In this document: piece after piece, positions 1-64,000 of the stretch
Layout of the letters: the number at the start of each line of letters is the position of its first letter
Position numbering within the stretch: position 1 is the stretch's first letter
Assembly (NCBI RefSeq): GCF_900130045.1
Contig: NZ_FQXT01000003.1
Coordinates: forward strand, 620,001 to 684,000
Length of the DNA: 64,000 nucleotides
Reading direction: 5' to 3'
DNA from: Leeuwenhoekiella palythoae
GTDB lineage: Bacteria > Bacteroidota > Bacteroidia > Flavobacteriales > Flavobacteriaceae
Program-made: the position numbers and the translations under genes
The notes under the pieces: model-generated
What the model was told of the DNA's origin: nothing
What the model saw: the letters and a program-made list of their open reading frames with translations, nothing else
Databases searched by the model: none

Positions 1-1114
1 TAGAAAGATCGCTCAATACATTTTCTGAATAGCTTCCGCGACTGGCAATATCTAAATGATCTTGAGAAATATCTGTTGCAAAGATCTTAAGCGAAACATC
101 TTTGTCTTGTTTTTCGATTTCCTCTAAAAATAAAATCCCCAAAGAAAACGGCTCTTCTCCTGTGCTGCACCCCACATCCCAAACCTTAATCACATCGCCA
201 TCATCTTTTGAAGCGACCAGTTCAGGTATAATACCTTCTGCCAATAGCTCCCAAACTTTATAATCTCTAAAAAACTTGGTCACCCCTATCAAAAATTCTT
301 TGTATAGCGTTTGAACCTCTTCTTTATGGGTCTTCAAATATTCAAAATAACCTTCAAGAGAATCGAGCTTGAGTACACGTACCCGTCTACCAATGCGGCG
401 CAATAGGGTGGGACGTTTGTAAAGACTAAAATCGAGTGCGGTATGAGTTTTAAGCACTTTTAAAATCTCTTTTAAAAGACGCTCATCGTATTGGTAAAGT
501 TCGGCGTCAAAGTCAATACTGCTTTGGGCTTCAAAATAATTGGAAAGTTCGTCACTTATACGTTCCACCGGAACGATAAAATCTGCTAGGCCAGTTTTTA
601 TGGCGTTACGCGGCATACCATCAAATTTGGCCTGCTCAGGTTGTTGCACCATAACCACGCCACCTTTCTCTTTTATGGCTCTAATTCCGCGCGAACCATC
701 GCTTCCGGTTCCACTTAAGATGATCCCGGCGCAATGTTCTTTAGAATGATTAGCGAGCGACTCAAAAAAGAGGTCTATAGGTAGATTAAGCGATTTATCT
801 TTGGGTTTTTCTAAAAGTCTGAATTTTCCGTCCTTAATCACCAAATTATTAGTAGGCGGAATCAGATAAATACAATTGGCTTTGATCTCTCCTTCATCTT
901 CAATAACCTCAATAGGAATTTTAGTATTCTTCCCTAAAAGCTCTGCCATCAAGCTTTTATGATCTGGAGAAAGGTGTTGCACCACGATATAACTGTATAG
1001 TGATGCCGTAGGAACATTATCAAAAAAGTCATTGAGCGCTTGCAGGCCACCTGCACTTGCTCCTATTCCTACGATTACGTGAGTTGCTTTGTTAGTTTTT
1101 GTATTTGTATTCAC
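1..1114 (-). CDS. CheB-CheR fusion: protein-glutamate methylesterase / methyltransferase (partial)
   Basis: This gene enters the window from the left edge and its C-terminus is missing; about 371 codons are visible. The N-terminal half is a CheB methylesterase domain with GASAGG (nucleophile Ser), VVQHLSPDH (His) and SGTGSDG (Asp), the catalytic triad of the family. The second half is a CheR-type SAM methyltransferase with DVGCSTGEEPFSLG as the SAM-binding loop. No receiver domain precedes CheB. Fusions of this kind usually continue into PAS and histidine-kinase domains and are not strictly tied to flagellar chemotaxis; Flavobacteriaceae lack flagella, so a signalling role other than chemotaxis is likely (inference). 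I chose the GTG at 1112-1114 because it lies about 11 codons before the first beta strand and no ATG fits better. Confidence 0.9.
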   Translation of the reverse strand, partial: MNTNTKTNKATHVIVGIGASAGGLQALNDFFDNVPTASLYSYIVVQHLSPDHKSLMAELLGKNTKIPIEVIEDEGEIKANCIYLIPPTNNLVIKDGKFRLLEKPKDKSLNLPIDLFFESLANHSKEHCAGIILSGTGSDGSRGIRAIKEKGGVVMVQQPEQAKFDGMPRNAIKTGLADFIVPVERISDELSNYFEAQSSIDFDAELYQYDERLLKEILKVLKTHTALDFSLYKRPTLLRRIGRRVRVLKLDSLEGYFEYLKTHKEEVQTLYKEFLIGVTKFFRDYKVWELLAEGIIPELVASKDDGDVIKVWDVGCSTGEEPFSLGILFLEEIEKQDKDVSLKIFATDISQDHLDIASRGSYSENVLSDLS

Positions 1115-1345
1115 AAAATCTTTTTAGAGGTTAAGCACTCACAAAAGCAATATTGCTTAAAATAATAACCGTGAGCCCAGTCTCTCAAAAGTAAGGTTTT
1201 TAACCTAAAATTTGCAATTAAATGTTAATGTTTAAGATTTAATTATGAAAAGTATTATCAGTAATAATATTAATTAAATCTGAAAATTCAATAAAGCACC
1301 CAAAATTATAACAATCAAACACTTACACCGACAAGCAAAAACATT

Positions 1346-2419
1346 TTAAAATTGGTAAACCGCAGCATTAATATTCATTCCCGCTCCTACCGAAGCAAAA
1401 ACTACTAGGTCTCCGGCTTCAATGCTGTGGCCTTCCACTTTATTTTTTAAGATTAAGTCGAGTAAAGTAGGCACGGTGGCTACAGAAGAATTCCCTAACC
1501 ACGAAATGATCATCGGCATAATGCTTTCTGGCGCTTCTTCATATCCGTAAAGTTTATACAGTCGGTCTATGATCGCATCGTCCATTTTGCCGTTTGCTTG
1601 ATGTATCAGCACTTTCTTCACCTTTTCGATCGGCACCTCGGCTTTATCTAAACAAGCTTTTATGGAAAGCGGTACCGTTTCTAAGGCATATTGATATAAA
1701 CGTCTTCCGTTCATTTTTAAATAAAGATCCTGCTTATTTTCTTCGGTAATATTATAAGAACATCCCATCGTAAGCATTTCGGCATAACGATACGTGTCTG
1801 AACGGGTTTTGTGTGCTAAAATTCCGGTGCGCTGATCAGCTTCTCTGCTTTCTAAAATAGTTGCTCCTGCCCCATCAGCATAGATCATACTGTCTCTATC
1901 GTGTAAATCAATAACCCGAGATAAGGTTTCAGTCCCAATGACCAGAATTTTTTTAGCGTCGCCTGATTTAATATAATAATCTGCCTGGATTATGCCTTGT
2001 AACCAGCCGGGACAACCAAAAGGAACGTCATAAGCAACACACTCCGGATTCTTGATTTTTAATTTATGCTTAACTCTGGCAGCCAGAGCCGGCACCATAT
2101 CGCTTCGGTTTGAACCGTGTTTGACATCTCCAAAATTATGAGCAACAATAATATAATCCAGCGTCTCCGGGTCAAGTTGCGCATCTTTAATCGCATCTTT
2201 TGCAGCAAAATAAGCAATATCAGAAGCTACCAAATCATCGGCTACATAACGGCGCTCTTCAATCGTGGTAATCTCTTTAAATTTATCTACCACATACCGA
2301 TTATCTTTTGCAATGGGTGTTCCGTTAGCTTCGTAAAACGCAAAATTTAAGAAGTCCTCATTGCTTACTTTTTTTTTTGGTAAATAAATTCCGGTTCCGG
2401 TAATTACGCTGTATGTGGT
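1346..2419 (-). CDS. 3-oxoacyl-ACP synthase III (FabH-like) family protein
   Basis: This is a thiolase-fold condensing enzyme of 358 residues. The catalytic triad is visible: C137 in VPFGCPGW, H274 in LIHQANGK and N311 in WLGNSS. FabH proper starts fatty-acid synthesis by condensing acetyl-CoA with malonyl-ACP. This protein is longer than E. coli FabH (317 residues) and has an insert after the N-terminal strand, so it may belong to the branch acting on other acyl chains, such as polyketide, aryl-polyene or hydrocarbon synthesis. It stands alone, with about 230 bp of apparently empty DNA on each side, so context does not narrow the substrate. The stop lies at 1346 and the ATG at about 2420. 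The family call is firm; the physiological role is open. Confidence 0.85.
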   Translation of the reverse strand, partial: TTYSVITGTGIYLPKKKVSNEDFLNFAFYEANGTPIAKDNRYVVDKFKEITTIEERRYVADDLVASDIAYFAAKDAIKDAQLDPETLDYIIVAHNFGDVKHGSNRSDMVPALAARVKHKLKIKNPECVAYDVPFGCPGWLQGIIQADYYIKSGDAKKILVIGTETLSRVIDLHDRDSMIYADGAGATILESREADQRTGILAHKTRSDTYRYAEMLTMGCSYNITEENKQDLYLKMNGRRLYQYALETVPLSIKACLDKAEVPIEKVKKVLIHQANGKMDDAIIDRLYKLYGYEEAPESIMPMIISWLGNSSVATVPTLLDLILKNKVEGHSIEAGDLVVFASVGAGMNINAAVYQF

Positions 2420-2665
2420 CATAGTACTGTGTGCAGTTGGGGCAGTCTAAACTGTATATTTTTGATTTTCTAAAACGTTGTTTTTTTGCTAAAGCGGTTA
2501 AAATACAATCTTATTTCGTTTTACCTAAGCTTCTCTACAAATTATTACAAAATCCAAACCAAACTCTGACCACATAATTATTTCAAAATCAATAAATTAA
2601 AAAATACGTTCTGAAGGAATTAAATGCTAAAAACTTCAATAATTATAAAGGAAATAACTTAGTTC

Positions 2666-4366
2666 TTAATCTCCCAGAGTATCAATGGTGCTTCCACAGG
2701 TGAGCATCGCTTCGCCGTAATACGGATTTTTAATTTCATCAGAATTGCTTAACCAAATGGCTCCTTGACTATTATTGGCCATTGGGCAGCGCTGCACAAA
2801 CAGATAAGGCTTTATCGCTGTACTGTTCTGCACCAATGGAGTAAAATGCACATTCAAACTGATAAAGTTTTCGCGTTGCTCTGCTAAAGCGGAACTATTT
2901 GAAATTTTCGCCGCTTGTTCTAAAACAGTAGCCAGAAGCTTTTGAACTTCAGTTTGCATACCGTCTACTTTTAAGACTTCGATGTCCTCTCTGAAGGTCT
3001 CTGATGCTTTTTGCACCTCTTGCGCATCTGATGCTACAAAAGCATCCTTCAGTGCAAAATAGGATGGTAACACCGCGTTTAAGTTTTTCTGAAATGCTTC
3101 GGATAACTGAAAGTTGGGTGCTGTTTCTTGTAATTCAGAACCGGTACCTTGATGCATCATTGATTTTTTGCCGCTAAGCTGAGCAGCAGCGTCAACGGTA
3201 AACGTACCATTGGTAACAATTTCGGTGCCGGGCGACAATCCGTTTAGAACTTCATAATAATCCCCAGATTTGGTTCCTAAGGTAACTTCTCGCATTTCAA
3301 AAACTGATTGGTCACTTTTAGGTTTCACATACACCAGTGAGCGATCACCCGTCCACAACACCGCCGAAGCCGGTACTGTGATCGTGCTCGCTTCAGAAGT
3401 GCTTCCCATCAGTTTAGTTTCAATAAACATTCCGGGTTTTAATACTTCTTGGGGATTCGTCAAGGTAGCCCGTACCGTCACCGTTCGCGTTGCAGTGTTG
3501 AGCACAGGATCTATGTAAGAGATCTTGGCATTAAATCGCTGATCTGGATAAGCATTTGTGGTGATCTCTAAATCCTGGCCCATTTTAAGCTGATTGATCT
3601 GATGCTCATACGCGTCAAATTCGGCCCAAATCGTATTCAGATTGGCTACTTTAAATATAGGATTGCCGTCCATAATATGCGCACCTTCGCTTACCATCAA
3701 TTCACGCACGACTCCCGCAACGTGTGCATAGATTGGAAAACGCGTCACCGTATTTCCGGTAGTTTCAATTTCATCTAAAAGTGCATCAGAGATCATCCAG
3801 TTTTTAAACTTGTTGCGCACCGCCTTATAGAGTTTGGGCTGCTTATTTTTAAGTTTGGCCGCGGTTACCAATTCTTGCTGTGCAGCGACCAGTTCGGGCG
3901 AATAGATGGTCGCCACTTGCTGGCCTCTACGCACTTGTTGCCCTACAGAAGTAACCATCAAACGCTCTACTCTACCGTCAAAATGTGCCGGCTGCGTGGC
4001 CACTTGATCATCATTTATGGCTATGGTTCCTGATAATTTCAATTCAGAGGTTGCTTCTCCTGAATTGCCCACAACGGTCGTCTGAATATCAGCAAGAGCG
4101 ATCGCACGCTCAGTCATTCTAAATTGATTGACTGCTAATCCTGCGTTTTCTTGTTGTGCCGGGATCAAATCCATCCCACAAATGGGACAATCTCCGGGTT
4201 CATTTCGCAAGATTTGCGGGTGCATAGAGCAGGTCCATAACGCAGTATCCTCACTATGCTCGTGCATAGGTACTTCTTTCACTTCTTCCGAAGTATTAAA
4301 AAGAAGATACCCAAGCGCCAAACCAAGAACCAATGTTGTTAAACTGAATGCTACTATCTTTTTCAT
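2666..4366 (-). CDS. cusB: CusB-type RND efflux periplasmic adaptor with heavy-metal-binding N-terminus and DUF3347-like C-terminus
   Basis: This is a membrane-fusion protein that bridges the inner-membrane pump and the outer-membrane channel of a copper/silver-type RND exporter. A signal anchor (residues 5-23) is followed by a metal-binding module with C46, M48, H49, C60 and C63 (TCSMHPQ then CPICGMDLIP), typical of CusB-like adaptors in Bacteroidota. Barrel-sandwich and beta-barrel regions fill about 110-400. The C-terminal 130 residues are a four-helix DUF3347-like domain ending in RCPMAN (C527) and LTCGS (C557), which repeats the tail of the lipoprotein at 6379-6984. The gene is the last of the efflux operon, 9 nt after the HMA-MauE gene. 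The metal is probably copper or silver, judged from the Met, Cys and His residues, but zinc or lead is not excluded. Confidence 0.92.
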   Translation of the reverse strand: MKKIVAFSLTTLVLGLALGYLLFNTSEEVKEVPMHEHSEDTALWTCSMHPQILRNEPGDCPICGMDLIPAQQENAGLAVNQFRMTERAIALADIQTTVVGNSGEATSELKLSGTIAINDDQVATQPAHFDGRVERLMVTSVGQQVRRGQQVATIYSPELVAAQQELVTAAKLKNKQPKLYKAVRNKFKNWMISDALLDEIETTGNTVTRFPIYAHVAGVVRELMVSEGAHIMDGNPIFKVANLNTIWAEFDAYEHQINQLKMGQDLEITTNAYPDQRFNAKISYIDPVLNTATRTVTVRATLTNPQEVLKPGMFIETKLMGSTSEASTITVPASAVLWTGDRSLVYVKPKSDQSVFEMREVTLGTKSGDYYEVLNGLSPGTEIVTNGTFTVDAAAQLSGKKSMMHQGTGSELQETAPNFQLSEAFQKNLNAVLPSYFALKDAFVASDAQEVQKASETFREDIEVLKVDGMQTEVQKLLATVLEQAAKISNSSALAEQRENFISLNVHFTPLVQNSTAIKPYLFVQRCPMANNSQGAIWLSNSDEIKNPYYGEAMLTCGSTIDTLGD

Positions 4367-4375
4367 AAGTAGGTT

Positions 4376-5107
4376 TTAAATAAACAGCATCACCAGAGCC
4401 ATTATGATCATTAATGCATTTTCGATAAAAGTAGCTTCGGTCATAGGCAGTTTTAAAGCGGTACCTAAACAAGCGCAGGTGATCGCTTTTTTGTCCAATA
4501 GCGTGCGTGTAACACCAATTGTGGTAATGCCTAAAATGACTAAAGTCAATATAAGTGCAACGGCAATCTGAAACCGCATTAAAAAGCATAGGCCTAGTGC
4601 CAATTCGATAAATGGATACACCCAACCGTAGGCCGGGATCGCCTTAGCCAAAGGATCATACATGCTAAAGCTATCCGGAAAACCTTTAAGATCTAACAAT
4701 TTAAAAAAGCTGAATACGATGTAAAACAATCCCATAAAATCGAGCATCATCGCCTGCCAGTCCCAAGTGTCTTTATGCAATAAAATCGCTGCAGCGATCA
4801 AGAATGCAAAAATTAAAAACAAAGGTTTAAGTTGCTGAATTTTGCTTTGTGATGTTTCAGCCGTTGAAGTTTCAAACACATTTGATTTTGGCTGTGCATG
4901 ATTTCCCGTTTCTAAGATCTTATATTTTGAAGGCAAGGCTTGCTGAAGGGTTTGCGTAGCAATATGCTTATGCATCGTGATCTGAGCTTCACCATTATTT
5001 AAATCGACTTCGGCGTGAGCTACATCAGGCACGGCATTCAGTTTAGCTTCAACGCCAGATCTGCATCCTTCACACGTCATTCCTGTAATTTTATAAGTAT
5101 GTGTCAT
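4376..5107 (-). CDS. HMA-domain / MauE-like four-helix membrane protein
   Basis: Residues 1-67 form a heavy-metal-associated ferredoxin-like domain with the motif GMTCEGC (C12, C15), which binds Cu(I) or a similar soft metal. Residues about 90-243 form a membrane domain with four to five hydrophobic helices resembling MauE/DoxX redox-associated proteins. A second cysteine pair (C211, C213 in TCACLGT) lies between the last two helices, a natural place for metal relay or thiol chemistry. The gene sits inside the copper-type efflux operon between the permease and the CusB adaptor, with 41 nt and 9 nt gaps. It probably hands metal to, or takes it from, the export machinery (inference). The fusion of HMA to a MauE-like domain is common in Bacteroidota but poorly characterised. 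Confidence 0.8.
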   Translation of the reverse strand: MTHTYKITGMTCEGCRSGVEAKLNAVPDVAHAEVDLNNGEAQITMHKHIATQTLQQALPSKYKILETGNHAQPKSNVFETSTAETSQSKIQQLKPLFLIFAFLIAAAILLHKDTWDWQAMMLDFMGLFYIVFSFFKLLDLKGFPDSFSMYDPLAKAIPAYGWVYPFIELALGLCFLMRFQIAVALILTLVILGITTIGVTRTLLDKKAITCACLGTALKLPMTEATFIENALMIIMALVMLFI

Positions 5108-5148
5108 TATATGAATATTAAAATTTGATTATAGATTTGTCATTGGCT

Positions 5149-6369
5149 TTAGTTAAAAAACTTGATCAATAAACCTGCGGTTAGCCACACATAACAACCT
5201 AAAGCTGCATATTTTAAGGTGCGCTCTAAGGTTTTGCTTTTGGGCGCCATTTCTTTCATATGCATCATATTTTTATGTTTAAAAAAGCCTAGGTAGAGGA
5301 GGTAACCCGAACCTGCCAGAAAAGCCAGATTCAAGAAAAAGGTGTAATTCAGTTTAAAATAAGAGGTGTCTTGAACTGTTACCTGACTGGGATCAGGAAG
5401 TAATTGAAAAGCTTCAAAACCGTAATGCAACAGCAACGATGCGCCCACTAAGGAAGTGAACAGTAAAAACAGGATGAATAGAGACATCTTCCAGCCATAA
5501 TACTTGGCGTTGATTCTCAAAATAGGAAACACCACCAGATCACTGAAAATAAACGCCATCACACCAGCAAAACTCACGCCTTTACCAAAGAGCAAAGCCG
5601 CAAGCGGAATGTTACCCATAGATCCGATAAAGGTGATGAATGCCGCGACCGGCCCCACAATTATATGTTCTAAAATCTCAAGAAAACTAAAGTCAGTATT
5701 CCCGTCACCCGAACCTATAAATAGTGTCTGAAACCACGCATCGGGTACAAAGGCAGCCACGATACCCGCGATGGTAAAGCCTACAGTCACATCTTTCCAG
5801 ACCATTTTCCATTCCATCCCGTACTGTTTGGCCACTTTTGCCCAACTTTCTTCAGATTTCATTTTCTGCTTCCAAGATTTGGAATCTGTATCTGTGTCAT
5901 CCTCTTTCTCGCCTAGATTTTTTCGGGCATTCTCAATCAACTTTTTAGGATTGATCAATCTGATCAAAATCCAACTGAGTAAAATGAGCAACACGCCACC
6001 TACATACTCACCTACCACAAATTGCCACCCCAGAAAAATGGAAATAATGATCCCAAGTTCGATGACCAAATTGGTCGAAGCCAGTAAGAAGGCGATACTT
6101 GCTACAAAACTCGCTCCTTTTTTAAACAACGATTTGGTCGAAGCAAGTGCTGCAAAACTGCACGAACTGCTGATAAACCCAAAAAAGGTTCCTAGCAAGA
6201 CGCCTTTAGTCTCGTTGCCACCCATGGTTTTTTGCATCCGCTTTTCGGTTACAAAGATTTGAATCATACTGCTGATGAGGTAGCCCAGTGCAAATGCCCA
6301 CAGCGCCATCCAGAAGAATCCCGCAGTGGTATACGCCGCTTCACCCCATTGTTTTAAAAAATCGGTCAT
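5149..6369 (-). CDS. Permease of the YraQ/ArsP (DUF318) superfamily, putative metal exporter
   Basis: This is an integral membrane protein of 406 residues with about ten hydrophobic segments arranged as two halves around a charged cytoplasmic loop (residues about 145-185, rich in Lys, Glu and Asp). The motif SSSCSFAALASTKSLF in the first half resembles the conserved Ser/Cys helix of DUF318 permeases, and the second half repeats the topology (FIGSMGNIPLAALLFGKG). Members are known or proposed to export arsenicals, copper or zinc. It sits between the DUF3347 lipoprotein (9 nt upstream) and the HMA-MauE gene (41 nt downstream) in the metal operon, which favours a metal substrate. It could act as an inner-membrane route parallel to the RND pump. 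The family is recognised with fair confidence; the exact substrate is inference. Confidence 0.8.
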   Translation of the reverse strand: MTDFLKQWGEAAYTTAGFFWMALWAFALGYLISSMIQIFVTEKRMQKTMGGNETKGVLLGTFFGFISSSCSFAALASTKSLFKKGASFVASIAFLLASTNLVIELGIIISIFLGWQFVVGEYVGGVLLILLSWILIRLINPKKLIENARKNLGEKEDDTDTDSKSWKQKMKSEESWAKVAKQYGMEWKMVWKDVTVGFTIAGIVAAFVPDAWFQTLFIGSGDGNTDFSFLEILEHIIVGPVAAFITFIGSMGNIPLAALLFGKGVSFAGVMAFIFSDLVVFPILRINAKYYGWKMSLFILFLLFTSLVGASLLLHYGFEAFQLLPDPSQVTVQDTSYFKLNYTFFLNLAFLAGSGYLLYLGFFKHKNMMHMKEMAPKSKTLERTLKYAALGCYVWLTAGLLIKFFN

Positions 6370-6378
6370 AACGCTAGT

Positions 6379-6984
6379 TTATTGGGTTATGGTTGCCGTT
6401 ACCGAACCGCAATTGAGCATTTTAGCTCCAAAATACGGATTGGTCACTGCGGTATCTTTAGCTAGCCAGTCGGCTCCCTTACCATCAAAAGCCATCGGGC
6501 AATGCTGCACGTACAGCGTTCCTGCCTTGATTGTACTTTTAAAATAGGCTTTTGCTCCCGTAGCGAATGCTGCAAACGCCTTGCGCTGTGCCGGCAATTC
6601 ATCAGTCGTGGCTATTCCTTCAGCCAAAGTCTTGAGTTTTGCATTTCTTTCGTCAAAAATCATAGCAAGTTGGGCTGCTTCTTGTTTTGCTTTTTCTGAA
6701 TCACTAGCAACTAAAGCTTGCTGAACTTTGGCATAGGCTTCCCAAACGGCATTGGCGTTGTTATCTGCAAAGGCAAGCGGCGCATTATCCACTTTGTTCT
6801 CCGGTGCTTCTGCCGAAGCTTTATTTTTTTCGCCCATTTCATCAACCTCTTCCATTTGCATAGGTTGTTCTTGGTGGTCTTCTAATTTAACATCTGTCTC
6901 TGAGCTTGATTTTTTATCATTTCCGCAGGCAACTAAGCTTAAGGCTACTACGGCTATACTTATAAAATTTAAGGTCTTTTTCAT
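6379..6984 (-). CDS. DUF3347 lipoprotein, probable periplasmic copper-binding protein
   Basis: A lipoprotein signal is clear: a hydrophobic segment followed by LVAC, so C20 would be lipidated, with an acidic linker rich in Glu and Met (QPMQMEEVDEMGE) after it. Residues about 70-160 are an amphipathic helical DUF3347 domain. The end carries VQHCPMAFDGKGADWL (C162) and MLNCGS (C192), almost the same pattern as the tail of the CusB protein of this operon. DUF3347 proteins accompany copper pumps in Bacteroidota and are thought to bind metal in the periplasm. The start lies 4 nt after the TolC stop, so the two are probably translated together. Likely role: metal chaperone or buffer feeding the adaptor (inference). 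Confidence 0.85.
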   Translation of the reverse strand: MKKTLNFISIAVVALSLVACGNDKKSSSETDVKLEDHQEQPMQMEEVDEMGEKNKASAEAPENKVDNAPLAFADNNANAVWEAYAKVQQALVASDSEKAKQEAAQLAMIFDERNAKLKTLAEGIATTDELPAQRKAFAAFATGAKAYFKSTIKAGTLYVQHCPMAFDGKGADWLAKDTAVTNPYFGAKMLNCGSVTATITQ

Positions 6985-6988
6985 GGTT

Positions 6989-8215
6989 TTAGTTATTGGT
7001 TAAATAATTGATTAAAGCAGTCTGCTCATAAAAATCTTGAACAGCCTGTATTTGTTTACGTTGAAAGCTCAATTGCAATTCTTGAATATCAAGCACATCA
7101 CTAAAGTCAATCGTACCGGTCTCATAACTTTTGAGTAAAATAGCTTCAGCATCTTGGGCTTGAGCAATGTTCTGTTGTTGTGCATTAAAGTTAATGCGCG
7201 CAGCATTTCTATACTGTTTAGCTTCTGCTAAAAGATTTTCTAAATACTTTAAGCGTTGCTCTTTTTCTGCTGTGATGCGCTGTTGCCGAAGCTCATTTTG
7301 ACGGGTAACCGACTTATATTTTGAATTGAAAATGGGCACCGAAACCGATACCATTGGCATCACGATATCTTTGCCGTTATCTGCAGGAAATAGATCTGTT
7401 CGCTCGCTGACCGGAATGTAATCAAGTCCCACACCCCATTTAGGAGCCGACTCTTGCTGGTTCAGTAATTCGGCCTGGGTGATACTTTTATACAGCGCAT
7501 CATATTTCAGCAGCTCCGGATTGGTTTCAAGCGCTTCCGTTGAATCGCTAGTTTCTAATTGCGGAATCGTCAAACTATCCACTAGTTGTATCGGAGTATC
7601 CTGAGCCACGTTTAAGATGTTTTTAAACTGAACAGCTACAGCGCGTTTACGTTCGTCTAAAATGGCGAGTTGTGCGTTGAGTTCGTTTTGACGCATTTCT
7701 AGCTTGAGTACATCTACCACCGAAGCTTCAGCCACCTCAACCGCATTTAGTGCAAGTTCTTTAAAACGGTCTAATAAGTCTAGATTTTGCTGCACTACTT
7801 GTTCTTCTGCATGGATGCCATAAAGTTGGTAATAACTTTGTGCCACCTCAAGGCTAAGCTTTCGCTTTGCGATCACATATTCCAGATATTCATTGTCTGC
7901 TAAAGCATTTTGATATCCCTGCCGCTTAGCGATGGTACCAAACCATGGCAACATTTGCTTAACCGAAAAGCGCGCGCGCTGAGCTCCTACTCGGGTTTCA
8001 GGAGTTTCAACAAAATATCCAACACCAAATTCAGTATCCGGTAAGCTATTCACTTCATTTACCTGTTCTTGGGCCAAGTCATATCGTAATGCATAGGCTT
8101 GAAGCGCGGGGTTTTGAGCTTCTGCTTGTGCGATATATGCACTTAAATCCTGAGCGGGCGCAACAACTGTTGTGCCCAGTAGGATTATGCTTGCTATGAT
8201 TATTTTATTTTTCAT
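6989..8215 (-). CDS. TolC-family outer-membrane efflux channel protein
   Basis: This is the outer-membrane component of the tripartite heavy-metal exporter. After a signal peptide (MKNKIIIASIILLGTTVV, cleaved near APA-QD) the protein is almost entirely helical with heptad-like Ala/Leu/Gln repeats and two homologous OEP halves, as in CusC/TolC. I place the start at the ATG at 8213-8215 because it overlaps the CusA stop codon as ATGA, a typical coupled junction; an upstream in-frame start would add nine residues that do not improve the signal peptide. The mature length of about 390 residues fits the family. Its neighbours, CusA before and the DUF3347 lipoprotein after, support a copper/silver-type system. 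Confidence 0.92.
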   Translation of the reverse strand: MKNKIIIASIILLGTTVVAPAQDLSAYIAQAEAQNPALQAYALRYDLAQEQVNEVNSLPDTEFGVGYFVETPETRVGAQRARFSVKQMLPWFGTIAKRQGYQNALADNEYLEYVIAKRKLSLEVAQSYYQLYGIHAEEQVVQQNLDLLDRFKELALNAVEVAEASVVDVLKLEMRQNELNAQLAILDERKRAVAVQFKNILNVAQDTPIQLVDSLTIPQLETSDSTEALETNPELLKYDALYKSITQAELLNQQESAPKWGVGLDYIPVSERTDLFPADNGKDIVMPMVSVSVPIFNSKYKSVTRQNELRQQRITAEKEQRLKYLENLLAEAKQYRNAARINFNAQQQNIAQAQDAEAILLKSYETGTIDFSDVLDIQELQLSFQRKQIQAVQDFYEQTALINYLTNN

Positions 8216-11200
8216 GAGTTCAAGGCTATTTCTTTTTTCCAACTATATAACACCGGCACAATAAAGTACGAGGTGACATCAATGATCATCCCGCCAAATA
8301 TGGGGATCGCCATTGGGATCATGATGTCACTACCTCTTCCGGTTGATGTGAGTACCGGCAACAACGCTAAAATTGTGGTCACCGTGGTCATCAAACACGG
8401 CCTGATGCGCTTGTTAGCAGCACGTAGCGTAGCTTGCCGAATTCCCTCCCGATCAGAAGGATTCGCTTTACTAAAAGTCTGCGTTAAGTAGGTGGCCATC
8501 ACGACGCCATCATCGGTAGCGATCCCAAAGAGCGCGATAAATCCAACCCAAACCGCAACGCTCAGGTTTATGGTTTTCATATGGAACAAATCTCTTAGAT
8601 TCGCTCCAAAAATTTCAAAATTCAAAAACCACGCTTGACCATACAGCCAAAGCATTATAAAGCCTCCGGCAAATGCCACTGCGATCCCTGTAAAGACCAT
8701 AAATGAAGTGCTCACCGATTTAAACTGAAAGTAAAGAATTAAGAAAATGATGAGCAATGCCATGGGCACCACAACGGTCAAGGTCTTCTCCGCACGCAAC
8801 TGATTCTCATACGTTCCTGTAAATTGATAGTTGATGCCCTGCGGAACCACCAACTCTCCGGAGTCTATCTTAGACTGAAGCACTGCTTGTGCCTGTTCTA
8901 CCACATCAACTTCAGCATAAGCATCTAGCTTATCAAACAAAACATACCCCACTAAAAAAGTGTCTTCACTTTTAATGACTTGCGGTCCCTGCTCGTAGCG
9001 TATTTCCACCAGTTCATTGAGTGGCACCGGATTTCCCGTCGCCACCGGAACATAAATATTTTTAAGATCCTCAGGATGTTCCCGAAGCGCTCTAGGATAA
9101 CGCACCCGCACCGAATACCGCTCGCGACCTTCTACAGTTTGAGTGATGGGCATTCCGCCTACGGCAACTTCAAGCACTTGCTGCACATCTGCAATCGAAA
9201 TACCATAACGCGCAAGCCGGTCGCGTTTAATATCTATAAGCAAATAGGGTTTTCCCACGATTCGATCGGCAAAAACCGCTTCGGCTTTTACGCCTTCAAC
9301 TTGTTTTAAATGCTTTTCCAGCTGAAAGCCAAACGCTTCGATCTGCTGTAAATTCTGACCTTTGATCTTAATTCCCATAGGTGCACGCATCCCTGTTTGC
9401 AGCATTACTAAACGGGTTTCTATAGGCTGAAGTTTTGGTGCCGAAGTAACTCCGGGAAGTTGCGTTACGCGCGCGATCTCCTTCCAGATTGCGTCAGGAG
9501 ATTGAATCTCTGGACGCCAGTTGCGATAGTACGCACCCGCTTCATCTTCTATTAAATCCTCAGCAGTCACCGGAAATTTCATACTCATTTCAGGTGCAAC
9601 CGCTCCGGTCTGCATATTGGGATTATACGCTTTGCTACCATCATGTAGCAAAAAATAACCTTGCTCATCCACCTTGTACCGTTGCTTACTTCCGGCTGCG
9701 TTCAACATATATTCTGGTTTGTACTGAATAATATTCTCATACATTGACAAAGGCGCGGGGTCAAGTGCAGACTCAGCTCTTCCTGCTTTGCCGACGACCG
9801 TTTCTATTTCGGGAATACTCGCCACAGCCATATCGAGTTGCTGCAACACCCGTTTATTTTCTTCCACACCTGCGTGAGGTAGCGAAGTAGGCATCAGCAA
9901 GAAAGTTCCTTCGTTGAGTGCCGGCATAAACTCCTTACCCATTTTTGAATAGATCCACGCGCCACTGATCAACAGGGTCGCCGGCAGGGTTAGAAACAAG
10001 AGTCGGTTTGCTAAAGCCCATCTTAAAATACGGTCATAAAACCGCCGTAAAACCCAGAACAGGCCAAAAAATGATGTACAAATCAGGGTTACGAACACGA
10101 GGTTTATAAAAATGCTTCGGTTGAAACCTAAAGGCCTCCAATAGGTTGCCAACAAAAAAACGATCGCTACAACGGTAATTATGATCTCAGCATGTTTAAG
10201 GTTTTGAAACGGAAGTTCTTTCGCTTTGCGTAAAAAGTAAAGCGTTCCAAAAGCGATCAATACAAGTCCCAGCCAAACACCGTAAAACACTGCGGCGCTT
10301 CCTGTAAGCATGAGAAGTGCATAAACTAGGTTTTGTGTCGTAGATTTAAATTTTCGTTTCCTAAAAATTAAAGCTGCAAAAGGCGGAATCAAGAAAAGTG
10401 CGATGATTAGTGACGCGGTTAATGCTGCTGTTTTAGTAAACGCCAAGGGGCGGAACAATTTACCCTCTGCACCCATCAATGTAAACACCGGAATAAAACT
10501 TATAATGGTAGTGAGCACAGCGGTAACAATAGCGCCCGAAACTTCTGCCGTGGCATTATAGATCAGGGTGTTGTATGACAGTTTTGAGTCATTTTTATCA
10601 GCCTCTTCAAGGTGCCGAATCATATTTTCGGTAAGAATTACCCCTACGTCTACCATCGTCCCGATTGCGATTGCGATCCCGGAGAGCGCAACAATATTTG
10701 CATCAACCTCAAAAAGCTTCATAGCGATAAAAACCATAAAGACCGCCACGGGAAGCAATCCGGAAATTAACAGGGAAGCCCTTAAGTTAAAAAGCATTAC
10801 GACGATCACAAGAATGGTAATCAGGATTTCCATGGTGAGGGCTTCATCAAGTGTGCCCAAAGTCTCATGAATTAACTGGGTACGATCGTAAAATGGTACA
10901 ATGGTAAGCTGAGAGATTCTGCCATCAGCTAAAGTTTTAGAGGGTAAGCCCGCGCTAAGTTCCTTGATCTGTGCCTTTACATTGGTGATGACCTCCATAG
11001 GATTAGCACCGTAGCGCGCCACTACTACTCCGCCTACCACCTCAGCGCCTTCTTTATCTAAAATTCCGCGGCGTGGTGCCGGCCCCATATGAACGCGAGC
11101 TACATCTTTTATACGGATCGACGTATAAGCTTCTGAGGTCACTACGGCATTTTCGATATCTTCAAGAGACTTGATATAACCTAAACCCCGCACCAGATAC

Positions 11201-11949
11201 TCTGCTTTATTGATCTCTAGGGTTTGGGCGCCAATCTCTTCATTACTCGACTTCACCGCCTTGACCAGTGCATCAAGACTTATATTGTATTGTTTTAGCA
11301 GTTCTGGGTTTACATCAATCTGATATTCCTGTACATATCCTCCTATTGATGCCACCTCAGCAACACCACCAGCCGAAGCTAGACTGTATTTCACATAATA
11401 ATCCTGAATGCTGCGCAGTTCTTGTAAATCCCAGCCGCCAGTGACGTTTCCGTCTGCATCGCGCCCTTCAAGGGTGTACCAAAAGATTTGTCCTAAACCG
11501 GTAGCATCAGGTCCCAAAGACGGATTAACCCCTTCCGGCAGAAGATTTGCAGGAAGTGAATTGAGCTTTTCAAGAATGCGGCTTCGGCTCCAGTAAAATT
11601 CGATATCTTCTTCAAAAATGAGATATATACTCGAAAAACCAAACATGGAAGAACTTCGGATGGTTTTTACTCCGGGAATTCCTAAAAGCGCAGAAGTTAA
11701 AGGATATGTGATTTGATCTTCAATATCCTGCGGCGAGCGCCCTTGCCATTTGGTAAAAACAATTTGCTGATTTTCCCCAAGATCAGGAATTGCATCAACC
11801 GCAACCGGAGCTCTCGGAATTCCCGCAATTTCTGAAACACCATCCCAATTGAAGGGTGCCGTGGCTATCCCCCAACCCAAAAAGAGGGCCAAGAGTAAAA
11901 AAGCGACTAGCTTATTTTCGACAAAAAATTTAATGCTTTTGTTGAGCAT
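8212..11949 (-). CDS. cusA: CusA/CzcA-family heavy-metal RND efflux pump
   Basis: This is the proton-driven inner-membrane pump of the exporter, about 1245 residues with two large periplasmic loops and 12 transmembrane helices. Family features visible include the N-terminal DAIPDLGENQQIVFTKW, the TM4 segment with GIAIAIGTMVDVGVILTEN (acidic residue of the proton relay), the Met-containing porter region, and the C-terminal helix around FGIATDDGVVMATYL. An insert near the middle (around 9600-9760) carries a tyrosine-rich soluble stretch that is longer than in E. coli CusA. The better start is the ATG at 11947-11949 (MLNKSIKFFVENK, the usual RND beginning); the open frame extends another 23 codons upstream with no RND-like sequence. 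The gene is the first of the six-gene core operon, about 210 bp after the HYC_CC_PP gene. Confidence 0.95.
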   Translation of the reverse strand: MLNKSIKFFVENKLVAFLLLALFLGWGIATAPFNWDGVSEIAGIPRAPVAVDAIPDLGENQQIVFTKWQGRSPQDIEDQITYPLTSALLGIPGVKTIRSSSMFGFSSIYLIFEEDIEFYWSRSRILEKLNSLPANLLPEGVNPSLGPDATGLGQIFWYTLEGRDADGNVTGGWDLQELRSIQDYYVKYSLASAGGVAEVASIGGYVQEYQIDVNPELLKQYNISLDALVKAVKSSNEEIGAQTLEINKAEYLVRGLGYIKSLEDIENAVVTSEAYTSIRIKDVARVHMGPAPRRGILDKEGAEVVGGVVVARYGANPMEVITNVKAQIKELSAGLPSKTLADGRISQLTIVPFYDRTQLIHETLGTLDEALTMEILITILVIVVMLFNLRASLLISGLLPVAVFMVFIAMKLFEVDANIVALSGIAIAIGTMVDVGVILTENMIRHLEEADKNDSKLSYNTLIYNATAEVSGAIVTAVLTTIISFIPVFTLMGAEGKLFRPLAFTKTAALTASLIIALFLIPPFAALIFRKRKFKSTTQNLVYALLMLTGSAAVFYGVWLGLVLIAFGTLYFLRKAKELPFQNLKHAEIIITVVAIVFLLATYWRPLGFNRSIFINLVFVTLICTSFFGLFWVLRRFYDRILRWALANRLLFLTLPATLLISGAWIYSKMGKEFMPALNEGTFLLMPTSLPHAGVEENKRVLQQLDMAVASIPEIETVVGKAGRAESALDPAPLSMYENIIQYKPEYMLNAAGSKQRYKVDEQGYFLLHDGSKAYNPNMQTGAVAPEMSMKFPVTAEDLIEDEAGAYYRNWRPEIQSPDAIWKEIARVTQLPGVTSAPKLQPIETRLVMLQTGMRAPMGIKIKGQNLQQIEAFGFQLEKHLKQVEGVKAEAVFADRIVGKPYLLIDIKRDRLARYGISIADVQQVLEVAVGGMPITQTVEGRERYSVRVRYPRALREHPEDLKNIYVPVATGNPVPLNELVEIRYEQGPQVIKSEDTFLVGYVLFDKLDAYAEVDVVEQAQAVLQSKIDSGELVVPQGINYQFTGTYENQLRAEKTLTVVVPMALLIIFLILYFQFKSVSTSFMVFTGIAVAFAGGFIMLWLYGQAWFLNFEIFGANLRDLFHMKTINLSVAVWVGFIALFGIATDDGVVMATYLTQTFSKANPSDREGIRQATLRAANKRIRPCLMTTVTTILALLPVLTSTGRGSDIMIPMAIPIFGGMIIDVTSYFIVPVLYSWKKEIALNS

Positions 11950-12102
11950 AAAAATGAAGGTATTGTGTGAACGTAAATGATTCCAGGCAAACCTGTGAGG
12001 CACTCGCAACAAATACATTTTAAATTACCGTAGCCTTTAGTACATAGCTTTTTAAGGTCACGCCATTAAAATGTATCTGTTAATAACTGAAGTACAGCAG
12101 TT

Positions 12103-12150
12103 TTTTCGCGAATGCGAAAACCTTAAAGTTTAGACGAAGAATGTCTAAAC
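12103..12150 (-). terminator. Double hairpin, probable terminator of the HYC_CC_PP gene
   Basis: Two perfect stem-loops lie back to back after the HYC_CC_PP gene. GTTTAGAC pairs with GTCTAAAC (12128-12150, 7-nt loop) and TTTTCGC pairs with GCGAAAA (12103-12120, 4-nt loop). On the minus strand the second stem ends in a short T-rich run. They would stop or attenuate transcription before cusA, so cusA may depend on readthrough or on its own promoter. Confidence 0.5.
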
Positions 12151-12158
12151 AATACCTA

Positions 12159-12584
12159 TCAAATCAAGTAAACCTCGTCTAAGGTCTGAATGTCCCTGAC
12201 GAGTTGAGGAGGTGTATACGCAAAGAAGTCTGTTGAAGCGGTGGTTTGTGGGGCCAAGAGCGCCGCATAAGCATAGCAGAAGGTGGTTACAAAAAGCTGT
12301 TGCTCTAAAGAAAACGAACTAAAACTAGGCTTCAATTCGTTCTGGCCGGCTGCAGAAAACGTTTTGTCTTGACAGCACGACTTTTGAATGACTTGTTGCT
12401 CACAGTCAGTGTTACCTAAAGAACTAGCCATCTGATCCATTCCGCAAGAACTGGCTTTGTTGATCACCGTGTAATCAACTAAAGTTTCGCCACAATAATG
12501 CATATTTATAGTAAATGACATTGTGGTACACACGACCACGAATGCCAGAACTAGTGCCATTATTTGTTTTGCTACCTGCTTCAT
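12159..12584 (-). CDS. HYC_CC_PP family secreted protein linked to metal efflux
   Basis: This small exported protein has the three signatures that give the family its name: MHYCG near residue 29, a CC pair in KSCCQD, and a C-terminal YTPPQLVRDIQTL followed by VYLI. A signal peptide covers the first 25-28 residues. The family occurs in Bacteroidota, typically beside heavy-metal pumps; the conserved Cys and His suggest periplasmic metal binding, although no biochemical role is settled to my knowledge. I prefer the ATG at 12582-12584; the upstream alternative begins with TTG. A TAnnTTTG-type promoter element (TACCTTTG on the minus strand, 12594-12601) sits directly before it, implying a short leader. 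It heads the efflux locus. Confidence 0.85.
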   Translation of the reverse strand: MKQVAKQIMALVLAFVVVCTTMSFTINMHYCGETLVDYTVINKASSCGMDQMASSLGNTDCEQQVIQKSCCQDKTFSAAGQNELKPSFSSFSLEQQLFVTTFCYAYAALLAPQTTASTDFFAYTPPQLVRDIQTLDEVYLI

Positions 12585-12627
12585 CTTGAATAGCAAAGGT
12601 ATAAAATTAATAGCAAATGTACAGCAG

Positions 12628-12996
12628 TCAATTTTTTTGTTGTAACGCTTTATTTATACTTTGTAACAAATCAGAAGGTTTAAAGGGCTTAGAGATGTAA
12701 TCAAAAGCTCCCATAAGAAAGGTATGGGTCACTATATTCTCTTCAATTATGGAAGATAACACGATGATAGGGAGGGTAGGAAATTCGGTTTTAGACCATT
12801 TAATGACGTTCATCCCTGATGTGAAGGGCAATAATAGGTCGATAATCACTAAGTGGAAGGTGTTGCTTTTCAGCTGCTCAATGGCTGTAGTCCCATCAGC
12901 ACATACACAAGTAGTATATCCGGCTTGTTCTAAACTGAGCACAATAGCTTCGGCTACCTGTTGATTGTCTTCGACTATTAGGATACGTTTTCTCAC
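12628..12996 (-). CDS. Single-domain response regulator (CheY-like receiver)
   Basis: This is a 122-residue stand-alone receiver with all phosphorylation residues: the acidic pair in ILIVEDN, the phosphoacceptor Asp in HLVIIDLLLP, a Ser in the beta4 switch position (VLSSI) and the beta5 lysine in YISKPF. There is no output domain, so it works as a phosphotransfer partner or by protein-protein contact. It is the last of three signalling genes read in the same direction (hybrid kinase, receiver-Hpt protein, this gene), with a 14 nt gap to the Hpt gene. It probably receives phosphate from the Hpt histidine of its neighbour (inference). Confidence 0.9.
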   Translation of the reverse strand: MRKRILIVEDNQQVAEAIVLSLEQAGYTTCVCADGTTAIEQLKSNTFHLVIIDLLLPFTSGMNVIKWSKTEFPTLPIIVLSSIIEENIVTHTFLMGAFDYISKPFKPSDLLQSINKALQQKN

Positions 12997-13010
12997 TGTA
13001 CAGGTGTTTT

Positions 13011-13751
13011 TTAATTGTTACATTTCTTTCCATTTAATAGTTCCGGAAAATCTTGTAGAAGCGCGTATTCAATAGTTTCGTGTTCTTTTTTTAAGGCCTT
13101 GACAAGTGATGGGAGTTCCTGAGGTTGTGCGTAATGAGCGATGGTATCGCATAAGTTTGCTGCCCGTTTGCTTTGTAACATTTCATAAGACGGCTTAATT
13201 GCATGCGCGTATTGACAAACTGCTTCTAACCGATTTTCTTCAAAACTTTCAACTAAAGCATGAACTTGAGCGGGTACGGAAGTTAAAAAGATTTTTAAAC
13301 TTTCCTGTATAAAGGTATCATCTCCATCGGCCAACTCCATAAGATAATCAAGATTATATGCTTGTGATGATGGGTTCTTTATTATTGCATCAAGCATGAG
13401 TAACTCCTTAATAAACTGAATATCTGCATTTCGATACGGCCTGGTAATAATTTTTTGAACGCGCAGCTTGTCCAGTCCACTATGGATGTGATTAGCTACG
13501 ACAATTACCGGAGCTGAAAATCCTATTTGATCTTTTAAATAATTTAAGGTTTGTACAGCCCCTAAGGGTTTGGCAGCTTCTTCGAGCACTAAAAGTTCTG
13601 GTATACCGTTTTGTTTGATATATTGAATGGCTCCCATACCAGAAGTAAATGCCGTAACCTCCACTTCACTTTTCGCAAACTGCGCCTTAAATTGAAGTTG
13701 TGCATTTAAATCTGCTTCTACAAGAATTACACGTTTTTTTGTTGTATTCAA
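13011..13751 (-). CDS. Degenerate receiver fused to an Hpt phosphotransfer domain
   Basis: Residues 1-115 fold like a receiver (VILVEADLNAQ as beta1, IITRPY as beta5), but the phosphoacceptor position carries E57 (PELLVLEEA) and the beta5 lysine is R104. It therefore cannot accept phosphate normally and may mimic the active state or serve only for docking. Residues about 130-235 form an Hpt four-helix bundle with H183 in YAHAIKPSYEML, the phosphorylatable histidine. The protein would carry phosphate from the receiver domains of the upstream hybrid kinase to the single-domain regulator downstream. It lies 39 nt after the kinase gene. The domain assignment is firm for the Hpt; the consequence of the Asp-to-Glu change is inference. 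Confidence 0.85.
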   Translation of the reverse strand: MNTTKKRVILVEADLNAQLQFKAQFAKSEVEVTAFTSGMGAIQYIKQNGIPELLVLEEAAKPLGAVQTLNYLKDQIGFSAPVIVVANHIHSGLDKLRVQKIITRPYRNADIQFIKELLMLDAIIKNPSSQAYNLDYLMELADGDDTFIQESLKIFLTSVPAQVHALVESFEENRLEAVCQYAHAIKPSYEMLQSKRAANLCDTIAHYAQPQELPSLVKALKKEHETIEYALLQDFPELLNGKKCNN

Positions 13752-13790
13752 TTTTTCAAAAAAATTTAATCTTAAAAAGAAATACTTGGT

Positions 13791-16700
13791 TTAAATCAAA
13801 TGTATACTTTTCTTTTTAACTAATCCTTTAAGTACAGATTGAACATCGTCCATCACCAGAGGTTTTGAAATATAATCGTCCATACCATACGCCAAGCAGC
13901 GCTCCCGCTCCCCTTTTAAAGCACGAGCGGTTAACGCAATAATTGGTACGCGCTCTTCTTTAGACTCTAATGCTCTGATTTGTTGTGTAGCTTCGTAACC
14001 ACTTAAAACCGGCATTTGAATATCCATAAAGATGATATCAATGTGATTCTTTTTAAAGGCTGCTACAGCCTGCTCGCCATTTTCTACTTCTATAAGCTGA
14101 GCCTTATCCAAGAGTTTATTTAGAATGGTACGCGCTAAAAATTTATTTACAGGATTATCCTCAGCGATCAAAATGTTCAAAGCAGCAGATTTTATCGCTT
14201 GGAGCTGCAAAGCATCGTTGTAAACAGTAGGTTTGTTTTGGGTAAGGTTATCTATAGTTTCGTAAAGTGTGTTTCGTATAACAGGCTTTACTAGATGCCC
14301 TGAAATCTCTAATAATCTTATTTGTTTATTGATCTTACTATCCTCGGCGGAACTATGCAACAGAATAATTGGCAGTTCTTTCTGCGAAATATGAAGATCC
14401 TGTCGCACATGTTTAATAAGATCTAACCCATTCAAATAGGGCATATTGAAGTCAATTAGTGCCAAATCAAAATTAGGACCTTGCTCAAGCACCTCTATTG
14501 CATCAATTCCATTGGCCGCTTGAAAAACTTTCATATCTCTTGACTCCAACATTTCTGTAAGTATCAAACGATTATTTTTGTTATCATCAACTATCAAAAC
14601 GTTGTGCACGCTTACAAGTTGCAAGGAGGCTTTTTTAATTCCTGCGCCTTTAGCGAAGGTTACTGTAAAAGAAAAGGTAGTTCCTACGCCCAACTCACTA
14701 TCAACTTGCAACGAACTATTCATTAACGCCAGCAGCCTATTGCTAATAGTTAATCCCAGTCCTGTACCTCCATATTTTCTAGTGGTTGATCTGTCGCCTT
14801 GGTCAAAGGCACTGAAAATATGCTCTATGTTGTGAGGGGCTATTCCAATGCCAGTGTCACGCAGGGAAAAGGTATACACCACTTCATCATCCTTTTGTAA
14901 AGAATTATGGGCTTCCACTTTCAGCTCAATCTCTCCCCGATGTGTAAATTTTACCGCATTACTAAGTAAGTTGATTAGAATTTGTCGCAGTCGTAATCCA
15001 TCGCCAATAATATATTGATTGATTGCATTGGGTAAATTTAAAAGCACCTCCAAGCCTTTTTGGTGGGCTTGGTTTTTGATCATCTCTACCGAACGTGCAC
15101 ATAACTCCGCAATATTAATGCGCTCTTGATTAAGACTTAGCTTACCGGCTTCAATTTTTGAAAAATCGAGAATATCATTAATTAAATCTAAAAGCGATAT
15201 GGCCGATGAATATATAGTCTCTAGATACTTCGCTTGACTTTCAGAAAGTTGTGATTTCAAAAGAATATCTGCGAAACCTATAACTCCATTGAGCGGTGTA
15301 CGAATTTCGTGACTCATATTGGCCAAAAATTCCGATTTAAATTTGTTGGCTGTTTCCGCTCGTTCTTTAGCAGTAATCAAGGATTGCTCCATACGCTTTA
15401 GAGCCGAAATATCAGTGGCTATTTTTAAGTAGCCTTTAACAGCCCCATCTTCATTTTTGACCGGAGTCACAATGAGTTGAACTGGCAAAAGTTTAGTATT
15501 TTTTTTAAGCAGATTCCATTCTTCTGAGGTTATAATCCCTTTATTTAATTTAAAGGTAAACACCTCTTCCGCTGATATCTCTTCCCCATATTCCTCGCTT
15601 AACAATGCCGTATACGTTAAGAGCTCTTGTTGCAGGAAAAACAATTCGTGATACTTATGCCCGATGACTTCATCTGCTTTGTATCCCAAAAGGTTTTCAG
15701 CTCCTTTATTAAACCTTTTAATACGATGGTTCCGGTCGGTTTCCACAATGATGATCTGAGATGTCGCTTCTAGTAAAGCTTGATGATCTAGTAAACTTTC
15801 TTCTAAAGCTCTTTTATCAGCCTTAGATTCGGTTAGATCAACAACTTGTCCTATAATAGAATAAATGTTTCCTTCACGATCATAAAGCGCAGATACGGTT
15901 AGCACACACTCAACTATGCTCCCATTTTTATGTATATAGCGTTTATCTACTTGATAGGTAGAAATATCTTTAGCTACCAGTTTTTTAAGAAGCTCCTGAT
16001 CCTTAAACAGATCTTCAGGATGTGTGAAATCGGCAAAGGTTAATTGTAAAAACTCTTCCTTGGTGTAGCCGATAATTTCAGCCAAATTTTTATTGATATT
16101 CTTCCAATTTCCCTCAAGATCTACAAGAGCCATTCCATTAGGAGAGTATTCAAAAATACGTTTAAAGCGATAGGCATGTTCTAAGGCATTGCGTTCTAGT
16201 TTTTTCTTTTTGGTAATATCCTCTACCTGAGTTATGATTAAGCTATTTTCAGAATTTATTTCTTTTACTAAAGAGCAGGTAATATTACACCATAAACTTC
16301 GGCCTGATGTATGCCAGAATTCAGCCTCAAAATTGTAACTATCTATTTCTCCTGTGAGTAATCGATCGCGCTCTAATAAAGCTTTAGCTAAATATTCTTT
16401 TTTTATTACATTTTTGATGGTATACGATTTAACCTCTTCGGCAGTGAGTTTGGTTAAACCAAAAATTTCTTTAGCAACTGCATTGGTTTGCTGTATCGTA
16501 TTGGATCCATCAATTAATATAATTCCCAATGCAGAATTTTCAAAAACCTTTTGAAAACGCTGTTCTGTAGTAATGATAGATTGCTCCTGTTGCTTTTGCT
16601 GTGTAATATCCTGAAACGCACCATATACCCGCACACAAGTATCGTTTTTGAATTCAGCTTTCATAAAAGCACGAACCCATTTTTCCTGACCTGTGGCCGT

Positions 16701-17396
16701 AATTATTATATACTCTCCATCATTAGAAATGCCTTGCTCCACACATTTATCAAAGGCCTCCATAATACGATCTCTACTCCACCCTTCTTTATAGAAGGCT
16801 ATAGCAGTTTCCAATTGAGGAAAATAATCTGTTGGCACATCATGTATCGCTTTAGTAACATTAGTCCACTTTACGGTTTTTGAAGCTATATCGACCTCCC
16901 AACCACCTACCAGAGCCAATCTATTAGTTTCTTCATAGATCTCATTAAATTTTTGTAACTCACGGATCTTATCGCAATCTAGCTTTGGAGCTTTTCTGCC
17001 CTCCTCTTCATTAAAAAAGCGAATAAGGAGATGCCTCTGACCATTAGAATCGGTATGCCGCAAATGTTGTCCGGTTATTCGCTGCTTCGCTCCTTTACTA
17101 TTTCTAAAATAAAAATCATGATTAGCTTGATCAACGCTTGTTTGCCTAATTGTAGTGAGCAGTTGCAAACTTTCCTGAGGTATTACATACTCCCATAAAT
17201 CTATCGGAGCGTGGACTGTTGAAGAGGTGTAACCCATTGCCGCCCAAAAGGAAGGGCTCACAAAGTAGTCAGCTTGAGTATGAAGTTCTGAATAAAAAAA
17301 TCCTAGGCTAGGTTGACTGTGTAGCCATTCGGAAAGTTCATAACTTTCTGAACATAATTTATGAAACTTCTGCGCTAACGCGGTATTTGTAATCAT
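13791..17396 (-). CDS. Hybrid histidine kinase with five PAS domains and two receivers
   Basis: This is a 1201-residue soluble sensor without clear membrane helices. About five PAS/PAC units occupy residues 20-670, four of them closing with a typical PAC ending such as FQDITQQK, VEDITKKK, VVDLTESK and ATDISALK. A HisKA domain follows with the H-box NMSHEIRTPLNG (near residue 700), then an HATPase_c domain with N, G1 (DTGIGI) and G2 (GGTGLGL) boxes. Two receivers close the protein, with phosphoacceptor Asp in LALIDFNMP and IIFMDIQMP. It is the first gene of a three-gene phosphorelay. The stimulus is unknown; the many PAS domains suggest redox, light or small-molecule sensing inside the cell. 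Confidence 0.93.
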   Translation of the reverse strand: MITNTALAQKFHKLCSESYELSEWLHSQPSLGFFYSELHTQADYFVSPSFWAAMGYTSSTVHAPIDLWEYVIPQESLQLLTTIRQTSVDQANHDFYFRNSKGAKQRITGQHLRHTDSNGQRHLLIRFFNEEEGRKAPKLDCDKIRELQKFNEIYEETNRLALVGGWEVDIASKTVKWTNVTKAIHDVPTDYFPQLETAIAFYKEGWSRDRIMEAFDKCVEQGISNDGEYIIITATGQEKWVRAFMKAEFKNDTCVRVYGAFQDITQQKQQEQSIITTEQRFQKVFENSALGIILIDGSNTIQQTNAVAKEIFGLTKLTAEEVKSYTIKNVIKKEYLAKALLERDRLLTGEIDSYNFEAEFWHTSGRSLWCNITCSLVKEINSENSLIITQVEDITKKKKLERNALEHAYRFKRIFEYSPNGMALVDLEGNWKNINKNLAEIIGYTKEEFLQLTFADFTHPEDLFKDQELLKKLVAKDISTYQVDKRYIHKNGSIVECVLTVSALYDREGNIYSIIGQVVDLTESKADKRALEESLLDHQALLEATSQIIIVETDRNHRIKRFNKGAENLLGYKADEVIGHKYHELFFLQQELLTYTALLSEEYGEEISAEEVFTFKLNKGIITSEEWNLLKKNTKLLPVQLIVTPVKNEDGAVKGYLKIATDISALKRMEQSLITAKERAETANKFKSEFLANMSHEIRTPLNGVIGFADILLKSQLSESQAKYLETIYSSAISLLDLINDILDFSKIEAGKLSLNQERINIAELCARSVEMIKNQAHQKGLEVLLNLPNAINQYIIGDGLRLRQILINLLSNAVKFTHRGEIELKVEAHNSLQKDDEVVYTFSLRDTGIGIAPHNIEHIFSAFDQGDRSTTRKYGGTGLGLTISNRLLALMNSSLQVDSELGVGTTFSFTVTFAKGAGIKKASLQLVSVHNVLIVDDNKNNRLILTEMLESRDMKVFQAANGIDAIEVLEQGPNFDLALIDFNMPYLNGLDLIKHVRQDLHISQKELPIILLHSSAEDSKINKQIRLLEISGHLVKPVIRNTLYETIDNLTQNKPTVYNDALQLQAIKSAALNILIAEDNPVNKFLARTILNKLLDKAQLIEVENGEQAVAAFKKNHIDIIFMDIQMPVLSGYEATQQIRALESKEERVPIIALTARALKGERERCLAYGMDDYISKPLVMDDVQSVLKGLVKKKSIHLI

Positions 17397-17509
17397 TTGA
17401 ACTGAGTTGGGAAGATCTAATGCACAAAAATTACGCGCATTCGTCCTGCATTAAAAATACGGGAATTAAGCACACCAAAATGCAGATTTTTAAAATTACT
17501 TATATAATT

Positions 17510-18757
17510 TTATGAACTTCTAATTTTTGCAGTATATCCGGCAAAATCACAATCATCTTGTACAAGTAACAACTCATTGAATAGTTCTAAACCAACTTCC
17601 TCTTTATGGGAAACATAAAGCACACTGGTACTACCGGAAGCTGCAATCTTATTGATTAAGGAAACGATCAAAGCCGCTCCGGTCTCGTTTAGTGCGGCAG
17701 TGGGTTCATCTAAGATCAATAACGGCGGATGTTTTATCATCGCCCTGGCGATTAAAATCAGTCGTTTTTGAACTTCGTTTAACGTTCTAAAACGGGCTCC
17801 GCTCAACTGTTTTAACCCTAGGAGTACCAACCATTCTTCGGCACGCGCTTGTTCTAAGGTTGTGGGTTTTTGATACAAACCAACGCTATCATACAATCCC
17901 GAAATGATCATACTTTGCACATCGTGCATACCGTCAAAACGCTCCGTCATTGCCGAAGTGAAATAGCCTATTTTCTGTTTGATTTCCCAAACCGTTTCTC
18001 CACTTCCTTTTTTCCTTCCAAAAAGGTATAATTCTTTGCCATAACCTTTGGTACTGTCACCGGTTACCATAGACAGCAAGGTAGTTTTACCGGCTCCGTT
18101 AGGACCTTTTAAATGCCATGAGCTCCCGCGCTTAACCGTCCAAGTGATATCCTTCAACACAGGCTTTTCATCAAAAGAAACGGAAACATTTCTAAATGAA
18201 ATAAGTTCGTCTGGCACATTCTTAAAAGCCTCTAATGGCTCCGGAAGTTTTTGTTCGTGATTTATGGAAACCGAAGTATGCTGTTCTGTAATTAAATCTA
18301 CCTTTACAAATTGGCCCTCTTGATACGTTAAGCCTACCGTGCAACACGGAAGCACCTCATCGCTTCTGCGAAAAAGCTGAAGCAATACGGTGCTTTTAGC
18401 TAATTCTTGTAATTCTTTTTTTAATGATGCCACGCGTTGTATATCAAGAGCATCAAAAGGATTGTCTAATATTAGAAAGTCGGGATTCTGCGCAAGTTGG
18501 TACGCGAGCAACAAGCGTTTACGTTCTCCGCTGGATTTTGTTTTTAGAAGGTCTCCATCTTTGGTCAGTATGGAATTACCGTGACGGTATTCCTCGTCTA
18601 AATACGCATCGAGTGTGTGATTAGAAAACACCAAACCAAATGGCCCCGCTTCTTCTTTCAGCCACGCTTGATCTTTTAATTCTTTAAGTTGTTGTTTACT
18701 TAAGGGTGCGTTAGAAGTATCTATCGCATAATGAGTTTGTTTATTAGTATGGGGCAT
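17510..18757 (-). CDS. Tandem ABC ATPase (ModF/YlmA-like) with a truncated first module
   Basis: The protein carries two ABC nucleotide-binding modules but no membrane part. The second module is complete: Walker A GPNGAGKT at 218-225, a signature-like LNEVQKRLILIARAM and Walker B LLILDEPTAAL. The first module (residues 1-150) has a good signature (SSGERKRLLLAYQL, from 75) and Walker B (FLILDNPFDALD, from 94), but begins too late to hold a Walker A; its N-terminal lobe is essentially missing compared with E. coli ModF (490 residues, two full modules). The stop of this gene is 18.8 kb proximal to the next gene by only 10 nt (qor-like gene ends at 18767), leaving no room for a longer start. The role is unclear; relatives are linked to molybdate or to ribosome/photorepair functions. 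Confidence 0.8.
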   Translation of the reverse strand: MPHTNKQTHYAIDTSNAPLSKQQLKELKDQAWLKEEAGPFGLVFSNHTLDAYLDEEYRHGNSILTKDGDLLKTKSSGERKRLLLAYQLAQNPDFLILDNPFDALDIQRVASLKKELQELAKSTVLLQLFRRSDEVLPCCTVGLTYQEGQFVKVDLITEQHTSVSINHEQKLPEPLEAFKNVPDELISFRNVSVSFDEKPVLKDITWTVKRGSSWHLKGPNGAGKTTLLSMVTGDSTKGYGKELYLFGRKKGSGETVWEIKQKIGYFTSAMTERFDGMHDVQSMIISGLYDSVGLYQKPTTLEQARAEEWLVLLGLKQLSGARFRTLNEVQKRLILIARAMIKHPPLLILDEPTAALNETGAALIVSLINKIAASGSTSVLYVSHKEEVGLELFNELLLVQDDCDFAGYTAKIRSS

Positions 18758-18766
18758 CGCAATATT

Positions 18767-19744
18767 TTAATGCTGGGGTTCTAGAATAATTTTGCCTATG
18801 TGGTCACTGTCTTCCATAAGTTGATGGGCTTGAGCAGCCTCTTCAAGAGGGTACACACGATACACTTCTGGTTTAATTTCGCCTGAAGCTAGTAATGGCC
18901 AAACAGTCTGCGCAACCTCTTCTGCAATCTGTTTCTTGACGGAAATAGACTGTGGTTTTAATAAGCTCCCGGTTATTATGAGTTGTTTGCTCATCACCGT
19001 CCATAAATTGATGGTAGGCGTTAAGCTTTTCATTCCGTTGATATGCACAAGCCGACCATTTTTCTGAAGTATATTCAGGTTTTTCTGGGTGTAATCACCG
19101 CCAACCATATCTAGAATCACATCGATTTTCTCTTCGCTAAAAGCTTGTTCAAAGTCCGTTTCCTTATAATTAATCACCTTGGCCAAGGCGTGTTTCTCAA
19201 TAAAATGCACTTTCTCCTGAGTTCCCACAGTGGTATACGTTTGTAAACCTAAAGCTTTGGCGATTTGCAATCCCATAACTCCAATGCCGCTGGTGCCGCC
19301 GTGAATGAGTAAACCTTCGCCTTTTACCGCTTTGGCCTGCTGAAACACATTAAACCAAACTGTAAAAATCACTTCAGGAAGTGCTGCTGCTTCTACAAAA
19401 CTCAGGCCTTTAGGTATTGGAAGACATAAACGAGCATCAACGTGAATGTGCGTCGCATAGCCACCACCGGCAACCAAAGCGCAAACCGCATCACCAATTT
19501 TAAAATTTTCAACCGAAGCACCTACTGCGGTAATAGTCCCTGAAACCTCTAATCCCGGAATTTGCGCTTTAGGGGTATCACCGCCATACGCATCAGGATT
19601 CTGACGGGTAAGAATATCACTGCGGTTGACGCCAGAAGCTTTTACCGCAATACGCACCTCATTAGGTTCTAGTACAGGAAGCTCCAAATCTTGCAGCTGC
19701 AAAACATCGGGGCCACCGGCTTGAGTTATATAAATCGCTTTCAT
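18767..19744 (-). CDS. NAD(P)H:quinone oxidoreductase, zinc-independent MDR family
   Basis: This 325-residue medium-chain dehydrogenase/reductase has the quinone-oxidoreductase pattern. A GroES-like N-terminal domain has SGVNRSDILTRQ in place of the zinc-binding Cys/His of alcohol dehydrogenases. A Rossmann fold with HGGTSGIGVMGLQIA (the AXXGXXG-type NADPH loop) starts near residue 148. The C-terminal VYPLEEAAQAHQLME is typical of the PIG3/QOR branch. The likely reaction is NADPH-dependent reduction of quinones or reactive enones. The following ABC ATPase begins 9 nt downstream of the stop, so the two may be co-transcribed. No catalytic zinc ligands are seen. Confidence 0.9.
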   Translation of the reverse strand: MKAIYITQAGGPDVLQLQDLELPVLEPNEVRIAVKASGVNRSDILTRQNPDAYGGDTPKAQIPGLEVSGTITAVGASVENFKIGDAVCALVAGGGYATHIHVDARLCLPIPKGLSFVEAAALPEVIFTVWFNVFQQAKAVKGEGLLIHGGTSGIGVMGLQIAKALGLQTYTTVGTQEKVHFIEKHALAKVINYKETDFEQAFSEEKIDVILDMVGGDYTQKNLNILQKNGRLVHINGMKSLTPTINLWTVMSKQLIITGSLLKPQSISVKKQIAEEVAQTVWPLLASGEIKPEVYRVYPLEEAAQAHQLMEDSDHIGKIILEPQH

Positions 19745-19805
19745 AGTTTTTAAGTAAACTTGAGTGACCTCTTTAAGGTATTTGTTGAGATCAAATTTTT
19801 AATTT

Positions 19806-19860
19806 GGAGGCATCCCTAAAGCTTTCGGGACGGAGTAGTAAACCCTTTGGCGGTGCCAAT
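19806..19860 (+). repeat. Dispersed 55-bp intergenic element, copy 1
   Basis: This element starts GGAGGCATCCC, contains the near-palindrome TCCCTAAAGCTTTCGGGA (one mismatch), then CCTTTGGCGGTGCCAAT, whose TTGGC and GCCAA form a second small hairpin. A copy of identical length at 40836-40890 differs at about seven positions. Two of the differences are on opposite sides of the palindrome and preserve pairing. It lies between the lpd terminator and the quinone oxidoreductase gene. Confidence 0.7.
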
Positions 19861-19863
19861 AAA

Positions 19864-19891
19864 AAAACCCTTTTCAGTTGAAAAGGGTTTT
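19864..19891 (-). terminator. Rho-independent terminator of lpd
   Basis: AAAACCCTTTT pairs perfectly with AAAAGGGTTTT around a 6-nt loop, with a T run on the minus strand, 18 nt after the lpd stop. Confidence 0.88.
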
Positions 19892-19908
19892 AATGAATTC
19901 TAATAGTA

Positions 19909-21315
19909 TTAGATATGTAATGCTCTATCTTCAGTAGCAGCGAGCGCCGCTTCTTTTACTGCTTCGGCATACGTAGGATGTGCGTGCGACATAATCGCTA
20001 TATCTTCGGCACTAGCACGGAATTCCATAGCCGTTACACCTTCAGCAATCAAATCGGCTACACGAGCGCCCACCATGTGAACCCCAAGCACCTCATCGGT
20101 TTCTTTATCTGCAAGAATTTTTACAAAACCATCAATATCACCAGAAGCTCTAGAACGTCCTAAAGCACGCATAGGGAATTGACCAGATTTATAAGCCGTA
20201 CCAGTTTCTTTCAATTGCTCTTCAGTTTTACCTACCGAAGCAACTTCAGGCCAAGTGTATACCACTCCCGGAATCAAATTATAATCGATATGCGGTTTTT
20301 GACCAGCTAATGTTTCCGCAACAAATACGCCTTCTTCTTCCGCCTTATGTGCTAGCATAGCGCCACGCACGACATCACCGATCGCATAAATATTAGCTAC
20401 AGAAGTCTGCAAGTGTTCGTTGACTTCCACTCGACCACGATCGTCGGTTTTAAGACCAACCGCGTCAAGATTCAACCCGTCTGTATAGGCTTTACGTCCC
20501 ACAGAAACCAAGACATAATCCCCTTTAAATTCTACTTCTTTGTCTTTTTTATCGGTCGCTTTTACGATCACCTCGTCACCATTGCGCTCTACAGCGCTCA
20601 CCTTATGTGAAGTATTGATCGTCATTTTTGACTTCTTAAGCACTTTGGTCAATTCTTTACTTTGCGCGCCATCCATCGTTGGGATGATGCGATCTAAATA
20701 TTCAACCACAGTTACTTCAGAACCTAAGCGTTTATAAACTTGGCCCAATTCAAGACCGATTACACCACCGCCAATAACGATAAGATGTTTCGGTATTTCT
20801 TTAAGTTTTAAGGCTTCGGTTGACGTTATGATACGCTCCTTATCGATTTCAATAAATGGAAGACTTGCAGGTTTACTTCCGGTCGCGATGATGGTATATT
20901 TTGCTTCGATCTCCACATCATCCCCTTCCGCTACTGCGATATGAATATGGGTTTTATCCTTAAAACTACCCACCCCTTGATAGGTATCGATCTTGTTCTT
21001 GCTCATCAAAAACTCGATTCCCTTAGTAGTTTGCTCCACCACGGAAGCTTTACGCCCCATCATTTTTTCTAAATTGATCTTTACCTCGCCCGGGATCTCG
21101 ATCCCGTGCTCTTCAAAATGCTTAACCGCATCCTCATAATGGTGCGAAGAATCTAACAAGGCTTTAGATGGAATACAACCTACATTTAGGCAGGTACCGC
21201 CCATAGTTGCATATTTCTCAATGATTGCTGTTTTAAGACCCAACTGGGCGCAGCGAATGGCAGCCACATAACCTCCGGGACCGGAACCAATGACCGCAAC
21301 GTCGTATGTACTCAT
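19909..21315 (-). CDS. lpdA: Dihydrolipoyl dehydrogenase (E3)
   Basis: This flavoprotein disulfide reductase of 468 residues reoxidises dihydrolipoamide in pyruvate and 2-oxoglutarate dehydrogenases and the glycine cleavage system. The FAD loop GSGPGGYVAAIRCAQLG is at the N-terminus, the redox-active disulfide is in GGTCLNVGCIPSK, the NAD loop is VIGGGVIGLELGQVYKRLG, and the C-terminal catalytic His-Glu pair is in AHAHPTYAE-like SHAHPTYAEAVKEAA. The length matches the family. It stands alone, ends at a strong terminator, and no E1/E2 genes are near, as is common in Flavobacteriaceae. Confidence 0.97.
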   Translation of the reverse strand: MSTYDVAVIGSGPGGYVAAIRCAQLGLKTAIIEKYATMGGTCLNVGCIPSKALLDSSHHYEDAVKHFEEHGIEIPGEVKINLEKMMGRKASVVEQTTKGIEFLMSKNKIDTYQGVGSFKDKTHIHIAVAEGDDVEIEAKYTIIATGSKPASLPFIEIDKERIITSTEALKLKEIPKHLIVIGGGVIGLELGQVYKRLGSEVTVVEYLDRIIPTMDGAQSKELTKVLKKSKMTINTSHKVSAVERNGDEVIVKATDKKDKEVEFKGDYVLVSVGRKAYTDGLNLDAVGLKTDDRGRVEVNEHLQTSVANIYAIGDVVRGAMLAHKAEEEGVFVAETLAGQKPHIDYNLIPGVVYTWPEVASVGKTEEQLKETGTAYKSGQFPMRALGRSRASGDIDGFVKILADKETDEVLGVHMVGARVADLIAEGVTAMEFRASAEDIAIMSHAHPTYAEAVKEAALAATEDRALHI

Positions 21316-21391
21316 AATACTGATTTCTGTTTAAGAAGTATAAAGGTACGACCTAACAAGAAATAATCTAAAAATTTAAGCAATAATTGAA

Positions 21392-22999
21392 TTATTGCAG
21401 TCTTTTTATTTTCATCCAGCATTGAGCCGGATCTGCGTTAATGCTACCGGTGTAACTTGTAATTATAAAATCAATAGCCGCAGTGGTATCAGAAACGCGT
21501 ATGATGGCTTCTTGTTTATGAGGACTAACATTGGCACTGTAAGTTACCGGTGCAGCTAAACCTCCTATACTTTGAGAAGACACAGAGCCATTAACTCTCA
21601 TATTCCATTCTACCATACCATTATCAGTCAAAAATATATTGGATTCAATTTCATATATTCCTTGAGGAAGGGTCAATGTCGTACCATTATAAGAAGCTCC
21701 TGGTATAGCACTAAATAGCTCGTTGCTATAGTTTATTAGAAAATCTGACCCTGAACTCGTGTAAATAATATTGTTTCGAAGCATCGCTTGAGAACTAGGC
21801 GGTGTTTGCCAACCTGCATTACCATTGGCATCGGAGGTAAGTACTCTTCCGTTACCTTGAGTACCATCTACAATTTTTACATTCCCCGAAATATCTAGTC
21901 TGGCTTGTGGATCAGAGACTCCAACCCCCATATATCCTTGATTATCTATGGTAACTACCTCTGCTTGATTTGTAGTTCCTGATGGAGTGGTGGTGATTAC
22001 AAATTTAGATGGAGTACTGCCATTAGTAGGTGTTCCATCTATATACAAACGCATTCCACCTATTTCGCGTACAGCGACACCATCATGAGTTTTGAAGATC
22101 ATGGAACCGATTTCTTGGTTTGTACCGGTAGGTCCAGGTGCCTCTAAAGACCCTCCTGTGTTATAAAAAATTAGGTTAGGAGGGTTATTGCTTGCGCTAG
22201 TAAATTGCATATCGTTATCCCCTGCTCTTTTAATCTCAATATGTTCTATAGGATCATTAGTTCCAATCCCTACTTTGCCATCATTTCTAATAACCATACG
22301 ATCTACAGTTGAGGTAGCTCCAGAGGGTGTGGTCGCAAATTTGATCTTCCCTGCACTAGATGAAGAGGAGGTGGCTCCGTCTGCTTGAAAGTAGATTTCT
22401 GCACTCGGTTTAAAGGCATAGGTAGAGGCATTGATTAGACCTTGACCTCTCAAACCTCCTATACGTGTATTATCAGGTAATAGCGCTGGAGATTCAAGTG
22501 TTCCTAAAGCGCGAAAAAGATCAAGATCTAAATCATCATCTAATCCATCAATAAATCTTAAGAATAAAACATCGCGAGAGTTCTCTGTAGAAACATGTAA
22601 GGCACCCAGCGGGTTGTTGGTTCCTATCCCTACCTGGCCTAAAGTATAAATAGTAGCTGTATTTGAGGTTGCAGGTTGTTGATCTGCGGCATCATACCAA
22701 GGCTCTACTGTTGAATTTATGGGCACCCAAGCCGATGCGTCCTGATCCCAATAATGAAAACCCTTACCATAAGACCCGTATGCTGCAATCAAATATACTA
22801 ATTGCCCGTCCTCTGAACCACTAACGCTTAAATCGTTAATTCGAGGTATAAGAATTCCATCGGTGGCGGTAGCTGCACCTAAATGATTGGTTGCACGAAC
22901 ATCTAAAGTAGCTTCTGGTGAAGTTGTCCCAATTCCTATTTGTGCATGAATAGAAAAAGATAAAATAAGAAAAGATAATGCAAGTATTTGTTGTTTCAT
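21392..22999 (-). CDS. Secreted repeat protein with VGIGT(N/T)xP motifs (tail-fibre/adhesin-like)
   Basis: A signal peptide (MKQQILALSFLILSFSIHA, then QIGIGT) opens a 535-residue exported protein. A motif of the form IGIGTTSPEATLDV recurs four times: near residues 20, 125, 240 and 365 (VGIGTNNPLGALHV, VGIGTNDPIEHIEI, MGVGVSDPQARLDI). Each is followed by about 100 residues of low-complexity Gly/Ser/Thr sequence. Such repeats resemble stalks of phage tail fibres and Bacteroidota surface proteins. The last 130 residues look like a compact beta domain ending in CWMKIKRLQ. I chose the ATG at 22997-22999, since the upstream extension would spoil the signal peptide. No T9SS sorting domain is seen. 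The function is unknown; surface attachment is plausible. Confidence 0.75.
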   Translation of the reverse strand: MKQQILALSFLILSFSIHAQIGIGTTSPEATLDVRATNHLGAATATDGILIPRINDLSVSGSEDGQLVYLIAAYGSYGKGFHYWDQDASAWVPINSTVEPWYDAADQQPATSNTATIYTLGQVGIGTNNPLGALHVSTENSRDVLFLRFIDGLDDDLDLDLFRALGTLESPALLPDNTRIGGLRGQGLINASTYAFKPSAEIYFQADGATSSSSSAGKIKFATTPSGATSTVDRMVIRNDGKVGIGTNDPIEHIEIKRAGDNDMQFTSASNNPPNLIFYNTGGSLEAPGPTGTNQEIGSMIFKTHDGVAVREIGGMRLYIDGTPTNGSTPSKFVITTTPSGTTNQAEVVTIDNQGYMGVGVSDPQARLDISGNVKIVDGTQGNGRVLTSDANGNAGWQTPPSSQAMLRNNIIYTSSGSDFLINYSNELFSAIPGASYNGTTLTLPQGIYEIESNIFLTDNGMVEWNMRVNGSVSSQSIGGLAAPVTYSANVSPHKQEAIIRVSDTTAAIDFIITSYTGSINADPAQCWMKIKRLQ

Positions 23000-23047
23000 A
23001 TCATATAATTGAGGCCTTGCAAAAGTACTTGTTAAAAGTACTTGCAT

Positions 23048-23430
23048 TACCCCTTAACAGCTATTTAACACAAGTACAAAGCATTCGTTATGAATGTGCA
23101 TTTCAGCCTTGTTTATTTATTTTTCAACGATTTAATAGGTTTATACGACTGTCATTAAGGGAAAATCAAAGGAGCTGAAGGTGGAGCATTTTTGCCATTA
23201 AGACCTAGGTTAGCGCAGCAATTCACTTGTACCCTTTAACCAAATTTTATAAATTATTGATTATCAATGTTATAAATAACCCTTTTTGGAGATATAGCTG
23301 TATCTTAGTTCAATATAATGCTCCCACAGTGAGTCCACACTCACCCCACACTAAATCCACACTTTCCCACACTTATTGTGGGTCAGTATGGGAGTATTGG
23401 GGGAGCATTATCAACTCAAGTGTAAAGATT
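23048..23430. promoter_or_regulatory. Divergent intergenic region with phased CCACACT repeats inside an inverted repeat
   Basis: This 383-bp gap separates the repeat protein (minus) from the 23431 gene (plus). At 23316-23325 and 23401-23410 lie the arms TAATGCTCCC and GGGAGCATTA, a perfect 10-bp inverted repeat. Between them the heptamer CCACACT occurs at 23335, 23346, 23357 and 23367, that is with 11, 11 and 10 bp steps, about one DNA turn each. The last copy also forms the hairpin CCCACA-cttat-TGTGGG (23366-23382). The arrangement suggests cooperative protein binding or a structured leader 20-100 nt before the start codon. Confidence 0.6.
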
Positions 23431-24171
23431 ATGGCGTATTTAGATTCTAAACTGGGTATTGTAGGCCGTGTAGGCCCACTCGTATTTCGAAATGTTAACG
23501 GAAAAACCATCGTACAGGCCAAGCCAGAAAAAACGGGCAAATTCCCAGCGGGACGTTCGCGGCAAACGGCGACCGATTTTGGGAAGGCCTCCCAAACCAC
23601 CAGTGCTTTGGTGCGAGGATTACGACCTTTTATTGGCACCCATTATGACCCACAATTTTTTAACCGGTTTCGCAAAGCGGTGTATCAGGGGATGAAAATG
23701 AACGATAGCTTGCCTCAGGGCCGTCTGGATTTGTGGCAGGGAGAACCCACCGTATTGGAAGGGCTAGAAACTGACCTTAAACATCAGTTTCCGCAGTACG
23801 TACAGCTGCCCGGCTTGCAGTTGAGCCTTGAAGCAGGAACTCTGAATATCAACATACCTGAATTTAAAGCCAACAATAATCTCCTCTATTGGCCTTCAAC
23901 GGCCGCCGAGGCCGAACTCTGCTACTGGGTGAGCGTCTATGATTCGAAGACGTACCGGCTTTTAAGTTACGAACTCTTTCAAGTCCCTATCCCACACAAA
24001 TCGCGAAGCATCCCTGCTAGCCGTTTTACCGCTACGGCACTGCCGCCCGAAGCTTTGGTTTTGGTCACGACGGGGGTGCTGTATTATACTGCAGCCATGC
24101 GTTTGGGCAAAGTAGGTATGAATTCAAAAGCCTTTAATCCAATGCAGGTGCTGAAGGTGTTTAAGACGTGA
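23431..24171 (+). CDS. Conserved hypothetical protein, possibly DUF6266-like
   Basis: This is a 246-residue soluble protein without signal peptide or membrane helix. It opens with a glycine/valine-rich stretch (KLGIVGRVGPLVFRNVNGK) followed by basic residues (QAKPEKTGKFPAGRSRQT). That recalls the start of DUF6266-type proteins of Bacteroidota, which begin with a similar Gly-Val-Val beta hairpin; the link is tentative. The open frame reaches back to 23227, but the upstream part runs through the phased-repeat leader and reads as non-protein-like sequence, so I use the ATG at 23431. A stem-loop follows the stop. The function is not known to me. Confidence 0.6.
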   Translation: MAYLDSKLGIVGRVGPLVFRNVNGKTIVQAKPEKTGKFPAGRSRQTATDFGKASQTTSALVRGLRPFIGTHYDPQFFNRFRKAVYQGMKMNDSLPQGRLDLWQGEPTVLEGLETDLKHQFPQYVQLPGLQLSLEAGTLNINIPEFKANNNLLYWPSTAAEAELCYWVSVYDSKTYRLLSYELFQVPIPHKSRSIPASRFTATALPPEALVLVTTGVLYYTAAMRLGKVGMNSKAFNPMQVLKVFKT

Positions 24172-24194
24172 TCTTTTTAAGTTTAAATTTAATG

Positions 24195-24219
24195 ACCTCC
24201 CTTACAGTCGGAGGGAGGT
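24195..24219 (+). terminator. Stem-loop after the 23431 gene
   Basis: ACCTCCCT pairs with AGGGAGGT around a 9-nt loop, 24 nt after the stop codon. The following T run is short, so termination may be weak. Confidence 0.5.
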
Positions 24220-24249
24220 TTAACGGCCTTAGTTTTTAAATTATAAAAC

Positions 24250-24278
24250 ATATGGCAAGGTGTTTTACGTTGCCATAT
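24250..24278. repeat. Perfect 9-bp stem-loop
   Basis: ATATGGCAA and TTGCCATAT flank an 11-nt loop, in the gene-free stretch 24172-24467 between convergent genes. The preceding 11-mer AAAACATATGG occurs again at 24895-24905, just upstream of the next gene. The role is unknown. Confidence 0.4.
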
Positions 24279-24428
24279 CATGTTTTAATCATTTTCTTTA
24301 CTCGCGTGATTTCTATTTCACGGGAGCTCGTAAACCTCAAACATCAAAAGTTCTTAAGTTAGAAGAAGAAGTACTACCTGCACGCGATGCAATCGCGCGC
24401 GAACAGTGGTTTTTTAGTAGCGTCAAAT

Positions 24429-24449
24429 GTCCAAGACTTGCGGGAGCGG
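24429..24449. repeat. Accessory-region repeat, copy A (AAGACTTGCGGGAGCGG)
   Basis: This 21-bp segment matches 20 of 21 positions with 25009-25029. The two copies bracket the 24468-24872 gene and lie 3' of consecutive minus-strand genes. The second copy is preceded by a small hairpin CAAGTC-aaa-GACTTG. The arrangement fits cassette borders or a short mobile repeat. Confidence 0.55.
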
Positions 24450-24467
24450 AACCTTAGTCTTTTCTCT

Positions 24468-24872
24468 TTATTTCATGAATAATTTCAGTTCAATTTCCTC
24501 ACGGGCTGATCGCTCAATTGGCCTCAATTTTTCATACTCATCTAAATAGCCAAAGAAGTAAAGTCGTTCGTTTAACGTCATTCCTTGTGTTATTCTTTTA
24601 ATCGAATCTTTTAGTCTCCAAAATTCAGTTTCGAACGTGTCTTCATCTGAATTTTTTGGAAATGACCAACCGAAATTTCGTCCTTGCTGATTTAGCCATT
24701 CTATAAGTTGTCTGTAGTCTTCTGGTCGCTGACGGTCAATTATGTGTAAAATCGTATTGGCTTTATCTAAATAAGTGTTCACGTTCTGGGGTCGGACTCC
24801 TTCTTCACCAATGTTCTCTATGTTGCAAACATATGACTTCAAACTATTCGCTATGTCTTGATGGTAGGTCAT
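24468..24872 (-). CDS. Hypothetical protein in cassette-like region
   Basis: This is a 134-residue soluble, mostly helical and acidic protein that I do not recognise. It has no signal peptide, no membrane helix and no obvious catalytic motif. Charged helical segments run through the C-terminal half (from TFETEFWRLKDSIKRIT onward). It lies between two copies of a 21-bp repeat and reads in the same direction as the following cassette-like genes. The gene begins at a plausible ATG about 20 nt after CATTAAGC-type sequence. Single genes of this kind between repeats are often immunity or toxin-antitoxin-like cargo, but nothing here proves that. Confidence 0.55.
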   Translation of the reverse strand: MTYHQDIANSLKSYVCNIENIGEEGVRPQNVNTYLDKANTILHIIDRQRPEDYRQLIEWLNQQGRNFGWSFPKNSDEDTFETEFWRLKDSIKRITQGMTLNERLYFFGYLDEYEKLRPIERSAREEIELKLFMK

Positions 24873-24894
24873 TTTACATTAAGCATAATAATAC

Positions 24895-25095
24895 AAAACA
24901 TATGGTTATCGATACTGTCACTTCGAGTGCCGGACGAGGTCTGCGACCGAGACCGGTGTATCGAGAAGCTTTCTTAGTTGAGAACTTTTTTGTTTACCTG
25001 CACCACAAGTCAAAGACTTGCGGGAGCGGGGGGTCCATACTGTGTTCCCATTATGCAACGGGACAGGATGTACCGGCCGCATGAACACTTAGTTA
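24895..25095. repeat. Gene-free spacer with inverted CGATAC...GTATCG and repeat copy B
   Basis: Between two minus-strand genes lie an inverted pair ATCGATAC (near 24908) and GTATCGAG (near 24958), enclosing GC-rich sequence, then the 21-bp repeat copy B (25009-25029). The pattern resembles short imperfect palindromes that are scattered in flavobacterial intergenic DNA. No open frame of note is present. Confidence 0.45.
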
Positions 25096-25683
25096 TTAGC
25101 AACTGTATTTTATAAATTCCTCAATTCCATTTTCAGAATGTAAATCGAAAGATTGGCATTTGTACCAGTCGATAGCCAGAAAATTATAAGTCTCTACAAA
25201 TTCAGAAAGTCCTTTTTTGAATTTACTTTCCAGTTCTTCGTTTTCTATGCGGCCAGTAGTCCAAATATATTTTAGTTTTCCATGCGCTTCGTCCAGTAAA
25301 ATAGCGAACTTATTTGAGCCAAATCCAAACGGAACTTTTTCTCCAGTTAAATGTCCAACATTCTGATAAACCACTTCTTTAATTCTCTGCATTCCATTTT
25401 TCTCAAAAATTTCCGCAACAGATTTAAAGTCAATTTTTTTATCAATCGTCTTGATCGGTATTTCACCGATTACGGTTATATCCGTAAATCCATAACCGTC
25501 AAAATGTTCTTTTCCAAATTCGTTGATTCTATGCGACTCCTTGTTGATGAATTCCAAATTGTCTTTTGGAAGTAATTCAATCATTAAATAGTCATCTTCC
25601 CACATATGCAATACGTTAGCAAACTCATATGGCTTTTGCTCTTTTGGTTTAATTTCGAATAGTTTTCGCAGGTTCATTCTCAA
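25096..25683 (-). CDS. Hypothetical protein in cassette-like region
   Basis: This is a soluble protein of 195 residues with alternating strands and helices, no signal peptide and no motif I can assign. The N-terminal KLFEIKPKEQKPYEFANVLHMW and the central WTTGRIENEELESKFKKG are well-formed protein sequence with normal codon use, which supports a real gene. Its start sits only 8 nt from a TAACGGC-N4-GGCTA junction motif (25692-25707) that recurs in front of the 27002-27946 gene. The ordering of gene then repeat resembles integron-like gene cassettes. The function is unknown. Confidence 0.6.
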   Translation of the reverse strand: MRMNLRKLFEIKPKEQKPYEFANVLHMWEDDYLMIELLPKDNLEFINKESHRINEFGKEHFDGYGFTDITVIGEIPIKTIDKKIDFKSVAEIFEKNGMQRIKEVVYQNVGHLTGEKVPFGFGSNKFAILLDEAHGKLKYIWTTGRIENEELESKFKKGLSEFVETYNFLAIDWYKCQSFDLHSENGIEEFIKYSC

Positions 25684-25691
25684 ATTGTTGC

Positions 25692-25707
25692 TAACGGCAG
25701 TAGGCTA
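25692..25707. repeat. Cassette junction motif TAACGGC-N4-GGCTA, copy 1
   Basis: This motif lies directly upstream of the 25096-25683 gene on its coding strand's 5' side. The same motif with a 2-nt spacer occurs at 27995-28008 upstream of an unrelated gene. The surrounding 80 bp contain GTTGC/GCAAC arms (about 25687 and 25756), giving a folded, attC-like outline. Confidence 0.45.
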
Positions 25708-25868
25708 CAAAACTACCTGTTTATGTTATAACAGTAGTTGAAGTGCAAGCGATATGCAACAATGAATTGTTCCGCTCGATCTCCAAGCTTCGGGAGGCTT
25801 ATTTGAGTAAGTAGTATTATGTTTTACAGTCTTGTGCAATGGCTATTGTTACCTGTAGTACTTACTCC

Positions 25869-26999
25869 CTATTTTTTATATTTCTCGAATTGTTCCAATT
25901 TTTGGTTTTCAATTATTTTAGAAATATTCTTATGTAACTCACTAATGTTTGCAAATTCTTTGACCTTTCTATCAACGTTAATTACTATATCAAACTGGAA
26001 TTCAGCGTTTGTATTTTGTTTAAGTAAATAAGCTGGAAAAGAATATTCGATTATGCAGTTTCCTTCAATCCCATTAAAAATGAATTTATATTTAAGAGAA
26101 ATTGACGAGAAAATGATTTTTTCGTGATAGTCATTTTTGGTAATAAATATATGCTCTTGTAGCTCCTTTCCATTTATTTTTAGTTTATCAATTCCCGAAA
26201 TAAACTCTTTAATTTCTTGCGGCGTATCAATATCAGGGTCAATATGAACGTTTAAGTCTGTTATCTCTACAAATTCCAAATGCCTGCTTAGAGCTGGTGA
26301 AGTAAAACTGTATAAGAATTGTATCCTATTTTGATTAGTAAAATCCTTAAATAAAATTCTTACAAAATCAACTTCTTCTTTTACGATATTGACATTTTTA
26401 AAATGGCCTTTTAAGTTTCGCAAAACCATCTCATTAATATCGTTCGTTTCTTTTGATGTATAACTTTTCGTAAGTACCAAGCTAATTTCATTATTAGCTT
26501 TTTTCTCAATTGTTATTACTGCTTTGTGGGTTGTTTTGGTGTTTACCCAATCTTTTGTTCTGTTTTCACGCTCAATTTCATATTCGAGCTGGATACTTTT
26601 TTTGTCTTTGCTAGAATAAGTGAATTGTGGATTGGCTTTAACCTTGTAATTTGGTTTATAGACAATATTTTCTTTGATTATTTTATTTATTGAGAAATTT
26701 GGAGGAATTATATCTAACAATGGTTTATCGGTTTGACAAGGAAGAGTTAACGTGTTTACTTTAAACTTTTCTTCCTTTGTTTTTTGATTTTCCACTAATC
26801 TCAAAAACTCTTTCGGGCTCAAAATTGAATTCATTAAAAGCGGAACAGACTTATTTTTATCGTTTTCATCTATAAATATTCCTTTACTGCTAAGTAAGTC
26901 TCTTAGATGTTTCCCTGTCAAAAACGATTGTGAAATCATTGCCCTAAGTTGGTCACCAATCGGTAATATTTCTTTAATCTGATCTTTTTCTACTCCCAT
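25869..26999 (-). CDS. GapS4b-like putative anti-phage protein
   Basis: This is a soluble protein of 376 residues that begins with a conserved-looking helical region: LPIGDQLRAMISQSFLTG, LRDLLSSKGIF, then LLMNSILSPKEFLRL. This resembles GapS4b proteins, the partner of GapS4a in the two-gene GAPS4 defence system described from gamma-mobile-trio elements. The rest is a mixed alpha/beta region without recognisable catalytic residues. The gene starts 2 nt after the stop of the 27002 gene, so they form one translational unit. I recognise the family from the N-terminal pattern and from the pairing; the assignment is tentative. Presumed role: sensor or effector partner in phage defence. Confidence 0.55.
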   Translation of the reverse strand: MGVEKDQIKEILPIGDQLRAMISQSFLTGKHLRDLLSSKGIFIDENDKNKSVPLLMNSILSPKEFLRLVENQKTKEEKFKVNTLTLPCQTDKPLLDIIPPNFSINKIIKENIVYKPNYKVKANPQFTYSSKDKKSIQLEYEIERENRTKDWVNTKTTHKAVITIEKKANNEISLVLTKSYTSKETNDINEMVLRNLKGHFKNVNIVKEEVDFVRILFKDFTNQNRIQFLYSFTSPALSRHLEFVEITDLNVHIDPDIDTPQEIKEFISGIDKLKINGKELQEHIFITKNDYHEKIIFSSISLKYKFIFNGIEGNCIIEYSFPAYLLKQNTNAEFQFDIVINVDRKVKEFANISELHKNISKIIENQKLEQFEKYKK

Positions 27000-27001
27000 A
27001 A

Positions 27002-27946
27002 TTATAAATTTCTGAAATCAAAATCGTGTCTCACAACTTCAATTTGGTTTTTGTAAGATAAATTTTCAATTTGAGCCAGTACACTTGTAACAATATCTTG
27101 ATGTTCTAATTTGTTATAGTCTGGAAAACTTATCAGAGTTTTTGAAGTTGCCTCCAAATGGTTGAATTCTTTTGAAAGCGCAATTAGTCGCAATAAATCG
27201 TTTTTCTCAAAATTGTCTCTTGAGCCTATTACTAAAATAACATCATCGCTTTTTGTTAATCGAATTGGTATAATGTCAGAACATATATATTGAAGAGGCA
27301 TTTTTTTTCCAAAACTCAAATTTTGAGTAATTGCATTATTCATACCGGTCTTATGATAAACGAAGTCAAAATTGTCTTCGCCGAAGATATTCTTTATGGG
27401 TTGAATGAGATTGAACAGAAAGTTCATTCTCGCATTATCAACAACAATAATCTTGTCATAAACCAATTCGTTCCCTGAAAATGTTGAATTGGCGATTTCA
27501 GGTAGAATATTATATTCTTTATGTTCGTCGTTATTCGATAACCAAAATAAAAGACCTGAAACCGACGTGTCCGAAACATCTGAAATTGAAGAATTAATAC
27601 TTTGATAAACTTCGGAATTACTAAAGCATTTCATAGTATATGCCAATTCTATAAACCAATCTTTAAATTTATCTTTCAAGTTGGTTGGATATTTGTCCGC
27701 TGTATACTTGACAGATACAAGCTCAATCTCCAATAATTCTTCAACAAGTGGACAAGTATATGAGACTAGCCCATCTATTCCATGTGTTAATCTTTTTTTT
27801 GCTTGTTCTTTTTTATGCTGTTCACTAAAACTGCAAGGAATTTCAATTCCTGTTCTATATATGTCCTTAAAACCTATTAGCTCCTCAAAAAAATATTTGA
27901 CAATATTCTCTCCTTGTTCTCCAATTTTTTTTGACCATTCTCCCAT
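27002..27946 (-). CDS. GapS4a-like putative nuclease of a two-gene defence system
   Basis: This 314-residue protein starts MGEWSKKIGEQGENIVKYF, a helix often found at the front of restriction-like nuclease folds. It continues with THGIDGLVSY (D58) and LLEIELVSVKYTAD (E73/E75 and K80), which fits a PD-(D/E)xK-type core: an acidic residue, then acidic-x-Lys on the next strand. GapS4a proteins of the GAPS4 anti-phage system have this architecture. The gene is followed after 2 nt by the GapS4b-like gene. Upstream, at 27995-28008, lies a cassette junction motif, which suggests that the pair moves as one unit. Family assignment is by pattern recognition and is probable, not certain. Confidence 0.6.
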   Translation of the reverse strand: MGEWSKKIGEQGENIVKYFFEELIGFKDIYRTGIEIPCSFSEQHKKEQAKKRLTHGIDGLVSYTCPLVEELLEIELVSVKYTADKYPTNLKDKFKDWFIELAYTMKCFSNSEVYQSINSSISDVSDTSVSGLLFWLSNNDEHKEYNILPEIANSTFSGNELVYDKIIVVDNARMNFLFNLIQPIKNIFGEDNFDFVYHKTGMNNAITQNLSFGKKMPLQYICSDIIPIRLTKSDDVILVIGSRDNFEKNDLLRLIALSKEFNHLEATSKTLISFPDYNKLEHQDIVTSVLAQIENLSYKNQIEVVRHDFDFRNL

Positions 27947-27980
27947 TTATTTTCTTGATTTTTTATTGTTCAAAGTTTTT

Positions 27981-28008
27981 CTCAGCATTAAGGGTAACGG
28001 CCCGGCTA
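27981..28008. repeat. Cassette junction: CAGCATTAA motif plus TAACGGC-N2-GGCTA, copy 2
   Basis: The 5' flank of the GapS4a-like gene carries TTTTTCTCAGCATTAAGGGTAAC, here split as TTTTTCTCAG and CATTAAGGGTAAC, followed by TAACGGC-N2-GGCTA. The first part recurs in front of the 28124-29167 gene (29172-29192) and the second in front of the 25096-25683 gene. Three unrelated genes thus share pieces of one upstream boundary. Confidence 0.5.
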
Positions 28009-28123
28009 TGCGTGGTGCGGGATTAAATACCACAACTCTTTAAGCCTACCGATATGTTTGTTTACGTTCATTTACCTCCAATTTAGCACTAAAAATCTCA
28101 TTAAGTATAACCAATGTAGCGCT

Positions 28124-29167
28124 TTAGTGCTTTTTATCCTTGTTTAAATCCAATGCCATTTTTATAAAATCGGCAAGGCTTTTTCCTAAAATTGCCATTC
28201 CTGCATCGTGAGGATTTTCCAATTTATATCTTCCTTTAGCAGAACCATTTAAAGCATAGTCAAATCCGTCAATTGTCACTGTACACCAATGTTTTTGTCT
28301 GCTCTCAATAATAATTTCCTCTGCATAAAAAGGCCAATCTCCTTCGTACTCCTTTTTCCTTATTTTCTTCGATTTATAATCCGGGTTTACTTTTCGTTGA
28401 ACTTCATCAATTACAGTTCGCTTATGTACTTTTTTAGGGGTTTCTTTATATCTTGTGGTTTGACTTCTGTAGTCTTTTTTACCAAAGTCCTTATCGTAAA
28501 GCATGCCAAAATCAAAAGCAGTTATCGCTGATAATTGTATTCCTTTTTGACCTAAACATTTGAAAATAAATTGCCTTGATAAAGCAGAAACAAACTTTTC
28601 AAATACTACTATGATGTGATTAGTTATTTTTTGATAAACCTCTTGACTTAAATTAAAGTCCATAAGTTTATCATAGTCATTTTTATTGAGAATCGTGTTT
28701 TCAAATTCTTGCCACAGTTTCTTTGTATTTACTCCAATCTTCTTGTTATCAGTAATTAAGTCAAAATTGTGATATCTTGATAATTTTCCAAATTCCGACA
28801 GAATATATAGGAGTCTCTTTAAATCTGAATCATTTTGAATAAAATCATTATCCAAGTCAAATTGCGGTCTGTTAAAATCTATATAATAATTTTCAACTAT
28901 TTCATTGAGCAACTTCTCCAAATCGTGTCCGAGATTTTTTAGGTATTTAAAGTTTGGAAGTTTACCGTGTTTATGAAAGTGACCTAAACAAATGTAGGCC
29001 TTCATAAATCTCTCAAATCCTTGAGATAAAAGTTGAAAAGGAAGAAAGTAGAAATCGTTATCGAGATTAATATTTTGCAGTTCTCCTAAACCTAACTTTA
29101 TCAACTTGTCAGAAGTTTCAAACTCCTCTAGAATTGCAAAATATTTTATGTTCTCAATCTCTGCCAT
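28124..29167 (-). CDS. HEPN-like hypothetical protein in defence/cassette region
   Basis: This soluble, helical protein of 347 residues has an N-terminal 200 residues resembling a HEPN-type bundle: FQLLSQGFERFMKAYICLGH followed by HKHGKLPNFKYLKNLGHDLEKLL, reminiscent of HEPN proteins in which a His-rich helix follows an Arg/Lys helix. The C-terminal third (from about 230) is basic and ends with a compact region around AEEIIIESRQKHWCTVTI. No signal peptide is present. HEPN domains often are RNases in toxin-antitoxin or abortive-infection systems, and the gene lies beside the GapS4-like pair. The HEPN call is an impression from helix pattern only and could be wrong. It starts at an ATG 5 nt from a cassette-type motif. 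Confidence 0.5.
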   Translation of the reverse strand: MAEIENIKYFAILEEFETSDKLIKLGLGELQNINLDNDFYFLPFQLLSQGFERFMKAYICLGHFHKHGKLPNFKYLKNLGHDLEKLLNEIVENYYIDFNRPQFDLDNDFIQNDSDLKRLLYILSEFGKLSRYHNFDLITDNKKIGVNTKKLWQEFENTILNKNDYDKLMDFNLSQEVYQKITNHIIVVFEKFVSALSRQFIFKCLGQKGIQLSAITAFDFGMLYDKDFGKKDYRSQTTRYKETPKKVHKRTVIDEVQRKVNPDYKSKKIRKKEYEGDWPFYAEEIIIESRQKHWCTVTIDGFDYALNGSAKGRYKLENPHDAGMAILGKSLADFIKMALDLNKDKKH

Positions 29168-29171
29168 TCTA

Positions 29172-29192
29172 TTTTTTCAGCATTAACTCCAA
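29172..29192. repeat. Cassette boundary motif TTTTTCAGCATTAA, second copy
   Basis: The motif TTTTTCAGCATTAA followed by four bases and AAC lies right before the start of the 28124-29167 gene. The same motif with a 2-nt insertion precedes the unrelated 27002-27946 gene. Confidence 0.45.
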
Positions 29193-29295
29193 CTTGTTAT
29201 ATCAAAGCTAAATATATTAATATCCCCTCAAAATTTATAGGATATCAATACCTTATAGTTAATTTTTTAAATGTAACCATTTGTCTTTAAACTAG

Positions 29296-29313
29296 TTTAC
29301 AGAATTCTGTAAA
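29296..29313. promoter_or_regulatory. 18-bp perfect palindrome, candidate operator
   Basis: TTTACAGAATTCTGTAAA is a perfect dyad between the HTH gene and the 28124-29167 gene, 129 nt upstream of the latter's start. Xre-type repressors usually bind dyads of this size, so it may be the operator of the neighbouring HTH protein (inference). Confidence 0.45.
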
Positions 29314-29351
29314 AGCCCATAACAGTATCGTAAGTTCTAAAAAAAGAACAA

Positions 29352-29382
29352 AAAAAACCTCAAACACTAAAGCCTGAGGTTT
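29352..29382 (-). terminator. Rho-independent terminator of the HTH gene
   Basis: AAACCTCA pairs with TGAGGTTT around a 15-nt loop, followed on the minus strand by a long T run, 27 nt after the stop. Confidence 0.8.
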
Positions 29383-29408
29383 CATCTAATTATTATAAAA
29401 AATGCAGT

Positions 29409-29813
29409 TTACTTCTTTTTAAGCAATTCCTCCAAATAACTCACTTTATCCTTTTCCGCCTGTACCAAACGTTCATACAATTCCACAATTTTTTCGACTG
29501 TGTTAAAAGTAGGTTGATAATTAAGTGAACTTGCTATTAATGATGAATTATCATTACTCGTATTATGATATGTGTTTGATATGATATTAAAGATTGCCTC
29601 TTCAGAAAAATTCTCAATCCCTTCCTTGGTTACCCCCAACACCTTAGCCACTTCCTCCAGCTTGCTGTCTTCCAGGCTTTCGCTTTGCTCCATATGCGAC
29701 ACGCTTTGCTGGCTGATGCCGAGTTCGTGCGCCAAGGCTTCCTGCTTCATCCCGCGCAGTTCGCGAATGCGGGCGATCTTTCTACCGATGTGATTGGGTT
29801 TGGTTGTGGTCAT
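29409..29813 (-). CDS. Xre-family HTH transcriptional regulator
   Basis: The first 65 residues are a standard lambda-repressor-like helix-turn-helix (IGRKIARIRELRGMKQEALAHELGISQQSVSHMEQSE). The rest is a linker with a Ser/Asn-rich stretch and a C-terminal coiled-coil helix (KIVELYERLVQAEKDKVSYLEEL) likely used for dimerisation. Such 130-residue regulators are common in Bacteroidota mobile DNA. Its own terminator follows. An 18-bp palindrome at 29296-29313 and ACGGGTA-rich sequence upstream (29850-29910) are possible targets. It could control the HEPN-like and GapS4-like genes downstream or the divergent 30055 pair. Confidence 0.88.
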   Translation of the reverse strand: MTTTKPNHIGRKIARIRELRGMKQEALAHELGISQQSVSHMEQSESLEDSKLEEVAKVLGVTKEGIENFSEEAIFNIISNTYHNTSNDNSSLIASSLNYQPTFNTVEKIVELYERLVQAEKDKVSYLEELLKKK

Positions 29814-30054
29814 AGTCTCAAAAATAAGAATTCTTTAGTTAACCTGTCGGGTATATATACGGGTAAACTACCAGCCGTAAAGCGTAAGTTACCAAGCATA
29901 CGGGTAGGATACGCAAGGCGAGCATATTACTTTTAATGCATAACACAAACCTGTATTGCCAAAAGCTATTCAAAAGTAAGACTTTTTCTCTTTAATAGGT
30001 GCTCTACCGCCCTAATCTAAAGGGATTTTAGGCAATTCGTTAAAACCCGGGATT

Positions 30055-30963
30055 ATGAACACTGCATTTACCCCAGATTCTAAGCTCCACGACCTTATCC
30101 GCCTCCTCTGCTCCCTGAGTCGGGTACATACGGTCTATTTGATGCGGCAGGTAAGCACAAACCGCACCCAAACGTATACGGGCGGCTTAAGTATCTCGAT
30201 TAAACCTGAAACGCGGGAGGTACTCAGCCTGCTAGTGATCAGTCACGAGGAGGTAGCCGACCCTATGCACATACAGCACAGCCTATTGAATAAGACGCAG
30301 GGCCGCTATGAAGTCTTTAGCATACACCTTACGCTACGAGAAGCCAACAGTCGTATCCACTGGGGCAGTGCTTTTTTAAACCGGGTGCTCCGGGAATGCC
30401 TACTGCTGTACCGGGAAGACCAGCGGCTGGAGCTTCCATCAGGCTACCTGCAGCATCCGCAGGTGTATATCCGTATCGCAAACCACTGGAACACTCGCCT
30501 ACAACGCGCCAGGTATTTTGAAACGAAGGCGGTAGACTGTGAAGACCCTCAAAGCAATTACGGGAAATACCTCTTGCTCCAACAGGCGGTGCAACAGGCC
30601 TGTCTAGGCCTCATCTATGTGTTCTGGGAGTACCAGCCGTCCTGCTTTGCGCTTCCTTACCTGTTGCACCTGTGCGAACACTTTTGCGATCTGCCCCAAA
30701 TCCTCTATCCCAAACGCTCTTTCCGCTCCCATCAGGTTTATACGCTGTTGTGTCATGCATCTTACAACCTGCACGAGAAAACGGGAAGGGATACTATAGA
30801 TACTGATGCCTACAAAGCGGAACAGCTTACCTACCGGTTTATCAAAGCGGCGCGTCAACGGGCGGAGGAGAAACTCCGCGAATTAAAGAAACTACACCAT
30901 ACACCTTCTAAAACAAGCTCCTATGAAAAAGAAACAGATACGGGAACGGCTGAATGCACTTAG
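30055..30963 (+). CDS. Hypothetical protein with HEPN-like C-terminal domain
   Basis: This is a 302-residue soluble protein, Leu-, Arg- and Tyr-rich, without signal peptide. The C-terminal 120 residues (LLLQQAVQQACLGLIYVFW, then a helix around LPYLLHLCEHFCDLPQ, then SHQVYTLLCHASYNLH) resemble the HEPN family seen beside nucleotidyltransferases in Bacteroidota, where a LLxxAHxxARY-type helix is typical. The N-terminal 150 residues (KLHDLIRLLCSLSRVHTVYLMR and strands after it) could be a nucleotidyltransferase-like fold, but no GS-x-D motif is visible. The next gene overlaps it by 41 nt, so the two are co-translated. GC content is higher than in the flanking accessory genes. The function is unknown. 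Confidence 0.6.
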   Translation: MNTAFTPDSKLHDLIRLLCSLSRVHTVYLMRQVSTNRTQTYTGGLSISIKPETREVLSLLVISHEEVADPMHIQHSLLNKTQGRYEVFSIHLTLREANSRIHWGSAFLNRVLRECLLLYREDQRLELPSGYLQHPQVYIRIANHWNTRLQRARYFETKAVDCEDPQSNYGKYLLLQQAVQQACLGLIYVFWEYQPSCFALPYLLHLCEHFCDLPQILYPKRSFRSHQVYTLLCHASYNLHEKTGRDTIDTDAYKAEQLTYRFIKAARQRAEEKLRELKKLHHTPSKTSSYEKETDTGTAECT

Positions 30964-31258
30964 AGCCCAAAAGCTGGTACACCTGACGCCCAAAACCGGA
31001 AGAACCGGGCGCTATTATGAAGGCACCTACCGGGTGAGCAGTTACAGCGACCTGATGTTTTTAGTAACCAACCTGATTAAAGTATCCGTCCTGGCTTTAG
31101 AAAAAAATGAGGGGGTCGCCGCGCAGGAACTACCGGATCCGCAATACAATGTGCTGCAAGTACTGCTTCATGCGTTACAATTAATCCCTGTAGAAGAGCT
31201 GGAACTTATAGATGACCTTGCACAATTGCTTGAAGAGGTAAATGGAGATGAACTGTAA
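30923..31258 (+). CDS. Small partner protein overlapping the HEPN-like gene
   Basis: This 111-residue protein reads in a different frame across the last 41 nt of the 30055 gene. It starts with a basic stretch (KKKQIRERLNALRAQKLVHL), then RTGRYYEGTYRVSSYSDLMFLV, and ends with an acidic helix (PVEELELIDDLAQLLEEV). The basic-to-acidic layout suits a protein that pairs with its larger neighbour or binds nucleic acid. No family is recognised. The close overlap and conserved direction support a two-gene module of toxin-antitoxin or regulatory type (inference only). Confidence 0.6.
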   Translation: MKKKQIRERLNALRAQKLVHLTPKTGRTGRYYEGTYRVSSYSDLMFLVTNLIKVSVLALEKNEGVAAQELPDPQYNVLQVLLHALQLIPVEELELIDDLAQLLEEVNGDEL

Positions 31259-31648
31259 TGGGATTCTGGGTTTATGAGATTTGAACCTGAACTAGAAAGC
31301 ATAAAGACATCCCTTCAAACCTCCCTTCAAAGGGAGGCTTCAAGTTTAGCGAAAACACTCCCTTCCTTTGGGGATCAGCCAAATATAGGAAAGTCAATGA
31401 TGATGGGATTAGACTCGATGGTCGAAATGACCAATTGGTAAAAAAGCTGCTAGTTAATACCACCTTTGGATCTTGAATATTTGAAACCAAAACTGCTAAT
31501 CCTAAACTGCAAACTGCTACTGCCGCTTGTCTTTTGCCTACTTCAAAATGCTATTTTCGTTTTTTGTATTTCCTATGTTCAACTATGCTATACAATAAAG
31601 TTATATCCCAAAGAATGTTTATTATTGTAAGCATCTTAAAATACACCT
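31259..31648. other. Gene-free 390-bp interval
   Basis: No convincing gene is present. A compact palindrome CCTCCCTTCAAAGGGAGG (31320-31337) may end transcription of the preceding pair; such hairpins are frequent in flavobacterial intergenic DNA. The last 80 bp before nhaC are AT-rich and probably contain its promoter, but no good TAnnTTTG element was found. Confidence 0.5.
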
Positions 31649-33130
31649 ATGAGCAATCAGGATCAGGATCCAAAAAATCAAGAGATTTTAGAAAACAGAG
31701 AATTATCAATATGGGAAGCTTTAATTCCTATTATAGCTCTTGTTGGGATGCTGGCCTATAATGTATTTGTTTTTGGTGATGATGCGCTCAGCGGTTCTAA
31801 TCAGTTCATCTTGCTATTGGGAGCAGCCGTAGCTGCCTTAGTGGGGATTTTTAATAAAACTTCTTTTGATACGATGATGGAAGAAGTTGCGCAGAATATT
31901 AAATCTACCGCAGGGGCCATTTTAATCCTCCTAATGGTGGGTGCCCTTGCTGGAACCTGGCTCATTAGCGGGATCATCCCTACAATGATTTATTACGGAC
32001 TCCAAATTTTAAATCCGTCTATATTTTTAGCCGCTTGTGTTGTGATCTGCGCAATAATATCGGTGGCCACCGGAAGCAGTTGGACGACCTCTGCTACCGT
32101 AGGTATTGCATTAATAGGTATTGCTAATGCTTTAGGCATCTCTTTAGGAATGACTGCCGGAGCTATTTTATCTGGAGCATATTTTGGAGATAAACTTTCA
32201 CCTTTGAGCGACACAACAAACCTTGCTCCTGCAATGGCAGGCACAGATTTGTTCACGCACATTCAATATATGTTATATACCACTGTGCCTACGGTGACTA
32301 TAACATTAATTGTATTTATCATCATTGGCTTCAATATAGAGACTAGCGGTGACGCCGACACTTCAGTGATTTTGACAGCTATTGATGACGCATTTACTAT
32401 TAGTCCGTGGCTTTTTCTAGTTCCTGCGATCGTCATTTTTATGATCGTTAAAAAAACCGCTCCACTAATTGCGCTATTGATTGGTACACTTTTAGGCGGA
32501 ATTGCCGCTCTTATTTTTCAGCCGGAAATCGTCGCTACCCTTGGTGGTAGCGAAACCTTGAGTCTAGAAAGCGGATATAAAGGAATAATGAATGCTATTA
32601 CTGTAGATACGGCTATAGAAACCACTAACGAAAATCTTAATGATCTGTTCGCCGCAAGCGGAATGGCAGGTATGCTGGGCACCATCTGGCTCATCATTTG
32701 TGCAATGACCTTTGGAGGCGTGATGGATGCCATTGGAGCCTTGGCACGCATCAGTAAATTTATGTTGAATCTTTTTGAAAGTACCTTTGGCCTTTTTGCC
32801 AGTACGGTGGCTACGTGTATAGGTCTCAACGCTACTGCGAGTGATCAATATCTTGCGATCGTCGTTCCCGGAAAAATGTATGCAAAAGCCTATAGAGACA
32901 AAGGTCTGGCTCCTGAAAATTTAAGCCGAGCCCTAGAAGATAGCGGTACAGTAACTTCGGTCTTGGTGCCTTACAATACTTGTGGCGCCTACCAAAGTGG
33001 TGTTTTAGGAGTTTCGGTAGCTGATTATTTTGTGTATGCGATCTTCAATTGGCTGAGTCCGTTTATGACCTTAATTTTTGCAGCTTTCCGTATCAAAATC
33101 CGCAGTTTAAAAGAGGCTAAAGCTTCCTAA
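31649..33130 (+). CDS. nhaC: Na+/H+ antiporter NhaC family
   Basis: This is an integral membrane antiporter of 493 residues with about 12 helices. It belongs to the NhaC branch of the ion-transporter superfamily, recognisable from the segments GSSWTTSATVGIALIGIA, SGAYFGDKLSPLSDTTNLAP (the conserved substrate region with two Asp residues) and LNATASDQYLAIVVPGKM near the end. It exchanges cytoplasmic Na+ for external H+, or malate/lactate in related members, and suits a marine lifestyle. It is monocistronic; the next gene begins 250 bp downstream with its own promoter. The start ATG is followed by a charged N-terminal tail (QDQDPKNQEILENRELS). Confidence 0.93.
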   Translation: MSNQDQDPKNQEILENRELSIWEALIPIIALVGMLAYNVFVFGDDALSGSNQFILLLGAAVAALVGIFNKTSFDTMMEEVAQNIKSTAGAILILLMVGALAGTWLISGIIPTMIYYGLQILNPSIFLAACVVICAIISVATGSSWTTSATVGIALIGIANALGISLGMTAGAILSGAYFGDKLSPLSDTTNLAPAMAGTDLFTHIQYMLYTTVPTVTITLIVFIIIGFNIETSGDADTSVILTAIDDAFTISPWLFLVPAIVIFMIVKKTAPLIALLIGTLLGGIAALIFQPEIVATLGGSETLSLESGYKGIMNAITVDTAIETTNENLNDLFAASGMAGMLGTIWLIICAMTFGGVMDAIGALARISKFMLNLFESTFGLFASTVATCIGLNATASDQYLAIVVPGKMYAKAYRDKGLAPENLSRALEDSGTVTSVLVPYNTCGAYQSGVLGVSVADYFVYAIFNWLSPFMTLIFAAFRIKIRSLKEAKAS

Positions 33131-33318
33131 ACTGTTAAATTTAATAGCTACGGAGATTAGTTGAAAACACTGCGTTATCAACCTCGTAAAATAGCTTCAG
33201 ATATATTAGTATTTTGACAGTTTCCACAACTAAAATTTAGCACAATCTTAAAAAAATAGATTTCCTTTACTAAGCATAAGCATTTCTTATACTGAAATAA
33301 TTTGTTTGCATTTATATC

Positions 33319-33350
33319 TTGTAAATACTGGTTTTTCCCTGCTATTTTTG
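33319..33350 (+). promoter_or_regulatory. Promoter of the peroxiredoxin operon
   Basis: TTG at 33319-33321 and TATTTTTG at 33343-33350 (match to TAnnTTTG) are 21 bp apart, about 30 nt before the start codon. The spacing is 2 bp longer than the ideal. Confidence 0.55.
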
Positions 33351-33381
33351 CAGTAGAAATAAATCATTAAAAACAAACAAT

Positions 33382-34020
33382 ATGACATTAGTAGGTAAAG
33401 AATTTCCAAATCTTGCAGTTGATGCTATGAACGAGATGGGAGATACTTTTAAAGTAAACATCCTTGAAGAAGCAAAGAGCAAAAACAAAAAAGTATTGCT
33501 TTTCTGGTATCCGAAAGATTTTACATTCGTATGCCCTACAGAGCTTCACGCTTTTCAGGCTGCTATGGATGAATTTGAAAAGCGCAATACTATTGTTATT
33601 GGTGCTTCTTGCGATACTCCAGAAGTACACTTTGCTTGGTTAAACACTCCTAAAGATAACGGTGGTATCGAAGGTGTAACATACCCAATTCTTGCAGACA
33701 CTAACCGTAACTTGGCAAACCGCCTTGGTATTCTTGATGTAACTAACGAGCGTTATGACGAAGAAAGCGGTGTATTAACTGTTGACGGTGATAACGTAAC
33801 CTATAGAGCTACCTATTTGATCGACGAAGAAGGTACTGTATTTCACGAAGGTGTAAACCATATGCCGGTAGGTCGTAACGTAAAAGAATTTTTACGCTTA
33901 ATTGACGCCTATGCACACGTACAGAAAAACGGTGAAGTATGTCCTGCAAACTGGGAAGAAGGTAAAGACGCAATGAATGCTAACCGTGATGGTGTTGCTT
34001 CTTACCTAGCATCAAATTAA
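33382..34020 (+). CDS. Typical 2-Cys peroxiredoxin (AhpC/TSA family)
   Basis: This is a thiol peroxidase that reduces H2O2 and organic peroxides in the cytoplasm. The peroxidatic cysteine is C51 in FTFVCPTEL and the resolving cysteine is C187 in GEVCPANWEEG. Length 212 matches. The next gene, a thioredoxin-like protein, follows 57 nt later and probably supplies the reducing power, and a DUF6952 gene overlaps that one, so the three form a peroxide-detoxification operon. A Bacteroidota-type promoter precedes it and a strong terminator ends the operon. Confidence 0.97.
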   Translation: MTLVGKEFPNLAVDAMNEMGDTFKVNILEEAKSKNKKVLLFWYPKDFTFVCPTELHAFQAAMDEFEKRNTIVIGASCDTPEVHFAWLNTPKDNGGIEGVTYPILADTNRNLANRLGILDVTNERYDEESGVLTVDGDNVTYRATYLIDEEGTVFHEGVNHMPVGRNVKEFLRLIDAYAHVQKNGEVCPANWEEGKDAMNANRDGVASYLASN

Positions 34021-34077
34021 TTTCTTTCACCCAACTTCATTTATAAAAGAAATTAATCACCTTAAAATTCAATTCTT

Positions 34078-34392
34078 ATGATTCAAGAACTTGATCAAGA
34101 CAACCTTTCAGAATTAGTTAGCGATAACGAAACTGTTGTGGTTCAATATATGGCAAGCTGGTGTGGAAACTGCAGATTGATGAAGCCTAAATTCAAAAAG
34201 CTGGCTTCAGAAAATGAAAATGCTAAGTTTTACTTAGTAGATGCAGAGAAATATCCCGAAAGCCGAAAATTGGCAACGGTAGACAACCTACCCACTTTTG
34301 CCACGTTTAAAAACGGAACTTTTGTTAATCAGGTACAAACCAACAAGTTTGAAAACCTAAAAGAACTCGTAGATGAAGTTACCAGTAATTAA
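34078..34392 (+). CDS. Thioredoxin-family protein (CGNC active site)
   Basis: This 104-residue thioredoxin fold has the active site ASWCGNCRLMKP (C29, C32) and the conserved cis-Pro in DNLPTFATF. The CGNC pair differs from the usual CGPC of thioredoxin, so its redox potential may differ. As the second gene of the peroxiredoxin operon it is the natural electron donor for the peroxiredoxin upstream (inference). The downstream gene overlaps its last 20 nt, which suggests coupled translation. Confidence 0.93.
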   Translation: MIQELDQDNLSELVSDNETVVVQYMASWCGNCRLMKPKFKKLASENENAKFYLVDAEKYPESRKLATVDNLPTFATFKNGTFVNQVQTNKFENLKELVDEVTSN

Positions 34393-34621
34393 ACATTTAC
34401 AGAAAAATAACAGTGCTGAAGCTTTACAAAACACCATTGATGTTTTAGAATCTTTTACCGAGCACCGCTCGTGTACAGATAACGATATGGATGTTGTAGG
34501 TGAATTGATCACCAACCTTTGTGGAGCAGTAGAAATGCACCAAATGATAGCAGATGGAATGTCTGAACGTGATGCAGCAAACGGTTTTGCGCAAAAGGTT
34601 CTAGGTTCTATCGACAGATAA
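34373..34621 (+). CDS. DUF6952 family small protein
   Basis: This is an 82-residue soluble helical protein with a conserved middle (HRSCTDNDMDVVGELITNLCGAV written in parts: SCTDNDMDVVGEL, then TNLCGAVEMH). The family accompanies the peroxiredoxin-thioredoxin pair in many Flavobacteriaceae. Two cysteines and a Met/His-rich segment (VEMHQMIADGM) are notable and might bind a metal or take part in redox chemistry, but no function is established to my knowledge. The start overlaps the thioredoxin gene by 20 nt. Confidence 0.85.
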   Translation: MKLPVIKHLQKNNSAEALQNTIDVLESFTEHRSCTDNDMDVVGELITNLCGAVEMHQMIADGMSERDAANGFAQKVLGSIDR

Positions 34622-34760
34622 ATTGCCATTGGGTACGCCCGTCTGAATAGATTGGCTCACGAGACACAGGTTCAAAATCATTTTGATTAGAGTTTGTGCA
34701 TCAAGATGTTACCCTTTGGCGATGCCAATAAATAATGTAGGTTAGATTTTTTTATTGAAA

Positions 34761-34797
34761 AGAGTCCTCAAGTCTGTTGATTTGAGGACTTTTTTTA
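34761..34797 (+). terminator. Rho-independent terminator of the peroxiredoxin operon
   Basis: AGTCCTCAA pairs with TTGAGGACT around a 10-nt loop and is followed by seven T residues. Confidence 0.9.
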
Positions 34798-34868
34798 TGC
34801 ACGGAAACCAAATTGCGCGCTCCTACCTCTTAAATAGTGCTCACCGCTTCAATTTAGCATTCCTTTAA

Positions 34869-34899
34869 TTGTAGGTCCATTTGCTTATAAGTACATTTA
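34869..34899 (+). promoter_or_regulatory. Candidate promoter of tpx
   Basis: TTG at 34869-34871 and TACATTTA at 34892-34899 are 20 bp apart; the second differs from TAnnTTTG only at the last base. It lies about 100 nt before the start codon. Confidence 0.45.
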
Positions 34900-34997
34900 C
34901 GTTGCAATTGTGGGCGCATTAATTGCTAAAAAGATTCCACTTTACTAACACAATTGAAGTCCCAAAGATTGGGCGATCTAATTTCAATTTAAAAACT

Positions 34998-35498
34998 ATG
35001 GCTACTATTACCCTAGGCGGCAATACTACGCATACTTCTGGTGAACTCCCTAAAGTGGGCACCGCTGCTCCTGACTTTAAACTTGCTTCAAAAGACCTTG
35101 CTCAAGTAAGTCTTGAGCATTACAAAGGCAAACGCATTGTGATGAATATTTTCCCAAGTGTAGATACCGGGGTTTGCGCTGCTTCAGTACGACATTTTAA
35201 TAAAGATGCTGCAGCTCTTGATGATACCGCGGTACTGTGTATCTCACGCGATTTACCATTTGCTCAAGCACGTTTTTGTGGTGCCGAAGGTCTAGACAAC
35301 GTAGAAACACTCTCTGACTTTAAAGATGGTAGTTTTGGTAAAGACTACGGGCTAGAAATTGCCGATGGTGCTTTTGCCGGACTGCATTCGCGCGTTGTGC
35401 TTGTTTTAGATGCTGACCACAACATCATTTATGAAGAACAAGTGCCCGAAATTGGTCAAGAACCCGACTACGAAGCTGCCTTAAGCGTTCTCAACTAA
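34998..35498 (+). CDS. tpx: Thiol peroxidase (Tpx)
   Basis: This is an atypical 2-Cys peroxiredoxin of 166 residues with peroxidatic C60 (SVDTGVCAASVR) and resolving C94 (ARFCGAEGL), matching C61/C95 of E. coli Tpx. It reduces lipid and alkyl hydroperoxides with thioredoxin. An in-frame start exists at 34923, but the ATG at 34998 gives the usual MATITLGGNTT beginning and is preferred. The diacylglycerol kinase gene begins 3 nt after its stop, so the two form an operon. With the peroxiredoxin operon 1 kb upstream it makes a local peroxide-defence cluster. Confidence 0.95.
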   Translation: MATITLGGNTTHTSGELPKVGTAAPDFKLASKDLAQVSLEHYKGKRIVMNIFPSVDTGVCAASVRHFNKDAAALDDTAVLCISRDLPFAQARFCGAEGLDNVETLSDFKDGSFGKDYGLEIADGAFAGLHSRVVLVLDADHNIIYEEQVPEIGQEPDYEAALSVLN

Positions 35499-35501
35499 AG
35501 T

Positions 35502-35879
35502 ATGACTGACCCGGAAACCAAAGAACATTTTGTAGTAAATAGAATCAAGGCCTTTAAATATGCTTTTAAGGGCGCTTGGTTACTCCTCAAAAACGAACCT
35601 AGCATTCAGGTGCAGAGTTTGTGTGCGCTAGTGGTAACCGTTTTAGGCTTTGTTTACGAGATATCTTCGGTAGAATGGTGTATTCAATTACTGGCCATTG
35701 GCTTAGTTCTGGCGGTTGAGGGACTCAATACAGCTATTGAAAAAATAGCCGATTTCATTCACCCGGATTACCATAAAAAAATTGGAGTGATCAAAGATGT
35801 TTCTGCGGGAGCGGTCACCTTTGCTGCTGTTATCGCGGCAATTATAGGCGGTATCATTTATATCCCTAAACTGTTCTAA
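35502..35879 (+). CDS. dgkA: Diacylglycerol kinase family protein
   Basis: This integral membrane kinase of the DgkA/undecaprenol kinase type has 125 residues. The catalytic region has EGLNTAIEKIADF, with the conserved Glu and Asn-Thr-Ala-Ile-Glu motif, and KDVSAGAV on the next helix. It carries three hydrophobic segments and an N-terminal amphipathic part (NRIKAFKYAFKGAW). It phosphorylates diacylglycerol or undecaprenol for lipid recycling. It begins 3 nt after tpx and ends the small operon. Confidence 0.93.
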   Translation: MTDPETKEHFVVNRIKAFKYAFKGAWLLLKNEPSIQVQSLCALVVTVLGFVYEISSVEWCIQLLAIGLVLAVEGLNTAIEKIADFIHPDYHKKIGVIKDVSAGAVTFAAVIAAIIGGIIYIPKLF

Positions 35880-36087
35880 AATTTTATAAGTTTAGTACCG
35901 TTTGATATTTGTACTTTTACGCGCTAATCAATTTATATGAATTAGTTAGCGCTAGCATTACACCTATTAATCGTAGCAAAATCAAGCTCTTAGAGTAAAT
36001 TTTGGCTTTGCTACCATACTTTAAAAATTTTTGAAGCTTCAAGTTGCTTCTTGAAGCCCAACCGCGACTCTAGAGTTTACGCTTATA

Positions 36088-38475
36088 ATGGCCAGAAAAA
36101 AGACTAAAACTAAAGCAAAATCTAAAACGACTAAGCAGTCCAAAAAAATCTCTTTTGTACTGTCTAAACAACAAAAGATCGTTCTGGGAAGTTTTCTATT
36201 CCTACTGGGACTAGCATTGTTGTTTTCTTTTATCTCCTATTTTTTCAGCTGGCAGGCAGATCAGAGTACGCTCAACGATCTAAGCGATCGCAGTTTGCAA
36301 TCTCAAAATTGGCTAAACAAATTTGGTGCAGCCTTAGGAGATTTCTTTATTTATCAAGGCTTCGGGCTTGCCGCGTTTACCATTGCAGTTCTGGTTACCT
36401 TAACCGGATTCTATTACTTTTTTGACAAGCCTAAAAAACGACTTCAATCTTTTTGGTTTTGGGGCATCATTGTGATGCTTTGGTTTGCAACCTTTTTAGG
36501 TTTTTTCTCAGAAACGAGTCCGTTACTTGGTGGAATGGTAGGTTTTGAACTCAATGATTTTCTTCAGGATTTTATCGGGCTGATTGGTACCATTTTGGTC
36601 CTTGCGTTTGTTGCGATTGTATATTTCGCCGTAAGGCTAAAACTGACCCCTGAGCATATTGCGCACTTTTTCGCAAAGCGAAAGCAAGCCTTTGCCTCAG
36701 AATTTAATTCTCAAGACGATGAAGATAATGAGTTTGTAGATACGGCGTTTGATAAGGATAATATCGAATTACCAAAAGAAGCTCCAGAGGAAGAACTTGA
36801 AGAACCACAGTTAAAAACAACTCCTGCTCAGCCTGCTCCGGCTCCTACTCCGGTTAAGGAAAAAGAAACTCCAAAAGATGCAGACGAAGATTTTGAAATC
36901 GAAATTGAAGAAACTGTCGAGGAAGAGGAAGTCGTTGAAAATTTAAGTACAAAACTCGTACAGGATTTTGGAGAGTTTGACCCAACCCTAGAACTCAGCA
37001 ATTACCGCTTCCCTACGATCGAATTGCTTAAAGATTATACCAAAGGTCAAAGCATTACCGTAGATCAGGAAGAACTTGAAGAAAATAAAAATCGCATTGT
37101 AGATACGCTTAAAAACTACAAGATTGATATTGCGCATATTAAAGCGACCGTTGGTCCTACGGTAACGCTATACGAGATCGTTCCGGAGGCCGGAATACGT
37201 ATTTCAAAAATCAAAAATCTTGAAGATGATATCGCGCTTTCGTTAGCTGCATTGGGTATTCGTATCATTGCTCCTATCCCCGGAAAAGGTACCATTGGTA
37301 TTGAAGTTCCTAATAAGAATGCGCGTATTGTTTCTATGCGTTCAGCCATCGCCTCGCCAAAGTTTCAAAATGCAGAAATGGAACTCCCGCTTACATTAGG
37401 TAAAACCATTTCTAACGAAACCTTTGTGGTCGATCTGGCAAAAATGCCGCACTTACTTATGGCGGGTGCTACCGGTCAGGGTAAATCGGTAGGATTGAAT
37501 GCGATTCTTACTTCGTTACTGTACAAAAAGCATCCTGCGGAAGTCAAATTTGTATTGGTTGATCCCAAGAAAGTTGAACTTACTCTATTTAATAAAATTG
37601 AACGCCATTATCTGGCGAAATTACCAGATTCTGAAGACGCGATCATCACTGATAATACTAAAGTGATCAATACGCTCAACTCGTTGTGTATTGAGATGGA
37701 TAAACGTTACGACCTGCTCAAAGATGCGATGGCGCGTAACATTAAGGAATACAACGCCAAGTTTAAGCGGCGCAAACTCAATCCTAACGACGGACATAAA
37801 TTTCTGCCGTATATCGTTTTGGTAATTGACGAGTTTGCCGATTTAATTATGACCGCCGGTAAAGAAGTTGAAACACCTATTGCACGTCTTGCACAGCTGG
37901 CACGGGCTATTGGCATTCACTTGATCGTAGCCACCCAAAGACCTTCGGTGAATGTGATCACGGGGATTATTAAAGCCAATTTCCCTGCCAGAATTGCCTT
38001 TAGAGTGACATCAAAGATTGACTCGCGTACCATTCTTGACAGTCAGGGTGCAGATCAGTTAATAGGTCGAGGTGATATGTTGTTTACCCAAGGAAATAGT
38101 TTAATACGTGTGCAGTGCGCATTTGTAGACACTCCTGAAGTTGAAAAAATCACAGATTTTATCGGCTCGCAGAAAGCGTATCCTGAGGCTCATCAACTTC
38201 CTGAATATGTAGGTGAAGAAGGTGGCACAAGTCTTGATATAGATGCAAGCGACCGGGATGCCTTGTTTATGGAAGCTGCCGAAGTTATTGTAACAGCGCA
38301 ACAAGGAAGTGCGTCTTTATTACAACGGAAATTAAAATTAGGATATAACCGTGCCGGAAGAATTATAGATCAGCTAGAAGCTGCCGGTATTGTTGGTCCG
38401 TTTGAAGGTAGTAAAGCAAGACAGGTACTCGTGTCTGATATGAATGCATTACATCAACAATTAAACAATGAATAA
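36088..38475 (+). CDS. ftsK: DNA translocase FtsK/SpoIIIE family
   Basis: This hexameric DNA pump moves chromosome termini through the division septum and activates XerCD recombination. It has four N-terminal membrane helices (residues about 27-200) after a lysine-rich start, an acidic Glu/Pro linker (about 205-290), the alpha/beta motor with Walker A GATGQGKS and Walker B YIVLVIDEFADL, and a C-terminal gamma winged-helix domain (KLGYNRAGRIIDQLEAAGIVG) that reads KOPS-like sequences. At 795 residues it is shorter than E. coli FtsK because of the short linker, as usual in Bacteroidota. The next gene overlaps its end by 8 nt. Confidence 0.97.
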   Translation: MARKKTKTKAKSKTTKQSKKISFVLSKQQKIVLGSFLFLLGLALLFSFISYFFSWQADQSTLNDLSDRSLQSQNWLNKFGAALGDFFIYQGFGLAAFTIAVLVTLTGFYYFFDKPKKRLQSFWFWGIIVMLWFATFLGFFSETSPLLGGMVGFELNDFLQDFIGLIGTILVLAFVAIVYFAVRLKLTPEHIAHFFAKRKQAFASEFNSQDDEDNEFVDTAFDKDNIELPKEAPEEELEEPQLKTTPAQPAPAPTPVKEKETPKDADEDFEIEIEETVEEEEVVENLSTKLVQDFGEFDPTLELSNYRFPTIELLKDYTKGQSITVDQEELEENKNRIVDTLKNYKIDIAHIKATVGPTVTLYEIVPEAGIRISKIKNLEDDIALSLAALGIRIIAPIPGKGTIGIEVPNKNARIVSMRSAIASPKFQNAEMELPLTLGKTISNETFVVDLAKMPHLLMAGATGQGKSVGLNAILTSLLYKKHPAEVKFVLVDPKKVELTLFNKIERHYLAKLPDSEDAIITDNTKVINTLNSLCIEMDKRYDLLKDAMARNIKEYNAKFKRRKLNPNDGHKFLPYIVLVIDEFADLIMTAGKEVETPIARLAQLARAIGIHLIVATQRPSVNVITGIIKANFPARIAFRVTSKIDSRTILDSQGADQLIGRGDMLFTQGNSLIRVQCAFVDTPEVEKITDFIGSQKAYPEAHQLPEYVGEEGGTSLDIDASDRDALFMEAAEVIVTAQQGSASLLQRKLKLGYNRAGRIIDQLEAAGIVGPFEGSKARQVLVSDMNALHQQLNNE

Positions 38476-39133
38476 CATGAATTTTTCTAAAATAAAGATT
38501 TTTACGCTTGCCCTAATTGCATTGGTTTCTGTAAGCAGTGCATCTGCACAGGATGCTAAAGCCAAAAAACTTCTAGATCAGGTTTCTGCTAAGGTAAAAA
38601 CCTATGACAATATGTTTATTGATTTTAAGTACGGTTTGTCTAATGATGCCGCCGGAATCAATCAGGAAACGCGTGGTGATGTGACCTTAGATGGTGATAA
38701 ATACAAATTAAATCTGATGGGAACTACACAAATGTATGATGGTAAAAAATTATACACTATCGTTCCTGAAGATGAAGAGATCACCATTTCTACTCAAGAT
38801 CCGGGAGATGACGATGCCATTACGCCTTCTAAAATGCTTACATTTTTTAACGAGGGCTACACCTATAAATGGGATATTGAGCAAAATGTAAATGGTCGTA
38901 AAATTCAATATGTGAAGCTTACGCCTATGGATTCTAACAGCGAATTAAAATCGGCTTTATTGGGCGTTGACGCACAAACCAAGCACATTTATCGCTTGAT
39001 TATGACCCAAAACAACGGAAGTAAGATCACCATTACGGTCAACTCGTTTAAGACAGACCAACCTTTACCGGGTAATCTTTTTACCTTTGACGCTTCAAAA
39101 TACGGAGATTATTACATCAATAATTTAGACTAG
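38468..39133 (+). CDS. LolA-like outer-membrane lipoprotein carrier
   Basis: This periplasmic chaperone of about 220 residues has an N-terminal signal peptide (FTLALIALVSVSSASA, cut before QDAKAKK). It is followed by the LolA/LolB half-barrel pattern (DFKYGLSNDAAG, GDVTLDGDKYKLNLMG and DGKKLYTIVPEDEEITI). It ferries lipoproteins from the LolCDE complex to the outer membrane. It overlaps ftsK by 8 nt if the first ATG is used; a second ATG nine bases later fits equally well. The LptF gene follows after 7 nt, so ftsK-lolA-lptF is one operon linking division with outer-membrane assembly. Confidence 0.88.
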   Translation: MNNMNFSKIKIFTLALIALVSVSSASAQDAKAKKLLDQVSAKVKTYDNMFIDFKYGLSNDAAGINQETRGDVTLDGDKYKLNLMGTTQMYDGKKLYTIVPEDEEITISTQDPGDDDAITPSKMLTFFNEGYTYKWDIEQNVNGRKIQYVKLTPMDSNSELKSALLGVDAQTKHIYRLIMTQNNGSKITITVNSFKTDQPLPGNLFTFDASKYGDYYINNLD

Positions 39134-39140
39134 TTTCCTC

Positions 39141-40751
39141 TTGAAGATCCTTGACCGGTACATACTACTCACTTTTATCAAGAATTTTTTAAGCACGTTC
39201 ATCATTTTGATGTTCATATTTGTGCTTCAGACGGTATGGCTTTATATAAAAGAGCTGGCCGGCAAAGATCTTGATCTCGTGATCATCGTAAAATTCCTGC
39301 TCTATTTCTCTCCCCGCCTGGTTACATTGGTACTGCCGTTAACGGTTTTGCTTACCAGTATTATGACCTTCGGAAACTTTGCTGAGAATTATGAGTTTGC
39401 CGCGATGAAATCTACCGGAATCTCGTTACAGCGCGCTATGCGCAGTCTCACAATTTTCATTTTAGCTCTGGCAGGAATCTCCTTTTTGTTTGCAAACTAT
39501 GTGATTCCTGCTGCAGAGTTTGAGTCGCTTAACCTCCGCCGAAACATCGCTCAGGTAAAACCTGCGATGGCGATCACAAAAGGGCAATACACCACGATTG
39601 GTGAAGATTATGTGATGAAAGTCGCCGATAAACAAGGAGACAAAGGTCAGTTTTTAAAAGATGTGATCATCTATCAAAAAGATCCCAGCCGCGTGGGTAA
39701 TTACACGGTGATCAAAGCGCGTGAAGGCGAACTCATTAGTGCTGAAGGCGACAACGTGCTTTCGTTAAAACTGATTGACGGAAATTACTATGACGAGGTC
39801 GAGCAAAAAGATTTTAGAAAACAAAAACGCGAACCTTTCGTCAAAAGTTATTTTGAGACCTACACGATCAATATTGACCTCTCTGAGATTGATAATGTAG
39901 ATATGGATGAAAAGAGTATAGACAATGCCTACACTATGCTTACAGTGAGGCAGCTAAATGATACTCTGGTTGATATTTCAAAAAATTACAACACCTATCT
40001 AGCTTCCTTAGGAAAAGCTCAGGTACGCGAAATGCAGTTGCGCAAACTAGACACTTCATATCTTAAAAATATTCCGCGAGATACTACGCGAACGCTCAAT
40101 CTTGATCTTATTGAAAATTTTGAGTTTTCTGAGCAAATTCAAGTGTTAGATTATGCAAAAACCACGGTTAAGAACACCATCACTTCTATTAAAAATCGAA
40201 AAACCGATAATTCGGTTAAAGTGAAAACCTTGAGCAAATATGAGATCGCACTGCACGAAAAGTTTGTGCTAGCCTTTGGTTGCGTAATCTTATTTTTTGT
40301 GGGGGCTCCGTTAGGTGCAATCATCAGAAAAGGTGGTCTTGGACTTCCTATTGTTGTGGGAGTGGTGCTCTTCCTCACGTATCATTTCATAGGAATTTTC
40401 GCCAAAAACAGCGCCGAAGACGGCAGCGTTGCCGCTTGGTTGGCAAGTTGGTTAAGCACCTTAATTCTATTTCCGTTAGGCGTTTATTTAACCTATAGAG
40501 CTACAACTGACCAAGGACTCTTTGACCTTGACGGATTTTTAGATCCGGTTAAAAAATTATTCCAAAAGAAAAAAGATCAAAAAGTTGATCCTGAGCAACC
40601 GCTGGCTGATTTCAATCTAAGCAATTCAGAAAAAGCGATTCTTAAAACAAAAACAAAACGGGAATTAGAAGATATTATCGCTAACTACAAAGCATACGGC
40701 TACTCTTCCACTTTTAAAGAAGCAGCAGAAACCTTACACAAAAACATTTAA
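39141..40751 (+). CDS. LptF/LptG family permease (lipopolysaccharide export)
   Basis: This is an inner-membrane component of the LPS transport machine (YjgP/YjgQ family) with 536 residues: three N-terminal helices, a large periplasmic beta-jellyroll (residues about 125-360) and three C-terminal helices. Starts such as LDRYILLTFIKNFLSTF and the loop FGNFAENYEFAAMKSTGIS are family hallmarks. It uses a TTG start codon; no ATG in frame fits before the first helix, and the gap from the LolA stop is only 7 nt, so translation is probably coupled. The C-terminal tail after the last helix is longer than in E. coli and ends with charged helices. Confidence 0.92.
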   Translation: MKILDRYILLTFIKNFLSTFIILMFIFVLQTVWLYIKELAGKDLDLVIIVKFLLYFSPRLVTLVLPLTVLLTSIMTFGNFAENYEFAAMKSTGISLQRAMRSLTIFILALAGISFLFANYVIPAAEFESLNLRRNIAQVKPAMAITKGQYTTIGEDYVMKVADKQGDKGQFLKDVIIYQKDPSRVGNYTVIKAREGELISAEGDNVLSLKLIDGNYYDEVEQKDFRKQKREPFVKSYFETYTINIDLSEIDNVDMDEKSIDNAYTMLTVRQLNDTLVDISKNYNTYLASLGKAQVREMQLRKLDTSYLKNIPRDTTRTLNLDLIENFEFSEQIQVLDYAKTTVKNTITSIKNRKTDNSVKVKTLSKYEIALHEKFVLAFGCVILFFVGAPLGAIIRKGGLGLPIVVGVVLFLTYHFIGIFAKNSAEDGSVAAWLASWLSTLILFPLGVYLTYRATTDQGLFDLDGFLDPVKKLFQKKKDQKVDPEQPLADFNLSNSEKAILKTKTKRELEDIIANYKAYGYSSTFKEAAETLHKNI

Positions 40752-40835
40752 GCAGTATTAATTTTGCTTAAGATTTTCAGTAAACTACCTCAGGGTTAGG
40801 CCGTGAGACATTAGTTGGAAACATATTTTCAATTT

Positions 40836-40890
40836 TGAGGCATCCCGATAGCTATCGGGACGAAGTATTAAAGCCTTTGGCGGTGCCAAT
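40836..40890 (+). repeat. Dispersed 55-bp intergenic element, copy 2
   Basis: This copy has the same length as the one at 19806-19860. Its core TCCCGATAGCTATCGGGA is a perfect 18-bp palindrome, and its end is CCTTTGGCGGTGCCAAT. It lies between lptF and ribB. Compared with copy 1, AAAGCTTT has become ATAGCTAT, a paired change that keeps the stem. Confidence 0.75.
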
Positions 40891-41016
40891 TAAAAGCTGC
40901 CTAAATCGTACCTTTACGTTATCGTTAAGTTAGCGCCTAACGATGTGAAAATTGATAAGAAATGCTTCGATTTTTAAATATAGAGTTAGCATTCTTTTAC
41001 CATTAAAAATTCAATT

Positions 41017-42162
41017 ATGGCAGCGCAAACGCTTACCAAAGAAATACAATTAAATACCATTCCTGAAGCGATAGAAGATATCAAAAAGGGAAAAGTAATC
41101 ATTGTTGTTGACGATGAAGATCGGGAAAATGAAGGTGATTTTCTAGCTGCCTCTGAAATGGTTACTGCCGAAACTATAAACTTTATGGCGACGCACGGCC
41201 GCGGCCTTATATGTGCGCCTATCACCGAAGAACGTTGTAAAGAACTGAAACTCGAAATGATGGTAGGCACCAATAGCGACCCTATGGAAACTGCATTTAC
41301 GGTTTCGGTTGATTTAAAAGGTCACGGCGTTACCACAGGTATAAGTGCTTTAGATCGGGCAAAAGCAGTTAAAGCCTTTACCAATCCTGAAATGAAACCT
41401 TGGGATTTCACAAAACCCGGACATATTTTTCCATTAAAAGCCAAAGAAGGTGGAGTTTTACGCAGAACCGGTCATACCGAGGCTGCAATTGACTTTGCCC
41501 GTTTAGCAGGATTTGCTCCTGCCGGGGTGATCGTCGAAGTAATGAATGAAGACGGGACGATGGCTAGATTGCCTCAACTTGCTGAGATCGCTAAAAAATT
41601 TGATCTAAAAATCGTTTCTATTGCTGATCTTGTTGCCTATCGCATGCAGCACGATTCGCTGATTGTTAAGAAAGAAGATTTTACGATTCAAACGCATTAT
41701 GGTGAATTTAGACTGCGTGCGTACCAGCAAACCACAAATGACCAAATTCATATTGCGCTTACCAAAGGCACTTGGGTTAATGATGAGCCGGTGCTTGTAC
41801 GCGTAAATTCAACTTTTGTGAACAATGACATCCTAAGCACACTTACCGAACAACCGGATACCAAACTAGATCAGATTTTTGAAGTGATCAATAAGGAAGG
41901 AAAGGGCGCTGTGGTGTTCATCAATCAGGAAAACTTTGCAAGTAAACTTTTGTATCGTCTTGCTGATCTTAAAGAACGTCAAGAATCAGGACGCCAACCC
42001 AATCCACATCCTAAAATGGATTTGAAGGATTTTGGTATTGGTGCGCAGATTTTACACGATTTAGGTATTTCTAAGATCAAATTATTATCCAACAGCGAGG
42101 AGCACAAACGCGTAGGTATGATAGGCTACGGACTTGAAATTGCTGATCGCGTACATTATTAA
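41017..42162 (+). CDS. ribB: 3,4-dihydroxy-2-butanone 4-phosphate synthase with degenerate GTP cyclohydrolase II domain
   Basis: Residues 1-210 are a complete RibB domain (VVDDEDRENEGDFLAASEMV, THGRGLICAPI, RTGHTEAAIDFARLAG, EIAKKFDLKIVSIADLVAYR) that makes the four-carbon unit of riboflavin from ribulose 5-phosphate. Residues 215-381 align in outline with GTP cyclohydrolase II, but the zinc-binding Cys residues and the GDxxxSxxCDC motif are absent (no Cys at all in that half), so it cannot open GTP. A separate active RibA is expected elsewhere. This degenerate bifunctional form is usual in Flavobacteriaceae. A FMN riboswitch was looked for upstream and not found. It is monocistronic apart from a small downstream gene. 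Confidence 0.92.
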   Translation: MAAQTLTKEIQLNTIPEAIEDIKKGKVIIVVDDEDRENEGDFLAASEMVTAETINFMATHGRGLICAPITEERCKELKLEMMVGTNSDPMETAFTVSVDLKGHGVTTGISALDRAKAVKAFTNPEMKPWDFTKPGHIFPLKAKEGGVLRRTGHTEAAIDFARLAGFAPAGVIVEVMNEDGTMARLPQLAEIAKKFDLKIVSIADLVAYRMQHDSLIVKKEDFTIQTHYGEFRLRAYQQTTNDQIHIALTKGTWVNDEPVLVRVNSTFVNNDILSTLTEQPDTKLDQIFEVINKEGKGAVVFINQENFASKLLYRLADLKERQESGRQPNPHPKMDLKDFGIGAQILHDLGISKIKLLSNSEEHKRVGMIGYGLEIADRVHY

Positions 42163-42241
42163 ACGCTTAATTTTCAGAAAGAACTGTCACGCTGCTTCTC
42201 TTTTTTCGTATTTTGAATACAAGCATTCAAAAAACGATTTT

Positions 42242-42595
42242 ATGAGCACACAACGTTACGCTTCGGTTTTACTCATTTTTGGCTTCGGAAGTCTCATGCA
42301 AGCCCAGATAGCATCTCAAATGCATCTGACCGAGCCTGATTCTTTGGTCACTAATCAACCTTTAAATCTTAATGAACAGGATTTTTCAATTTCTGATTTA
42401 AATGATTTTGAAGACCGGTTTGAAACTTTTGAATTCCTTCAGCAAAAACCCAACGGATTTAAACCATTAATGCCCATTTTAAAGCCTGACGATTCTTTTG
42501 AATACAAAATGCGCTATTTAGATCACGAAGATCCCTATCAATACAATATGCCCATTTTAGAACCAATTATGATTAACAGGTTTTATCAATCATAA
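42242..42595 (+). CDS. Small exported hypothetical protein
   Basis: This is a 117-residue protein with a short signal peptide (YASVLLIFGFGSLMQA, then QIASQM) and an acidic, Phe-, Pro- and Met-rich mature part containing the repeated phrase (L/M)PILKPDD and MPILEPIM. The frame is open back to 42134 inside ribB, but the ATG at 42242 gives the best signal peptide. No family is recognised. The stop overlaps the convergent nitroreductase gene by 6 nt. It is probably periplasmic. Confidence 0.6.
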   Translation: MSTQRYASVLLIFGFGSLMQAQIASQMHLTEPDSLVTNQPLNLNEQDFSISDLNDFEDRFETFEFLQQKPNGFKPLMPILKPDDSFEYKMRYLDHEDPYQYNMPILEPIMINRFYQS

Positions 42596-43219
42596 GTGGA
42601 TTATAGTTTCCTTTTGAGGACGGCGCACTTTTTTAAAGTCGGCAAACATATCGTCAGTGGCGCGGTATCCCACCGGCAACACTAAAGCAGAAGCAAGATT
42701 GTGTTTTTTGAGTTCGAGGATTTCGTCAAATTTTTCTGGTTCAAAGCCTTCCATAGGGCAGGCATCTATCTTTTCTAATGCACAAACGGTGAGTAAGTTC
42801 CCTAAAGTTAAATAAGCCTGACGAATAGCCCATTCCCGAGTATCAGCCTTAGGCTGTTTATCAAATTTTTGCTCTAGCATTTCTCTAAAGGGTTTGAGAA
42901 TGGCATCGGGAGTTTCCCGCACTTCTTTCACCCTGTCAAAATAGTTAGTTACAAAAGGTGCTTCAACTTTACGCTCAACGCAAATTACTAATACGTGAGA
43001 GGCATCTAGCACCTGACTTTGATTCATTGCGGCTTCTTTTAAGCGCTGCTGAAGTGTTTTATTTGAAATTACTACCAAACGCACCGGTTGCAATCCGTAA
43101 GACGTCGCTGTAAGGTTAAATGCTTCCTTTAAGATATCAAGCTTATCCTCCGAAAGGATTTTAGAATCATTGAATTTTTTAGTTGCGTAGCGCCATTTTA
43201 GACTGGAGATCACATTCAT
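42590..43219 (-). CDS. NAD(P)H-dependent nitroreductase family oxidoreductase
   Basis: This is an FMN-dependent nitroreductase-fold protein of 209 residues. The start RYATKKFNDSKILSEDKLD contains the basic segment that binds the FMN phosphate, SYGLQPVRLVVIS is the second flavin-binding strand, and the end VGYRATDD matches NfsB/YdgI-type enzymes. It reduces nitroaromatics or quinones using NAD(P)H. The physiological substrate cannot be seen. It is divergent from the SanA-like gene, with a 200-bp shared upstream region. Confidence 0.9.
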   Translation of the reverse strand: MNVISSLKWRYATKKFNDSKILSEDKLDILKEAFNLTATSYGLQPVRLVVISNKTLQQRLKEAAMNQSQVLDASHVLVICVERKVEAPFVTNYFDRVKEVRETPDAILKPFREMLEQKFDKQPKADTREWAIRQAYLTLGNLLTVCALEKIDACPMEGFEPEKFDEILELKKHNLASALVLPVGYRATDDMFADFKKVRRPQKETIIHL

Positions 43220-43421
43220 TTGGGTACAATTTTATGTAAAGATACTGTCTTACTTTTGCTCTTGGCTTATAAAAAGCTAAGGAATTCTTATCTAACCATT
43301 AAAAATCTCAACTATTTAAGAGACTTTACCTCATTTATTACATACGTTGTTACCTCTAGATTACGTTTGCATTAAAACAAATGATAAGTTTACAGTTTAG
43401 AAGTTGCTATGCTTTTTATTT

Positions 43422-44084
43422 ATGCCGATTAAGAAATTACTTGCTTTACGTGTGTTGCGCTATTTAGTCCTATTCGGATTATTGATCTTACTGCTCACCT
43501 CTTTTCTCGCCTATCATATCAATGACGAAACCGAAGCCTATATTTATGATTCGGTAGATGCATTGCCTGAGACCTATACCGGTCTTGTTTTGGGCGCCAG
43601 CGTGCGACGTAATGGCGAACTATCTACAATGCTTAGAGACCGTGTTGAGTCTGCCCTACTACTGTACAAACGCGGAAAAATAAAACGCTTTCTGGTTTCC
43701 GGTGACAACCGAACAACCAATTACAATGAACCCGTTGCTATGAAGAACTATCTTTTAGATCGCGGCGTTCCCGAAGAAGATATTTTTATGGATTTTGCAG
43801 GGTTTGACACCTATGATTCGGTGTACCGCGCATCGTATATTTTTGAGGTAGATAATGCAATTGTTGTTTCGCAGCGTTTTCACCTGCCGCGAGCTGTTTA
43901 CATTGCCCGTCGTATGGGCCTTAATTTTTATGGTTACAACGGTGATCGCCGCGAATATGAGTTGGAATCCCGCAATAGATTTAGAGAAGTTGCAGCAAAT
44001 GTAAAAGCCTGGCTCGAACTTTTGATCAATAAAGAGCCTCATTTTAAGGGAGATAAAATTCCCATTACCGGAAAAAACAATTAA
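43422..44084 (+). CDS. SanA/YdcF (DUF218) family membrane protein
   Basis: One N-terminal membrane helix (LRYLVLFGLLILLLTSFLA) is followed by a periplasmic DUF218 domain with GLVLGASVRRNGELS, LVSGDNRTTNYNEP and VSQRFHLPRAVYIARRMG, the three conserved segments of the SanA branch. SanA is linked to envelope barrier function and vancomycin sensitivity in enteric bacteria. I chose the ATG at 43422; an alternative TTG start lies six codons upstream. It lies just before tRNA-Ser. The enzymatic activity is not established. Confidence 0.9.
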   Translation: MPIKKLLALRVLRYLVLFGLLILLLTSFLAYHINDETEAYIYDSVDALPETYTGLVLGASVRRNGELSTMLRDRVESALLLYKRGKIKRFLVSGDNRTTNYNEPVAMKNYLLDRGVPEEDIFMDFAGFDTYDSVYRASYIFEVDNAIVVSQRFHLPRAVYIARRMGLNFYGYNGDRREYELESRNRFREVAANVKAWLELLINKEPHFKGDKIPITGKNN

Positions 44085-44109
44085 GCGAAAAAATCCTTAA
44101 AAAAGTGCA

Positions 44110-44139
44110 TTGTCAAATAGAAAAATGTTTCTATATTTG
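44110..44139 (+). promoter_or_regulatory. Promoter of tRNA-Ser
   Basis: TTG (44110-44112), exactly 19 bp, then TATATTTG (44132-44139): a perfect match to the Bacteroidota sigma-A promoter TTG-N19-TAnnTTTG, about 37 nt before the tRNA. Confidence 0.85.
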
Positions 44140-44175
44140 CACCCGCAATCAGCAAATAGCTGATGAGACACTCAA

Positions 44176-44260
44176 GGAGAAATGGCAGAGTGGTCGAATG
44201 CGGCGGTCTTGAAAACCGTTGAGGGTCACACCTCCGGGGGTTCGAATCCCTCTTTCTCCG
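44176..44260 (+). tRNA. tRNA-Ser (anticodon UGA)
   Basis: This is an 85-nt cloverleaf. The acceptor stem GGAGAAA/TTTCTCC has discriminator G, the anticodon loop is CTTGAAA with TGA flanked by CGGT and ACCG, a long variable arm (GAGGGTCACACCTC region) is typical of serine tRNAs, and the T arm carries GGTTCGAATCC. No CCA is encoded. The DNA immediately after it is of foreign character, so this tRNA is a likely integration site. Confidence 0.97.
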
Positions 44261-44293
44261 CTGATGAAGATGTCAAATGACACTTTAAAAGTT

Positions 44294-44329
44294 AAAACCC
44301 TTTAAACTCAGTGTTTAGAGGGTTTTTTT
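44294..44329 (+). terminator. Terminator after tRNA-Ser
   Basis: AAAACCCTTTAAAC pairs with GTTTAGAGGGTTTT (one wobble) around a 5-nt loop, followed by a T run, 33 nt after the tRNA. Confidence 0.88.
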
Positions 44330-44370
44330 GTTTTAAACCTGTAGCAAAATACACTTTAAAGGTCAAAATA

Positions 44371-44418
44371 CAGTTACCCTATTGGTTACCCCCTGTAATT
44401 GGATATTTTCAGGGTAAC
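44371..44418. other. Repeated GTTACCC / GGGTAAC sites beside tRNA-Ser
   Basis: GTTACCC occurs at about 44373 and at 44385, and the inverted GGGTAAC at 44412-44418. Such clustered direct and inverted heptamers next to a tRNA 3' end resemble integrase arm-binding sites. No integrase gene remains, so this would be the scar of an old integrative element (inference). Confidence 0.4.
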
Positions 44419-44639
44419 AAATTCTTAGGGATTAATGTGGAATCCCTAGCTACAGCTAACGTTTACATATAATTTCGTCAACCAATTAATTAGTAAAACT
44501 ATAATTAGAACTTATTGCTACCTCATAGCAAACATACAGAACAGTAGTGGTAAATCAGTTATTTCTGCTAAAATCAAATTATCAGGAAAAACCATAACCT
44601 TAAGTATTGATAACTATATTGGTATATATCACCTCGACA

Positions 44640-45870
44640 AAACTGAACCAGTGTTTTAGTTGAAAAATTAATAACTTTAAATAATAACTTTAATAAGAAA
44701 TATGCATAGAAATTTCAGTTCTGAGCTCTAGTTAATAGCAGCTATCGAAGCTTTAAAGGAGCGCTATAGCCTTTTTGAACTTGTCTAACGGTTTGAACTT
44801 CACCCTAATTAGTTTAGCCTGTGGAAACAAGAATTTCTAGAGAAATCAAGCGATGTTTTTGATAAGAAAAAAGACAGACATACCTGCTGAAAAAGACGTT
44901 GATCTTAATAAGCTTTGTGCAAAATAGGGAAGCTTGAGATCGAGCGTGACTTAAAAAAACTTGAATAAACTGGATCTGATGAAATAAGGCCTAGCCTTAT
45001 TTCAACCAAAGGAAAGACAGGCTGACGTATCAAAGAATAGTGTAAGCTTGTAGCAATTAACCGTAGCACATTTTACTATAACCCAAAAGGAGAAAAACTA
45101 GAGAGCCTTGAAATGATGAAACTCCTGGATAAACATATTCTAGAAGAGCCTACTACGGGTGTTGTAACTATACAATCAATGCTTAAGGATAAACGGTATA
45201 ACGCCTGATACAAACAGGTAAGGCGAATAATGCGTAAAGCCAATATAAGTTCCATCTATCCAAGGCGTCACCTGACCTGTCTAGGCGATAAAAATTATCT
45301 TCCCTTAGCTTTTAAAGAATTTAGAGATTGTATGCACCCATCAGGTATGAGAAGTTGACATTACTTATATCCCATTGCAATAGGGATTTATATATCTTAC
45401 GGCTGTGATCGATGTTTTTAGCCGAGTAAATATTGGCTGGGAACTATTCAACACACTAGATAGCAATAGTAGTTTGGGAATAGTGAAATAAGCATTGTCA
45501 TAGCACGGGTAGTCAAAAATTCTTAATTCAGATCAAGGGAGCCAGTTCACCTGTTTAGAATATATCCTATTTAAAAAAGAATAGAATAAAGTTCAGTATA
45601 GATGCAAAAGGATGGGCGCTTGACAATATCTATTTTGAACGTTGCTAGAAGTATATTAAATATTAGCACATTTGCCAAAATATAGAAGAAAACGGAATCA
45701 CGCTTTATAAAGGAATAAAGCCATGATAAACAGATATCACCATAGGGATCCCAAGGAATTAATAGAATAAAAACCTATAGAAAAATACCAGAATGCAGCT
45801 TAAATTAGATTAAGAATCAATCAAAAGTGGTCTAAACAAATTGAGGTATTATACAGTTACATTACCATTA
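44640..45870 (+). pseudogene. Decayed IS3-family insertion sequence (orfA and orfB remnants)
   Basis: No open frame survives, but translation across stops and shifts gives a clear IS3 transposase. Around 44733-44970 the orfA part reads AIEALKERYSLFELV, then RFELHPN, then SLWKQEFLEKSSDVF, with a coiled-coil GKLEIERDLKKLE. From about 45000 the orfB part reads SLEMMKLLDKHILEEP, NISSIYPRRHLT, LAFKEFRD and, near the end, GWALDNIYFERCW followed by ENGITLYKG. At least ten in-frame stops are present. The right end may lie near GAGGTATTATACAG at 45842-45856; I could not place a matching left inverted repeat. Heavy decay suggests an old insertion. It belongs to a different IS3 subgroup from the element at 50621. 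Confidence 0.8.
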
Positions 45871-46000
45871 TTTTGATAGGTAAGTCAAAATAATATGATT
45901 CTTAATGAAATAATAATTGGGAAAGTATTACAATGTTTTAACCTTTAATTATTAATAATTATAAACCATTTAAGTCTAAATTGGTCAAAAATCTTGAGCC

Positions 46001-47464
46001 ATGACTTTACGGTATTTCAAACTATTAATACTAATAAGCCTTTTAATAGGGATAATCATTTTGATGCTTTTTAGTGTAGTTTATCTGTACATATTTGCAA
46101 TCCTGAATTTTGTATTTATTGCACTACTGGCATTTATCAAAACTAGAAATAAGAGATCAAATTCAAGTCTAGAGCAAAAAAAAGTAGTGGAAGACGATCT
46201 CTTTATAAGTATTCACATTCCTATATATAAAGAACCCGTATCTACTGTTTTAAAAACTATACAAGCGGCTATAAATCAAAATTATTCAAACTTTGAAGTT
46301 TTAGTTATATATAACAATACTCCAGATATTAATTACTGGAAACCTGTACAAAACTTTTGTGAGCAGTTTTCAGAGCAGGTTAAATTTTTAAATTTTTTAA
46401 ATGTAAAAGATTATAAAGCCGGGGCATTAAATAAAGCATTACCGTATATACAACCACAGACAGATTTGATACTTACTGTAGACGCAGATTATGAGCTTAG
46501 CAGAAACGCTTTAAAATTTGTAAATAGTGATTTTATTCATAATAAGCATAATTTAATACAATACCCCCAACACTACAACAACTTAGATACAGACTGTCCT
46601 GTCAATGCAGAATTTAATCATTATTTTGAGTTTTACTCAAAATTTGCAGCCAACGAAAGTCTAAGTCTTCCTACCGGAACGTTATCTGCAATAGATAAAA
46701 AATCATTAGAAAAACTGGGTGGTTGGCCAACTGTTTCTATAACAGAAGATGCTCAACTTGGCATTCAATTATTTGAAAATAACTTTAGTGCTATATATAT
46801 AGATCGTGTTATTGGTGCTGGAACAGCACCAAATGCACCTGCAGAGTTTATTAAACAACGCGAACGTTGGATTTATGGAAATTTTCAAAATCTAATTTAT
46901 TTACTGAAGTCTAAGAAGCTTCCCTTAGCGATAAAGGCAAAGCTTATACCTCAACTCACCTGCTGGTTTAATTTTAATTTCTTTTCGTATTTAATTCTTT
47001 TAACTAGTGCGATATCAATTTCTTTTAATCTGGTTACCGCTGCATCAGTGCTTTATATTGTTCCCATAACAATTGTCTCACTTCTTACAAGTCATCTTTC
47101 TAAATTTTATAGTTTTTTACAATCTACAGCCACTTTTTACTTAGCAGTAAAAGCTTTTTTATTGCACCAAGGCTTAGCATTTCAGTCAAGTATATACTGG
47201 CTCACCTATTTTATAGATACAAGACTTCCTTTTAGAAGAACTTCAAAAGTTCAATCTCGTTTCAAACCTGTTTATGATAGTCTTTATCTAATAATACCCA
47301 TACAGTGTATTGCATTGATATTTATTGATCATCAACTGCAGTTATTAGGACTTTCAATTTTATGCTACAGCTTACTACTGACTTACGGAATGTATTTTTT
47401 TAATATAAAACTGTATAAAAACTCTTACAATCAACTAGCTAACACTATATCAATAAATTTATGA
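46001..47464 (+). CDS. Membrane GT2 glycosyltransferase, cellulose-synthase-like (processive)
   Basis: This is a polymer-type family 2 glycosyltransferase of 487 residues. Two N-terminal helices are followed by the GT-A domain with SIHIPIYKEPVSTVL, a first Asp in the NNTPD strand, TVDADYELS (DxD-like), SITEDAQLGIQLF (TED) and QRERWIYGNFQNL (the QxxRW motif of processive enzymes). Four to five helices close the protein and would form a polysaccharide channel. No PilZ domain is seen. It is the first gene of a four-gene operon; the next gene overlaps it by 4 nt. The local base composition is clearly lower in GC than the core genes. The product is probably an exopolysaccharide or surface glycan of unknown structure. 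Confidence 0.88.
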   Translation: MTLRYFKLLILISLLIGIIILMLFSVVYLYIFAILNFVFIALLAFIKTRNKRSNSSLEQKKVVEDDLFISIHIPIYKEPVSTVLKTIQAAINQNYSNFEVLVIYNNTPDINYWKPVQNFCEQFSEQVKFLNFLNVKDYKAGALNKALPYIQPQTDLILTVDADYELSRNALKFVNSDFIHNKHNLIQYPQHYNNLDTDCPVNAEFNHYFEFYSKFAANESLSLPTGTLSAIDKKSLEKLGGWPTVSITEDAQLGIQLFENNFSAIYIDRVIGAGTAPNAPAEFIKQRERWIYGNFQNLIYLLKSKKLPLAIKAKLIPQLTCWFNFNFFSYLILLTSAISISFNLVTAASVLYIVPITIVSLLTSHLSKFYSFLQSTATFYLAVKAFLLHQGLAFQSSIYWLTYFIDTRLPFRRTSKVQSRFKPVYDSLYLIIPIQCIALIFIDHQLQLLGLSILCYSLLLTYGMYFFNIKLYKNSYNQLANTISINL

Positions 47465-48576
47465 AAATAGCAATAATTGCCCACGCTAAATTTCCTATTG
47501 CAGAACCTTATGCTGGTGGATTAGAAATGATTACTCACCTTCTGGTAGATGCATTAGTAGATCGTGGTCATCAGGTAGATTTATATGCACATCATAAAAG
47601 TCAGACGAAAGCAAACTTGATTGCGATAGATCATTTTAAAGGAGATGTAATAGAAGATTTAAATAGTGAAGATTATCCCATATTTAATAATTTACAATTG
47701 GGACATCTTATAAACTATAGTCGCGTATTTAATCAAATTAAATCTAAGGAGTACGATATTGTACACAATCATTCATTGAATATACAGGCTTTATTGCTTG
47801 GTAATATGCTACCACAACAAGTGATAACCTCTTTGCATACACCACCTTTAACCGATTTAAAAGTAGCAAACCTTATTTTAAAAGATCTACACAATCAATA
47901 TTATACCTCAGTGAGTAATAGTCTTTGTAAGCAATGGAAAAAATTTATCCCCTCGTGTACAACTATTCGGAATGGTATTGATGTTAGTCGCTGGGAGTAT
48001 GTTACTCAGAAGTCTTCTTCTTTTGTATTCTGGTATGGACGTATATGTAAAGAAAAGGCGCCACATCTAGCTATTGAAGCTGCCCTATTAAAAAACAAAG
48101 AAATTAGGATTGCAGGACCTATAGATCAGGAAGCCCAAGAGTATTATGATACTTATATAAAAAAATATATAAATAATCCTCTTGTGACGTTCTTAGGGCA
48201 TTTAAGTCAATCTGAATTAAATAAAGAATTATTGAAAAGTGAATGTTGTTTATTTACCAGTTTATGGGATGAACCTTATGGTCTTGTATTAGCAGAAACT
48301 CTTGCAACCGGAACACCATTAATCGCTTTTGATACCGGAGCAGTCAACGAAATTTTAAGTGAAAAAGTAGCGGTAATTGTAGAAAAGGGAAATGTCAATC
48401 AGCTTGCAAAAGCACTAGATAAAGTAAAGGATATAGATCCAAGTATTTGTAGAGCTTATGCAGAAGGGCATATGTCTTATGAGCGTATGGTAGATGATTA
48501 TATAGCCTTGTATGACCATATTTTAGAAATAAGCCAATTTTTATATGACACACAGAATAGCGTATTACGCACATAG
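47461..48576 (+). CDS. GT4 family glycosyltransferase
   Basis: This retaining GT-B glycosyltransferase of 371 residues has an N-terminal Rossmann half with the Gly-rich loop (EPYAGGLEMITHLLV) that is typical of GT4. The C-terminal half carries VFWYGRICKEKAPHLAIEAA, FLGHLSQSELNKELLKS and the catalytic ExxxxxxxE segment DEPYGLVLAETLATGTPLIA. It overlaps its upstream neighbour by 4 nt (ATGA) and the downstream gene by 32 nt. No membrane helix is present, so it works in the cytoplasm on nucleotide-sugar donors. The sugar is not predictable. Confidence 0.9.
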   Translation: MKIAIIAHAKFPIAEPYAGGLEMITHLLVDALVDRGHQVDLYAHHKSQTKANLIAIDHFKGDVIEDLNSEDYPIFNNLQLGHLINYSRVFNQIKSKEYDIVHNHSLNIQALLLGNMLPQQVITSLHTPPLTDLKVANLILKDLHNQYYTSVSNSLCKQWKKFIPSCTTIRNGIDVSRWEYVTQKSSSFVFWYGRICKEKAPHLAIEAALLKNKEIRIAGPIDQEAQEYYDTYIKKYINNPLVTFLGHLSQSELNKELLKSECCLFTSLWDEPYGLVLAETLATGTPLIAFDTGAVNEILSEKVAVIVEKGNVNQLAKALDKVKDIDPSICRAYAEGHMSYERMVDDYIALYDHILEISQFLYDTQNSVLRT

Positions 48577-49603
48577 TCACGGGAGTGGGCATTCTCGTTA
48601 TGCAAGTAGGTTTGCCGACGGTTATGGTTCAAATTGTCTAATACTTACAGATTCTGATTATAATTTCCCGGATCATGCTGAGGTGCAGCAATTACCAAAT
48701 GAGGATCTTGATGGCACTGAGCTAATGCCAAATTCTTACAATAAACCGAGCTATTTACATCATTCCCCTGTAGGTCTGTCTAAGATTTTAAAACGCAACA
48801 TGTATATTCTACAGGCACTACAAAAATTCTCAATAGATTTTCTAATTGTTGATGTAAGCGTAGAAATTGCAGCATTAGCCCGAGTATCTTCTGTCCCTTA
48901 TGTATATCGAAGAATGCCCGGGAATCGCTCAGATCTTGCGCATGTTGAAGCATACCGGGGAGCGCTCTTTTTACTGGCATACTATCCTAGAGATTTTGAA
49001 AGTATTGATACACCTGCCTGGATAGTGGCTAAAACATGTTATTTAGGTTTTATTAATAAACCCGGAATTCAATCTATACAAGCGGTAAAACCCTATTACG
49101 ACATAACTATTGTTACCGGTTTTGGCGGTACAACTATAACAAATTTATTACCAGTACTATTGAACCAATATCCAGATTACAGTGTACAAGTATTAGGACC
49201 TGTAGAAAATAGTATTCAGAATGAAAATGTAACCTATCAAGGTGTTGTAGATCGAGTAGAAGATTTTATTCACGAGAAAACTATTGTTATCGCAAGTTGT
49301 GGAACAAATATGGTTTTAAAGATGATAAGTCTTGGAAAAAGATTTTTAGCATTTCCAGAAGAACGCCCTTATTTAGAACAAAAAACTACAGCTGGAATAC
49401 TTGAAAAACTGAATATAGCCCAAAAAGTTGATGTACATAACTTAAATCATCTTATAAAGGTGGCCAAAACTTTTCAACCTTATAAAACACCCGAGCATTA
49501 TTTTACTACAGTTAACAAACTGACAGGTCAAGTTGAGGTTTTTTTTAAAACCGTTATTAATGCTTCAAAAGAAAAAGAATATGAAACCAATAGCAGAATG
49601 TAG
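48545..49603 (+). CDS. MurG/GT28-like glycosyltransferase
   Basis: This is a GT-B fold protein of 352 residues. The N-terminal YYAHSHGSGHSRYASRFA is the glycine-rich GxGHxxR-type loop of MurG-like and diacylglycerol glucosyltransferase-like enzymes. The C-terminal half has TIVTGFGGTTITNLL, IVIASCGTNMVLKMISLGKR and FPEERPYLEQKTTAGIL, corresponding to the donor-binding HGG and EQ segments in variant form. It overlaps the genes on both sides (32 and 23 nt). The best description is an inverting glycosyltransferase for a lipid- or polymer-linked glycan; the acceptor is unknown. Compact overlaps indicate that it evolved as part of this operon. Confidence 0.75.
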   Translation: MTHRIAYYAHSHGSGHSRYASRFADGYGSNCLILTDSDYNFPDHAEVQQLPNEDLDGTELMPNSYNKPSYLHHSPVGLSKILKRNMYILQALQKFSIDFLIVDVSVEIAALARVSSVPYVYRRMPGNRSDLAHVEAYRGALFLLAYYPRDFESIDTPAWIVAKTCYLGFINKPGIQSIQAVKPYYDITIVTGFGGTTITNLLPVLLNQYPDYSVQVLGPVENSIQNENVTYQGVVDRVEDFIHEKTIVIASCGTNMVLKMISLGKRFLAFPEERPYLEQKTTAGILEKLNIAQKVDVHNLNHLIKVAKTFQPYKTPEHYFTTVNKLTGQVEVFFKTVINASKEKEYETNSRM

Positions 49604-50444
49604 TATAATAACAATTCATTATGGCCGACAAGAGCATCTTAATAATTTAATACTTGGTATTGAACGCAATTCAATACATCCCAAAGAGCTTATAATTATT
49701 AATATGGATCCCAAGTTAAAACTTGATTATAATGGCCCGCTGACTATCAATTTAAATAATATACTAAGTGATAGAGCTAATTTATTACCCATAGCTAATG
49801 CGCGTAATCTAGGGGCTGAATTAGCCGAAACTAATCATTTATTATTTCTAGATGTAGATTGTATACCAGAGGATAATTATATCCAAAACCTCAATGATCA
49901 ATTGGATATATATAAAGGTTTAATAATGGCAACTCCAAGATATCTAAAGAAGCCAGTAACTCGGGTTGAAACAATAGATTTAATTGATAAAAGCACATTG
50001 CATCCACGACGTCCAGCATATTCTAAGGTTACTCTTATAGACCATTATGAACTATTCTGGAGTTTATGTTTTGCGATGACTAAACAAGATTTTAAAGCGC
50101 TTCAAGGTTTTGATGAAGAATACAAAGGATATGGAGCAGAGGATACAGACTTTGCTTTTAAAGCAAAAGCTGCTGGGATGAAATTTTGCTTATCACCAGC
50201 TATCGCATTTCACCAACAACATAGTTTTGTACGACCACCATTAGACAAAATTGAAGGAATAGTTAATAATGCAAATTACTTTCATAAAAAATGGGATATC
50301 TGGCCTATGGAAAAAGCTCTGAAAGCTTTTGATAATGCAGGATTTATTACGTTTGATACCAGTACAAATACTTATTCTATAACCCATTTACCAGATGATC
50401 ATAGCATCGAAAAATATAGAGTGACAAATGAACCCTTTGCATAA
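49581..50444 (+). CDS. GT2 family glycosyltransferase (soluble)
   Basis: This GT-A glycosyltransferase of about 287 residues lacks membrane helices. Visible motifs are CSIITIHYGRQEHLNNLI, FLDVDCIPEDNYI (the DxD metal site) and ALQGFDEEYKGYGAEDTDFAFKAKAAG, which resembles the ED-containing region of galactosyl- and GalNAc-transferases such as the chondroitin-synthase GT2 type. I choose the ATG at 49581 (MKPIAECS) rather than the frame's first codon at 49533, since the extra residues are basic and unlike the family. It overlaps the preceding gene by 23 nt and ends the operon; a terminator follows at 50479-50508. Confidence 0.88.
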   Translation: MKPIAECSIITIHYGRQEHLNNLILGIERNSIHPKELIIINMDPKLKLDYNGPLTINLNNILSDRANLLPIANARNLGAELAETNHLLFLDVDCIPEDNYIQNLNDQLDIYKGLIMATPRYLKKPVTRVETIDLIDKSTLHPRRPAYSKVTLIDHYELFWSLCFAMTKQDFKALQGFDEEYKGYGAEDTDFAFKAKAAGMKFCLSPAIAFHQQHSFVRPPLDKIEGIVNNANYFHKKWDIWPMEKALKAFDNAGFITFDTSTNTYSITHLPDDHSIEKYRVTNEPFA

Positions 50445-50478
50445 CTTGTGCGATAAACAAATATTTGAGTTCTAAAAC

Positions 50479-50508
50479 AAAAACCGCTAGCAAAAATGCT
50501 GCGGTTTT
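50479..50508 (+). terminator. Terminator of the glycosyltransferase operon
   Basis: AAACCGC-TAGC and GCT-GCGGTTT form a stem around a short A-rich loop, 35 nt after the last stop, with a short T run. Confidence 0.75.
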
Positions 50509-50703
50509 GAGTGTTTCAAGCCTTTAGCTCAAATTCAGTCATGAATTTTATTGGCTAGAAAAGTATTATAGAGTAATTTATTATTCTGATTTGTAGGCTT
50601 CATTAAAAATGACCTCCTCCTGACCTCCCCCCATTAAATCGGACTGATAAAAACTAGAGTATTTCGGGCAAATAAATGTTAACTTTAAATAGATTATTTG
50701 TTT

Positions 50704-50965
50704 ATTAAACGATCAAAATTTACCGAGTCGCCGATTGTATTTGCGATCTAACAGGTTGAGACTGGAACACGTCTTTCTGAGATCCGTCGCAAGATTGGAA
50801 TCAGCGAGGCTACCTTTTACAATTGGAATAAAAAATACGATGGTCTAGGTGTCTCTGAACTGAGAAGGCTCAAAACTTGGAGGAGGAGAATGCTCAGCTT
50901 AAAAAGCTTGTAGCCGATTTAAGTCTTGACAAGCAGATTCTTCAGGATGTATTAAAAAAAGTTCT
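50704..50965 (+). pseudogene. IS3 orfA remnant (HTH part of transposase)
   Basis: The sequence reads KRSKFTESPIVFAI, a stop, then QVETGTRLSEIRRKIGISEATFYNWNKKYDG, written here in part. The expected start ATG has become ATT (50704-50706). A nonsense codon follows (TAA about 40 nt later), and a one-base change near 50875 shifts the frame before the leucine-zipper segment EEENAQLKKLVADL. The gene is therefore dead by three separate lesions. Confidence 0.8.
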
Positions 50966-51837
50966 GAGGCCGTCTCGAAAACGGGAGATGATCAGCACTA
51001 TTCGAATGGAATATAATATTTCCATCAACCGTTGTGTACGCCTAATATTGTTGCACAAAAGCGTTTTTTATTATATCCCTAAAGAACGTGGGGATGAATT
51101 GATGCGCATGAGAATGAAAGAAATAGCAGCAACACGGGTACGCTATGGGTATTTGAGGATCTATATCCTACTTCGCTGGGAAGGCTTTATGGATAATAAT
51201 AAACGCGTTTATAGCGTGTATTGCGAAGAAGGTTTAAATCTCAGGTCTAAGAGGTCTAAAAGAAGTCGGTGTGGAGCCCATAGACAACTGTTCCCAGTGA
51301 TGCCTCTAGTTTACATGAGTGCTGGCGTATGGTCCCGAAAGCTTTCGGGATTGTAACAGATCAGCTCTACGATGGAAGCCGTTTTTAGAGCCTTAACTGT
51401 AGTGGATAATTCTAGTCGTAAATGTTTAGCAATATAGAGGAAAATCTCTTAAAGGAATTGATGTTGTTAGGGTGATGGATAATTTAGTTTCTGGCGCAAG
51501 AGTTTATCCTAAATGCATAAAAGTAGATAATGGAAGTGAATTTATCAGTAAAGTATTGGATAAATGGGCTTATGAAAGTAATGTGGAATTATACTTCTCA
51601 AGACCAGAAAAGCCTACTGATAATCCCTTTATAGAAAGCTTCAATGGATCTTTCAGAGATGAATGTTTAAATACGAACTGGTTCTTCTCTTTGGAAGATG
51701 CTCAAGAAAAGTTCGATATTTGGAGGGAAGACTATAACGGGTTTAGACCACACAACTCATTGGGTGACATGTCACCCAATGAGTACATTAAAATCAATGA
51801 AAATAGCCCAGATTCTCTAGTTATGACCAGTACCTAA
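50950..51837 (+). pseudogene. IS3 orfB remnant (DDE transposase), split and with hairpin insertion
   Basis: The 5' part (to about 51300) gives HTH_21-type sequence (MEYNISINRCVRLILLHKSV, ATRVRYGYLRIYILLRWEGF). The 3' part, 51472-51837, gives an intact rve end with CIKVDNGSEFISKVL (second catalytic Asp) and NPFIESFNGSFRDECLN (catalytic Glu). Between them, where related transposases have W-x-M-D-F with the first catalytic Asp, the DNA instead has the 18-bp palindrome TCCCGAAAGCTTTCGGGA (51333-51350), with nonsense codons after it. The reading frame also changes just before this point. The enzyme cannot be active. Confidence 0.8.
51333..51350. repeat. 18-bp palindrome inserted in transposase, same core as the dispersed element
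   Basis: TCCCGAAAGCTTTCGGGA is perfectly self-complementary and matches the palindromic core of the intergenic element at 19806 (one base different) and 40836 (two bases different). Flanks read GTATGG before and TTGTAACAGATCAG after, which join to normal transposase sequence if the palindrome is removed and three bases are restored. Confidence 0.65.
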
Positions 51838-51853
51838 ATATGGGAGGAGGTCA

Positions 51854-51904
51854 ATAGCCCAGATGCTCTAGTTATGAGTAGTACATAAATATGGAGAGGT
51901 TAAT
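51854..51904. repeat. Partial second copy of the IS3 right end
   Basis: The 50 bp after the element repeat its own last 50 bp imperfectly (ATAGCCCAGAT, CTCTAGTTATGA, GTAC-TAAATATGG, AGAGGTTA). This is a truncated end of another copy of the same IS type, left by a tandem or nested insertion. Confidence 0.7.
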
Positions 51905-51997
51905 TAAAGGTTTACTAATCTTAAGATACTTTTAAAACCATAATTCACCACTATTTCCTAAACTTGAAATCTTATACTGCCAAAATAAGATTCCAAT

Positions 51998-52597
51998 ATG
52001 CTTCCAAGAAATAAAACAGAAAACCTATTGCCTTATGATGGTTGCGTGGCATTTGATCCTTCATTCATTGACGTCACAATGCAAGCATATTATATGGATG
52101 TTTTCTCCAATACAATTCCTTGGCAATCTGATCGAATTGTAATTTTTGGTAAGACAATTTACACCCAAAGAAAAACTGCTTTATTTGGAGATTCAGACTT
52201 AACCTATACCTATTCAGGTACTAAGCGCCAGTGCGAAATATGGAATCAAGATTTGCTGAATTTGAAAGCCAAATTGGAAGATCAGCTTCACGAAACATTT
52301 AACAGTTGCCTTTTAAACTATTACCCTGATGGTGCTACCGCTATGGGATGGCATAGTGATGATGAGCGTGATTTGGTTGCCAAGGGTACTATTGCAACCT
52401 TAAGTTTTGGAGCTACACGTAAATTCAATCTGAAGCATAATGAAACCAAAAACAAAGTGAGTATTGAGCTGCACGCTGGGAGTCTGTTAGTGATGAAAGA
52501 TGAAACACAACAGTTTTGGAAACACAACATTTCCAAAACTAAAAAGGTAACAACCCCTCGTATAAGTTTGACTTTTCGTCAACTAATAAAACAGTGA
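51998..52597 (+). CDS. alkB: Alpha-ketoglutarate-dependent dioxygenase AlkB family
   Basis: This Fe(II)/2-oxoglutarate enzyme of 199 residues directly reverses alkylation damage such as 1-methyladenine and 3-methylcytosine in DNA or RNA. The iron ligands are in GWHSDDERDL (HxD) and KHNISKTKK (distal His), and the 2-oxoglutarate-binding arginines in TPRISLTFR. The substrate-lid region has the typical LLNYYPDGATAMGWHSD. It is monocistronic, starts about 95 nt after the IS remnants, and converges with the DUF421 gene. Confidence 0.95.
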   Translation: MLPRNKTENLLPYDGCVAFDPSFIDVTMQAYYMDVFSNTIPWQSDRIVIFGKTIYTQRKTALFGDSDLTYTYSGTKRQCEIWNQDLLNLKAKLEDQLHETFNSCLLNYYPDGATAMGWHSDDERDLVAKGTIATLSFGATRKFNLKHNETKNKVSIELHAGSLLVMKDETQQFWKHNISKTKKVTTPRISLTFRQLIKQ

Positions 52598-52626
52598 GGG
52601 ACTTAATCGGTAACTTATAAGGCTTC

Positions 52627-53211
52627 CTACAAATTTGAATTTTTATTTGGCTTAGCTACAGTATCATCAGAACTAGAAGTAGGCCAACCTTTTATTCCCT
52701 TTAAAATTTTTTTATCGATGCTTTGATGATCGGGTCCGTGTAATACAGACATATCACCTGTAGTTTCTAAAATCACGGCATACACTTCTTTAAAATTTAA
52801 TGCGTTGGCCTCTCTCAATTTAGCAATAAGGTCATCTTCACCAACATTGGTTTTCTTTAAATTTTCGTAGAAAATCTCTCCTTGATACATTAATACCACA
52901 GGATCGTTAGATATTAAATGTTGCATCGCTTTCGATTTTCGCCTTATCCACGAAAAAATACTCTGAAAAGCCACAATACAAGCGAGCGCAATTGTCCCCT
53001 TAACTAGTGATTGATTTGTATTTAAAACAATTGAGGCGAGTACAGAACCAATTGCTATGGTCGCAGCAAAATCAAAACTCGACATTTTGGCAAATGTACG
53101 CAGTCCATTGATACGCGTAATCACAATCATCACAGTAAAAATAGAAATTACTGACAGTACCACTTTGATTATTGTAGTCTCTGAAACAACAAGCCAATTT
53201 TCCATATTCAT
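52627..53211 (-). CDS. DUF421 (YetF/YcaP-like) membrane protein
   Basis: Three membrane helices (residues about 12-80) are followed by a cytoplasmic DUF421 domain: PVVLMYQGEIFYENLKKTNV, EDDLIAKLREANALNFKEVYAVILETTGD, MSVL. The motif TFAKMSSFDFAATIAIGSVLA in the helical part is strongly conserved in the family. The function is not known; relatives are stress-induced in Bacillus. It faces the alkB gene tail to tail and is divergent from the biosynthetic operon beginning at 53385, with 173 bp between. Confidence 0.9.
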   Translation of the reverse strand: MNMENWLVVSETTIIKVVLSVISIFTVMIVITRINGLRTFAKMSSFDFAATIAIGSVLASIVLNTNQSLVKGTIALACIVAFQSIFSWIRRKSKAMQHLISNDPVVLMYQGEIFYENLKKTNVGEDDLIAKLREANALNFKEVYAVILETTGDMSVLHGPDHQSIDKKILKGIKGWPTSSSDDTVAKPNKNSNL

Positions 53212-53384
53212 TCTATTTTAATAGTTATTGCTAAAAATTATAAACATTAAAGTTCTTAATAGTGACTAATTCTAGATTTTAGAGCATTTTAACGGGCTAC
53301 TGTTAATATTTGTTATTCTGCTAGTTCACACAAGATGCGAAATATAATTTTAAGTAAACAATCCTATAACTAACCATAATCTCT

Positions 53385-54362
53385 ATGTACACGCAATTGC
53401 CCACACCGCCCCTACGTCGAATTGAAAAATCCTCAGTGCTTGATACTATCGGAAACACTCCACTCATACATCTCAAGCGACTGTCTTCTATTACAGGTCG
53501 TGAAGTTTACGCTAAAATGGAAATGGCCAATCCTGGTGGCAGTATTAAAGATCGTACTAGTTTAGCAATAGTTGAAGAAGGAATTCGCAAAGGTCATTTT
53601 ACAAAAGATACTACCTTGATTGAGAGTAGTAGCGGAAATATGGCTGTAGGTTTGGCACAAGTATGCTGTTATTATAACATTCCTCTAATTATCGTAGTAG
53701 ATCCAAAAGCCAATCCGCATACATTGAAGATATTAAACGCGTATGGGGCTAAAATTAATAATGTACAAAAACCTATTGCTAATGGCGGCTATCTGGGGGC
53801 ACGACTTGCTCGAATTCAGGAGTTACTTCTGGAAATCCCGAATTCGGTATGGACGAATCAATATCAAAATGAATCCAATCCGAAAGCGCATCATCGTACG
53901 ATGCGAGAAATATATCAAGAGCTACCGGAAGTAGATTATGTTTTCGCCGCAACCAGCACTTGCGGTACCCTGATGGGGTGTGCCAATTACATTCAAGCGC
54001 ACGGACTGAATACAAAGATGATTGCGGTAGATGCGGTCGGAAGCGTTCTTTTTGGTCATAAACCTCAAGAACGTCATATTCCAGGCCATGGTGCAGGACT
54101 ACCCTCCCATTTTTTGAGAAGAGAAGCTATTGAAAGTGCGTGTCATATCTCAGATATGGAATGTGTTGAAGGATGTCATAAGCTTTTAGATACCGAAGGC
54201 ATTCTTGCCGGCGGTTCTTCAGGAGCAGTCTTAAGTGCCTTTTTAAAATTACAGCAGCAACTGCCTGAGAATAGTAAAAGCGTATTAATTCTTTGCGATC
54301 GAGGAGAGCGTTATCTTGATACGCTTTATAATCAAAACTGGGTTCAAAGTCATCTAAAATAA
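53385..54362 (+). CDS. SbnA-like PLP enzyme (N-(2-amino-2-carboxyethyl)-glutamate synthase type)
   Basis: This is a cysteine-synthase-fold PLP enzyme of 325 residues, the length of SbnA. The PLP lysine is K55 in NPGGSIKDR, the substrate loop ESSSGNMAVGLAQV replaces the TSGNTG of true cysteine synthases, and the phosphate-binding loop is GGSSGAVLSA. SbnA joins O-phosphoserine and glutamate to give ACEGA, the first step to L-2,3-diaminopropionate in staphyloferrin B synthesis. The Ser/Asn/Met loop and the gene context, not next to serine acetyltransferase, favour SbnA over CysK. The next gene overlaps its stop by 1 nt. It is the first gene of a six-gene operon. Confidence 0.8.
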   Translation: MYTQLPTPPLRRIEKSSVLDTIGNTPLIHLKRLSSITGREVYAKMEMANPGGSIKDRTSLAIVEEGIRKGHFTKDTTLIESSSGNMAVGLAQVCCYYNIPLIIVVDPKANPHTLKILNAYGAKINNVQKPIANGGYLGARLARIQELLLEIPNSVWTNQYQNESNPKAHHRTMREIYQELPEVDYVFAATSTCGTLMGCANYIQAHGLNTKMIAVDAVGSVLFGHKPQERHIPGHGAGLPSHFLRREAIESACHISDMECVEGCHKLLDTEGILAGGSSGAVLSAFLKLQQQLPENSKSVLILCDRGERYLDTLYNQNWVQSHLK

Positions 54363-56125
54363 TGGAGTTCGCTGATTTTCACATAGGAATCATAGGTTTA
54401 GGACCTAAAGGCTTTTATGGATTTGAAAGGCTCGTAGCTGAACTTGATCGTTGCGATAATTGTAGTGCTATAACTATTCATATGTTCAACGAAACTGAAA
54501 ATTTTGCAAGTGGGTGGATCTATGATCCTAATCAGCCCGAATATCTTTTGATGAACTATCCCAACAAATATATTTCTTGTAGTCCATCAAATGCCTTGCA
54601 ACCGCTTATCCCTATTCAATCTTTTAGTGATTGGTTAAGTTCAACGTATAATCTCCCTAAAGAGCAAGTTGATTCACAGGTAGCTCCTAGAGCAGTAGTG
54701 GGAAGGTATTTACAGTATTATTTTGAACGTATTCTTAGCGCTGCACGTATTAAAATTAATATTCAACTACACACTACTTGTGTCACTGATATCCTGAAAG
54801 AAACAGAGGGTTATAAATTGCTGACAGAAAACACTTGTTGCAGGGATATACATTTTCAATCGCTTTTAATTACAACAGGCCACAGCCCTGCAATTCAAAG
54901 CTGTAAGCAGCAAAAGAAAGAATCACAATGCTATATCCCCTTTGTCTATCCACTTTGCGAAAACCTTAATCCTATTCCCCCTCAATCCACCGTGTTGTGT
55001 AAGGGTATGGGACTTACAGCCATAGATGCCATTCTTGAGTTGACTGAAGGGCGTCGAGGGGTATTTAAAAAAAATACATCAGGGGCTTTCGATTATTTAA
55101 AATCTGGACATGAGCCGGCATTGATAATTGCATATTCACGTTCTGGTATTCCTATTGTACCAAGAGGGGATCAAGCAGATATGCTAAATTCAACTAGTCA
55201 TTTTCTAAAAAATAAGATCGATTCAATTTTAAATTCGCATACTCGTGTTGATTTTGAGAGGGACATACTGCCTTGGATCAAACTAGACATTGAATCAGCG
55301 TATTATCAGATGCTTTTTAAAATGTATGGGTTTGAGTATACACCTTCTGATGTAGCACACTTTAACACAGCAAAAACTGATTTTCATAGATTGAATTTGG
55401 CCATAGCTCCCTTTAAGGCAGATGAACTCCTCTACCCCGATGCACATACCAATCTAGACTACGCTAATTCACCTGAAAACTATTGGAATTTTTGGATTGA
55501 AGAATTAAATCATGCGCAAAGTCCGTGGGTAGCTGCAGCAAGTGCGTGGAGGAGTCTTTCTAAAGAGTTCAATAGACTTTACCAAACAGCGCTTCTAACT
55601 TCTAAATCAAGAAAACGGTTTCAAGATACTTATTTCGGACTTTTCAACCGGATTGCATATGGGCCTCCAATTGAAAATATTAAAAAAATGCTCGCCCTGC
55701 ATCAGGCCGGAATTCTCAATTTTTCATTTGCAAGACATCCGAGTACAGTATTTACCAAACGTGGGTGGACGGTTATATTAAATGATCGTAAGCAGGATGC
55801 AGACTTTATGATTGATGCACGAATACCGCGGAAATTCTCCAAATCATCCGCAATACTTTTTAACGGAAATAGCACGACCTCTTTGTTCTCTTCCCCTCAA
55901 GAGCAAGATTGGATAAATTTACACTGTACCATTGAAGGGCACCCAATTTCATCTACCGGAGCCATAGAAAAAAACATCGTTTTATATGGTACACCCACAG
56001 AACATATACTATTTGATAATGACTCGCTTTCTAGAGCACATAACGATACGTCAAGTGCCTGGGCGCGTAACACTGTAAAAAACGTTCAAGAAATCAAAAA
56101 TTACAACCTTACTTATGAATCCTAA
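54362..56125 (+). CDS. FAD/NAD(P)-binding protein (NAD_binding_9 type)
   Basis: This is a large flavoprotein-like enzyme of 587 residues starting with a Rossmann loop IGIIGLGPKGFYGFERLVAEL, as in the FAD/NAD(P)-binding domain often found in HI0933-like and lysine/ornithine monooxygenase-like groups. A second nucleotide-binding stretch appears around VLCKGMGLTAIDAILEL. The rest is family-specific, including a region with EYTPSDVAHFNTAKTDF. It starts 1 nt inside the SbnA-like gene, and its end overlaps the decarboxylase by 11 nt, so the three enzymes are co-translated. It may oxidise the SbnA product or its decarboxylated form, in place of the SbnB dehydrogenase that is missing here (inference). 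Confidence 0.7.
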   Translation: MEFADFHIGIIGLGPKGFYGFERLVAELDRCDNCSAITIHMFNETENFASGWIYDPNQPEYLLMNYPNKYISCSPSNALQPLIPIQSFSDWLSSTYNLPKEQVDSQVAPRAVVGRYLQYYFERILSAARIKINIQLHTTCVTDILKETEGYKLLTENTCCRDIHFQSLLITTGHSPAIQSCKQQKKESQCYIPFVYPLCENLNPIPPQSTVLCKGMGLTAIDAILELTEGRRGVFKKNTSGAFDYLKSGHEPALIIAYSRSGIPIVPRGDQADMLNSTSHFLKNKIDSILNSHTRVDFERDILPWIKLDIESAYYQMLFKMYGFEYTPSDVAHFNTAKTDFHRLNLAIAPFKADELLYPDAHTNLDYANSPENYWNFWIEELNHAQSPWVAAASAWRSLSKEFNRLYQTALLTSKSRKRFQDTYFGLFNRIAYGPPIENIKKMLALHQAGILNFSFARHPSTVFTKRGWTVILNDRKQDADFMIDARIPRKFSKSSAILFNGNSTTSLFSSPQEQDWINLHCTIEGHPISSTGAIEKNIVLYGTPTEHILFDNDSLSRAHNDTSSAWARNTVKNVQEIKNYNLTYES

Positions 56126-57542
56126 TTTACCTGCACTAACTCCTATTACTTCTCAATGGATGCATCAACTTATAGGCAATTTTGACCTTCTAGAGCACCT
56201 CTTAGAGGCATATGGTTCGCCAATAAATCTGCATCATTTAAAAGCATTTCAAGAAAATATAGAAGAGTATCAGAAAATTTTAGATACCTATCAGATCAAG
56301 TATCAATTGTTTTTTGCCAGAAAAGCAAATAAATTTAAGAATCTCATCCCTGCCGCAGCCCAAATGAATATAGGTATTGATACCGCCAGCTACCCCGAAC
56401 TTCAACAATGTTTAGATCTTAATATCAGCTCAGACAAACTTATTTCTACAGCTGCCATTAAAAACAAAAAATTGTTACAAACTGCTATTGAGCAAGAGGT
56501 TTTACTTATCATAGATAATCAAGATGAATTCGATCAAGTTCTGGCGCTCTCTACTCAATTTAATAAAAAAGTAAAAATTGGTATTCGCATTTCAGGATTT
56601 GATTTTCAAGGTTCTCAATTAAAAAGTCGTTTCGGGTTTGATATCACAGCCGTTACTCAATTTATAGAACGTTACTTTAAAGATGCTACAGTTTTAAGCA
56701 AAATTCGTTTAGAAGGTTTTCATTTTCATTTAGATGGTTATAGTACCGCTCAACGTGGAACAGCGCTTCATCAAACCTTAGATCTTATCGAAATATTGAA
56801 ACCTCTTGAATTACCTATTTCTTTTATTGATATAGGTGGAGGAATATTGATGAACTACCTGCAATCTCAACAAGAATGGGACTCATTTCAACACGTACTA
56901 AAACAAGCAGTCTTAGAACAGCATCCTTCAATTACTTACAATAACGACGGTCTAGGTTTTACTATGCGCAACGGGGAACTTGAAGGACATTTGCAAACGT
57001 ACCCCTATTACAATGAGAATACTAAGGCTAATTTTCTCAAAGAAATTTTGGAAACGCCTAATCAAAATAATAAAACTGTTGTTCAACGACTACAAGCCAA
57101 TAGTATTGAATTACGTCTAGAACCGGGGCGTAGTTTACTGGATCAAGTAGGAATTACCGTAGCCCGTGTAGCGCATCGCAAAATAGATGCAGAAGGAAAT
57201 CACCTTATAGGTTTAGAAATGAATATGTCCCAATTAAAAAGTTCAAGTGCCGATTTTCTTTTAGATCCTTTTGTAAGCTATAAACATCAAAAATCTAATG
57301 CTGAACCTGTTCCTGTATATTTTACAGGAGCCTATTGTCTGGAGCGGGATATTTTATTGAAACGCAAAATCATGTTACCACAGCTTCCGGAAATTGGAGA
57401 TGCAGTCCTATTTGTGAATACCGCTGGTTATATGATGCATTTCTTTGAAACTGAAGCCCATTTGTTTGAGCGTGCTCAAAATTTAAGCATTGCTGAGTAC
57501 CAAGAGGATTATCAATTTGAGAATTTTGATCAGGAATATTAG
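56115..57542 (+). CDS. PLP-dependent decarboxylase, Y4yA-like (Orn/Lys/DAP decarboxylase fold)
   Basis: This is a fold-type III PLP enzyme of 475 residues. The PLP lysine is K70 in FFARKANKF (YAVKAN in diaminopimelate decarboxylase), a conserved GFHFHLDGYS follows on the barrel, SFIDIGGGILM gives the phosphate-binding Gly-rich loop, EPGRSLLDQ is a second phosphate loop, and GAYCLERD brings the active-site Cys. An extra N-terminal segment makes it longer than LysA, which matches the Y4yA-type group and resembles the SbnH position in the staphyloferrin B pathway. It overlaps the flavoprotein gene by 11 nt. The substrate is probably an amino acid or opine-like intermediate made by the SbnA-like enzyme (inference). 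Confidence 0.78.
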   Translation: MNPNLPALTPITSQWMHQLIGNFDLLEHLLEAYGSPINLHHLKAFQENIEEYQKILDTYQIKYQLFFARKANKFKNLIPAAAQMNIGIDTASYPELQQCLDLNISSDKLISTAAIKNKKLLQTAIEQEVLLIIDNQDEFDQVLALSTQFNKKVKIGIRISGFDFQGSQLKSRFGFDITAVTQFIERYFKDATVLSKIRLEGFHFHLDGYSTAQRGTALHQTLDLIEILKPLELPISFIDIGGGILMNYLQSQQEWDSFQHVLKQAVLEQHPSITYNNDGLGFTMRNGELEGHLQTYPYYNENTKANFLKEILETPNQNNKTVVQRLQANSIELRLEPGRSLLDQVGITVARVAHRKIDAEGNHLIGLEMNMSQLKSSSADFLLDPFVSYKHQKSNAEPVPVYFTGAYCLERDILLKRKIMLPQLPEIGDAVLFVNTAGYMMHFFETEAHLFERAQNLSIAEYQEDYQFENFDQEY

Positions 57543-57544
57543 AC

Positions 57545-57814
57545 ATGGACATGGAAACAATTGTAGGAACGACAGCTAGCATTTTTACGACAATAGCAGT
57601 ACTCCCTCAGGTGTATAAAGTGTTACGCACTAAATCTGCCAAAGACATATCCTTACCAATGTTTATGTGCCTATTAATAGGTGTAGGGTCTTGGACCATT
57701 TATGGCATTCTCAAAGAAGATTGGCCTATTATTATTACCAATGGGCTTTCTTTTCTATTTAATGGAATGATGGTTTACACCAAATTGAAATATGATAAAT
57801 CGTATACAAGATGA
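57545..57814 (+). CDS. SemiSWEET (PQ-loop) family transporter
   Basis: This 89-residue protein has three membrane helices and the signature LPQVYKVLRTKSAKDIS (PQ-loop) and a second conserved Trp/Gly helix (GVGSWTIYGI). SemiSWEETs form dimers that carry small sugars or related solutes across the inner membrane. It lies 3 nt after the decarboxylase and overlaps the following membrane protein by 4 nt. In this setting it may move the pathway's product or a precursor rather than a nutrient sugar (inference). Confidence 0.9.
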   Translation: MDMETIVGTTASIFTTIAVLPQVYKVLRTKSAKDISLPMFMCLLIGVGSWTIYGILKEDWPIIITNGLSFLFNGMMVYTKLKYDKSYTR

Positions 57815-58356
57815 AAAACTTTATCAGCACAAACAAACGTGCTCTAATGGGTGGTTTGATCACCTTTGTATTTCTTTTAGTGGCAGTTTTTGTATTAGGA
57901 AACATCAGCGGTTATGAAGGTAAAGTGCTTATTGAAGCCTCTCTTTCTGGTATTAATATGCTGTGCAATACCATCGTTTTGGGCTCAGCTACCATTTTAA
58001 CCTTATTGCTCACGCTCTTGGGTATCAGCACAAGTTCAAGATCTACATTAAAGAAAGCACATTATAAGCAGGTTGCGAATATTGCAAAATTAGATACTGT
58101 ACTATTTATTTTTGCCTTAGTGCTTTTTCAGATTTTTAATATTCCAATTACTGAATCTGAACAAGTACCCACCTTTTGGTTTAAATATATTTATTGGGCA
58201 ACACTCTTTTCATCCTCTTTATTAAGCGGTATGATGGTTACTGTTGTGCTCCTACTCTATACCACTGTCACCAATATTATAACGATTGTAGGTTTGGGTA
58301 AGGATCATTACCTGATATCTGAGGAGGAAATTGAAGAAGAAGAAAAACAAACCTAG
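57811..58356 (+). CDS. Unrecognised four-helix membrane protein of the operon
   Basis: This 181-residue protein has four hydrophobic segments (GGLITFVFLLVAVFVLG, MLCNTIVLGSATILTLLLTLLG, TVLFIFALVLFQIFN, SSLLSGMMVTVVLLLYTTVTNI) and a very acidic C-terminus (SEEEIEEEEK). No catalytic motif or family is recognised. It begins inside the SemiSWEET gene (4-nt overlap), and the next gene follows after 2 nt, so it is an integral part of the operon. It could be a regulator or an accessory channel subunit. Its conservation with the same neighbours elsewhere is not known to me. Confidence 0.7.
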   Translation: MKNFISTNKRALMGGLITFVFLLVAVFVLGNISGYEGKVLIEASLSGINMLCNTIVLGSATILTLLLTLLGISTSSRSTLKKAHYKQVANIAKLDTVLFIFALVLFQIFNIPITESEQVPTFWFKYIYWATLFSSSLLSGMMVTVVLLLYTTVTNIITIVGLGKDHYLISEEEIEEEEKQT

Positions 58357-58358
58357 TT

Positions 58359-58766
58359 ATGAATATCGTCTCCTTATTTTTGATCACCTTAGCAAGTACT
58401 ACAGTAATGACTTTATTCAGCTATGGCTTTAGTTGTTTAGTGCATCAAAATTTAGTGGAACCTTATTGGCTAAACCGACTGCTTTTTAAAAGAGAGGGCT
58501 GGCGTTCCCCTTACGGATGGATCACCCATTATATTACCGGAATTGGTTTTCTATACTTAATCGATCTGCTTAGGAACTATTTTTCGTTTCCTCAGTATTT
58601 AGAAATTTTAATATTCGGAGGGTTAGAAGGTGGTTTAGGAATCTTGATGTGGATACTTCTTTTTTGGTTTTCCAAGCCTTCAGAAACTTTTGACAGACAA
58701 CGTTATTACCTCAATTTATTGATCGCACATATTTTTTTCGCAGCTACTGCCTTAGCACTTTTATAA
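58359..58766 (+). CDS. Second unrecognised membrane protein of the operon
   Basis: This is a 135-residue protein with four hydrophobic segments. A short soluble loop after the first helix carries the conserved-looking motif LVEPYWLNRLLFKREGWRSPYG, here split at 20 residues: LVEPYWLNRLLFKREGWRS followed by PYGWITHYITG, with His, Trp and Arg residues that could be functional. The last helix ends the protein without a tail. No family is recognised. It is the last of the six co-directional, almost gap-free genes; about 125 bp then separate it from the catalase gene, with no clear terminator. Confidence 0.65.
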   Translation: MNIVSLFLITLASTTVMTLFSYGFSCLVHQNLVEPYWLNRLLFKREGWRSPYGWITHYITGIGFLYLIDLLRNYFSFPQYLEILIFGGLEGGLGILMWILLFWFSKPSETFDRQRYYLNLLIAHIFFAATALALL

Positions 58767-58892
58767 ATACGATTGCAAGCTTATGATTTAAGATAATTTT
58801 AATTAATTAAAAGGCATACTTTAACCTTTTAGATAGCATATGTTTTGAAGCAACTGTCTAATTTTAAACAGTTACTAACCAATATTGATGCT

Positions 58893-61031
58893 ATGAGTAA
58901 AAAGCAAACTAGCGAGTTTAAATCAAAAAAAATTGATCAACTCGAGCAATCCACCAAGGATTATCAAGATCAGGTCATGACCACCAACCAAGGGCTTAAA
59001 GTCAATGACACAAACAATTCACTAAAGGCCGGAGAACGTGGCCCTACGCTACTGGAAGATTTCTTATTACGCGAAAAAATCACCAGTTTTGATCATGAGC
59101 GAATTCCAGAACGAATTGTTCATGCACGCGGTAGCGGAGCTCACGGGTATTTTGAACTCTATAAAAGCATAGAGAAGTATACCAAGGCCGGACTTTTTAC
59201 CGATACTAAACGCAAAACTCCAGTATTTGTAAGATTCTCTACCGTCGCAGGCTCTAAGGGTTCTCCAGACTTAGCTCGCGATGTACGAGGTTTTGCTGTA
59301 AAATTTTATACTGATGAAGGAACTTGGGATTTAGTTGGAAATAATATGCCCATTTTCTTTATTCAGGATGCGATGAAATTTCCTGACTTAATTCATTCGG
59401 TAAAACCAGAACCCAATAATGAAATTCCTCAAGCAGCTTCGGCTCACGATACGTTTTATGATTTTGTTTCTAGGGCGACTGAAACCTTACACAATCATAT
59501 TTGGGTAATGAGTGATCGGGCCATTCCTCGAAGTTATCGTATGATGGAAGGTTTTGGTATTCATACGTTTAGATTTATTAATAAAGACGGTAAATCTCAT
59601 TTTGTGAAGTTTCATTGGAAACCAGTGCTAGGAGTTCATTCCGTAACTTGGGATGAAGCCGTTAAAATTAATGGTGCTGATTCAGATTTTCACCGTCGAG
59701 ATCTTTGGGAAGCTATCGAGGCCGGTCAATATCCTGAATGGGAGTTTGGAATTCAAGTGGTTCCGGAAGAAGATGAGCACAAATATGATTTTGACCTGCT
59801 CGACCCTACCAAATTGATTCCAGAAGAATTGGTTCCGGTAGAAATAATTGGGAAAATGACTTTAAATAAAAATCCTGAAAATTTCTTTGCAGAAACCGAG
59901 CAAGTAGCTTTTCTTCCTGGTCATATAATTCCGGGTATAGATTTTACTAATGATCCGTTATTACAAGGACGTTTGTTCTCATACAGAGACACCCAATTAT
60001 CGCGACTCGGAAGTCCTAATTTTCATCAAATTCCCATCAATCGTTCGGTAGCACCACATCATAACAATCAAAGGGATGGACATATGCAAACCGAAATCCC
60101 TAAAGGTCAAACTGCGTACTTCCCTAATTCCCTAAGTATGGGTTGTCCGCATTTGGCTAAAATGGCTGAAGGCGGATACACACACCACCAAGAGCGTATT
60201 GATGCGCACAAGATACGAGGACGCAGTGCTAGCTTTAGCGATCACTACTCTCAACCTGCTCTTTTCTACCGCAGTTTATCTTCTTGGGAGCAACAACACG
60301 TAGCTGATGCCTATACTTTTGAACTTGGTAAATGCAATCATAAACATATTCAAGAGCGTATGTTATGGATCATCAACCAGATTGACCAAGAATTGGCCAA
60401 GAAAGTTGCTGACGGCCTTGGATTGACCGTACCGAAGAAAATAGATGAACCCGTCAATCAAGCGATTGGTGCAGATGCAGAAATTGAAAAATTTCAACCT
60501 AATTCTAAAAAACAATATGTAGATAAAGATTCAAGTTTAAGTCAAGCCAATACTAAATTTGACAGTATTGCAACACGACAAATAGCATTTTTAGCTGCAG
60601 ACCAGTTCGATATGAAACGTTTTGAACCTTACAAAACTGCTTTAGAGCAAGCTGGAGCAATGGTTAAAATAATAGCACCGCACGGAGGTTCAATAACTTG
60701 TGATCAAGGTATGAAACACGAGGTCGATGCGGCCATTTTAACAACAGAAAGTGTGCTTTTTGACGCCGTATTAATTGCCGGAGGTCAAAAAGCAGTAAAA
60801 AGCTTGCAAGCAAAAGCTAAATTTCAAAAGTTTGTCAATGAAGCTTTGAAACATTGTAAAGCTGTTGCTGCTTTGGGCGAAGGCGAAGCACTTCTAAAAC
60901 ACAGTGCATATAAGCACTATGAAAAAGATAAAGCCGTATTCATAGATGCTAAGCCAAAAGCATTTATCGATGCAATAGCGCAACACAGAAACTGGGAGCG
61001 TAAAGATAAGGTTGAAGGTATTGCCGTTTAG
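58893..61031 (+). CDS. katE: Large-subunit monofunctional catalase (KatE/HPII type)
   Basis: This haem catalase of about 712 residues converts H2O2 to water and oxygen. The distal His is in [15 protein letters not shown], the distal Asn region is [16 protein letters not shown], and the proximal Tyr is in [22 protein letters not shown] (given in part). The extra C-terminal 150 residues form a DJ-1/class I amidotransferase-like flavodoxin fold ([29 protein letters not shown]), as in clade 2 catalases. I prefer the ATG at 58893 (MSKKQTSEF) to the TTG at 58845. A strong hairpin follows. It is probably induced in stationary phase or under oxidative stress. Confidence 0.96.
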
Positions 61032-61051
61032 CTTATCCAATTATTCCATAA

Positions 61052-61078
61052 AAAAAGGCTGTCATTGACAGCCTTTTT
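61052..61078. terminator. Bidirectional terminator between katE and the SDR gene
   Basis: AAAAAGGCTGTC pairs perfectly with GACAGCCTTTTT around a 3-nt loop. With A and T tracts on both sides it can end transcripts from either direction. Confidence 0.93.
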
Positions 61079-61101
61079 ATTTAGATATTTTTGGAGGCGT
61101 A

Positions 61102-61950
61102 TTATGCACCCACTACCTCTCCCCCGTTCACATGTATGATTTGCCCGGTGATGTAGCTAGCATCCTGCGATGCTAAAAATACATAAGCAGGAGCCACTTC
61201 ACTCGGCTGGCCTGCTCTGCCTAAGGGTACGTCTTGTCCAAATTGAGCCACCTCATCAAAGGTCGCCGGAATTAAGGGAGTCCAAATAGGTCCCGGAGCA
61301 ACACCATTTACTCGAATTCCTTTCTCTGCCCAGGCTTTACTCAATGAGCGTGTAAAAGTAGTAATAGCGCCTTTAGTGCTGCTATAATCAATTAAATGTG
61401 ATGACCCTCTATAAGCAGTTACGGAGGTCGAGTTAATAATACAATCCCCTTTAACCAATTTGTTTTCTAAATACTTGGCAAAGTAGAAGTAAGGATAAAT
61501 ATTTGTTTCAAATGTTTCTGCAAGTTGATCTTGATCTATTTCGCTAATGTGGTCTTTAGGAAATTGAACTGCAGCATTATTCACTAATATATTGATCGGT
61601 CCCAATTCTCGCGCTACTCGATCTACAACCTGTTCGCAAAATTTTTGGGATCGTACATCTCCTTCTAAAAGAAGACATGTTCTACCTTCTTTTTCTACGA
61701 GTTCTTGAGTATATCGAGCATCTTCGGTTTCTGATTTATAGACTATAGCCACATCAGCACCTTCTTTTGCAAAATGGACCGCTACGCTTCGTCCTATTCC
61801 ACTATCACCCCCTGTGATCAATGCAATTTTATTCACTAATTTTTCTGAACCTTTATAGCTTTCTCTAACTATTTCAGGCTGCGGATTCATTTGAGCTTCA
61901 CTTCCTGGAAGTTCTTGACTTTGTTCTGGAAATTGATTGGGCTTTGTCAT
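61102..61950 (-). CDS. SDR family oxidoreductase (YhdF/YdaD-type general stress dehydrogenase)
   Basis: This is a classical short-chain dehydrogenase of 282 residues with a 40-residue N-terminal extension (KPNQFPEQSQELPGSEAQM) typical of the general-stress SDR group. The cofactor loop is TGGDSGIGRSVAVHF, the structural motif NNAA is in ILVNNAAVQFP, and the catalytic Ser and Tyr-x-x-x-Lys are in INSTSVTAYRGSS and IDYSSTKGAI. It probably uses NADP and a small polyol, sugar or aldehyde. It is transcribed towards katE. The neighbouring small stress-type proteins suggest an oxidative or osmotic stress cluster. Confidence 0.92.
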   Translation of the reverse strand: MTKPNQFPEQSQELPGSEAQMNPQPEIVRESYKGSEKLVNKIALITGGDSGIGRSVAVHFAKEGADVAIVYKSETEDARYTQELVEKEGRTCLLLEGDVRSQKFCEQVVDRVARELGPINILVNNAAVQFPKDHISEIDQDQLAETFETNIYPYFYFAKYLENKLVKGDCIINSTSVTAYRGSSHLIDYSSTKGAITTFTRSLSKAWAEKGIRVNGVAPGPIWTPLIPATFDEVAQFGQDVPLGRAGQPSEVAPAYVFLASQDASYITGQIIHVNGGEVVGA

Positions 61951-62036
61951 TTTTATAGATTGATTGGTTAGTTGTATAGCAATGTTTAATTGGAAAAAGC
62001 CTGCTTATTACCGTAGAGTATAAGCAAGTTGCGTAT

Positions 62037-62162
62037 CTACGCTCTTCTCTTTTTTTTACGGTCTTTAGTACTTCCGTATTGGTTTTTGTGATCATCTTTA
62101 ATAGGACCTTTGTCTATATCCTTTTTATCCTCTTTTTTATCATTTTTACTTTTATCACTCAT
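62037..62162 (-). CDS. Small Lys/Asp-rich protein (41 residues)
   Basis: A short open frame with ATG at 62160-62162 and TAG at 62037-62039 encodes an extremely hydrophilic peptide: an acidic/basic N-terminal half rich in Lys and Asp (SDKSKNDKKEDKKD), a middle DKGPIKDDHKNQYG, and a basic end (KDRKKKRRA). Such short intrinsically disordered proteins near catalase and stress dehydrogenases are common in Bacteroidota. The bias is unlike that of random DNA of this composition, and the position upstream of the SDR gene in the same direction (about 90 nt) supports it. The function is unknown. Confidence 0.5.
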   Translation of the reverse strand: MSDKSKNDKKEDKKDIDKGPIKDDHKNQYGSTKDRKKKRRA

Positions 62163-62270
62163 AATTGAAAAATTTTAGTTTGTTTTTATCTAAATCCTAG
62201 CAGCTACCGTATAATTGATCTTTAAGCGACCATGCTTTACCGTATCCTACTGGTATCAACAAGAACACAA

Positions 62271-62669
62271 TTAGTTCATAGCATTTAAAAAGCCTTGCAA
62301 TCGCTGCATATTTGATCGCAATTGTGGACTTGTATCTCTTGAAGCTTTACTGCATCCTTCAAGCAATTGGATTACTTTATTAAACTGTTTTGCCTCAAAG
62401 CTTCGTAGGTGGTTGGTTGTAGTAGGTTTTGGAAAATACAGTTGATTTTTAAGATTCACATCAGAATGTTCATTAGTACTGGATATATCTTTCTCTTGAT
62501 GACAAATACTAGCTATAACTGCTGTTTTTAGTGCTCCTAAACGCTTATAAATATGTTTGTGATAGCAATCAGTTGCACTAAGTGCTAAAGCATAATATTC
62601 AGCAATGTCTAAACGATACACCCAGAGCACTGTTTTATAATTAGTAATATGCTGATGATTACCCTTCAC
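62271..62669 (-). CDS. Hypothetical helical protein
   Basis: This is a soluble 132-residue protein, mostly helical, with two conserved-looking regions: YKTVLWVYRLDIAEYYALAL near the N-terminus and FEAKQFNKVIQLLEGC near the C-terminus. It contains several Cys and His residues. No signal peptide or family motif is recognised. It lies 20 nt downstream of the 62690 gene in the same direction and probably shares its transcript. Together with the small basic protein and SDR it makes a run of minus-strand, stress-type genes. Confidence 0.55.
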   Translation of the reverse strand: MKGNHQHITNYKTVLWVYRLDIAEYYALALSATDCYHKHIYKRLGALKTAVIASICHQEKDISSTNEHSDVNLKNQLYFPKPTTTNHLRSFEAKQFNKVIQLLEGCSKASRDTSPQLRSNMQRLQGFLNAMN

Positions 62670-62689
62670 AACTTAGTATTTTATAGGAT

Positions 62690-62962
62690 TTAATTGATCT
62701 GATTAGAAACCAAGTATTCCCGTTTACATCGCCCCTCATTCATATCGTTGTAATCTATCTTAACCTTGTACGTCCCACTTTTGATTTCAGGATTAAACTG
62801 ACCGGTCACTTTATCAAAGCCGCCAAACTCTGTCTGTGAGATCTGTATGATTTGATCTATCGACAAAGTAGATAACCATTGTTTTTCTGACTCAGTGCAG
62901 CGATAACGTTTTAGAATTGTTGCTATTAAATTAGCAAAATGACTGTTTGGAGAAGTTTTCAT
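62690..62962 (-). CDS. Hypothetical small protein
   Basis: This is a 90-residue soluble protein of mixed alpha and beta content. The N-terminal half is helical (FANLIATILKRYRC, SEKQWLSTLSIDQIIQISQ) and the second half has strands (SGTYKVKIDYNDMNEGRCKREYL). No family is recognised. It is the first gene of the pair with 62271. A gene-free AT-rich region of about 300 bp lies upstream and should hold its promoter. Confidence 0.5.
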   Translation of the reverse strand: MKTSPNSHFANLIATILKRYRCTESEKQWLSTLSIDQIIQISQTEFGGFDKVTGQFNPEIKSGTYKVKIDYNDMNEGRCKREYLVSNQIN

Positions 62963-63280
62963 GATATCGTTTTTATTTTAAAATTAGTAGATGAAAACCA
63001 TTCTACATCACTCCAAATATGACTTTAAATAAAGTTTAATATTATTTATTAAAATATTTTAAAATAGTGTACATCTAAGTCATTTTAGTATTGAGACACT
63101 GATTTAATTTTTTTAAGAATTTCAAACTCCAGAGCAAGTTAGCATTATGGAGGACATTGTTTATAGTACAATAATGGCAATCCGCCGTAGGATTAAGGTC
63201 TTCTATCGAATCATAGCTTTTAATATTTAACACGGGTTCTAATTTTAGCATTGTAAAATGTTAATCCTAAATATGTTATT
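62963..63280. other. Gene-free AT-rich divergent interval
   Basis: This is a 318-bp interval between divergent genes. It contains long A/T stretches (about 63020-63070), and I found no convincing promoter of the TAnnTTTG type, no repeats and no RNA motif. Confidence 0.5.
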
Positions 63281-63916
63281 ATGAAAAAAGCAACTTTATT
63301 CTCAACACTCTTTTTAGCTGCAATCCTATTTTCGGCACAAGCGCAAAGAGCTGACGTTACTTCATTTAGTACTACGGCTAATGACTATGATAGTAATGTA
63401 GAAGTTTTAAATGTAGAAATGGTAGTTCCAGAAGTAATTGTCATTGATTTAGAAGATGGGACGGGCCAAGAGATTAATCAACTTCAGTTTGATTTTAGAA
63501 AAATGACTGCGGAATTGGAAGCTGGACAAATTAATTTTGATGAAATTGTTTCGGACCCGATATATTTGCAGTATACAAGTATTGTTACTGATAACACTTC
63601 TGATCGCAATAAAATAGATGTATCCTTTGCTGGTAATATTCCAGCAGGTGTAGATTTAGTTTTGAACGTTGATCCTTCTTTTCAAAATGCCCCATCAAAC
63701 AATGGAACTCCGGGCACTATTCGGTTAAGTTCGATGGCATTTAATGCCACTAATACTACCGCCACCCTCGTGGATGATATTGCTAGTGTTTTTACAGGAA
63801 GTGGTGCTCAAAATGGAATTCTGATGAATTATTCTCTTCAGCAAAATGGGAGTTTCACCGATTTTGAAGCGGGAACCTATAATTCTACCATAACCTATAC
63901 TATGACCAATATGTAA
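63281..63916 (+). CDS. Secreted protein of fimbrial/DUF4402-like type
   Basis: This exported protein of 211 residues has a clear signal peptide (ATLFSTLFLAAILFSAQA, then QRADVTS). The mature protein is an all-beta, Thr/Asn/Ser/Asp-rich sequence with patterns such as VEVLNVEMVVPEVIVIDL, VLNVDPSFQNAP and the ending GTYNSTITYTMTNM, which is like the last strand of spore-coat-U/DUF4402 pilin-type domains (xGxYxDTVTxTV). It may be a surface fibre subunit. Further genes of a secretion cluster would be expected beyond the window's right end. A terminator follows at once, so it can be expressed alone. Confidence 0.65.
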   Translation: MKKATLFSTLFLAAILFSAQAQRADVTSFSTTANDYDSNVEVLNVEMVVPEVIVIDLEDGTGQEINQLQFDFRKMTAELEAGQINFDEIVSDPIYLQYTSIVTDNTSDRNKIDVSFAGNIPAGVDLVLNVDPSFQNAPSNNGTPGTIRLSSMAFNATNTTATLVDDIASVFTGSGAQNGILMNYSLQQNGSFTDFEAGTYNSTITYTMTNM

Positions 63917-63936
63917 GTTGTGAAAAGGCAAAATAG

Positions 63937-63966
63937 GAGGTCTTTAGTACTACCTCAAAAGACCTC
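63937..63966 (+). terminator. Terminator after the fimbrial-like gene
   Basis: GAGGTCTTT pairs with AAAGACCTC around a 12-nt loop, 20 nt after the stop. The T run is short. Confidence 0.65.
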
Positions 63967-64000
63967 TTATACCCTAGCCTTTTTAAGTCTTTGAAGAGCA

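Follow-up and report, generated by a model that had tools for sequence, protein, structure and literature searches.

The six-gene operon of Leeuwenhoekiella palythoae described here consists of two modules: an enzyme core, encoding an SbnA-like synthase, a flavoprotein and a Y4yA-family decarboxylase, and a dispensable set encoding a SemiSWEET and two further membrane proteins. Genes 1-3 are a unit by conservation; the six genes together are not. Judged from sequence, the chances are about even that the trio represents a self-contained cassette that would make a small N-oxygenated aminoethyl amino acid, with the membrane genes as passengers. The following features were assigned in the window, i.e. 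the whole 64,000-nucleotide stretch of DNA that was analysed.

52627-53211, - strand: YetF/DUF421 membrane protein, divergent recurrent neighbour (PF04239)
53385-54362, + strand: SbnA-like PLP beta-replacement enzyme, core gene 1 (325 aa; TIGR03945)
54362-56125, + strand: FzmM/CreE-like flavin N-hydroxylase homologue, core gene 2 (587 aa; Pfam NAD_binding_9)
56115-57542, + strand: Y4yA-family fold-III PLP decarboxylase, core gene 3 (475 aa; PF02784)
57545-57814, + strand: SemiSWEET, associated, non-core (89 aa; NF037968)
57811-58356, + strand: 181-aa membrane protein, associated, non-core (no Pfam family)
58359-58766, + strand: 135-aa DUF2938-like membrane protein, associated, non-core (DUF2938 in homologues)
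58845-61031, + strand: long-subunit catalase, recurrent neighbour (PF00199, PF06628, PF18011)

All six open reading frames of the operon (positions 53385-58766) lie on the + strand. The recomputed contacts between consecutive genes, from first to last, are an overlap of 1 nt, an overlap of 11 nt, a gap of 2 nt, an overlap of 4 nt and a gap of 2 nt, in agreement with the same-strand operon of the preliminary description. The long catalase gene starts 78 nt past the last of the six genes on the same strand. A scan for promoters and terminators gave no excess over shuffled sequence. When the three core proteins were searched against PHROGs, SbnA matched one nameless family and the other two matched nothing.

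Conservation of the operon and its surroundings

The trio was found complete and in order in 27 genomes from five families of the phylum: all 16 genomes with a strong flavoprotein match among the 397 family genomes searched, 6 more from a search of 395 genomes of the phylum and 5 more from the genus. It was also observed on Sulfitobacter plasmids, in both of the records examined. In three genomes, sbnA is fused to the flavoprotein gene, representing two events on which both trees agree. The gene-order search proposed in the preliminary description showed genes 1-3 in the same order in many genomes and not only in that of the window. Only weaker flavoprotein matches were present in 29 family genomes, of which four (L050, L052, L053 and L054) had their surroundings examined and the other 25 were left out; SbnA and Y4yA were absent within 16-19.5 kb of these four matches. 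Similarly, no SbnA or Y4yA was found within the 16-19.5 kb examined around the flavoprotein paralogue of the window's own genome (L051). Three genomes of the phylum search were also left out of the trio count: G398, whose flavoprotein-like gene is not accompanied by the trio, and G758 and G716, where no trio is visible on contigs of 5 and 10 kb.

The SemiSWEET passed the NF037968 cut-off (99.3 bits versus 80). The 135-aa protein of the window matched DUF2938 at a sub-cut-off level (E 0.011), and 10 of its 17 aligned homologues matched this family, the best with E 5.4e-7. For the 181-aa protein, only a sub-cut-off match to MASE10 (E 0.049) was obtained, and none of 17 homologues matched any Pfam family at 0.01. 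Homologues of the 135- and 181-aa proteins occur in 39 and 64 of the 397 family genomes, respectively, two of the latter being weak and stop-interrupted. Among the eight trio genomes of the genus, the SemiSWEET gene and the 181-aa gene each adjoin the trio in four and the 135-aa gene in six (and also in G087); all three lie beside it in four, and the other four have one or none of them.

These counts bear on the earlier proposal that the six genes form one functional unit, with the SemiSWEET and both membrane proteins as exporters of the product. Such a unit would be in keeping with the tight gene contacts in the window and with the identical six-gene sets of G144, G329 and G774, but the comparison of trio genomes across the genus largely refutes it; the proposal was rejected, and we give it hardly any credence. 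Within the 19.5-kb stretches examined, the trio stands without any of the three membrane genes in G778, with catalase in G780 and with the 135-aa gene in G777. In G773 and G780 the distance from the trio to the 181-aa gene exceeds 100 kb, and no match to this gene was obtained in G777 and G778. The preliminary description had further asked whether the two membrane proteins always co-occur. At 20 loci of the 181-aa gene away from trio loci (one of these genomes, G309, has the trio elsewhere) Y4yA was never present. SemiSWEET was present at 8 of these loci and YetF at 12; an SbnA-like and a flavoprotein-like protein were each matched once, weakly, at below 30% identity. Given that the three membrane genes are dispensable beside the trio, their role in export is not supported, and they look like mere neighbours or passengers.

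Two other neighbours are recurrent. A YetF/DUF421 gene stands divergent beside sbnA in all eight trio genomes of the genus, as well as in G087, and a long catalase gene lies near the trio in 10 of the 27 trio genomes. A crude estimate of the catalase linkage, which assumes one long catalase per 4.2 Mb and a 20-kb window and in which lineages were collapsed by eye, gave p about 2e-5 for 3 independent lineages of 12. The gene surroundings suggest a link with oxidative or light stress, and in some genomes with metals. Stress genes do not accompany the trio everywhere: a catalase gene is close by in only those 10 genomes.

Predicted properties of the core enzymes

The SbnA-like protein of the window scored 405.3 bits against TIGR03945, above the NCBIfam equivalog cut-off of 349.95, and 197-220 bits against the cysteine synthase A and CysK/M models, under the cut-offs of those models. 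Its closest solved relative is SbnA 5d84. The PLP lysine (K55 in the window's protein) and the O-phosphoserine residues R140, Y160 and S191 (R132, Y152 and S185 of SbnA) are kept in 15 of 15 trio rows of the alignment. The TIGR03945 score and the conserved O-phosphoserine residues rule out a plain cysteine synthase, and the original SbnA-like assignment stands. The reported absence of SbnB and of a siderophore synthetase was likewise borne out: none of 22 genomes exceeded the SbnB (TIGR03944) cut-off of 326.9 bits, 20 of them giving lower scores (at most 102.8 bits, in G595, followed by 92.4 in G080; the window's own genome reached 34.6), and IucA/IucC (PF04183) was absent from all 16 trio genomes at E 0.001, E. 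coli and H. volcanii controls being positive.

The second protein, previously left as an unspecified flavoprotein, is a homologue of FzmM/CreE-type amino-acid N-hydroxylases by both profile and model match, a relationship that had been overlooked. The profile match to 8cp2 (FzmM) has an E value of 1.7e-60 (positions 7-560 of 596). The AlphaFold model (mean pLDDT 85) aligned with 8cp2 and 8cp5 with Z scores of 31.8-32.1 and rmsd values of 3.0-3.2 over 550-551 residues, the next protein reaching Z 18.8, and contains the full-length FzmM/CreE fold, including the large helical domain. The flavin-side Asn62 of FzmM is kept in 17 of 17 homologues. The aspartate-holding set comprises Arg13, Arg276, Asn413, Arg416 and Arg577, of which Arg276 (in an insertion) and Arg577 (past the aligned stretch) could not be placed; Arg13 is replaced by Lys in all 17 homologues, and Asn413 and Arg416 are kept in none. 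At the sulfate site, Arg266 is kept in 15 of 17, Arg409 in 9 of 17 and Arg412 in 0 of 17. With none of the three alignable aspartate-holding residues conserved, the protein may use another substrate than FzmM or even catalyse another reaction.

The same changes count against a scheme modelled on the one proposed for alanosine, with free aspartate or glutamate as the flavoprotein's substrate and nitrosuccinate-type nitrogen passed on to the other enzymes. In the accessible parts of the published accounts, FzmM and CreE act on aspartate as N-hydroxylases, and a diaminopropionate route is encoded together with CreE/CreD homologues in the alanosine cluster. The operon of the window has no CreD-type lyase, and the scheme appears highly improbable.

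The third protein carries the Orn/DAP/Arg decarboxylase N-domain PF02784, and its annotated relatives are named Y4yA family. Residues K70, H205, GGG241-243, E336, R339, C408 and Y439 are invariant in 21 of 21 aligned rows; we take the conserved motifs to be the PLP lysine, the stacking His, GGG, EPGR and the catalytic Cys. Of 94 records of Y4yA plasmid loci, 11 were examined, 2 of them unannotated; a PALP-type gene adjoins Y4yA or sits at most 2 kb away in all nine annotated loci. Several of these loci contain other third enzymes together with iron ABC genes, IucA/IucC or exporters. By analogy, the SbnA-like and Y4yA pair looks like an ethylenediamine builder, the third place being held in the window by a putative N-oxygenase. 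A literature search that left most subscription journals outside its range returned nothing on Y4yA decarboxylase, and nothing on an EDDS gene cluster linked to zinc.

A proposed pathway and its alternatives

From the observed families, conservation, fusions and residue patterns, we infer the substrates, step order, product and role of the cassette as follows. SbnA would couple O-phosphoserine to an amino acid through the latter's amine (the known enzyme uses glutamate), giving an N-(2-amino-2-carboxyethyl)-amino acid. Y4yA would remove the carboxylate of the serine-derived half, leaving an aminoethyl (ethylenediamine) unit. The flavoprotein, with NADPH, FAD and O2, would oxygenate a nitrogen of the scaffold and would fill the place of the ornithine-cyclodeaminase- or opine-dehydrogenase-type gene in related clusters. 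The predicted product is a small aminoethyl-amino acid in N-hydroxy, oxime or nitro form; in this genus the cassette lies beside oxidative-stress genes. Relatives in which Y4yA is paired with an SbnA/CysK-like enzyme, and also rhizobactin, suggest the ethylenediamine-type product of the preliminary description; given that the flavoprotein is an N-hydroxylase homologue, nitrogen oxidation is expected and not merely a decarboxylated ACEGA.

The sbnA-flavoprotein fusion favours a flavoprotein step adjacent to that of SbnA, which fits poorly with an action after decarboxylation. A next step of this kind would be provided if the flavoprotein replaced SbnB, cleaving the SbnA adduct oxidatively to 2,3-diaminopropionate, from which Y4yA would form ethylenediamine or a derivative, and the lack of any above-cut-off SbnB in the 22 genomes fits such a replacement. 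FzmM-type enzymes, however, hydroxylate nitrogen, and the accessible portions of the literature describe no oxidative C-N cleavage by this fold; we consider the replacement unlikely.

Metal-related genes near the trio raise another alternative, namely that the trio makes an ethylenediamine metal ligand, an aminopolycarboxylate metallophore of the rhizobactin/EDDS/EDHA kind, with the flavoprotein merely in the dehydrogenase's place. These genes include a VIT-family transporter (presumably for iron/manganese) about 210 nt downstream of the trio in G042 and, in G777, a heavy-metal P-type ATPase some 1.3 kb from y4yA. G087 has a TonB receptor and PepSY_TM downstream, and in G664 the trio is followed by ECF sigma and FecR genes. 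TonB receptors lie at a distance of about 4 kb in G329 and G080, and an ORF resembling them at about 6 kb in G301. Sugar uptake is a further function of TonB receptors with carboxypeptidase-like domains, which counts against a metallophore. SbnA/CysK-like and Y4yA relatives adjoin iron ABC transporters, IucA/IucC or MATE exporters, and rhizobactin has an ethylenediamine unit in its structure, according to the accessible part of its description. By contrast, IucA/IucC is lacking in all 16 genomes, and the modelled flavoprotein fold is of the N-hydroxylase type and not that of a C-N dehydrogenase. Among the selected neighbours that were annotated, no metal-related gene recurs beside the trio from genome to genome or from lineage to lineage, and no exporter or importer travels with the cassette. 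PF02423, sought as the ornithine-cyclodeaminase-type partner, passed its threshold only in G080 among the 16 trio genomes, at a site over 400 kb distant from the cassette; in G301 the match stayed below the threshold. Taken together, a metallophore is a tentative possibility, held with less than even expectation.

Returning to the N-oxygenated aminoethyl amino acid, a bolder extension, which we regard as doubtful, pictures a cassette mobile among families of a single phylum (probably Bacteroidota) and transferred to plasmids of Alphaproteobacteria. Its product would be a hitherto unreported N-oxygenated amino acid of ethylenediamine type, in N-hydroxy, oxime or nitro form, that would protect cells against light or oxidative stress and not scavenge iron. 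No combination of sbnA, an N-hydroxylase and y4yA was present among the literature matches listed (titles and abstract starts, with most subscription journals outside the search), which is weak evidence for the novelty of the enzyme combination. The proposed pathway predicts a product, open to experiment, for a cassette found repeatedly within a phylum and, if that product is N-oxygenated, a new small metabolite perhaps tied to stress or metals.

Comparison with known systems

The y4yA clusters of rhizobia, agrobacteria, Rhodococcus and mycobacteria resemble the trio in the adjacency of an SbnA/CysK-like enzyme and a Y4yA decarboxylase, and several include MATE/MFS, iron ABC or IucA/IucC genes. 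Their third gene is ornithine-cyclodeaminase- or opine-dehydrogenase-like, whereas that of the window encodes the flavoprotein. This suggests a general ethylenediamine-building pair whose third enzyme (cyclodeaminase, opine-dehydrogenase or N-oxygenase) is swapped. The SbnA/SbnB route to 2,3-diaminopropionate, as in staphyloferrin B and NRPS clusters of Bacteroidetes, shares a true SbnA-family first enzyme with the phosphoserine residues; here, in contrast, there is no SbnB above the cut-off and no IucA/IucC, and an N-hydroxylase homologue and a decarboxylase come next.

Rhizobactin, EDDS and EDHA are carboxylate metallophores whose clusters include an ornithine-cyclodeaminase- or opine-dehydrogenase-type partner enzyme; no such gene is present in the window's operon. 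The likeness would lie in the ethylenediamine core expected from SbnA-like and decarboxylase chemistry. We know of no Y4yA in alanosine biosynthesis. In the accessible part of its description, that pathway has diaminopropionate and the CreE homologue AlnM in one cluster and uses the carrier protein AlnI, the lyase AlnN and AlnG, which the window's operon lacks.

The L-aspartate N-hydroxylases FzmM, CreE and PcxL (8cp2, 8cp5) share with the flavoprotein a nearly full-length fold and sequence match, with Asn62 and Arg266 kept. They differ in that identity is 21-22%, that the gene is here accompanied by sbnA and y4yA, and that the operon is without a lyase. The trio extends FzmM/CreE-type N-oxygenases past the actinobacterial pathways named in the accessible portions of the literature.

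Genes of the window operon

Recomputation of the reading frames in the window returned all six genes with the strand and contacts exactly as the preliminary description had given them, followed after 78 nt by a long-subunit catalase gene:

53385-54362, + strand, SbnA-like synthase
54362-56125, + strand, flavoprotein
56115-57542, + strand, Y4yA-type decarboxylase
57545-57814, + strand, SemiSWEET
57811-58356, + strand, 181-aa membrane protein
58359-58766, + strand, 135-aa membrane protein
58845-61031, + strand, long-subunit catalase

A YetF/DUF421 gene lies divergently upstream of the set. The first three products are a PALP enzyme scoring over the SbnA equivalog cut-off, an NAD_binding_9 flavoprotein and an Orn/DAP/Arg-type decarboxylase. 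The SemiSWEET scored over its family cut-off. Neither of the other two membrane proteins of the window gave a Pfam match over cut-off; the 135-aa protein is DUF2938-like as judged by its homologues (10 of 17 members match DUF2938), and none of the 17 homologues of the 181-aa protein matched a Pfam family. By eye, two ORFs of 159 and 121 aa at 50877-51837, upstream of the AlkB-type gene, resemble pieces of an IS3-type transposase.

Selective O-phosphoserine binding by SbnA is attributed, in excerpts of PMC12414870, to Arg132, Tyr152 and Ser185. The equivalent residues of the window's enzyme (R140, Y160 and S191) were kept in all 15 aligned rows from the three-gene trio, fused rows being outside the alignment, and the full set is not retained in the rows from rhizobia, mycobacteria and Sandaracinus; score and residues together uphold the earlier assignment as an SbnA-like synthase. 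The catalytic residues of the decarboxylase were kept in 21 of 21 rows.

Distribution of the trio and of the membrane genes

A flavoprotein query of 397 genomes of the family (Flavobacteriaceae) gave matches in 45, including strong matches in 16 genomes of 13 genera (best E 2.5e-53 or lower; next 3.1e-24). In all 16 (15 loci read plus the window), SbnA and Y4yA genes flanked the flavoprotein gene in unchanged order. Five stretches around more distant flavoprotein paralogues, one of them in the window's own genome, contained neither SbnA nor Y4yA. Across the phylum (395 genomes, 30 with matches), six more complete trios were found in four other families (genomes G664, G595, G557, G738, G655 and G544); G398 held a distant flavoprotein only, and no trio was visible in G758 or G716, where both loci are on short contigs. 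Within the genus, 8 of 13 genomes searched had a Y4yA gene, and the full trio was present in all five newly seen among them, one of which (G778) is listed with 9% contamination. The trio, present in 27 genomes (16 of the family, 6 of other families and 5 further of the genus), is a real, widely conserved three-gene cassette. The same three genes occurred on both plasmid records read of the five matching from Sulfitobacter, and a Tsukamurella plasmid carries PALP and decarboxylase genes together with an annotated fragment in a flavoprotein-like stretch. On the Sulfitobacter plasmids (loci L055 and L184) the trio sits beside PAS-HTH regulator, sulfotransferase and TRAP transporter genes.

The sbnA and flavoprotein genes form a single ORF in G301 (940 aa), G080 (968 aa) and G664 (952 aa), and parsimony counts two fusion events whether the flavoprotein or the Y4yA tree is used. 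On both of these quick trees, G094, from the window's family, clustered with G738, from another family (SH-aLRT 98 and 93), a possible sign of transfer. The three proteins co-vary in pairwise identity (Spearman 0.62-0.78 over 23 rows, uncorrected for shared ancestry). No description of this enzyme combination was found in the literature searched, whose coverage was incomplete.

The conserved order does not extend to all six genes, which had been proposed to act as one functional unit. The trio is accompanied by the SemiSWEET, 181-aa, 135-aa and catalase genes in the window's genome (G000), G144, G329 and G774, by the 135-aa and catalase genes in G773, by the catalase gene in G780, by the 135-aa gene in G777 and by none of the four in the stretch fetched from G778. 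The 181-aa gene lies more than 100 kb from the trio in G773 and G780, and a genome search did not find it in G777 or G778. Of the 397 family genomes, 64 carry it (two copies being weak and interrupted by stops) and 39 carry the 135-aa gene. The 181-aa protein family, found at window 57811-58356 and at loci L065-L094 and L160-L179, has a mean column identity of 71% over 17 members. At 20 fetched 181-aa loci away from the trio, YetF (12), SemiSWEET (8) and the 135-aa gene (6) were observed, and Y4yA at none. Given these loci and the variable layouts in the genus, the membrane genes form a separate, loose neighbourhood of their own, which the trio adjoins in part of the genus. The six-gene unit was thus drawn too wide, and export by the SemiSWEET and two membrane proteins is unsupported, since these genes are separable from the trio.

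The flavoprotein and the neighbours of the trio

A 17-row profile of trio flavoproteins had one near-full-length relative in the PDB, 8cp2 (E 1.7e-60), which is the L-aspartate N-hydroxylase of Streptomyces sp. V2, of the FzmM/CreE kind (excerpts of PMC10404684). An AlphaFold model of the flavoprotein (mean pLDDT 85) aligned with this structure over 550-551 residues (Z 31.8-32.1, rmsd 3.0-3.2; next protein Z 18.8). The same excerpts have aspartate held by Arg13, Arg276, Asn413, Arg416 and Arg577, and sulfates in that region by Arg266, Arg409, Arg412, Asn413 and Arg416. Among 17 trio flavoproteins, the Arg13 position is always Lys, no row retains Asn413, Arg416 or Arg412, and Arg409 is retained in 9 and Arg266 in 15 (Lys in the other 2), a comparison that leaves out Arg276 and Arg577, which were not placeable in the alignment. 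Asn62, the side chain of which moves in front of the flavin, is kept in 17 of 17. Given that the three aspartate-holding residues placed in the alignment are changed and that the fold and Asn62 are kept, the modelled protein resembles a working N-hydroxylase by fold and flavin side, with a substrate that probably differs from aspartate. The preliminary description had rightly called this key enzyme a flavoprotein; its N-hydroxylase kinship went unrecognised there.

Selected genes were annotated around the trio loci. Of the 22 genomes examined first, 15 have a long catalase, and in 7 it lies near the trio; it is also near the trio in 3 of 5 further genus genomes, which gives 10 of 27 in total. 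Its placement varies: it lies downstream in the window's clade and also in G172, there with two genes in between, is divergent in G129, and in G094 precedes the trio by 54 nt in the same orientation. Other neighbours suggestive of stress are genes for an AlkB-type oxygenase (window), a photolyase and UvrA-like protein (G309), translesion polymerases (G094) and a phytochrome kinase (G655). In G100 (L044:3582-8740) the gene divergent to the trio encodes a MerR-B12-binding regulator, which we take to be LitR/CarH-like, and adjoins carotenoid desaturase and phytoene-synthase-like genes. A role in stress is our favoured guess. Genes related to metals lie near other trios, which speaks against that guess and for its main rival, a metallophore role. 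They comprise a VIT-family transporter gene just downstream of the trio in G042 (L045:12370-13128), a gene for a heavy-metal P-type ATPase at ∼1.3 kb in G777 (L201:3581-6001), TonB with PepSY_TM in G087, and ECF sigma and FecR in G664; G329 and G080 have TonB receptors at a distance of ∼4 kb, and G301 has an ORF resembling these. The first two, in G042 and G777, may point to metals but were not seen again among the neighbours annotated. Other neighbours seem unrelated, namely an asparaginase (G557), an Na/H exchanger (G595) and glycoside hydrolases (G778). Type IX secretion domains also occur in genes neighbouring trio loci, which fits the presumed phylum, Bacteroidota.

Comparison with known clusters

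The reported absence of SbnB and a siderophore synthetase was borne out: SbnB was over the cut-off of 327 bits in none of 22 trio genomes, and IucA/IucC was found in none of 16 (control search positive in E. coli and H. volcanii). Weaker SbnB matches occurred in 20 of the 22, the best being 103 bits in G595 and 92 bits in G080, so a distant SbnB-like enzyme may be present in these two. The ornithine cyclodeaminase family was over cut-off in 1 of 16 trio genomes only (G080), where over 400 kb separate it from the trio.

Y4yA matches were present in 94 plasmid records, of which 11 were opened, 2 of them unannotated; in all 9 annotated records a PALP-type gene adjoins y4yA or lies within 2 kb. 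The third partner is a flavoprotein in the two Sulfitobacter records (a fragment in Tsukamurella), an ornithine cyclodeaminase in Rhizobium, M. avium, A. tumefaciens, R. opacus and A. vitis (MATE exporter in 4 of these 5 loci, iron ABC genes in 2), and, in S. fredii NGR234, an octopine/nopaline dehydrogenase accompanied by IucA/IucC and MFS genes. At loci L057, L058, L059, L180, L181 and L183, Y4yA and a cysteine-synthase-like enzyme are encoded together with a partner of the ornithine-cyclodeaminase or opine-dehydrogenase type, and several of these loci carry MATE and iron ABC genes. These plasmid clusters, which come from rhizobia, agrobacteria, Rhodococcus and M. avium, probably specify aminopolycarboxylate metallophores. 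EDDS and EDHA are named in PMC9248904 (reference list) and in excerpts of PMC8914351, and in rhizobactin an ethylenediamine group is joined to alanine, lysine and malic acid (excerpts of PMC7676072), a structure that would be consistent with the NGR234 enzyme set.

By analogy, the SbnA/CysK-like enzyme and Y4yA would constitute an ethylenediamine-building pair. This PALP-type and Y4yA pair is common to the plasmid clusters and the trio; the third enzyme is mostly a cyclodeaminase or dehydrogenase in the former, whereas in the trio it is the flavoprotein, a putative N-oxygenase that would occupy the same place. To our knowledge, the nearest case combining diaminopropionate with a CreE homologue is alanosine biosynthesis. 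That combination is described in excerpts of PMC7347517 and PMC11705231.
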